A stretch of 33,613 nt of DNA from NCBI GenBank assembly GCA_028283955.1, contig JANQSP010000002.1, forward strand, positions 1 to 33,613. Reading direction: 5' to 3'. Positions 1 to 33,613 of the stretch are shown here, one piece after another (within the stretch, counting starts at the first letter, position 1; each line of letters opens with the position of its first letter). A model generated the notes under the pieces. The model was given only the letters and a program-made list of their open reading frames with translations. It was not told the DNA's origin and did no database searches. Made by a program: the position numbers and the translations under genes. Source of the stretch: Bdellovibrionales bacterium (GTDB lineage Bacteria; Bdellovibrionota; Bdellovibrionia; Bdellovibrionales; UBA1609).

Positions 1-4
1 ACAT

Positions 5-403
5 ATGGAAAGTTTAGTTTATGCTACACATAATACAGACATAATAACATCCATGACAGTAGAAAGTGCGGTATACAGATACAGACATTCGGTAGCAATA
101 CAACGTCGTGGAATCATGCATCTTTCCAAAGTATATCTTGCAAACATGACTAACTCTTCCGGTAAATCACCAAAGCAAAACAGCGAGGATGAATTTGTAT
201 TAAATCAACGAAATCAGAAATGGCTATCAGAATTTCTTGAAGCACATCAAAATCATGAGCGCATTTTTATTACCGTGGGAGTGGCTCATTTAACCAAGGA
301 AAATAACTTAATAGACAAATTAACAACAGAAGGTTTTACAGTCCGTCGCGTTAGTTGTGATCAAAACCAACAAACTGCTTCTGTCGCCAATACTGAAAAT
401 TAA
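5..403 (+). CDS. TraB/GumN (PrgY)-family protein, C-terminal part; possibly truncated by the window edge
   Basis: C-terminal motif ERIFITVGVAHLTKENNLIDKLTTEGFTVRRV resembles the conserved G-x-H-L ... L-x-x-x-G-[FY]-x-V end of the TraB/GumN family. Confidence 0.6.
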   Translation: MESLVYATHNTDIITSMTVESAVYRYRHSVAIQRRGIMHLSKVYLANMTNSSGKSPKQNSEDEFVLNQRNQKWLSEFLEAHQNHERIFITVGVAHLTKENNLIDKLTTEGFTVRRVSCDQNQQTASVANTEN

Positions 404-420
404 GGAAGTATAAATAAAAA

Positions 421-1668
421 ATGAATGTACTCGTATTGGGAAAAGGGGGTAGAGAGCAGGCTTTAGTGCGAGCTTTGGCCCAATCCCCTAATGTACAACA
501 GGTGTTTGCCCTACCTGGAAGAGCCGGCTTTGAACCACAGGCTGTATGTTTGACAGATCAGGCTTTGGAAAAAGACTCCCTGAAAGAAATTATTAAAACA
601 AAAAATATTAAGCTGGTTGTTATTGGTCCGGAAAAAGAGTTAGTTGAAGGCTGGTCGGATTTTTTTCGCTCCTTAAACATTCCGGTTTTTGGGCCATCCC
701 GGGAAGCATCTCAACTGGAATCCAGCAAGCTTTTTGCCAAGCATTTTATGTCTTCTGTGGATATTCCCACATCCGGATTTAAAGAAGTCCATTCTGTTGA
801 AAGTGTTTTAAATGCCAGCCCCCGGTTTGGATTTCCGGTCGTATTGAAAGCGGATGGACTGGCAGCCGGAAAGGGAGTGTTCATCTGCCATAATAAAAAA
901 GAATTGGAAGAGTCTGCAAAACTCTTATTTGAAAAGAAAATTTTCGGCTCGGCCGGAGAAAAGGCTTTATTGGAAGTTTTTCAAAAAGGGGAAGAACTTT
1001 CTGTATTTGTACTGACTAACGGTAGTAATTATAAAATTCTACCTTTCGCCAGAGATTATAAAAAACTAAAAGACAACAATATAGGACCCAACACCGGAGG
1101 CATGGGAGCTTTTGCTCCTCATAATATTTCTGAAAACTTACAAAAAAATATTGAAACAACAGTTGTACAACCCAGTATTGAAGGGTTGAAAAAACACAAC
1201 TTATTTTATCATGGGGTTTTATACATTGGCCTTATGATTGTAGATCAAAAACCCTTTGTATTGGAGTACAATGTGCGATTTGGTGACCCTGAAGCACAAG
1301 TTCTACTCCCCTTATTGGAAGGAGATTGGGCAGAGGTTTTTTTATCCGTAGCCCAAGGTAAATTATCCGATTTGAGTTGGAAAAAAAACACTTTTGCCTC
1401 TTGTGTGATTTTAGCTGCGGAAGGTTATCCTTCAAAACCGGTAACCGGTGTACCTATTCAGGGAAATATCGGCTTTGAATCCTCTCACTTTTATTTTCTC
1501 CACGCAGGAACAAAGAAAACAAATACAGAATATGTTACAGATGGAGGCAGAGTATTAAACGCTATAGGAGTAGGAAATAGTAAAGAAGAATCCATTCAAC
1601 GTGCCTATAAACAAGCCACTCAGGTGAGTTGGCCAGGAATGCAAATGCGACCTGATATCGGTAATTAA
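421..1668 (+). CDS. purD: Phosphoribosylamine--glycine ligase
   Basis: N-terminal MNVLVLGKGGREQAL, ATP-grasp KADGLAAGKGVF, GPNTGGMGAFAP and EYNVRFGDPEAQVLLPLL motifs of GARS. Confidence 0.97.
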   Translation: MNVLVLGKGGREQALVRALAQSPNVQQVFALPGRAGFEPQAVCLTDQALEKDSLKEIIKTKNIKLVVIGPEKELVEGWSDFFRSLNIPVFGPSREASQLESSKLFAKHFMSSVDIPTSGFKEVHSVESVLNASPRFGFPVVLKADGLAAGKGVFICHNKKELEESAKLLFEKKIFGSAGEKALLEVFQKGEELSVFVLTNGSNYKILPFARDYKKLKDNNIGPNTGGMGAFAPHNISENLQKNIETTVVQPSIEGLKKHNLFYHGVLYIGLMIVDQKPFVLEYNVRFGDPEAQVLLPLLEGDWAEVFLSVAQGKLSDLSWKKNTFASCVILAAEGYPSKPVTGVPIQGNIGFESSHFYFLHAGTKKTNTEYVTDGGRVLNAIGVGNSKEESIQRAYKQATQVSWPGMQMRPDIGN

Positions 1669-1791
1669 AAATAATCCAACAATTTTCCCAAAAGATGTAA
1701 ACTTTACCCCTGATGAACGAAGTTTTAGAAATATTTTTTTTGTATATAAAAGTAAAATATTATAGAACACCAATATAAATAAGGAGGAAGA

Positions 1792-2154
1792 ATGTTCAAA
1801 ATAATAATCGCTTTAATATTTGCTTCATTTTCAACAGGAGTCTTAGCAACAGTGTGTTATGTTCACTTACCCTCAGAATGCACGGAACTGATAAGCTCAG
1901 ATATCTCCTTTCATATTGATGCCCAAAGTAAACAAACATTTTTAGATGTTTCATTGAGCTGTAAAGTCGATGAAAATGCACTAATAGTTGATAATACTAC
2001 ATTTGGTGAGATGTATCATAATTACAAAATATATAAGGTCAGTGTTCCGGTAAGCAGTCGCTCTGATGCTTATGTTATTCAATTTCCTAAGAATAAAAAA
2101 GAAGGAAGCCCTGAATTCATCTTTCTTCCTCGAGTCACATGTAACGACAAATAA
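1792..2154 (+). CDS. Small secreted protein of unknown function
   Basis: Signal peptide MFKIIIALIFASFSTGVLA; GGAGGAAG ribosome-binding site immediately upstream; intact ORF. Confidence 0.55.
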   Translation: MFKIIIALIFASFSTGVLATVCYVHLPSECTELISSDISFHIDAQSKQTFLDVSLSCKVDENALIVDNTTFGEMYHNYKIYKVSVPVSSRSDAYVIQFPKNKKEGSPEFIFLPRVTCNDK

Positions 2155-2285
2155 CCGGCAAGTTATTAGACTACACTTACACCAACAAGAAGCCATATAA
2201 AAGACTACTGACTTGAAGTCCAGAAAGTTTATATCTGTCTGTTCAGACCTCATTTCATACATTAAATTATAAAAAGAGACTAATC

Positions 2286-3554
2286 ATGAAAAAATATTTT
2301 CTTATTTTTTTGTTTTTACTTTTTTCCTCTTGTTCCTCCGACCCAAAACCGGATAAGCCAGACTATCCTGTTTCCGTTTCTATCCAATTCAATAAACCTC
2401 CCCTCCAAAAGCAGGAGTCAAACCCGGCTGTGACTCAACAAACAACAACAAACGCAGATGTAACTGTAAGTTCAGGTTTAGGCGTAGGTACAAATGCAGA
2501 AGTAAACACAGACACTGGTGTAGGTATAAACACAGATGAAGGTACAAATACAAATATAGGAGTAAAAGCAGATAAAGGTGTAGAAATAAGCACAGGTATA
2601 GGTGCAGGTACAAACACAGGTGCTGGTGTAGAGACAGATGCAAGCGCAAGTATAGATACCGGTGTAGAGAATCTGAAAGATACATCAGGTCAGTTTGGCT
2701 CTGCTACTACCATGCAACAACCGGAAGTAAACACAAATACCGATCCTTCAGGTCCAATAACAACGCCAATGCCAGTTGCAGACATAGATCCAGTTGCAGA
2801 CATAGATCCAGTCGCAGACGTAGATGCAGTCGCAGACACAGATGCAGTCGCAGACACAGATGCAGTTCAAAAAACCACTCAGGGATCTGCCGGCTTCAGT
2901 ATGACAGATAACCTCATACAGGAAGAAACATGTGAAGGTTTTTCAAAAACAGATTGGACGACTCAAGATCTTTCTATAAAGCAATCCATACAGCATTTTA
3001 CTACAGAGCAGATGCAAAACTTATTGAGTATCAACAGAGAATTTCCCTCTCCCAAGGACAAAGAAAATTCCATTAGATGTTTTGTCAATACAGCCTTTTC
3101 TTTAAATAAGATATTTAAAATAACAACAAATCATTGGCGGGAAAATATACAGGCCCCATTTCAAACTCCCCACAAAGAAACATTAATGGGATTTATCGAG
3201 CACTACTTTACTGCATGGGTTGGCAGTCTTCTTTCGCAAATAAAGTCTATTCCTTCCGATCGCATTCATTTTGTTGTGGAGGAGCCTCGTTTATTAAAAA
3301 ACAAAAAGTATCTCGTTCCTATAAATATTAATATTATGAACTACCATTCTGCTGAACTCATCTTGGTCGTTGACATGCAGTCTTTTCCCGAAGAAATATC
3401 TTTTCTGGATATATATGTTATGGAAGGAGTAAGCATATTAGTTTTATTAAAAGACCAAATGGATTGGCTTTTCAAAAAGAAAAGCGGAGATATGGATGCA
3501 GTTGCCTTTACTTTACAAAAAAAAATGGATGAGAGTTCTTTCGATTATTTATAA
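2286..3554 (+). CDS. Lipoprotein with low-complexity repeat regions
   Basis: Lipoprotein signal MKKYFLIFLFLLFSSCSSD; GVGTN/GTNTN-like and VADxDP/A repeats; non-repetitive C-terminal domain. Confidence 0.75.
   Translation: MKKYFLIFLFLLFSSCSSDPKPDKPDYPVSVSIQFNKPPLQKQESNPAVTQQTTTNADVTVSSGLGVGTNAEVNTDTGVGINTDEGTNTNIGVKADKGVEISTGIGAGTNTGAGVETDASASIDTGVENLKDTSGQFGSATTMQQPEVNTNTDPSGPITTPMPVADIDPVADIDPVADVDAVADTDAVADTDAVQKTTQGSAGFSMTDNLIQEETCEGFSKTDWTTQDLSIKQSIQHFTTEQMQNLLSINREFPSPKDKENSIRCFVNTAFSLNKIFKITTNHWRENIQAPFQTPHKETLMGFIEHYFTAWVGSLLSQIKSIPSDRIHFVVEEPRLLKNKKYLVPININIMNYHSAELILVVDMQSFPEEISFLDIYVMEGVSILVLLKDQMDWLFKKKSGDMDAVAFTLQKKMDESSFDYL
2777..2870 (+). repeat. In-frame tandem repeat of about 18 nt (GTTGCAGACATAGATCCA-like), five copies encoding VADxD[PA]
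   Basis: Direct reading: gttgcagacatagatcca / gttgcagacatagatcca / gtcgcagacgtagatgca / gtcgcagacacagatgca / gtcgcagacacagatgca. Confidence 0.9.
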
Positions 3555-3598
3555 TCCCAACTGATGCCTCTTCCTGTAAATATTTTTATACGTATAAC

Positions 3599-4138
3599 TT
3601 AGTAGCTAAATACCTCTTTTCGTATGATTTGATTAACTTCAAATAAAACCAAACCACCAATATACGCACCAATAAACCAGAATATTGCCAGATTTAGATA
3701 AACATCCGCACCCAGGAGTAAAAATGCAGTGAGAGCAATTGAAGTAATAGAAAAGTAGTACAGAAATCGAGAGGCTCTAATTTTTCTAATTTCACCCGCT
3801 TTTAATATATATGCCGCCAGCAGGGCTCCACTTCCGACAAAGATAGAACCACAAATGACCATACATATACTCTCCCCAAACTTATGATGAAAATAGTGAA
3901 ATAGTTCATAGTTATTTGTAAGGCTTAGGTTAAATTGAGGGCAAAAAAGGAGAGTTAAGAAACCGATAAAGGCCTGGACAGCCAGAAGCTTTCCAAAAAC
4001 TATTGTATGACTCGGGTTTAAATCTTTTTTCACATAATCAAGTATTTTATTACTTAAATCACCCGGAGGATGTATGCCCTCCGAGTTCATGAAGTTTAAA
4101 AAGTCTTTATCAACTTTATCCCTATTAGGATTAATCAT
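3599..4138 (-). CDS. Multi-pass membrane protein, candidate anti-sigma partner of the adjacent ECF sigma factor
   Basis: Start overlaps the sigma stop codon by 4 nt; cytoplasmic-like N-terminus of about 45 aa followed by four or five hydrophobic segments. Confidence 0.5.
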   Translation of the reverse strand: MINPNRDKVDKDFLNFMNSEGIHPPGDLSNKILDYVKKDLNPSHTIVFGKLLAVQAFIGFLTLLFCPQFNLSLTNNYELFHYFHHKFGESICMVICGSIFVGSGALLAAYILKAGEIRKIRASRFLYYFSITSIALTAFLLLGADVYLNLAIFWFIGAYIGGLVLFEVNQIIRKEVFSY

Positions 4139-4665
4139 TTGTTTCCCCTGGAAAATTTAATTCTTAACTTCTTTAAGCCTCTGGATACTAACTTTCTTGA
4201 ATTGGTTTCAGAAGTATTAAGTTTTTTGGAAATAGCTGCAAAATCCTCATCAGAAAAATATCTCAGTTTCAAAGCTTCCCTTTCTTTCACGGATAACAAC
4301 TTTTCTGAATCCAGATTTATAGATTTCTCATCTTCTTTTGGGGTTGAGATAATATGTTCTTCCTTAAGTTCAACTAAAGAAACTTTGTTTTTTTTAACGG
4401 CATCAAGCAGTTCACTTCGACATATTGTATAAATCCACTTTATTAGTGGGTACTGAGCACTATAAAGATGTCTCGATTTATGAAACTTAGTGAAAATACT
4501 TTGGAAAGTATCTTCAATGAGAGCCGGAGCCGTAAGTCTTTTATACAAATAAGAGTAAACACGATCTCTATATCTTGAATAAATAACTTCAAAGGCCATG
4601 TTTTCACCTTTTTTATAAAGCTCCATGAGCTTATCATCTTCCAAATGTGAAAATGGATTAGCCAT
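4135..4665 (-). CDS. ECF-type RNA polymerase sigma factor
   Basis: Sigma-70 region 2 (AFEVIYSRYRDRVYSYLYKRL..IEDTFQSIFTKF) and region 4 HTH (LSVKEREALKLRYFSDEDFAAISKKLNTSETNSRKLVSRGLKKL). Confidence 0.88.
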   Translation of the reverse strand: MANPFSHLEDDKLMELYKKGENMAFEVIYSRYRDRVYSYLYKRLTAPALIEDTFQSIFTKFHKSRHLYSAQYPLIKWIYTICRSELLDAVKKNKVSLVELKEEHIISTPKEDEKSINLDSEKLLSVKEREALKLRYFSDEDFAAISKKLNTSETNSRKLVSRGLKKLRIKFSRGNK

Positions 4666-4677
4666 TCTCTACCTCTT

Positions 4678-4710
4678 ATTACAACCGGAAGGCTGATTTT
4701 GTGACAAAAA
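4678..4710 (-). promoter_or_regulatory. Candidate promoter/operator for the sigma gene: TTTTTGTCACAAA-N15-GTAAT
   Basis: Minus strand reads TTTTTGTCACAAA ATCAGCCTTCCGGTT GTAAT; same motif and spacing as the divergent copy at 4778-4810. Confidence 0.5.
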
Positions 4711-4777
4711 TTTTTCAAAAATACCAAGAAGGAGTATAACCAATTAAAAATACTATAACTTTATTAAAAAAATAAGT

Positions 4778-4810
4778 TTTTTGTCACAAATCTTTGGTGT
4801 CTCTCGTAAT
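4778..4810 (+). promoter_or_regulatory. Candidate promoter/operator for the metal operon: TTTTTGTCACAAA-N15-GTAAT
   Basis: Plus strand reads TTTTTGTCACAAA TCTTTGGTGTCTCTC GTAAT; 13-bp identity to the divergent copy with the same 15-nt spacer. Confidence 0.5.
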
Positions 4811-4907
4811 TCAGGTTGAAAACACAATTTCAAATTCTGTTAAAAGTGGCTCAATGCCTTCTTAATACAGAATTAGGCATGTGACTTAAGACTAACAGAG
4901 AAAGAAA

Positions 4908-5579
4908 GTGAAACTGATTAAAAGCACTATATTGTTATACTTGTTTTCTTTTTTCTTATTGGCTTCTCACCTTCTATGGATGAAAAGGGGGTACGCACAT
5001 CCTACATCATTTGAAGGCGGATTTGCTGTTATGTCTGAAATGAGCCAAAAATATCAGGAAATTTCAGCTGTTTATTCACACAAATATTGGTTAGGCACGG
5101 GAGTCGTTCTTTTAAGATCCCCGGAAAAATTCCATTTAATCACTTCTCAGGTTGGATGGCTCGTAAAACGGTGGAACCTTTCCGAAGCTCAAGGAAACGC
5201 CTACCTTTTAGGGGGTATAGGTTATGGAGTTTTAAAACAAAATACGGAACAAGAAATAACAGGTGGTATGTACCGTCTTGGAATACAATTAGATTATGAG
5301 ACTCGAAGAATTTACACATTTACAAGATATGTAGAACATAGATTTTTTGAAGACAATAAACATATAGATGACCAATTTAGTGCAGCACTTGGCTTTGCAC
5401 CTTATCTTGGTGAATTTGATGAATTAAACTCCTGGGTGATTTTTAAATTTATAGCCAGTGATCGTTTTAGTGACATGGCTTACATTCTTATGCTTAGATT
5501 TTTTTACAAAAACTTTTTATGGGAAGTTGGACAAGATTTTGATGGAAATGGACAACTTAATTTTATGGTTAGATTTTAA
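4908..5579 (+). CDS. Putative outer-membrane/periplasmic protein of unknown function, first gene of the metal operon (GTG start)
   Basis: N-terminal hydrophobic signal; alternating hydrophobic strands ending in aromatic F (..LNFMVRF); 12 bp from the next gene. Confidence 0.55.
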   Translation: MKLIKSTILLYLFSFFLLASHLLWMKRGYAHPTSFEGGFAVMSEMSQKYQEISAVYSHKYWLGTGVVLLRSPEKFHLITSQVGWLVKRWNLSEAQGNAYLLGGIGYGVLKQNTEQEITGGMYRLGIQLDYETRRIYTFTRYVEHRFFEDNKHIDDQFSAALGFAPYLGEFDELNSWVIFKFIASDRFSDMAYILMLRFFYKNFLWEVGQDFDGNGQLNFMVRF

Positions 5580-5591
5580 AGGAGGTTTATA

Positions 5592-6053
5592 ATGAAAAAA
5601 ATAATTATTCTTATATCTTTAATGATTTCTTTTTTAGTATTTGCTGAAACTAATACTAAAGATGGTGCCAAGGCTGAAGAAAAAGCTAATCCTAAAATTG
5701 AAACCAAATCTGGTGCTAAAGCTGGAGCAAAAGCTAATCCTAAAATTGAAACCAAAGCTAATGCCAAGGTTAATCCAAAAGCGGATAACAAAGATAACCC
5801 TGGTAATAATAGTATAAAATATTCAAAAGTTATCACTGTTCATGGAATGGTCTGTGCTTTTTGTTCAAACAGCCTCGAAAAGAAGTTTAAAAAAGAAGAG
5901 GCAATAGATCATGTAAAAGTTGAGCTTAAAAACAAAAAGGTCAGTGTGCGTTTCAAAAAAGGTAAGTCAATCGAAGATGAAAAACTCAAAGAGATTATTA
6001 CATCATCAGGATTTAAAGTCATGAAGATTGAATCTGTACCTAACAGTGGGTGA
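5592..6053 (+). CDS. Secreted heavy-metal-associated (HMA/MerP-like) domain protein with a Lys/Ala/Asn-rich repeat linker
   Basis: Signal peptide; HMA motif ITVHGMVCAFCSNSLEKKF (GMxCxxC); linker repeats KANPKIETK...KANPKIETK. Confidence 0.85.
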   Translation: MKKIIILISLMISFLVFAETNTKDGAKAEEKANPKIETKSGAKAGAKANPKIETKANAKVNPKADNKDNPGNNSIKYSKVITVHGMVCAFCSNSLEKKFKKEEAIDHVKVELKNKKVSVRFKKGKSIEDEKLKEIITSSGFKVMKIESVPNSG

Positions 6054-6436
6054 GCTTAATGCTTAAAGATAAAAAACTGCTTACCTCTTATCTTTCATTA
6101 TTCACCTCTTTTGGAACCGTAATCTGTTGTGCTTTACCAAGCTTGCTTGTCTCAATCGGTATGGGAGCTGCATTTGCGGGTTTAGTTGGAGTCTTTCCTC
6201 AAATAGTATGGCTCTCGGAAAATAAGATTTTAGTTTTCTCAATTTCAGGAATTCTTATTTTAATTAGTTATGGACTTTTATATGCTAATCGCTATGCCCC
6301 CTGCCCTATAGAACCCAACCAGGCTAAAGCGTGTGCAATAAGTAGAAAGTGGTCCTTAAGAATTGTAGCTCTTTCAGCTATTCTTTGGATTTGTGGTTTT
6401 TTCTTTGCTTTTTTAGCACCATTAATTTTTATATAG
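6050..6436 (+). CDS. MerT-like small membrane transport protein
   Basis: TM segment with vicinal Cys-Cys (TVICCALPSLLVSIGMGAAFAGL), a Cys-containing loop CPIEPNQAKAC, and a GTGA overlap with the HMA gene. Confidence 0.6.
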   Translation: MSLMLKDKKLLTSYLSLFTSFGTVICCALPSLLVSIGMGAAFAGLVGVFPQIVWLSENKILVFSISGILILISYGLLYANRYAPCPIEPNQAKACAISRKWSLRIVALSAILWICGFFFAFLAPLIFI

Positions 6437-6445
6437 GAGGAAAAT

Positions 6446-6790
6446 ATGAAAAATTTATTAATTATATCTTCAATAGCTTTTATTTTGATCACTGGATGCA
6501 AAACAAATTCAGTTAAAACTCAAAAAGAAATTAATGTTATAGTTAACGAAAATGGCTATAATCCCTCTGAGATTAAAATTCCCAAACACCTTGATTTTGT
6601 AACATTAAATTTTAAAAGGACTACGGATAAGACTTGCGCCCGTGAAGTTATATCAAAAAATTTAGGAATTAATAAAAAACTACCTTTAAATAAAGTTGTT
6701 AAAATTAAATTTGATATTCGTAATAAAGATTCCATCACTTTTGGCTGTCATATGAACATGATGTATAAAGGTATGCTCATTAAAGAGTAA
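6446..6790 (+). CDS. Cupredoxin-like lipoprotein
   Basis: Lipobox ITGC; VNENGYNPSEIKIPKHLDFVTLNFKRT..C..FGCHMNMMYKGMLI resembles cupredoxin-1 domains. Confidence 0.7.
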   Translation: MKNLLIISSIAFILITGCKTNSVKTQKEINVIVNENGYNPSEIKIPKHLDFVTLNFKRTTDKTCAREVISKNLGINKKLPLNKVVKIKFDIRNKDSITFGCHMNMMYKGMLIKE

Positions 6791-6791
6791 T

Positions 6792-7406
6792 TTATTTACA
6801 CAATTTCCCGGCTTCCATTACTATACCTTCTCTATCGTATACTGTCAGTTGCGTTTTTCTATGCTTAATAACAGGTTTGGTTTCCGGATTCTCATAGAAA
6901 ATAAAATCCGTAAATGCACAGCCTACAGCACCAGACCAGTGCCTAAGAATAAATGAGGTTTTTTTATTTGTATCCGCTTCTTTATTTGTGTCCGGATCTT
7001 TCTTTGTATTTGGTTTTTTCTGATCAGAAACAAAAAAGAATACATAACCTCTTGCTTTAAAAAAAGGTGTTGTTTTCCCGTTTTTCACATAATCCACAGT
7101 CACTAAACCGGGTTTACCCGGAGGAGCCTTGGGGTCCGATGCAGGAACTCCGTATCTTATTTTCGCTTCCCACCCGTATTTGAATTCCCCTTTTTCCCAA
7201 TACCCGCTTACAATCTTCTTCTCTTGTCTTACTTTTCCAAAAGAAAAGTTACTTCCAACCTCTGTTTTATTAAAATAGTAAACAAGAGTTTTTGTGCGTT
7301 TATCCACAAAGGACATCCATTTTTTACTCATAGGAGTCATGGCTACACAGGAAATAGAGAAAAAACCTAATAGAAAAACAATAAACAGGTTAAAGAATTT
7401 CATCAT
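6792..7406 (-). CDS. Putative lipoprotein of unknown function with a TNK/DTN repeat stretch
   Basis: Signal MMKFFNLFIVFLLGFFSISC; KKPNTKKDPDTNKEADTNKKT low-complexity segment. Confidence 0.6.
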   Translation of the reverse strand: MMKFFNLFIVFLLGFFSISCVAMTPMSKKWMSFVDKRTKTLVYYFNKTEVGSNFSFGKVRQEKKIVSGYWEKGEFKYGWEAKIRYGVPASDPKAPPGKPGLVTVDYVKNGKTTPFFKARGYVFFFVSDQKKPNTKKDPDTNKEADTNKKTSFILRHWSGAVGCAFTDFIFYENPETKPVIKHRKTQLTVYDREGIVMEAGKLCK

Positions 7407-7788
7407 TACATCACCCTTTCCCTGTAAAGATTATCACACACAGTTTTCACTTTTCAAAGCAGATAATAATAATTTTTCTCATTCTGAATCGGTTTTTTCT
7501 TCAGGACATTTTATAGAATAATTTTCTCTATATTTTTTCCATGAATCAATAAGTGAAGTTTAGCCTTATAACCAATACTGCCTGCGAAGATGGAGGCGAT
7601 TACAGGGAAGGTCATTGTAGTGATTGTAGTAATATGGAAGGTAGCTACTGGGCGGGATGTATCGGATTTATTGAAAAAATCAAACCTAAAACCCTATCAG
7701 AATGTCTGGAAAAGATAACAGTATTGATTGTGGAATGAAAGACATATGTTATATAATTTAGAAAATTAACTAATAAGCAATTTTTCTC

Positions 7789-8484
7789 ATGTATAGAGTT
7801 TTATTTTTTATTTTGTTTTCTTTCTCTTCTTGTGCCCACCATGAAAATAAACTTGTTGTACAAGCAGACCAAAAGGTATCAGTAGAACGATCACCTTCCA
7901 AAAAGCCTAGAAGGCAACTGTTTAACTTTAAACCAATGCCGGCTCCATGGCTGAGGGAATACCCTATAATACAAAAAGAAGTAGAAAAAATTATTAAAAA
8001 GGAAAAAGAGGCAATTATAAAAGATGCAGAAAGTTTATTCCAAGAATTTCCTACCACAGCTCTTTTACCTTATAGTTTACATGTACAGGAATTAAAATTA
8101 TTTAAACATGATAAACAAGATGTTGTTAGTGTACGGATGGCTATTCGCATTTATACAGGAGGTGCCCATGGTAACAAGTTTTATTATAGCTGGAATTGGG
8201 ATAGGCAAAAGAATAAATTTATATCTTTGGATGAGGTGGTTAGCCCCGAACAGTTTACAAACCTTGTTAGCAAGGTAAGAAGTGCCTTAATTGAGCAGCG
8301 AAAGCGAAATTATGAATATAGCAAGCAAATGCAAACACAGATTGAAGAAGGAACATCCGGGAAAGATGACTTTAAAGTATGGAATTTTAAAAAAAATGGA
8401 ATTGAATTTACTTTTCCTGAATATCAAGTAGCCTCTTTTGCAGAAGGGCACTTTAAAGTGTTTGTTTCTTTAGATTCCCTTTAG
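7789..8484 (+). CDS. DUF3298/RsiV-like domain lipoprotein
   Basis: Lipoprotein-like N-terminus (LFFILFSFSSCAHH); IYTGGAHGNKFYYSWNWDRQKNKFISLDEVV matches the GGAHGN signature of DUF3298/RsiV-type domains. Confidence 0.7.
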   Translation: MYRVLFFILFSFSSCAHHENKLVVQADQKVSVERSPSKKPRRQLFNFKPMPAPWLREYPIIQKEVEKIIKKEKEAIIKDAESLFQEFPTTALLPYSLHVQELKLFKHDKQDVVSVRMAIRIYTGGAHGNKFYYSWNWDRQKNKFISLDEVVSPEQFTNLVSKVRSALIEQRKRNYEYSKQMQTQIEEGTSGKDDFKVWNFKKNGIEFTFPEYQVASFAEGHFKVFVSLDSL

Positions 8485-8560
8485 ATTTTTATATTTGCTA
8501 AGCTACTCTATGCATAGGTCCATAAATAAACTAATTAATTTAATTACTTAAGAAAAAGTG

Positions 8561-8634
8561 TCGGACCGACTGGATTTGAACCAGCGACCTCCACCACCCC
8601 AAGGTGACGCGCTACCGGGCTGCGCTACGGTCCG
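8561..8634 (-). tRNA. tRNA-Pro (anticodon GGG)
   Basis: Minus strand CGGACCGTAGCGCAGCCCGGTAGCGCGTCACCTTGGGGTGGTGGAGGTCGCTGGTTCAAATCCAGTCGGTCCGA folds as a cloverleaf; anticodon loop TTGGGGT. Confidence 0.95.
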
Positions 8635-8696
8635 ATCTTATAAAAAAATAGTTACATTCAGCGAGCAATAATTCCAACACTGGAAAAAAACAATAA

Positions 8697-9395
8697 TTAC
8701 CAGTGAGTGACAATTCCAACACTGAAATAAGATGGAGTCTCTTCGGTTATACTTGTACTAAATTCAAAATTGAATTCCATTTTATGAAAGTGAATAAAAA
8801 AAAGCTCACCTCGTATACCAAAATTAGCCCTAAGAGGAAATTGCACTTCAGAAAAATTTTTAATTTTAATACTACCTAGAAAAGCAATATAAGGAATAAA
8901 CTTTCCAACAACTGTTTCCACTTCCTTACTGATAAAAGGTCGCAGATGTAAACTAACATAGTGAGTGTTAAGATCAAACAGATTATATACAATACCGGTG
9001 GAAGCCCCTAAAGCCGGCTGATACTTGTAATCCGGAAAAGGAACCCATTTTAAAAAGGATCCTCCCAGAAATCCGGATTCACCCCCTCCCACAAGATATC
9101 TGATATTTACATCTTTTCTATTTAAAAAACCTTCATCAAACTGAGCTATAATATTAAAGTCTGTTTCTTCCTCTCTGGAAATAAAAAAAGCATGAGCGGA
9201 AATTTCATATTTATTAGAACGTAAAAGCTTGCCACTATCCACAAAAGGAACAACCGCAAAAGCAGACACCGTTGAAAAAAAACAATACACAATACCCAGG
9301 CATTTTCCCCATTGCCAGCGCAGCCGAAACGAACCAAAGACAGAATATTGCTGTTTTTTTTGCATTAAATGACTCACTTCCAATTTATTCCTCAA
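8697..9395 (-). CDS. Putative outer-membrane beta-barrel protein (true start may be internal)
   Basis: Signal-like segment CLGIVYCFFSTVSAFA; alternating strands; C-terminal ..YFSVGIVTHW. Confidence 0.55.
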   Translation of the reverse strand: MRNKLEVSHLMQKKQQYSVFGSFRLRWQWGKCLGIVYCFFSTVSAFAVVPFVDSGKLLRSNKYEISAHAFFISREEETDFNIIAQFDEGFLNRKDVNIRYLVGGGESGFLGGSFLKWVPFPDYKYQPALGASTGIVYNLFDLNTHYVSLHLRPFISKEVETVVGKFIPYIAFLGSIKIKNFSEVQFPLRANFGIRGELFFIHFHKMEFNFEFSTSITEETPSYFSVGIVTHW

Positions 9396-9460
9396 CAGAA
9401 TACCTTATATTACAGTGAAAGTTGATTTTTTAATGCTTAGTATATAAATTGAACTTACAT

Positions 9461-9534
9461 GGCGGTCGTAGCTCAGTTGGTAGAGCGCCAGGTTGTGGTC
9501 CTGGATGTCGCGGGTTCAAGCCCCGTCGATCGCC
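9461..9534 (+). tRNA. tRNA-His (anticodon GTG)
   Basis: G(-1)GCGGTCGTAGCTCAGTTGGTAGAGCGCCAGGTTGTGGTCCTGGATGTCGCGGGTTCAAGCCCCGTCGATCGCC; loop TTGTGGT; extra G(-1) opposite C73. Confidence 0.96.
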
Positions 9535-9567
9535 CCTTTATTCGAAAATAAACAATAAAAAAGACTG

Positions 9568-9610
9568 GATGCGAGTGAACGTAGTAGGCAAGCCCCGTCG
9601 ATCGCCCCTT
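9568..9610 (+). repeat. tRNA-tail chimeric repeat, copy 1: GATGCGAGTGAACGTAGTAGG plus 22-bp exact copy of the tRNA-His 3' end
   Basis: CAAGCCCCGTCGATCGCCCCTT at 9517-9538 (within and just past the tRNA) recurs exactly at 9589-9610. Confidence 0.9.
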
Positions 9611-9678
9611 AGAATTAACTATCTAAAAAACTTGACAAATACATTTCAGGGATTACTGTAACTGAAACTATAAAGAGG

Positions 9679-10752
9679 ATGAGTATGTTAATACGGCCTT
9701 TTAGTTTCATTTTACTTCTCGGATTTTTTCAAAGCTTTGAATCTCAGGCAAGAAACAACATTTTAATGGTAGGCTCCTCTACAGTCTATCCTTTCGCGAG
9801 TACTGCGGCGGAAGAGTTTGGCCGGAGGACAAAGTTTCAGTCTCCTATAATTGAATCTCTTGGAACGGGAGGGGGATTTAAGATCTTCTGTAGTGGTGTA
9901 GGAATAAATAGACCTGATATAAATAATGCTTCCCGCCGGATCAAAGCCGGTGAAATCAGAAAATGCCAATCCAACGGTGTAAATGAAATTATAGAAATGA
10001 AAATAGGTTACGACGGAGTGGTAATGGTTCACTTTGTAAAATATTTTAAAGACACCCCTTTATCATTGAGTTTTAAAGACATTTTTCTTGCTTTAGCTAA
10101 AAACGTGCCCGTAGAGAATTCTGAAACACTTATTCCCAATCCTTATAAGACATGGAAAGATGTTAATCCCCGGTTACCCGATCACAAGATTCAAGTCTAC
10201 GGTCCTCCCCCCACCTCGGGAACCAGAGACACTTTTGTGGAAATTGCCATGGAAGGAGGGTGTAATACATTTCCATGGATAAAAAAACTGAAAGAACAAG
10301 ACAAGACAAAATATAAAGGCATTTGTCATGGCATAAGAGAGAGTGGGAGTTTTTTTGTTGTGGTTGGTGAAAATGACAATCTGACTATTCAAAAATTAAA
10401 AATACAGCCCCACTCCATAGGTATCATGGGCTTTGCTTTTTTAGATAATAATTTGGACATTATTAAAGGCATTTCCATCGAAGGGAAGGAACCTTCATTT
10501 GAAAACATCGCGGAAAACTCTTATCCCTTGTTTCGCCCCCTTTATTTATATGTTAAAAAGCATCATATAGGATCTGTACAGGGAATAGAAGATTTTATGA
10601 ACTTTTTTATTCAAGATCAAATTTCCGGAGAAGAAGGAGTTTTAGCCGACAAAGGATTGATTCCTTTAAGCGGAGAAGAAAGAGAGTCTGTTTCTCATGC
10701 CATTCAAAACCTTGAACCTATGGATTTTAATGAAATTTTAGATCAGAATTAG
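9679..10752 (+). CDS. PstS-like phosphate/anion substrate-binding protein
   Basis: VGSSTVYPFASTAAEEFGRRT..ESLGTGGGFKIFCSGVG..DINNASRRI and GPPPTSGTRDTFVE motifs; signal peptide. Confidence 0.88.
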   Translation: MSMLIRPFSFILLLGFFQSFESQARNNILMVGSSTVYPFASTAAEEFGRRTKFQSPIIESLGTGGGFKIFCSGVGINRPDINNASRRIKAGEIRKCQSNGVNEIIEMKIGYDGVVMVHFVKYFKDTPLSLSFKDIFLALAKNVPVENSETLIPNPYKTWKDVNPRLPDHKIQVYGPPPTSGTRDTFVEIAMEGGCNTFPWIKKLKEQDKTKYKGICHGIRESGSFFVVVGENDNLTIQKLKIQPHSIGIMGFAFLDNNLDIIKGISIEGKEPSFENIAENSYPLFRPLYLYVKKHHIGSVQGIEDFMNFFIQDQISGEEGVLADKGLIPLSGEERESVSHAIQNLEPMDFNEILDQN

Positions 10753-10825
10753 ATTCTGAACAGGACCTATGCAATGAACAAGCTGGAGGGAGGGAGCGAA
10801 GCAGGCGAGTCCCGTTAATCGCCCC
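10740..10825 (+). repeat. Degenerate tRNA-tail chimeric repeat, copy 3, with hairpin
   Basis: CAGAATTAGATTCTG inverted repeat, then CCTATGCAATGAAC...GGGAGCGAAGCAGG and CGAGTCCCGTTAATCGCCCC, which has 4 mismatches in 20 to the tRNA-His 3' end. Confidence 0.6.
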
Positions 10826-10894
10826 ATTTTTTTGTTGAATTTTCCTGATAAATATAAAAAAATACCAAACCATAAAACACAGGAGAAAAACAAC

Positions 10895-11941
10895 ATGTTT
10901 AGCATTTGTGAATATATCTGGATGGATGGAGCCACCCCTACCCAAAAACTAAGATCAAAAACCCGTATTTTACGTTTCAACTCCAACAATCCAAACATAG
11001 AAAGCTTTCCGGAATGGGGGTTTGATGGCTCTTCCACTTACCAGGCTCCCGGAAATAAATCTGACCTCACTTTAAAACCGGTTCGATATGTTAAAGACCC
11101 CTACCGCGGAAAAAACAATTATCTTGTTATGTGTGAAGTTTTCAATCCGGACGGCTCCCCCCACCCTACAAACACAAGAGCTGAGCTAAGAAGAGTACTG
11201 GATGCCGGCGCCGGCAAGGAAGAACCCTGGTTCGGAGTGGAACAGGAGTACACCTTATTTCGAAATCGTATTCCCCTGGGCTGGCCCGACAAGGGATATC
11301 CCGCCCCCCAAGGTCCTTTTTACTGCGGAATCGGAGCGGATGAAGTATTCGGACGGGAGCTGGTGGAAAAACACCTTCAATATTGTGTTGAGGCCGGCAT
11401 TATGATTTTTGGGGTGAACGCGGAAGTGATGCCCGGTCAATGGGAATTTCAGATCGGCTACAGACACGTGGAAGGAGAATCCGCTGACCCTCTTACCACC
11501 TCCGATCACACATGGCTTGCCCGCTATTTTTTATACCGCCTGGGAGAAGATTCAAAAATAACAGCCACCTTAGATAATAAACCCATCAAGGGAAACTGGA
11601 ACGGAGCCGGACAACACACCAATTTTTCCATAAAATCCATGAGAGACCCCAAAACAGGAAAAGCGGTCCTTGAAAAATCCATCTCTCTTCTATCCAAAAA
11701 ACATAAAGAACATATAGAAGTTTATGGATATGGTTTATCCGAGCGCCTCACCGGCCTTCACGAAACCTGCCATATTGATGAATTTAAACACGGAGTGGCG
11801 GACAGAGGGGCCTCCATAAGAATACCTCTCCATGTATCCAAAAAAGGATACGGTTATCTGGAAGACCGGAGACCTGGAGCCAATGCAGACCCTTATCAGG
11901 TAGCTACCCGTATTTTAAAAACCATCTGTGAAATTAACTGA
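10895..11941 (+). CDS. glnII: Glutamine synthetase, type II (eukaryotic-type GSII)
   Basis: EYIWMDG, EWGFDGSSTYQAPG, GVEQEYTLF, GQWEFQIG and HETCHIDEFKHGVADRGASIRIP motifs; start placed at the ATG with upstream AGGAG. Confidence 0.93.
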   Translation: MFSICEYIWMDGATPTQKLRSKTRILRFNSNNPNIESFPEWGFDGSSTYQAPGNKSDLTLKPVRYVKDPYRGKNNYLVMCEVFNPDGSPHPTNTRAELRRVLDAGAGKEEPWFGVEQEYTLFRNRIPLGWPDKGYPAPQGPFYCGIGADEVFGRELVEKHLQYCVEAGIMIFGVNAEVMPGQWEFQIGYRHVEGESADPLTTSDHTWLARYFLYRLGEDSKITATLDNKPIKGNWNGAGQHTNFSIKSMRDPKTGKAVLEKSISLLSKKHKEHIEVYGYGLSERLTGLHETCHIDEFKHGVADRGASIRIPLHVSKKGYGYLEDRRPGANADPYQVATRILKTICEIN

Positions 11942-13130
11942 TCTTCCAAAAATTCCTCACATGAAAGTTGGTTCTGTGTCACTAATTATAAAATTTTCAC
12001 TTTTCTTCCTTTTGTTTCCATTGACTTCATCAGCGCTTGAGTTTTTCAAACCCCTTGAAAAACAAAGTGTTATCAAGTGGCTCAACAAAGAAAGCTTAAG
12101 ACCCAATGACCTGCAAGTTCATTATTTTTGGGCAACCTGGTGCGCTCCCTGTACTGTTTCAGAAAAGCAACTCATTGATTTCAAAAAAAAGCTTAAGGGA
12201 AAAGTCAGCATTTATGCCTACAGTGATGAACCAATGGATTTGTTAAAATCCCACACAGAAAAAAAACACGGGGAAAAACTTCCGTTCTTTTACGCACAAA
12301 TACCAATAAAGGAAAACTCCAAAAAAAATGATCTCTTTCAATCTGTCAGCATGTATCCCTATTTTTTCGTAACCCATAAAAATAATCTGTTATGGCATGG
12401 AAATCCGACCTATCCCAAAAAGGCTTTTGAAAGTTTTATTGAATTATGGCTAAACGGCCAGTGGACAGAAGAATATGTCAAAAAGAAAAACAAACCGAAA
12501 GCTGACTCAATGAAAATAATCAAAACACAGGTCACAGTCCAAAAAAGAAATCTTAAAGAACAAATAAAAATAGAAACAAAGCTCAGTCGTGAATACAAAA
12601 AACTTTTCGACAACACATCAAGCTATGAGTACTTCCGAAAATTCAACGATTCCAGAAAAACAGTTTTTCACGCAAAAGAACAATTAATGTCAACACACAA
12701 CTTTAAGAAATATGAAAAAGAGTTCTTTGAAGAACGAAATTCTCTTTTTAAAAAAGCGATGAAAGCTTATAGTGAAAGCCGTGAAGAACTTTTCTTCATA
12801 GCAAGAGACCTTCTTTTTTCAGAAGAGAGATTTAAAAATCCGGACCTGGTCGAAGAAATTATCAATAAAGCCCTTTCTTTAAAAGAAGAAGGAACAACAT
12901 ACCCTGACTATAATCTTTGGATTGTGGCCTCCTTTTACATGGAAAAAGGAGATTGGGTTCAGGCCAATCACTATAATAAAAAGGCCATCTCATCATGCCA
13001 TCAATTGGCCCACTGTAACAACATTATTGAAGCGTACAAAGAGTCGGAAAAGAAAATAAACAAGCAACTCAAAAATCAATGTAACAGTTTTATCAGTTGC
13101 CTCAAATCGGCCTCCCGTTTTCTTTACTGA
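11928..13130 (+). CDS. Secreted thioredoxin-fold protein with a C-terminal helical region (start may be internal)
   Basis: HYFWATWCAPCTVSEKQL, a thioredoxin/TlpA-like WCxPC active site; signal peptide. Confidence 0.75.
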   Translation: MKLTDLPKIPHMKVGSVSLIIKFSLFFLLFPLTSSALEFFKPLEKQSVIKWLNKESLRPNDLQVHYFWATWCAPCTVSEKQLIDFKKKLKGKVSIYAYSDEPMDLLKSHTEKKHGEKLPFFYAQIPIKENSKKNDLFQSVSMYPYFFVTHKNNLLWHGNPTYPKKAFESFIELWLNGQWTEEYVKKKNKPKADSMKIIKTQVTVQKRNLKEQIKIETKLSREYKKLFDNTSSYEYFRKFNDSRKTVFHAKEQLMSTHNFKKYEKEFFEERNSLFKKAMKAYSESREELFFIARDLLFSEERFKNPDLVEEIINKALSLKEEGTTYPDYNLWIVASFYMEKGDWVQANHYNKKAISSCHQLAHCNNIIEAYKESEKKINKQLKNQCNSFISCLKSASRFLY

Positions 13131-13170
13131 AATATTGCTCTGTGATTTATTTCATTCAAAACTTACCGAA

Positions 13171-14193
13171 TTAAAAATCCGCAGACCAATCAAAATGCAC
13201 TTTTACACGAACGGCCCAGGAGTCAGTTGCCAATACACCCCTCCTTTGTTTACCAATAAACCGTTCCCCTACCAAAAGAACATTAGGATGAACCTGATAA
13301 CCTAATTGAAACACCCTCTCATAAGTAGAGGATTTTACCTGACCTGTCTTAAAGTCAGGAAAGAACCTGTTTACATCTCCAAACACCATACCCACATGAA
13401 ATGTATGGATGGATACTTTTGGAAATAAATAATAGCTAAAAGTGGTCTGTTTTTTTTTCGTAACATGCCATAATTCAGACTGAACAGAAATAGTTAATTT
13501 TTTATAATCTGTTTTCAATTCAACACCTGCCCCTAAAGCCTGAAGAGGATCAAAAAAAGCCAAATCCACTTCATACCAACTAATAAAAGCATCCCAGAAA
13601 AAACCACGACTCTTCAAGCTCACTATAAAGGGAACAGAATCCGGTGCCTTATAGAAATCATCTGATTTTCTATCAGTCCAGCCTCCAAAAATACCGGCCT
13701 GTAAATTTAAAAATTCTTTCCAGATATACACATCCGCCACAAAACCAATATCTTCCTGACTGTGAGTAAGAGCACCATACAAAGACAAATCCTGAGAAAA
13801 AATATTAGCATTTTTATCCATATAACCCAGAGGCAAAATGAGCCAACCGGCCTGCACACTCATTGGAAGAGTGTTGAAAACATAAGAAAGATTGAACTCA
13901 TCCAAACCGATTTGCCATTCATTTCTATAAGATTCCGCTTCCAGGTTAATAAAAAAATTCAATCTGTCATTTTTAGAGTAACGAAATCCAATTTCCGTGT
14001 AAGGAACGTGAGGATAAAATTCCTTCTGATTTTTGGAAATTTTATTCTTGGATAACTGTCCTTCACTTTCCAAATGAATGGAAATAGAATGTTTTGTTTT
14101 ATCTGTACTATCTAAATGCAAACCCTTTGGAGTCAACTCCTGAGAAGAGGCAAAAAGAGGTGCACAAAAAAGAAAAAATAAAAGAAAAATCAT
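13171..14193 (-). CDS. Putative outer-membrane beta-barrel/porin-like protein
   Basis: Signal peptide MIFLLFFLFCAPLFASSQE; alternating beta-strand pattern throughout; YTEIGFRYSKNDRLNFFINLEAE. Confidence 0.6.
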   Translation of the reverse strand: MIFLLFFLFCAPLFASSQELTPKGLHLDSTDKTKHSISIHLESEGQLSKNKISKNQKEFYPHVPYTEIGFRYSKNDRLNFFINLEAESYRNEWQIGLDEFNLSYVFNTLPMSVQAGWLILPLGYMDKNANIFSQDLSLYGALTHSQEDIGFVADVYIWKEFLNLQAGIFGGWTDRKSDDFYKAPDSVPFIVSLKSRGFFWDAFISWYEVDLAFFDPLQALGAGVELKTDYKKLTISVQSELWHVTKKKQTTFSYYLFPKVSIHTFHVGMVFGDVNRFFPDFKTGQVKSSTYERVFQLGYQVHPNVLLVGERFIGKQRRGVLATDSWAVRVKVHFDWSADF

Positions 14194-14816
14194 TTTTGGC
14201 TCAAGGATTCCCTGGTTATTTTAATCAACCGTACTTTATTTAAACTCACTCCCCATAACATACCCTGTCCTTTTGAGTAAAAAAGAGTGTCCCCGGAATC
14301 TACAATAAGGTTCTGTTGTGAAAGAAAAGGCGTGCTTTTTTTCAAAGATCCACTGGGATTTATATAGGTACTCCATACTTTAACACTTATAAAGTTTTCC
14401 GTGCCGTTATGTACTTCTGTATATATTTCAAGCATTTGATTTCTAACAAAATAATCTTCATCCTTATAAAGCTCTTGAACCGGATAAGCAGGGGTGGAAA
14501 CTTTTATAATCAAACTATTCACATCACGTATGAAAGACACTTTAATACCATCTTCTTTCACAAATCCACTAAAATGACTATGCAACACAAGAGAGGAATT
14601 CTCGTGAAATAATTCCGTTTTTATAAAGTAAAGTTCTTTTGAATACAGGCCAAAAAGAGGTTGCTGAAAAAGAACCCTCCCCACTCCTTCTAATACTTTT
14701 TCGTCTTTGGAGAATTGTACTGTTTCTTTATCCACAATCAAAAATCCCGTCTGATTTTCTACATCAGGTGAACAACCAAAGGAAATAAAAAAAATAAACA
14801 GAAACAACAAAAACAT
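14190..14816 (-). CDS. Lipoprotein of unknown function
   Basis: MFLLFLFIFFISFGCSPD lipobox; internal ATG at 14816 overlaps the ankyrin ORF stop region. Confidence 0.6.
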   Translation of the reverse strand: MFLLFLFIFFISFGCSPDVENQTGFLIVDKETVQFSKDEKVLEGVGRVLFQQPLFGLYSKELYFIKTELFHENSSLVLHSHFSGFVKEDGIKVSFIRDVNSLIIKVSTPAYPVQELYKDEDYFVRNQMLEIYTEVHNGTENFISVKVWSTYINPSGSLKKSTPFLSQQNLIVDSGDTLFYSKGQGMLWGVSLNKVRLIKITRESLSQK

Positions 14817-14817
14817 T

Positions 14818-16176
14818 TTAAAGATTCTTAATTTTACTCCGAGTGGAATCAAAGATTTCCTCCGGTGTTCTACCTTCCTTATTTCTCAAATTCACATTAG
14901 ATAATTTTTTCAGATAGTTGTAAAAAAACGGATCAGCCAGTCGTGCAGATATATGGAGAGAGGAATCATCATTTTTATTTTGATGATCCACCGTATCGGA
15001 TATATTAGTAACCCATTCCTTGAAATAAATTTCCCTATGAATCAAAAAAACAAAAGTATCTTTTATTTCCTGGCTATGATTTTTTAACTTATCATCCAAT
15101 GACTCCAAAAAAACCTGCAAAGCAATATTGCCATTTTTATTTTCTATAAGATAGTCCATCCATCGGCAATCTGACAGTATCCGAATTATTTTTGTATTAA
15201 GAGACTGAGCCGCCAGATGTAAAGCCGTATTATTCTCGACATCCTGGTAATTTACTAACTGAGCCACATTATATATATAAGTTTGAAATCCTCCTGATAT
15301 GTAATTCCATATAGAAGCGGGGATCTGCTTCCATGAACTTTCTGATTGTTCCCATTCACTTTCATCACAATAGGTACGAACAGCCCATTCTACCGTGTTA
15401 ACACGATTATCCTGAACAGCCTTATGTAAAAAAGATTCCTCTCTGTCATTCCCCTTGTGAAAAACAAACCAAGAGTACTCCAGCGTACCTCTTGTGTATT
15501 CATAATCCAGAGCCTCCGCCACAGCACCATTAAGAGCAACATGGATCGCAATCTCTCCGTTTAATGTTTCAGGATCTACATCAGAAAACTCATAATCAGA
15601 AAAATCAAGCATGTCATTCTCATAACACTTATCCGCTATACGATGAATGAGTTCCACATAACCCTCTCTGGAGGCTAAATAAAGATAACTCTCTCCTTTA
15701 TTATTTTGATGAGACAGATCTTCACATTGAAGTTTCTCCACAAGCAATAATGCTTTTTCTTTTCGTTTAAACTGAATTGCCACACCAAAAGAGGTATCCC
15801 CTCTTTTATTTACGGAAGTAACGGATATATTGGTGTCAGACAGGATTTTATCAATCTCTTCTTCCGGTTTATTATCCAACACAGCTTCAAATAGCTCGTT
15901 GGTAACAACCTCCTCTTTTTCTTTTGGATCCATTTGTGCAATGAGAGAAGCCGCCTCTCCTCCTGTTGCCTCTTCTAAACTCATATGCGTTTCCCCACAG
16001 GAAATCATCAGCAAAGCAAGATTTATTGTCAGTATTGTCATTCCGGACTTGATCCGGAATCCAAAGAGGTGTCGTATACGACTGGATTCCCGCCTGCGCG
16101 GGAATAACAAACCATGTGAAAATAACTCGGAACTTCCAAAACCGAATCGATATAATATCCTTTTACATCTATTCAT
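14818..16176 (-). CDS. Ankyrin-repeat lipoprotein with REPIN-derived N-terminal insertion
   Basis: Ankyrin-like units (GEIAIHVALNGAVAEAL, ENNTALHLAAQSLNTKIIRIL, NDDSSLHISARLADPFFYNYL, NLRNKEGRTPEEI); lipobox LLMISCGE; RBS AAGGAGAG before the ATG at 16176. Confidence 0.75.
   Translation of the reverse strand: MNRCKRILYRFGFGSSELFSHGLLFPRRRESSRIRHLFGFRIKSGMTILTINLALLMISCGETHMSLEEATGGEAASLIAQMDPKEKEEVVTNELFEAVLDNKPEEEIDKILSDTNISVTSVNKRGDTSFGVAIQFKRKEKALLLVEKLQCEDLSHQNNKGESYLYLASREGYVELIHRIADKCYENDMLDFSDYEFSDVDPETLNGEIAIHVALNGAVAEALDYEYTRGTLEYSWFVFHKGNDREESFLHKAVQDNRVNTVEWAVRTYCDESEWEQSESSWKQIPASIWNYISGGFQTYIYNVAQLVNYQDVENNTALHLAAQSLNTKIIRILSDCRWMDYLIENKNGNIALQVFLESLDDKLKNHSQEIKDTFVFLIHREIYFKEWVTNISDTVDHQNKNDDSSLHISARLADPFFYNYLKKLSNVNLRNKEGRTPEEIFDSTRSKIKNL
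16037..16108. repeat. REPIN-like inverted pair of REP units (72 bp)
   Basis: GTCATTCCGGACTTGATCCGGAATCC ... GGATTCCCGCCTGCGCGGGAATAAC; each half is a hairpin and the halves are inverted relative to each other. Confidence 0.85.
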
Positions 16177-16192
16177 AATACTCTCCTTTTTT

Positions 16193-16831
16193 TTATACTC
16201 GACATAAGATAAACTCCCTCAGTGAATAACGTCCCTCTATAGCTCGCTTTATTTTATAAAGAGAAAACTCCGGCCTGTTTGCATCAAAAGCAGCTATACT
16301 TTTTAAAATAAGATTTATTCTGGGCAAATCTATCTGATTGGCATCCTCTTTTAACATTGTGGGGATATGTTTACTAAACATTGCCAATACAGCTTCTGTA
16401 ATTCGTCCAAAATAAGGTGCCTTCGTGGGGTGTACATTTTGAACAAACTCCATCATTTCAGGAATCTTATTTACAGACGCTTCAATAGATGTATTAAAAT
16501 GATTTAAAATCTCCTGTTCTTTTCCTGTGGGAGGCCGCTCCAGGAATTCTGCCATTCTCCTTAAACCTTTTTCAAATTCTCTTACTTCTTTATTACCAAT
16601 AAACATCTGTAGCCTTTCAGCTGTTCTGTGCGCTTCAAGGAGCACTTTTCCACGAGGATCGTTACACTCCAAACCAGCAAAAGCGGATGCTTTTTTATTA
16701 AAAAACATCCTGCTACATAATGAACCGACTCCCGCACTGGAACTGTAAGTGTATATAACTAAAAAGCACATTATTGAAAAAAGAAAATAATGTTTAAAAT
16801 CTCTCTTAAATGTCAAACTTTCCTTTCTCAT
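16193..16831 (-). CDS. Secreted or membrane-anchored protein of unknown function
   Basis: Hydrophobic N-terminus HYFLFSIMCFLVIYTYSSSAGVG; helical remainder; 4-nt overlap with the upstream gene. Confidence 0.55.
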   Translation of the reverse strand: MRKESLTFKRDFKHYFLFSIMCFLVIYTYSSSAGVGSLCSRMFFNKKASAFAGLECNDPRGKVLLEAHRTAERLQMFIGNKEVREFEKGLRRMAEFLERPPTGKEQEILNHFNTSIEASVNKIPEMMEFVQNVHPTKAPYFGRITEAVLAMFSKHIPTMLKEDANQIDLPRINLILKSIAAFDANRPEFSLYKIKRAIEGRYSLREFILCRV

Positions 16832-18573
16832 TGGACCGCCTTCACCAAACTACGACACCAGGGAATAAGAGCGGAAAACGGATTCCATGAAAAAACGGTT
16901 CTTTTTTCCAAATTAACCTGAAAAGATTGAACACGCCGAAGATTTTGATCCAATCTTGCCAATAGTTCATCTTTTACAAGATGATCTGAATGAGCTAACT
17001 GATGTAGCCTGTTCAAATAATCAAAAAACAGTAAAAGATTTTCCATTGATTCATACTTATAAGAACTTATTTTTGTCTGATCTTTTACAAGAGCCACTGT
17101 ACGTAAAAAATCAGAATAAACAAAAACATGATAAATAAAACGATCCAGTCTCCATCTCAACCTGGCCCTTCCCCATATATTCATACCTAAAGTGGACTGA
17201 GATAAAGTATTATGAACTAACCTAAGGTAATGTTCGAAAAACCCAACAAATACGGTTTCTATAACAGAAACAAGTAAAAATCTTTCTTTTGTACTGAGAG
17301 ATGTATCAAAAATTTTCTCTACATCCGTTAAAACCTGTTCTACAGCCTGAATATGTTCCGCTTGACGTGCGTTTATTTGCATGTTCCCTGAAAACTCTTC
17401 AGCCAATCCACTTCTAATCCCATCCTTTTTCAAATCTGTAACACTATCAATTTGATGAATACTTTCTTCAGCTTGGGATATTAAGGCTCTTTCCAAAATA
17501 TTTTCCTGAATAGCTAAAGACCAAAGCCAATTTGTTGAAGTGACCTTGTCTGAAAAATCCACCCCTTTTAAGTAATCCTTTTTCCCTTTCCTGGATAAAA
17601 GAAGTAAAAATCGTTTATACCTTTGCCCAAAAAATGATTTTCTGGAAACTTCAGTGAAGCTCTCTATTCTCCTGGAAAGTCTTGCCCGTTCCCTAAATAG
17701 CCTTGCCCTTTGTCTTTCCGAAAGATTTTCGTTTTCCAGTTGTATATCTATCTCTCGTATTCGATTCAAAACAGGCGTGGCCCTTTCAGATAAATTATTA
17801 ACCCAATTGGCTCTTCTGTTTCTCCTGATACCTTCTGCACTCACATGGTGCAGAGCTCCCTGGTTCACAGACGTTGACTCCAGGTAAAAAAACACCCTTC
17901 TCTGAGCCTTTCTCATCAACCGATTTACATAAGCCAAGCGAATCATCGAAAGCATTCTGCTTCGGTCCAGAGTTCCACTGTTACTAAAAACACGGGCGTA
18001 AATTTGCGATTTTCGAAACATAAAAATAATCATGGCATCAATCATATTACAAATGATATGCACCCCCTTACCTCCCACAAAAATAGAAAGTAGTGTTTCC
18101 GCCACTTCCGCAGAAGCTTTTAATATCAGTGCTGTCTTTCCATACTTGGCGGATAATCCATAAGCCTCCACTACGACATGTTCTGTAAAATGAACCAAAT
18201 GTCTTCCTATCTTTGAATAGAAAAAACCCCGTGCTATCTGATCCTTGGCTTCCCTAATCAATTCTTCTTCATTGATATTACAAGAGCAGTATTCATTAAT
18301 TTCACTACGATAAAGCCGGATCCATCCTCTTACCAAATCCCAAAAACCAGAGTTTAATGGAATAGACTGCTTACCTACCTTTAAGTAAGGCTGCGCTACA
18401 GATCCTTCCGTTGCTTCCAACACTTCAGGAGAAAGAGCAACAGCTCTTTCATAAATCTCTTTAATGTGAACTAAATTATCCCCACCCGCAGGATGCTGGT
18501 GAGCTACAACCGGCAAACATAAAAAAATCAGAAGCGAAATGAACAAAATTCGAATAGAGCCTTTAATCATCAT
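16828..18573 (-). CDS. Large secreted helical protein of unknown function
   Basis: Signal peptide GSIRILFISLLIFLCLPVVAHQ; long intact ORF; ATGA overlap with the downstream gene. Confidence 0.65.
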   Translation of the reverse strand: MMIKGSIRILFISLLIFLCLPVVAHQHPAGGDNLVHIKEIYERAVALSPEVLEATEGSVAQPYLKVGKQSIPLNSGFWDLVRGWIRLYRSEINEYCSCNINEEELIREAKDQIARGFFYSKIGRHLVHFTEHVVVEAYGLSAKYGKTALILKASAEVAETLLSIFVGGKGVHIICNMIDAMIIFMFRKSQIYARVFSNSGTLDRSRMLSMIRLAYVNRLMRKAQRRVFFYLESTSVNQGALHHVSAEGIRRNRRANWVNNLSERATPVLNRIREIDIQLENENLSERQRARLFRERARLSRRIESFTEVSRKSFFGQRYKRFLLLLSRKGKKDYLKGVDFSDKVTSTNWLWSLAIQENILERALISQAEESIHQIDSVTDLKKDGIRSGLAEEFSGNMQINARQAEHIQAVEQVLTDVEKIFDTSLSTKERFLLVSVIETVFVGFFEHYLRLVHNTLSQSTLGMNIWGRARLRWRLDRFIYHVFVYSDFLRTVALVKDQTKISSYKYESMENLLLFFDYLNRLHQLAHSDHLVKDELLARLDQNLRRVQSFQVNLEKRTVFSWNPFSALIPWCRSLVKAVQ

Positions 18574-18685
18574 AAATGACTACTAATAAAAAGGAGAAAA
18601 GATAAGAAATTTAAAACACTTTTTTATTAATGATAACAAAATGAAAGCTTATTGATATATTAATGAAAACCTTGGGAGTGAAAGA

Positions 18686-18774
18686 GATTCTGAATCAAGT
18701 TCAGAATGACGAGGACAGGACAGAAAGACGATACTCAAAGCCAGAATCTGGATTTATCCTATACGAGAATAACG
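18686..18774. repeat. Degenerate REPIN-like repeat pair
   Basis: GATTCTGAATCAAGTTCAGAATGACG and CCAGAATCTGGATTTATCCTATACGAGAATAACG, related to the CGTCATTCnnGnnnnnGAATCC hairpins elsewhere in the window. Confidence 0.6.
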
Positions 18775-18820
18775 AAAAAAACTACCTTAGATAAAAATAT
18801 ATGTTATTTTCCATTTCAAT

Positions 18821-19471
18821 ATGAAATACACACATGAACGTAAACAAATAGTGGAGATCAGCCGTCGTCTTCACAAAGCGGGGTGTTTAGCAGCCTGTGA
18901 TGGTAACATCAGTATAAGAGTAGACGAAGATAAAATTCTTATCACTCCCAGTGCCCGTCCTAAAGCTTTCATCACAGAAAAAGAAATTGTGGAGATGGAT
19001 CTAAAAGGGCAATCTCAAACCGGCACCCCCAGCAGCGAAAAACAAATGCACCTTTCTGTTTATCATAAAATTTCTGAAGCCAAAGCGGTTATTCACGCCC
19101 ACCCCCCCGCTGCCATCGCCTGGAGTATTGCTCATCCTGATTTAAAAGAGCTTCCCTGTGATAGCTGCTCTGAATTGATTTTAGCCTTGGGCAAAGTCCC
19201 TATCGTTCCCTATGCCCGCCCGGGAACAAAAGAAATGGGAATCCATCTCGAAAAATATTTACCAGAGAGAAAAGTGATGATTCTGAGCCGTCACGGCTCT
19301 CTTACCTGGGGAGAAAATATTGAAGAAGCTTATTTCGGACAGGAACGACTGGAACATTCCGCTAAACTACTCATGTATGCATCCTCTATCAATAAACTAA
19401 ACCCTCTTCCCCAAGAGGAAATTGAAGCTTTACAACAAATGAGAGAAAATATAGGAAATAAAATACTATAA
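18821..19471 (+). CDS. Class II aldolase/adducin-family protein (MtnB-like or 5-deoxyribulose-phosphate aldolase-like)
   Basis: GNISIRVDEDKILITPSA, AVIHAHPPAA and ILSRHGSLTWGENIEEAY; directly upstream of mtnA. Confidence 0.85.
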   Translation: MKYTHERKQIVEISRRLHKAGCLAACDGNISIRVDEDKILITPSARPKAFITEKEIVEMDLKGQSQTGTPSSEKQMHLSVYHKISEAKAVIHAHPPAAIAWSIAHPDLKELPCDSCSELILALGKVPIVPYARPGTKEMGIHLEKYLPERKVMILSRHGSLTWGENIEEAYFGQERLEHSAKLLMYASSINKLNPLPQEEIEALQQMRENIGNKIL

Positions 19472-19473
19472 TT

Positions 19474-20502
19474 ATGAAAGATTTTGAATATACGGCTATT
19501 CGCTTAAGGGACAACAAACTTTTCGTTCTGGATCAAAGGCAGTTACCACAAAAAGAAGTGTGGTTAAAAGCAAAAACACCTGATGAGATGTGTGAGTATA
19601 TCTCAAAACTCTGCGTAAGAGGGGCTCCCCTTATTGCTGTCGCCGCGGCCTGTTCACTTACCTTGTTCGCAAAACCCAAAACAAAAAAACCGGCCATTTC
19701 AGAAGCCGCAAAAAAACTAAAATCAACACGCCCCACTGCTGTCAATCTTACAAAAGCCATAGATTACATAATGAAAGACATGACTGATAAACCGGATACG
19801 GAAGAAATGGAAAAAAGGACTGAACAATTAATAAAAGAAGAAATAAAAATGTGTGAAGATATAGCCCGATGGGGAGTTTCCCTTATAGAAAAAGGGGAAG
19901 GCTTGCTCACCCATTGCAATACGGGAAGTCTGGCCACTCCTGGTATTGGCACCGCTCTGGGTGTGATTCGTAAAGCTCATAAAGAAGAAAAAAATATTCA
20001 TGTATACGTTGCAGAAACAAGGCCCCTTTTGCAAGGAGCCCGTCTTACAACCTGGGAATTAAAAAAAGAAAACATCCCCTACACTCTTATTTGTGACAGT
20101 ATGGCGGCCATGCTCATGCAATCAGGAAAAATACAAAGAGTATTGGTGGGAGCTGATCGCATTGCCATGAACGGGGACTTTGCAAACAAAATTGGAACTT
20201 ACGGTTTGGCCACCCAAGCTCACCATCACCAACTACCTTTTCACTCGGCAGCTCCCACTAGCACACTTGATTTTTCCTGTAAAAAAGGTACAAACATTCC
20301 CATTGAACAAAGACCTCTTTATGAAATAGAAGGGTTTAACCAAAATTTAAAAAAAATAAAATGGGCACCGGAAAACAATCAAACTTTCAATCCGGCCTTT
20401 GATATCACCCCCGCCGCTCTTGTCACCAGTTTTATTCTGGATACCGGCATTTACACAACAGAAGAAATAGCCGGATTAAAACCTGTCCAATTCACACTAT
20501 AA
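19474..20502 (+). CDS. mtnA: S-methyl-5-thioribose-1-phosphate isomerase
   Basis: CVRGAPLIAVAAA, LLTHCNTGSLATPGIGTALGVI, AETRPLLQGARLTTWEL and GADRIAMNGDFANKIGTYGLA. Confidence 0.95.
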   Translation: MKDFEYTAIRLRDNKLFVLDQRQLPQKEVWLKAKTPDEMCEYISKLCVRGAPLIAVAAACSLTLFAKPKTKKPAISEAAKKLKSTRPTAVNLTKAIDYIMKDMTDKPDTEEMEKRTEQLIKEEIKMCEDIARWGVSLIEKGEGLLTHCNTGSLATPGIGTALGVIRKAHKEEKNIHVYVAETRPLLQGARLTTWELKKENIPYTLICDSMAAMLMQSGKIQRVLVGADRIAMNGDFANKIGTYGLATQAHHHQLPFHSAAPTSTLDFSCKKGTNIPIEQRPLYEIEGFNQNLKKIKWAPENNQTFNPAFDITPAALVTSFILDTGIYTTEEIAGLKPVQFTL

Positions 20503-20520
20503 AAGATCACTGGAAACTAA

Positions 20521-23500
20521 CTATATATTAAATTGAGCGTGAGCTTCGCCGGTGCATTCGTCTCTACAAGCCTCTTTCTCAGTATCACATGTTGCTTTAC
20601 AAGCAGCATGAGCCCGTTCACACGCCCGCTTGGCACTGCAATCCCTCCTATAGCGGGTTTGTATATTACCATCACCATCCGTAACCGTGTATGACCTTGT
20701 TGTACAAGGAGGACAAGGTAAATACTGACTATCACAATCACTATTACACTGGTTCCATTCAGCGGTACACTCACCATCACATTGACCAAGAAAAGCTATC
20801 TTACCGTTATATTGGCTAACTCTCTCCGCTATCTTACCTCCTGTTAAAATGACATACTCTTCATCGGATGCCCCTATGTTTTTTATCCAATAAGACCCAT
20901 ACTTATAGCTGGTTGGTTTAAGCTGAGCACTACCGGGAAGGGAGTTATCTATATCCAGGCCCACACCCCCATTAGGACAGGTAGCACTAAGATCTTGAAT
21001 ACTGACCGGTATATATTCATTTCTTTGACTCATATCCAAACAAATCTTCTTATATCCGGACGGTACTGACTGCGTTTCTTTTTCGCCGTAATTCTCTATA
21101 TCGATCTCATTTATTTTCAAAACCTCCTTCATAACTTTATACATTGCTTTAAGGAGAGCTTTGGCGGAATTACCCTTGGGTATCAATCCACTGGTGGTCA
21201 TTGCAGCCATAGGATGAGCCGAATATCTACGTTTTATATCACCGGAAAACCTATTCGCATCAAATAAAGCATTCAGTATATCCTGTTTAGTGTCTGCACG
21301 AAAAACAGAATCAGTAGGAAAGTGCTTGGAATATAGTTTTAGTTCGCTGGCTCGGATTCCCGTCTTTTCTGCGGCCTTTGTTCCTGAGACTTTCTGGAGA
21401 GCCACCCATGCCTTCCTGCCGCCGTTTACCTGATTAGTGAAATTTTTCTTATAGACAAAATTGGCATTGGCAACATCTTCCGGCTTAAGATCAGGATCAG
21501 GAAAAGGATAATAATCATCATTAGAATTTAACTCCAGCATCAGCTTGGCCCAATCCAGACCGGATTCCGGCGGTACGAAAAGCCCCCCTGCACTGTTACA
21601 TCTTGCAGGACCTGCTGATAAAGCTCCAGAGGAGGAAGTAATGAAAAAGCGATCCGTTGTTTTGTTTTTACACACATAAGGGTAAGACTTGCCTGCCGCT
21701 TGCGGCACTAAACCTTTCCAATGAACATTATAAGTCAAAGCAAAATACTTACTGGCAGAATTATAATTTCCGGTATCTTTTAATAAAGTCGGACGATTCC
21801 CTTTATCTTCCCTCTTATCATAGAATAAAGCGTAAGGGTCATCCTTTGCCACCAGGGCCCAAGGGGGAGAACCTACCACCAAACCTTCCGCATCCCATTC
21901 CATAGCGGTCCACACTTTATTGGTACTGCCCAAAGAATTAATAATATCTTGTATTCGCTCTGTTAATTTAAAGTAATCCTGTGAATAAGCGGAGGGTGCC
22001 AAAAACATTCCTCTACTTGCATTATTCACAAAATCAAACTTGGCATCACTAGGTGTATTAACATCAATAGCACCAGCACCACCACTTCCTGCGAGTCTGG
22101 GGAGTTTTTTTAATGTTTCCGTTGTTCTGGTCACAAAATCTGTTGAAGCGAATTCCACTTTATAAGCATTGGCCATTATTACACCTAATTGATAATACTC
22201 AGCAATTTCCCGACCTATATTAAAACAGGCTTCTTCCGCGTCCTGAAACTTGGCCTTTACCACGACAGGAGGGCTATTCAAGTTGCTTGGGTTAATTTCC
22301 AGGGCTGGCAAATAATGCCCATTCGTAAAACAGAGTACAGGTAACTCAGTACTACATTCAGTCTTTTCATAAGTATTGTCCTTAAGACTTCCAAATGGGT
22401 TACTGCCACTCAACTGCATAGCCATAGCTTTACAACTGCCATCAGAAACAACATCCTCTCCGGAACCTGTCACTCCCTCCGGAATATCTCTTACCCCGTC
22501 AGTCTCGTAGGCGTTGGCAACAGTACATTCCGGAACCTGTCCATCAAGAGGTTCATCACTCACCCCGTAAACCGTGTGTTGTGTGGGCGGCGTATTTTGA
22601 ACCTGGATGGTGCGTAACTCGTTATCCAAAGGTCCAAAAGTCCCTATTCCATATCGATGGCAGGCCTTGGTATGACAGACAATACACTGCACCCTATTAC
22701 TGGCGGAATCACTATAGTTGCCAGTGAATGTACAAGATTCACCTGCCTTCTCATGAATATTCACAGCAGGGTAAATATAAGTACTGTCATCTCCAGTATT
22801 ATAATTCTGACAAATATCATGACAATAAGAGGCCATTTTTTCAGATTGAGTGTCATCAGATGTGTCAGAAGACACTGTAACGAACCCGGAACCTATGGGC
22901 AGGTTATAGTCTATATCTGAATTTGCGTCGATAGGAACTGAAGAGGCATGACTATGATAAAACGAAAGAGAAACACCAGCCAATTGTTCATTGTCATCAC
23001 CATCCACCTCTTGACCGCTTGATTTTTTTAAAGTCACATTGAAATTCTTTACAGGAATGGAACCGAAAGTGTCATTCAGTATATTAAACGAAAATTGAAA
23101 AGAGTCATAAGTACTGGAATCAAATGGCTCTGTTTTAATTGTGTGCCGGCAGCTGAACTTGTTTTTAGTACAAGCTACACGGGCATTCAGCTGAAAATAG
23201 GAGGATATCAAATCATCATCCGTTCTTCCTATCTGTACCACATCATCATTTATATCAAGTAAAGTAACCCTCTCCTCACACGTAGGATCACCATACTTTA
23301 AACTATTTACAACTCTATTTTCAAGATCAGAACCAGGACCTGTCGCAGACAAACTCACCACAACCCATTCACCATCAATAGCCTGTACATGACATTCTCC
23401 TACGGCATCAGCCCATAAAGCATCCGACTGATAACTCATATAAGCTGTGCTTTTTCCTCTTGCCTCAGGGTCATCAGGGTCTTGTCCATGATCACTTAAT

Positions 23501-24153
23501 TCATCCTCATTAAAAGAATAAACAGAAACAGCCGTATAGAGCTGAAAAACAACCTGTTTCGGATCATAGTCAGCGGCCTGTGACACACCTATAGGCTCCA
23601 AAGAAGGAAACTCCCTGGGAATGATCTTGGCAACAACATATACTATGTCATCTGCCTGCTCCGTTCTTTTAACATACATAAAACATTTACTAAAATCCCC
23701 TTCGGAAAAATCCTTTTTAATCTTTCGACAGTGCTCAGCATCCACTTTCTTCCATTCCGTCTCAGGGAAAAACTCCTCCCAGCGTGAATTTGCAAAACTG
23801 GATCTTTCTGAAAAAGATATTTTTAAATCCTGCACTTTTTCGTCGGAATATTTTGGCTTTTTAAGGAAAGAACATATTCCATATCTATTTTGCTCTGATT
23901 GATTCCCATCCGCCTGCACGTTTTTTTCTATTAAAAGGGATCGCAGGTTATTAATCACCATAGCCCTGATAAGAGGGTCCACATTCACTCTTTCTAATGT
24001 TTGATCAGTGGTTTTCCGGAAATTATTTACGTACTGTAAAAGCCCGGCCCCACTGATACCTAACAGAGCAACCGATATCAAAGTGGAGAGCATGGCTGAT
24101 CCCGTCTGGCCTCTGCAAAAGAAAAAATTATATTTATATATCTTTCTTTTCAT
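20521..24153 (-). CDS. Very large (1210 aa) secreted/surface protein with prepilin-like N-terminus and Cys-rich C-terminus
   Basis: N-terminal GQTGSAMLSTLISVALLGISGAGLLQYVNNF; C-terminal CDGECTAEWNQCNSDCDSQYLPCPPC...CERAHAACKATCDTEKEACRDEC. Confidence 0.75.
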   Translation of the reverse strand: MKRKIYKYNFFFCRGQTGSAMLSTLISVALLGISGAGLLQYVNNFRKTTDQTLERVNVDPLIRAMVINNLRSLLIEKNVQADGNQSEQNRYGICSFLKKPKYSDEKVQDLKISFSERSSFANSRWEEFFPETEWKKVDAEHCRKIKKDFSEGDFSKCFMYVKRTEQADDIVYVVAKIIPREFPSLEPIGVSQAADYDPKQVVFQLYTAVSVYSFNEDELSDHGQDPDDPEARGKSTAYMSYQSDALWADAVGECHVQAIDGEWVVVSLSATGPGSDLENRVVNSLKYGDPTCEERVTLLDINDDVVQIGRTDDDLISSYFQLNARVACTKNKFSCRHTIKTEPFDSSTYDSFQFSFNILNDTFGSIPVKNFNVTLKKSSGQEVDGDDNEQLAGVSLSFYHSHASSVPIDANSDIDYNLPIGSGFVTVSSDTSDDTQSEKMASYCHDICQNYNTGDDSTYIYPAVNIHEKAGESCTFTGNYSDSASNRVQCIVCHTKACHRYGIGTFGPLDNELRTIQVQNTPPTQHTVYGVSDEPLDGQVPECTVANAYETDGVRDIPEGVTGSGEDVVSDGSCKAMAMQLSGSNPFGSLKDNTYEKTECSTELPVLCFTNGHYLPALEINPSNLNSPPVVVKAKFQDAEEACFNIGREIAEYYQLGVIMANAYKVEFASTDFVTRTTETLKKLPRLAGSGGAGAIDVNTPSDAKFDFVNNASRGMFLAPSAYSQDYFKLTERIQDIINSLGSTNKVWTAMEWDAEGLVVGSPPWALVAKDDPYALFYDKREDKGNRPTLLKDTGNYNSASKYFALTYNVHWKGLVPQAAGKSYPYVCKNKTTDRFFITSSSGALSAGPARCNSAGGLFVPPESGLDWAKLMLELNSNDDYYPFPDPDLKPEDVANANFVYKKNFTNQVNGGRKAWVALQKVSGTKAAEKTGIRASELKLYSKHFPTDSVFRADTKQDILNALFDANRFSGDIKRRYSAHPMAAMTTSGLIPKGNSAKALLKAMYKVMKEVLKINEIDIENYGEKETQSVPSGYKKICLDMSQRNEYIPVSIQDLSATCPNGGVGLDIDNSLPGSAQLKPTSYKYGSYWIKNIGASDEEYVILTGGKIAERVSQYNGKIAFLGQCDGECTAEWNQCNSDCDSQYLPCPPCTTRSYTVTDGDGNIQTRYRRDCSAKRACERAHAACKATCDTEKEACRDECTGEAHAQFNI

Positions 24154-24202
24154 CTTTTTTTCTCATTTTCCTTTAAATAAAAGTTTTCAATAACCACTCC
24201 TC

Positions 24203-25753
24203 TTAATGAGGTGATAAAAACCGAACAACAGAACCACTTTTTATATCTGTGTGTTCCTTTTTAATTTCATAACTTTTACTACCTGATACATAATTCCTTC
24301 TGGGCTCAATGTGGGAATAATAACATTCACCTGCACCTCCATCTCCACAGGTCTGATCCAGGCTACGTGTATTTGGACAAGCCGTTGTCTCTTCAACTTC
24401 AACAGGCTTCATCATTGGATTGTCTTCATCCAAAACCATACAGGCGCCAACAGGGTTCGAAAGAGAAAACAAACCATAATGAATTTCCATAAAAGGCTGA
24501 GCGTGTACATTAACACGCTTATATACTGACGTACCTAAGTTTACAGCCCCTCCTTGCCATACAGGGTTTCTCCCCACTCTTATCCTTTCAAATGAGAAGG
24601 TATATGACACACTATCCTCACAATCAATGTAGTCCTCAAAAGTGAAATGCTCACCCGGAAGGAAAACCTCCTTCTTTACATGCTCCAGTTCCAGTAAATT
24701 TCTTCCTGTACCGCTATACCTTATTGAATCATCTGACTTATAAGTATCCTTCCTTAGTAAAGACAAAGCATAGATGGCCCCAGGTCCTTCATTAGTGACT
24801 TGAACGTTCACAACCGAAAAGTTATCTTCTCCAGTGGGAGGTAAAAATTCCCCACGACACTCAGGCAGAGAGGCGGCTATAGAACCTGCACAGGTCAGAC
24901 GACACACAGGGCCCGGGGGTATAATGGCAACCTTAGGAATACTTAAAGGACGCCTGACACCCGCATACACTGTACTCGCAGGTTTATCGAAAGGCACCTG
25001 AACAGAAATTAAAACAATGGTGTAATCCTCATCATTATCTGAAATATATTCACATATACTATTAGGAATATCTACACCATTATCCTTACATTTATCCACT
25101 ACCGGTAAAGGACAATCCCCTTCACGTATGCTCATTGTGGTTCCATCACGACACACGGACTGCGGTATTTCCCCAATCAGATTTTGAACACTCGTCTCTT
25201 TCCAATTCACCAAGTCAAATGTGATCCGGTAGTCTATATCTCCAGCATCACTTTGCGGATTATCAATAACATCCTCGTCAACAGTTCCTTTAAAACTAAG
25301 AACCTTATCCCCTCCCCCTTCCGGCTGCCATACCGTTTTACTTCTCAGATTAAACTCACTTAAGTTCATAGAACTTTCGTTATTCCATTTACATTTGGCA
25401 TCGTAATTCTCCCATCCACCTTCCTTACACAAAACCAGGTTATTAGAAATAAGGTATCCCCCTATAGCCATAGCGGTCTGAGAAACAAAGGCATGTTCCC
25501 AATCCTCAATATTCTTAGCTTGAGAGGATAGAAACCAGTTGGCACTTCTTTGACTGATAAAAATAGTGGACAATACAGAAGCAGATACAACCAGAGATAA
25601 AATGATAGCGGCACTACCGGATTTCTTTAAAATACCGGACTTCTTTATTAAGAATGTACGTGTTTTGGAGAACATATAAAAAGTATCTGCAGCAACACAA
25701 AAAAAATTAAGATTATTTTTATTTGCATTTTTACTTTCGTCTAAAAGTCTCAT
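24203..25753 (-). CDS. Large secreted/surface protein with prepilin-like N-terminus; start may be internal at 25675
   Basis: KKSGSAAIILSLVVSASVLSTIFISQRS hydrophobic segment like that of the downstream 1210-aa protein; long intact ORF. Confidence 0.65.
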   Translation of the reverse strand: MRLLDESKNANKNNLNFFCVAADTFYMFSKTRTFLIKKSGILKKSGSAAIILSLVVSASVLSTIFISQRSANWFLSSQAKNIEDWEHAFVSQTAMAIGGYLISNNLVLCKEGGWENYDAKCKWNNESSMNLSEFNLRSKTVWQPEGGGDKVLSFKGTVDEDVIDNPQSDAGDIDYRITFDLVNWKETSVQNLIGEIPQSVCRDGTTMSIREGDCPLPVVDKCKDNGVDIPNSICEYISDNDEDYTIVLISVQVPFDKPASTVYAGVRRPLSIPKVAIIPPGPVCRLTCAGSIAASLPECRGEFLPPTGEDNFSVVNVQVTNEGPGAIYALSLLRKDTYKSDDSIRYSGTGRNLLELEHVKKEVFLPGEHFTFEDYIDCEDSVSYTFSFERIRVGRNPVWQGGAVNLGTSVYKRVNVHAQPFMEIHYGLFSLSNPVGACMVLDEDNPMMKPVEVEETTACPNTRSLDQTCGDGGAGECYYSHIEPRRNYVSGSKSYEIKKEHTDIKSGSVVRFLSPH

Positions 25754-25830
25754 TTTGAGAATCTTTTTTATAAAAAATTAAAATGACCAACCAGAAAATA
25801 GACAATATTTTGCTTCAACTCCGCTTCTTC

Positions 25831-25931
25831 AAAGTCGCAGACAACACAGGCCATCCGTCGCTTCAAGTCCCCTTTTATAAAAAGAAGTGGGTTCCGCCCA
25901 CCTCTTTTTTTGGTGCCCGGCGAGGGACTTG
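25831..25931 (-). repeat. Distal copy of the tRNA-Leu tail/terminator/downstream repeat
   Basis: Contains 20-bp GGTGCCCGGCGAGGGACTTG (25912-25931), a terminator hairpin, and AAAGTCGCAGACAACACAGG..CGCTTCAAGTCCCC; repeats 26032-26139 with a period of about 200 bp. Confidence 0.9.
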
Positions 25932-26073
25932 CCTACTTCATTCATTCGCATCACGCTCTTTCATTGCGTAGGCTCCCCTCTCTCATTCAGAAAATCGTCC
26001 AGGATTTTCTGCCCTGTATTCTCTGCTCCCTAAAGTCGCAGACAACACAGGTCATTCGTTCGCTTCAAGTCCC
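25924..26073 (-). repeat. About 150-bp unit bounded by GGGACTTG/CAAGTCCC inverted ends with a central hairpin
   Basis: Plus strand gggacttg at 25924-25931 and caagtccc at 26066-26073; central perfect hairpin AGAAAATC-GTCCAG-GATTTTCT at 25989-26010. Confidence 0.7.
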
Positions 26074-26139
26074 CTGGTCTAAAAAAAAAGGAACTGGACT
26101 TCGTCCACTTCCTTTTTTTGGTGCCCGGCGAGGGACTTG
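26032..26139 (-). repeat. Proximal copy of the tRNA-Leu tail/terminator/downstream repeat
   Basis: Partner of 25831-25931; includes the 3' 20 bp of the tRNA-Leu region at 26120-26139. Confidence 0.9.
26081..26119 (-). terminator. Rho-independent terminator of tRNA-Leu
   Basis: Minus strand AAAAAAAGGAAGTGGACGAAGTCCAGTTCCTTTTTTTTT: GC stem plus U-tract. Confidence 0.85.
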
Positions 26140-26203
26140 AACCCCCACCTCAAAAGAGACATGATCCTAAGTCATGCGCGTCTACCAGTTCCGCCAGCCG
26201 GGC
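26119..26203 (-). tRNA. tRNA-Leu (anticodon TAG), 3' CCA encoded
   Basis: GCCCGGCTGGCGGAACTGGTAGACGCGCATGACTTAGGATCATGTCTCTTTTGAGGTGGGGGTTCAAGTCCCTCGCCGGGCACCA; loop CTTAGGA; long variable arm. Confidence 0.95.
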
Positions 26204-26223
26204 TTCCTCCTTTTTATAACTAC

Positions 26224-26310
26224 CGTCATCCCCACATACAATCGTCATCCCCGTGAAAACACCGTCATTCCCGTGAAAACACCATCATTCCCGCACAGGC
26301 GGGAGTCCAG
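26224..26310 (+). repeat. Polar half-REP array ending in a full REP hairpin
   Basis: cgtcatccccacatacaat / cgtcatccccgtgaaaacac / cgtcattcccgtgaaaacac / catcattcccgcacaggcgggagtccag. Confidence 0.85.
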
Positions 26311-26345
26311 AAAAGTCATACACTCCATTGGACTATCACCGTAAA

Positions 26346-26768
26346 TCACTCAAGGCTCTTTATTTCTTCCTCTATCAATTTTCTATAGGAAGCCGGGTCC
26401 ATTAAATCAGCCAGATCTCCTTCCCGGCTCATCTCCACCCGTACCAGCCAACCATCCCGCATGGGATCATCACTAATCAAACCAGGTGTTAAGCTCCCAT
26501 TCACTTCCACCACTTCACCGGATACCGGAAGGTATAAGTCACTGACATGCTTATTACTCTCAACCAAGCCAAAAATCTGATTTTTTTCAAAGCTTTGCCC
26601 TTTTTTCGGCAACCTCCAACTCACAATTTCCCCCAAACGATCCTGAGCATAGTAAGTAATTCCAATAGTTACTGTATTCCTGTCATCCAATGAAATCCAC
26701 TCATGTGTTTTCGTATAGTAGTAATTGTCTTCAGGAACAATCAATCTTCTCTGTGTTTCCTCCGTCAT
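26346..26768 (-). CDS. gcvH: Glycine cleavage system H protein
   Basis: TKTHEWISLDD, FGLVESNKHVSDLYLPVSGEVVEVN with lipoyl Lys; GGAGGAGAAA RBS before the internal ATG at 26768. Confidence 0.92.
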   Translation of the reverse strand: MTEETQRRLIVPEDNYYYTKTHEWISLDDRNTVTIGITYYAQDRLGEIVSWRLPKKGQSFEKNQIFGLVESNKHVSDLYLPVSGEVVEVNGSLTPGLISDDPMRDGWLVRVEMSREGDLADLMDPASYRKLIEEEIKSLE

Positions 26769-26849
26769 TTTCTCCTCCTTCACTTTTTTATAGTCAAAAT
26801 ATTCAAATCCAGGAAAACCACCAAATTTCAAAACCGGGTTGTATAACAT

Positions 26850-27944
26850 TTACTTCTTTATAAAAGGTGTGGCAACAATTTCGGCAGGAATAGGGTTTTG
26901 ATGAATTTCCACCTGAATACACTGAGAAGGAGATGAATACTCAGTTTCAACATAGCCTAAACCAATCATTTTATCCAAACTGGGAGACTTAGCCCCACTT
27001 GTCACCTCTCCCACCGGTGTTCCTTCCACCAAAATGCGGCTGCCTGAACGTGGCACTCCGGCTACTTCAGACAATTGAAATCCCACCCATTTTTTCCTAA
27101 TCTGTCTTTTAATATTAGAAAGAGCTTCTGATCCGATAAAATCTGTCGGATTTTTTACCGCCCAGGAAAGTCCGGCTGAATGAGGGTCAATACTCTCATT
27201 TAAATCATTCCCATATAAAGGATATTTCATTTCCATGCGCAAAGTATCCCTTGCGGCTAAACCGGAAGGCAAACAACCAAAGTCTTTTCCTTTTTCCAAA
27301 ATCCCCCTCCATAAAAGAGGGGCTTTCTCATGGGAAACTAAAATCTCAAAACCCTTTTCTCCCGTATAACCTGTAGCGGATACCAAAATCGACTGTCCCA
27401 AAAAAGAAAACCACTGACAGTGATTTTTTTTAATTTCCAGTTCTTCTCCTTCTTTAAGGCCAAGCACGAAAGCCAAAAGAGCAGGGGCTTTTGGCCCCTG
27501 CAAAGCCAATTGTGCCCAACCAATATTCTCATTCCGCACTATCTCCGGTCCACTTAAAGTATGAGAACGAATCCACTCCAAATCTTTTTCGAAACAAGCC
27601 GCATTCACACATAACAAATAATCTTCACACGGTTCCAGACAGTAAAGAATTAAATCATCTACAATACCTCCTTCTTCATTACATAAAAGATTGTATTGAG
27701 TGCGATTTTTTTTCAAAGCCGCCACATTATTTGTTAAGCACTTCTCCAAAACTTTTAAAGCATCTGTCCCCAACACACGAATAACACCCATATGAGATAC
27801 ATCAAAAACCCCCACGTTTTTTCTTACATTTAAATGTTCCTCCTTTGAACCGCTAAACTCCAAAGGCAGCTTCCAACCATGAAAGGCTATGAGCTTACCG
27901 GCACAGCGGCGATGCTCTTCAATAAGAGTCGTTTCCTTAAGCAT
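26850..27944 (-). CDS. gcvT: Aminomethyltransferase (glycine cleavage T protein)
   Basis: GVFDVSHMGVIRVLG, NEEGGIVDDLILYCL, ATGYTGEKGFEI, GLAARDTLRMEMKYPLYGNDL. Confidence 0.96.
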   Translation of the reverse strand: MLKETTLIEEHRRCAGKLIAFHGWKLPLEFSGSKEEHLNVRKNVGVFDVSHMGVIRVLGTDALKVLEKCLTNNVAALKKNRTQYNLLCNEEGGIVDDLILYCLEPCEDYLLCVNAACFEKDLEWIRSHTLSGPEIVRNENIGWAQLALQGPKAPALLAFVLGLKEGEELEIKKNHCQWFSFLGQSILVSATGYTGEKGFEILVSHEKAPLLWRGILEKGKDFGCLPSGLAARDTLRMEMKYPLYGNDLNESIDPHSAGLSWAVKNPTDFIGSEALSNIKRQIRKKWVGFQLSEVAGVPRSGSRILVEGTPVGEVTSGAKSPSLDKMIGLGYVETEYSSPSQCIQVEIHQNPIPAEIVATPFIKK

Positions 27945-28809
27945 TATTTGTTTTCCCTGTGTTGAGACAGGCTAAATGAAAAGTGTTTTCCAAAAGCATA
28001 GCGACTGTCATAGGCCCCACACCCCCCGGTACGGGTGTCGCAAAAGAAACCTGATCCTGAATTTCTTTAAAACGAACATCTCCACTCAACACACTTTTTC
28101 CCTGCTCTGTTGTGCGATGAATACCCACATCCACAACGTCAGCCTCTTTTTTAAAATCAGATCCTCCTAACAGTCCCGGTCGGCCTGCCGCCACTACTAT
28201 AATGTCCGCCTCTTTTGTAAAAAGGGACAACTCTTTCGTATGTGAATGGCATATAGTTACAGTGGCATTAGCCCTCAGCAAAAGCTGAGCCATGGGAAGA
28301 CCTACGATTTGACTTCTCCCCACTACCACCGCCTTTTTTCCCTGCAAAGGAATATTGTAGTACTCAAACAGCTTCATAACGCCGGAGGGAGTACAAGGTA
28401 ACACTCTGGGCTGACTCGACCAGGCCAGGCCCTGGTTTTCCACTGTTAAACAGTCGGGATCTTTCTTTGGATCAATCCATGAAACTACCTCTCTTGAGGA
28501 AAAGGCGGAAGGAAGAGGGAGTTGAACAAGGATAGCGTGAACAGAAGAATCCCGATTAAGATTTTGTATTTTTCGCTCTAATTCATGGGTAGGTACATCA
28601 CCTGAAAAGGAAAACACTTCAGAGCTAATACCCACTTCCTCTGCCGCTTTGATTTTTTGTCGCACATAAATCTTACTGGCCGGGTTATTTCCCACCAATA
28701 CCACCGCCAGCCCGGGCTTTTGTTTATTCTGCTCGAAAAACCGATGTATTTTCCTTTTTAATTCAGCCCTTGTTTCCTGAGCCACCAAACGGCCGTCCAA
28801 AATCTGCAT
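27937..28809 (-). CDS. folD: Bifunctional methylenetetrahydrofolate dehydrogenase/cyclohydrolase
   Basis: GLAVVLVGNNPASKIYVRQKIKAAEEVGI, VQLPLPS, PCTPSGVMKLFEYY, VVGRSQIVGLPMAQLLL, TPVPGGVGPMTVAMLLENT. Confidence 0.97.
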   Translation of the reverse strand: MQILDGRLVAQETRAELKRKIHRFFEQNKQKPGLAVVLVGNNPASKIYVRQKIKAAEEVGISSEVFSFSGDVPTHELERKIQNLNRDSSVHAILVQLPLPSAFSSREVVSWIDPKKDPDCLTVENQGLAWSSQPRVLPCTPSGVMKLFEYYNIPLQGKKAVVVGRSQIVGLPMAQLLLRANATVTICHSHTKELSLFTKEADIIVVAAGRPGLLGGSDFKKEADVVDVGIHRTTEQGKSVLSGDVRFKEIQDQVSFATPVPGGVGPMTVAMLLENTFHLACLNTGKTNNA

Positions 28810-28992
28810 CCTTCACTCTCCCTTTCGCAAAAAAAACACTCTGAATATTGGCATAAATAGTTAAAAACCAACTTCAAATTATAAAGGTTTCGTAAAAATA
28901 GCATTGGATTTCATCTGAATCAATGCGACTTTTATACATATACAAAAAAACTTTCATTGACCTAAGCTAAAAAAATAAATACATAAATAAAA

Positions 28993-29262
28993 ATGAAACA
29001 AAAAGAAAGTAAGACAAAAACATCATCAACAGGCAGAGCCAAAGCAAAAAAACCGGAGATGGTGGAAAACCTGTTGAAAGTAAAAAAAAGAACAAACAAA
29101 ATGATGAGTGACTGTAATATTTCCAAAAAGGATTTCAGGGAAAATCCCACAGTAGAAAAATTCTATAAAACTGTTTATGAATACAAGCTAAGAGAAGACG
29201 CTTATAAAACGGCTATCGAAATTCAACTGAATCATCTTTTAAAAGAAAGCACCAAGAATTAA
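28993..29262 (+). CDS. Small basic protein of unknown function
   Basis: Intact 89-aa ORF, strongly Lys-rich; no recognisable family. Confidence 0.35.
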   Translation: MKQKESKTKTSSTGRAKAKKPEMVENLLKVKKRTNKMMSDCNISKKDFRENPTVEKFYKTVYEYKLREDAYKTAIEIQLNHLLKESTKN

Positions 29263-29280
29263 CACCCTCTTATGTTGGAC

Positions 29281-29369
29281 TCGCCATTGCAAACTCGACA
29301 CCATCATTCCTACACTCGATCCTGTCATTCCGGACTTGAACTCGTCATTCCGGACTTGATCCGGAATCC
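29281..29369 (+). repeat. Polar half-REP array ending in a full REP hairpin
   Basis: ..catcattcctacactcgatc / ctgtcattccggacttgaact / cgtcattccggacttgatccggaatcc. Confidence 0.8.
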
Positions 29370-29407
29370 AGAAAAAAGTTAGATTTAAGCATTGTCATCA
29401 TAATTCG

Positions 29408-29434
29408 TAAAATATTCGAAATCTGAATATTTTT
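29408..29434 (+). terminator. Stem-loop with U-tract, possible terminator upstream of flp
   Basis: AAAATATTC-GAAATCT-GAATATTTT followed by TT; A/T-rich stem, weak. Confidence 0.4.
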
Positions 29435-29567
29435 TATTTAAAACCATCTTTTTCCTTATCCATTCATATAGCTTTCATTTGCATTTATAGCCTTGCAAGC
29501 AAAAAAATGCAGCTTTTGTTAAAAACAGAAGTTCAAAATAAATTTAAGTAAAGAAAGGTGGAATACA

Positions 29568-29849
29568 ATGAAAGCAACCTCCCCTACTCCGGCAACAACA
29601 AAAAAGAAAACAAAAAAACAAAAAGGCCAGGGGCTGATTGAGTATTTAATTTTGGTGGCTTTAATGGGAGTAGCCACTATAGGTGTAATACGGGTCTTAA
29701 ACCAGACTATCAAGTCCCGATTTGCTTCTGCTGTATATGCCCTTCAGGGAAAACCAAAAAAAGTAAAAACAGACAGTTTAAAAGAACAGGATTACAAAAA
29801 AAGTGATTTGAGTAATTTTATGAATGGAGCCGCCAGTAAGAAAAAATAA
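29568..29849 (+). CDS. flp: Flp/Fap-type pilin subunit
   Basis: KGQGLIEYLILVALMGVATIGVIRVLNQ, a class III prepilin motif G|QGLIEY. Confidence 0.88.
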   Translation: MKATSPTPATTKKKTKKQKGQGLIEYLILVALMGVATIGVIRVLNQTIKSRFASAVYALQGKPKKVKTDSLKEQDYKKSDLSNFMNGAASKKK

Positions 29850-29889
29850 TTTTTCATTTTGAATTAAATCCGAAAAATGAAAGGCCAAA

Positions 29890-30240
29890 ATGAAAAAAGA
29901 ACCTGCCCTAAACAAAAAAAAAGGCCAAGTGTTATTGGAAACCCTGCTTATTTTACCCCTGATCAGTTCTTGTTTCATTTTATGTTTGCTCTTTTTTCAT
30001 GTTCACGCACAGCACTTATGGATGGATCATCAGCTTTACCAATCCTTAATCTGTCTAAGTAGAGGGGAACCACAGCTTCATTGTAAAAATCAAATGAAAA
30101 AAAAGATAAAAAGTTTTTTATGGTTAGGGAGATTAAACAACATCCAATTTACAAAAGGAGAAAACATATGGAAGGGAAGTTTCAATTGGGAGGCCGGTTT
30201 TTGGAAAATCCGATTCAGGAAAAAAATCATCCTCCCGTAA
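29890..30240 (+). CDS. TadE-like pseudopilin
   Basis: KKGQVLLETLLILPLISSCFILCLLFFHVH: G|QxLLE followed by a TM segment. Confidence 0.7.
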   Translation: MKKEPALNKKKGQVLLETLLILPLISSCFILCLLFFHVHAQHLWMDHQLYQSLICLSRGEPQLHCKNQMKKKIKSFLWLGRLNNIQFTKGENIWKGSFNWEAGFWKIRFRKKIILP

Positions 30241-30938
30241 AAGAATCTGAAAAAGGTTTTATAATGACTGTGCTATTAATGAGCCTGCCTGTTTTTATCA
30301 GTTGCTTAATGATTTTTACTTCTTTATTTTTCTGCATCCGTAACCATGATTTAGCTCAAAGTATTTGTCTTAAACATACCCTACAAACCCAAGAGAAAAT
30401 GAAAAAAGCTCTACATAAATTACTCAATCTTAATCCTTTAGCGAATCAATTAAGACGAACACAAAAACACCTGGAATACCTTTACCGTGAAGCCTTAAAA
30501 GCCGGTGAGCCTATTGCCATTACTATCTTAAGAACGAAAATAGAAATGGTGAAACAAAAAAGAATCCTTCTGGACAGAAAACAAAAACATATCCTAAATG
30601 GAACTGTTCCGATTATTAACTCCGCTTTCTATACCTTTAAACAAAAGATGAAAATCTTTAATCCAAGTCATATAAGAAAAAGACATTATCAACCTGTTCC
30701 CCTGGCCGTAGTAGCCAAACCAAAAGGGGATATAGCCCCTTCCTATTACCCTGTATCCCATTTTTCTTTACATCAGACTTTTTCTCTTTCATGGAAGATG
30801 CCTCTTCACCGATTTTTACCAAGATGGGTGGCTCGGGATTTTTTTAAAAACCAACTCTCCTCTTATAACTGTGCCGCCACAATAAAAAAAACCGGCCGGA
30901 AATGGAAAACCTCTCTTGCTTCACCATCACCATTCTGA
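30168..30938 (+). CDS. Pseudopilin-like membrane protein; overlaps the TadE-like ORF
   Basis: AAGGAG RBS upstream of ATG 30168 in the ORF listed at 30120-30938; ESEKGFIMTVLLMSLPVFISCLMIFTSLFF hydrophobic segment after K-G. Confidence 0.6.
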   Translation: MEGKFQLGGRFLENPIQEKNHPPVKESEKGFIMTVLLMSLPVFISCLMIFTSLFFCIRNHDLAQSICLKHTLQTQEKMKKALHKLLNLNPLANQLRRTQKHLEYLYREALKAGEPIAITILRTKIEMVKQKRILLDRKQKHILNGTVPIINSAFYTFKQKMKIFNPSHIRKRHYQPVPLAVVAKPKGDIAPSYYPVSHFSLHQTFSLSWKMPLHRFLPRWVARDFFKNQLSSYNCAATIKKTGRKWKTSLASPSPF

Positions 30939-31099
30939 ATCCAATACCCATTCCAAACTTAATTACCATCATTCTGAACTGGACTCAGAATCCCGTCATA
31001 AACAACTCAAACAACGTCATCCCCGCAAAGGCTCGTCATTCCCGCGCAGGCTCATCATTCCCGCGAAGGCTCGTCATTCCCGCGTAGGCGGGAATCCGG
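30930..31099 (+). repeat. Extended half-REP array (three 19-bp half units plus a terminal full hairpin) with degenerate units upstream
   Basis: cgtcatccccgcaaaggct / cgtcattcccgcgcaggct / catcattcccgcgaaggct / cgtcattcccgcgtaggcgggaatccgg from 31015; degenerate catcattctgaa-type units from about 30930. Confidence 0.9.
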
Positions 31100-31173
31100 A
31101 AAAATGAAAAGAGATAATAAAGTGCAATGGAAGGAACACATTTTGCATTCCCATTTATCTGGGAGGAAAAATA

Positions 31174-31407
31174 ATGAAGAACTACATTCAAAGAAAAAAA
31201 ACACGGTGTGCCAGATCCATACAAACAAACATCCACTGGCTCTGGAAAAAAATTAATAAATCGAATGGGCAGCTTTTACTGGAAGCCCTCTGGCTTATTT
31301 TATTTTCCTGCGCTTTTTTAGCTATGCTCTCTCACTTATATGAGAAAGGACAAAAAGAGATTCAACTGAGTCGCATAGGAGGTAAACATTTTTCCAAAAA
31401 CAAATAA
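31174..31407 (+). CDS. Small TadE-like pseudopilin
   Basis: SNGQLLLEALWLILFSCAFLAMLSHLYEKG: G|QLLLE prepilin-like cleavage motif plus TM; GGGAGGA RBS. Confidence 0.65.
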   Translation: MKNYIQRKKTRCARSIQTNIHWLWKKINKSNGQLLLEALWLILFSCAFLAMLSHLYEKGQKEIQLSRIGGKHFSKNK

Positions 31408-31422
31408 TCGGAGAAAAAAACA

Positions 31423-31920
31423 ATGAACTTATTTAAAATAAAAAAGTGGATTAAAGAAAACAAAAAAACTTTCCACGTATGGTTGATTCTTTCTTTAATA
31501 TCCCTGGTGTTCACCTTGCTACAACACACAGATCAAACAATGGAAAGAACAGACATACAAAACCTGGATACTTATATTCCGGAAGGTTTTGTTCTGGTTC
31601 CGGTGGAATTAAGTAATACAGAATCTTTAGTCGGCTTATTGGAAAACAAAGGAGTAGTGGATCTTTACATCGGAGACCCTTCCCGCCAACAGGCGGAAAA
31701 AGCAGCCACAGCTGTAAAAATTATACGCTCTACACGAAACCCCTCTCATTTCGCTGTGCTGGTTCCAGAGAACAAAGCCTCTTTTTTGATTCAAAGATTT
31801 CAACCCTTTCACGCTGTTATCCAAAACCCGGAACAAAAAAAGAAAACACATGTTCAGCCTTTAAATAAAAAAAGAAAAAGAAATATTGTTATAGAGCTTG
31901 ATCATTCACCCACTTTTTGA
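31423..31920 (+). CDS. CpaB/RcpC-like (SAF-domain) Tad pilus assembly protein, short form
   Basis: N-terminal TM, then IPEGFVLVPVELSNTESLVGLLENKGVVDLYIGD resembling the CpaB/RcpC SAF segment. Confidence 0.55.
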   Translation: MNLFKIKKWIKENKKTFHVWLILSLISLVFTLLQHTDQTMERTDIQNLDTYIPEGFVLVPVELSNTESLVGLLENKGVVDLYIGDPSRQQAEKAATAVKIIRSTRNPSHFAVLVPENKASFLIQRFQPFHAVIQNPEQKKKTHVQPLNKKRKRNIVIELDHSPTF

Positions 31921-32015
31921 GATGAATTTTTTTTACTCAGCGGGAGCAGGCTTTGATCCGAAATCCACGTTGGAGCGAAGACAGGAGCGACATAGATTTG
32001 AAAAAGGAAACCAAT

Positions 32016-33062
32016 ATGAATACTACTCCGATAAACATAAGAAAGAAAAAAATCTTACTAGCTATCTGTCTCCTTTTTACTCAAACAGCCTACCCTACCA
32101 CCCCTCCCCCTATATTAATTCGCTCACCGAAAACAGATGCAATAGAATTCTCAGCCTACGCGAAAACAGAACCGGTTAAAACCTATGCCCAACATCAATT
32201 GGATATAAAGAGAAGTACACCCCGGCCGGTCAATCTTCAATCTCTTTTAAAACAGGCACAAATGGATTTTTTATCTCATGAACCAAATGAATCCAAAAAA
32301 ACCTTTCGCCTGATTACCGAACATACACACGCTTTTGACTGGAATACAGAAGAAAGAAAAATTATTTTCTACTCTTTATTTCGCCTGGCACAGCTGGAAA
32401 AAAATATACAAAAACAAAAATTACTTCTTCAGGAAGCTTTTGTCTTTGGAATGAACCTTAAACTGGATCTACAGCTTTTCCCTCCGCCTCTGGTGGAAAG
32501 TTATTTAAAAATTAAAAAAAATGCCGTTTCTGTATCTCTCAAATTAAAAAAACTTTTTCCCTTACATGAAGTTATACTTATTAATGGAAAGGTTTATTCA
32601 AACAAAGAAATAGCCTCCTTGCCTTACGGAGTTTATCGCATAACCGCTTTTAGCTCTTCCAATGAAAGCTGGACACAGACTCTATCCTTATCACGCCTCA
32701 TATCAAAAAAAATTCACACTCCTTCTTTAACGGATGGCTCCTGCCATCAGCCGGCTTTAAATAACCTGCATCAGGTTTTACAAAAAAATCAAATCCACAT
32801 CTTATTTCCCAACTTCTGTGTATGGAATTCCTTACAGAGCCCCCTTGTGACAAAGCAAACAAATACCCTACCGGCTGATATAAAAATACTAGAGGAAGAA
32901 TTAACAGAACCTAAGAAGAATAATGACTGGTGGGAAGAGGAATGGGTTTGGTTGAGCGCGGCAGTCGTTTTAGGAGTTACCACTTTCTTTATTTTAAGTG
33001 AACGTGAAAACAACAAAGAAGAAAAGAAAGAAACAAAGCCAATAGTAAAAATAGGATTTTAA
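32016..33062 (+). CDS. Secreted protein with C-terminal TM anchor, unknown function
   Basis: ATG at 32016 with AAGGAAA RBS; signal KKKILLAICLLFTQTAYP; C-terminal WVWLSAAVVLGVTTFFIL TM segment. Confidence 0.6.
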   Translation: MNTTPINIRKKKILLAICLLFTQTAYPTTPPPILIRSPKTDAIEFSAYAKTEPVKTYAQHQLDIKRSTPRPVNLQSLLKQAQMDFLSHEPNESKKTFRLITEHTHAFDWNTEERKIIFYSLFRLAQLEKNIQKQKLLLQEAFVFGMNLKLDLQLFPPPLVESYLKIKKNAVSVSLKLKKLFPLHEVILINGKVYSNKEIASLPYGVYRITAFSSSNESWTQTLSLSRLISKKIHTPSLTDGSCHQPALNNLHQVLQKNQIHILFPNFCVWNSLQSPLVTKQTNTLPADIKILEEELTEPKKNNDWWEEEWVWLSAAVVLGVTTFFILSERENNKEEKKETKPIVKIGF

Positions 33063-33067
33063 CTTAC

Positions 33068-33114
33068 CGTCATTCCCGCAAAGACTCGTCATTCCCGCGA
33101 AGGCGGGAATCCAG
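33068..33114 (+). repeat. Half-REP unit plus full REP hairpin between convergent genes
   Basis: cgtcattcccgcaaagact / cgtcattcccgcgaaggcgggaatccag. Confidence 0.85.
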
Positions 33115-33138
33115 AAAAACAACTATCCTAAATCAGAA

Positions 33139-33612
33139 CTAGATGCCCCGAATAACATCACCGCCGTCACCACCGCCGCCTGTATCAGCATCATCATCGT
33201 CATCATCGTCATCGTCACCGCCGCCGCCTGTAATAGGTTGAAAAGGCACCATACCACCACCACCATACATGATTTGGTAAATCTGCATTTGCAGACGATT
33301 AATTTCCGAATATAGTCCACTTGCTGCCTGGTATTTTTGCATGTAATTATTCATCTGAGCCTGTTGATAGGCGAGCATAGCTTGTTGGTATTGGATATAA
33401 GCCTGCATTCCAGCCATACCACCTCCGGGCATCGTTCCTCCGCCCATCATTCCACCTCCGGGCATCATCCCTCCGCCCATCATTCCGGGCATCATTCCAC
33501 CACCCATCATCGGCATCATTCCTCCGCCCATCATCGGCATCATTCCACCACCCATCATCGGCATCATTCCACCACCCATCATCGGCATCATTCCTCCGCC
33601 CATCATCGGCAT
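33139..33612 (-). CDS. Met/Gly-rich tandem-repeat protein with an Asp-run/Gly-rich C-terminus (5' end outside the window)
   Basis: MPMMGGGM 8-aa repeats (24-nt units), YQQAMLAYQQAQ segment, and DDDDDDDDDADTGGGGDGGD tail; ORF open to the window edge. Confidence 0.6.
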   Translation of the reverse strand: MPMMGGGMMPMMGGGMMPMMGGGMMPMMGGGMMPMMGGGMMPGMMGGGMMPGGGMMGGGTMPGGGMAGMQAYIQYQQAMLAYQQAQMNNYMQKYQAASGLYSEINRLQMQIYQIMYGGGGMVPFQPITGGGGDDDDDDDDDADTGGGGDGGDVIRGI

Positions 33613-33613
33613 C

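Follow-up and report, generated by a model that had tools for sequence, protein, structure and literature searches.

The tandem repeat behind tRNA-Leu(TAG) in a Bdellovibrionales contig belongs to a family of structured elements that lie directly downstream of tRNA genes. Six properties of this family are shown by the data below: its position, its fixed plan, a covarying core, arms on both sides that match the element's own tRNA, spread over tRNA genes within genomes, and a phylum-wide distribution. The reading of the whole, a dispersed non-coding counterpart in Bdellovibrionota of the Escherichia coli RtT repeats, with the spread, arm rewriting and RNA role proposed below, is favored by only a modest margin.

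The features found in the 33,613-nt stretch of DNA that was analyzed (the window) are listed in Table 1. The original prediction placed two copies of the tRNA-Leu tail at 26120-26139 and 25912-25931, 208 bp apart, each followed by a terminator-like hairpin and a shared segment, and it noted that the stems of the two hairpins differ in sequence. All of this held. The exact match extends to the plus-strand 28-mer CTTTTTTTGGTGCCCGGCGAGGGACTTG (26112-26139 and 25904-25931, with a spacing of 208 bp), terminator-like sites were called at both hairpins, which fold with z of about -6, and on the minus strand, GGGGACTTGAAGCG...CCTGTGTTGTCTGCGACTTT follows each tail copy (26061-26074 and 25859-25872). 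The length, identity and recurrence of the repeat exclude a chance origin. What that prediction overlooked is that GGGGACTTGAA is the antisense of the T-arm, that a structured core of 133 nt follows it, and that this core is found at other tRNA genes of the genome. The tRNA-Leu T-arm appears in reverse-complement form (GGGGACTTGAA) ahead of the core, which places inverted copies of the tRNA 3' region on both of its sides. A direct copy of that region closes each unit. No integrase gene was found inside the element, and the unit of about 208 bp contains no open reading frame of 100 amino acids.

Table 1. Features of the tRNA-Leu(TAG) element and its remnant in the window
Feature	Position	Strand	Evidence
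Host tRNA-Leu(TAG)	26119-26203	-	ARAGORN, Rfam, coordinates
tRNA-Leu(TAG), position 57 to 3' end	26120-26138	-	
First terminator-like hairpin, A-tract/T-tract on both sides	26083-26119	-	-19.0 kcal/mol, z -6.1; called on both strands
Left arm GGGGACTTGAA, antisense of own tRNA-Leu T-arm	26064-26074	-	Sequence; own-tRNA specificity across the family
Element core, 133 nt	25931-26063	-	Covariance model match, covariation
Core helix P1		-	
Core hairpin H1	26013-26052	-	
Core hairpin H2	25988-26011	-	
Core helix P1, right strand	25977-25987	-	
Core hairpin H3	25931-25973	-	
Right arm, second tRNA-Leu tail copy AAGTCCCTCGCCGGGCACC, 19 nt	25912-25930	-	Exact match
Second terminator-like hairpin, other stem sequence	25879-25911	-	-17.6 kcal/mol, z -5.7; site called on plus strand
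Second element unit, truncated in H1 loop (left arm and 5' half of H1 only)	25831-25872	-	Direct repeat, coordinates
Remnant of a further copy, with the H3 right end GGATGCGAGTGAACGTAGTAGGC and then the tRNA-His tail	9567-9608	+	Sequence/coordinates
tRNA-His, source of the tail in the remnant	9462-9536		

Three other observations were made in the window. Short repeats CGTCATCCCCGTGAAAACACCGTCATTCCCG, immediately upstream of tRNA-Leu (26219-26310), resemble the dispersed GTCATTCCCGC repeats of many genomes. A minus-strand open reading frame at 33139-33612 consists of MMGGGMMP repeats; it is of low complexity and rich in methionine and glycine, with an acidic stretch. The region behind tRNA-Pro(GGG) (8560-8634) resembles the start of a tyrosine-integrase island in the carrier genome G002.

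The structure consists of the stem P0, formed by the arms, the hairpins H1, H2 and H3, and the helix P1, in which YGAR motifs recur and possibly form tandem G.A pairs. A covariance model, R1, was built from 16 copies; its match in the window spans 25912-26081 and scores 164.8 bits, the window copy being among the model's own training sequences. In these first 16 copies, double-sided changes were found in 36 of the 47 pairs. All 47 pairs covaried in 61 further copies, with 802 double-sided cells as opposed to 241 after shuffling, and 92% of the cells were paired, compared with 34 to 37% after the partner was slid. These figures lean towards the structure because both alignments of copies (A2 and A4) were fitted to the model's own fold. 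Mismatches of the G-T type far outnumbered those of the A-C type in H1 (46:4 and 37:0) and in H3 (36:13 and 26:10). Thus, it is the tRNA-sense strand that folds, either as RNA or as single-stranded DNA. Mismatches in the P0 arms showed no bias (33:32). We read these ratios as structural selection on the core, with arms that are copied from the neighboring tRNA and need no selection for pairing. Selection on the hairpins, which had been inferred for the terminators together with a proposal to examine their covariance, was confirmed in substance; the covariance analysis was run on the core fold, and the strong evidence comes from the core hairpins, not from the terminators.

The phylum sample supplied 61 distinct matches that had played no part in building the model, and the origin of the arms was examined in these. 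A tRNA gene on the same strand lay upstream of 46 of them, at a median distance of 60 bp. The right end matched the tail of its own tRNA exactly over a median of 19 nt (18 to 19 nt for the family overall), as opposed to 5 nt for other tRNAs; matches of 12 nt or more were found in 29 of the 46 for the own tRNA and in 0.1% for other tRNAs. An antisense match of 10 nt or more at the left end was found for the own tRNA in 36 of the 46, versus 2.5% for other tRNAs. Among the 15 matches with no called tRNA, several were located at contig ends, beside N gaps, or past the far end of an apparent island in a tRNA gene. The element fulfils two criteria of an RtT-type plan: the unit lies downstream of a tRNA gene whose 3' tail is repeated at the unit's end, and an antisense T-arm, which pairs with the tail copy, precedes the hairpin core. 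A third criterion, a stable processed RNA whose 3' end is the CCA of the tail, is supported by the E. coli annotation only.

In the same 1.35-Mb assembly, the core is also present beside tRNA-Ser(GGA), and pieces of it lie beside the genes for tRNA-His (9567-9608 in the window), Gln, Arg(TCT) and Ser(GCT). Where ends survive (Ser(GGA), His and Gln), they carry the tail or the antisense arm of the respective tRNA. The copies in this source genome (G000) are mostly remnants. Relatives contain up to 17 copies per genome, beside genes for Leu, Ser, Gly, Gln, Arg, Trp, Met, His, Phe, Pro, Ala and Asp tRNAs. R1 matched 15 of the 47 genomes of the bacterial family, leaving 32 without a match. In the order, 25 of 141 genomes matched; the sample across the phylum (Bdellovibrionota, as judged from record titles) gave matches in 50 of 235 genomes and 39 of 138 genera. 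The named records with the motif are mostly assemblies of Bdellovibrionales, Bdellovibrionaceae, Bacteriovoracaceae and Bacteriovoracia, and the carriers include a Bdellovibrio strain with a copy at tRNA-Gln. Searches of a phage collection and of IMG/VR yielded no match to the element, and strict and permissive Rfam scans assigned no family to the core. The original description of a tandem repeat beside tRNA-Leu was thus too narrow for what is a dispersed family, with inverted tRNA arms, at many tRNA genes.

A tree of the cores, built without the arms, grouped 13 of the 14 copies of genome G003, nearly all of which are located at different tRNA genes (UFboot 92). A single clade of the five LeuTAG copies was rejected (p=1e-4), whereas one group of all 14 G003 copies was not rejected (p=0.37), which does not by itself demonstrate such a group. 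The LeuTAG copies of G000 and G002 adjoin in this tree, and the order gcvH-tRNA-Leu(TAG)-element recurs in several genera; the gene flanking the tRNA is one that we take to be gcvH, by eye from the flanking translation. Some sites, this one among them, are inherited despite the spread within genomes.

A second arrangement, type B, lacks H3; a degenerate 5' tRNA copy precedes the element, and a leader and an intact tRNA follow it. Type B copies were found with Ser, Arg, Ile, Gly and Trp tRNAs (tRNA-Ser(GGA) on contig C12 of G000, L002/L035; L057, L059, L101-L103, L106, L042 and L089). The T-arm of tRNA-Ser(GGA) in G000 itself appears altered, and it is unclear whether this tRNA is functional.

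The best reading of these data is a second, independent RtT-type family that moves among tRNA genes and whose arms are rewritten from the adjacent tRNA. Its mode of movement and its RNA activity are inferred, and there are no expression data. The element may be a small sequence, selfish or merely tolerated, that passes from one tRNA gene to another, with the conserved T-arm probably serving as the short region of homology. At a new site, the arms would be copied from the tail of the resident tRNA, so that selection for their pairing would be unnecessary. Recombination of directly repeated tails may give rise to the right arm; the inverted left arm may come from hairpin-templated (quasi-palindrome) correction, which is known in E. 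coli, or from fill-in. Whole tandem units would be gained and lost through recombination between the tail or terminator repeats. The core is predicted to work as an RNA that is folded in the tRNA-sense orientation. By analogy with the annotated E. coli RttR, transcripts that read through from the tRNA would probably yield this RNA with a tRNA-like 3' end; tRNA-processing enzymes may release it by recognizing an acceptor/T-stem minihelix in the arm stem.

Several points weigh against this reading. No pair of empty and filled sites that would reveal a new insertion was found, and the short allele in E. coli retains a truncated unit. No mobilizer was found; neither reverse transcriptase nor Y1 transposase tracks the element. 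In many copies, a terminator lies between the tRNA and the core and should limit transcription. The G-T bias would also fit single-stranded DNA of the same strand.

The strongest rival, which remains possible, is a functional RNA selected by the host (an sRNA, a sponge, or an element of tRNA maturation or transcription) and fixed at tRNA genes. The arms would then be complementary since P0 must pair, and the copies within a genome would be homogenized by gene conversion. In favor of this explanation, the core covaries strongly and is biased to the tRNA-sense strand, E. coli RtT is annotated as a processed RNA, and the gcvH-tRNA-Leu(TAG)-element site is inherited in several genera. Against it, P0 lacks the excess of G-T over A-C mismatches that is found in H1, 32 of the 47 genomes of the same family have no match, the copies in G000 are mostly remnants, and the complete proK unit is missing from about half of the E. 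coli genomes.

It is unlikely that the units are minimal integrative elements or relics of attachment sites, moved by the integrases of tRNA-targeted islands. In this explanation, the bounds of the unit (tRNA position 57 and the tail) resemble the sites used by those tyrosine integrases whose crossover takes place in the T-loop. The boundary at C56|R57 agrees with it, as do the abundance of tyrosine-integrase islands at tRNA genes of these genomes, the presence of some copies at the apparent far end of such islands, and the type B copies upstream of island-bearing Ser and Ile tRNAs. However, the core is absent from the islands themselves, a single integrase would not provide matching tails for 10 or more tRNA identities, neither an inverted left arm nor a covarying core is part of an att site, and the number of integrases does not clearly follow the element. 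The tyrosine-integrase islands at the tRNA genes of these genomes (L145-L162) have direct repeats of the arm type right behind the CCA.

Mobilization by reverse transcription or as single-stranded DNA is very unlikely. In the first case, reverse transcription would start at a tRNA-like CCA end and jump templates in the T-loop; in the second, the unit would be a hairpin element of the HUH/Y1 type. The tRNA-like 3' end and the T-loop boundary speak for it, and the inverted arm could, by inference, arise by fill-in of a folded single strand. However, G000 contains no RVT_1, and no Y1_Tnp was found in G000 to G003, even though the highest copy numbers occur in two of them, G002 and G003; these genomes are MAGs, and the absence of Y1_Tnp is thus not absolute. 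Reverse transcriptase was likewise absent from G042, G028, G035 and G010, and one was found in each of G002 and G003. Finally, a purely local tandem duplication at tRNA-Leu without wider meaning, which the second unit and the 208-bp spacing would suggest, is all but excluded by the occurrence of the same core at many other tRNA genes with the arms of those tRNAs.

The RtT plan was already known from E. coli. Here it recurs throughout a phylum around a core that is unrelated to that of E. coli; the fold is well supported, and the arms match whichever tRNA lies next to them. A bolder interpretation is that the two unrelated cores, of Bdellovibrionota and of enterobacteria, exemplify a broad class of mobile bacterial RNA elements that has no name as yet. 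Such elements would be target-imprinted: they would take their ends from the tRNA gene beside which they land, and the 3'-end sequence of tRNAs would serve them as a universal tag for docking and processing. We regard this as a conjecture with the balance tipped against it. How a non-coding unit of about 200 bp spreads to different tRNA genes, how its ends come to match them, and what purpose RtT-type RNAs serve can now be tested, and the copy-number alleles at E. coli proK offer a tractable laboratory system. The data also caution that duplications of tRNA tails do not always mark islands.

Among known systems, the tRNA-targeted tyrosine-integrase islands share with the element a duplicated tRNA 3' tail and a boundary in the T-loop. 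The element differs from them in having no gene, an inverted arm, a unit of about 210 bp, a folded core and many tRNA identities. REP/BIME and MITE-type repeats are likewise short, non-coding, dispersed hairpin repeats, but the element is fixed at tRNA genes, its ends consist of host tRNA sequence, and the carriers with the most copies lack a Y1/RAYT partner for it. Two further candidates were considered from sequence only and rejected: no attC core sites of integrons were seen, nor were motifs or a coding part like those of group I/II introns.

The E. coli tyrT repeats have long been an isolated curiosity, and a literature search, which left most subscription journals outside its coverage, found no account of RtT repeats as a dispersed class. 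The label "tyrT/rtT-like" in the original prediction held for the plan and failed as a statement of sequence membership. The Rfam model RF00391 had no match in the window (criterion, above 45 bits), none at E<=5 in four related loci and none at E<=1 in six carrier genomes, while it did match the control, E. coli; R1 had no match in E. coli. Thus, the plan is common to both but the sequence family is not; common ancestry was not tested.

That plan, in E. coli RtT (RF00391; RttR, tpr locus) and in the element alike, runs tRNA, spacer, antisense T-arm, hairpin core, tail copy, spacer. In both, the hairpin core is GA-rich, the tail copy comprises the last ~18 to 20 nt of the tRNA including CCA, and the units stand in tandem. 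In the tyrT/tyrV units, the tRNA and spacer are followed by GGGGAAGGAT (antisense tail), hairpins and ATCCTTCCCCCACCACCA (tail); in the annotation, the 3' end of RttR is the CCA of this tail copy. The order from tRNA to tail copy is shared by the proK, tyrT and tyrV units. The left arms differ: the enterobacterial one extends over the T-arm's 5' strand and then turns back (GAACCT..AGGTTC), whereas that of Bdellovibrionota ends at position 54 and is followed by the P1/H1/H2/H3 core.

RtT-type units were also found at other enterobacterial tRNA genes. In E. coli, they lie behind proK; a single Klebsiella chromosome has them behind two tRNA-Ser(GGA) loci and within the lys/val and arg tRNA operons. 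These units, at Pro, Ser, Lys and Arg tRNA genes, each bear the tail of their own tRNA and are partly matched by RF00391. They differ from the element in their core and in being much shortened between the tRNA genes of the lys/arg operons. In the lys/val and arg operons of K. pneumoniae (L181, L183 and L184), the spacers are shortened RtT-type units that end in copies of the tRNA-Lys or tRNA-Arg tail. CP125156.1 (5.37 Mb), listed as a plasmid in PLSDB, is apparently a Klebsiella chromosome.

Copy number, which the original prediction had proposed to compare across strains, varies at E. coli proK. The alleles contain 0, 1 or 2 full units of a repeat of ~168 bp and a truncated last unit (L165/L167/L170), and among 5,400 genomes that matched the one-unit query, the match covered 80% or more of it in 2,668. 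Change in the number of tandem copies is thus shown in E. coli. The last proK unit is cut where a REP-like sequence starts. In plan, own tails and tandem units, the proK, tRNA-Ser(GGA), lys/val and arg units all resemble the element, and the last proK unit is truncated like the second unit in the window.
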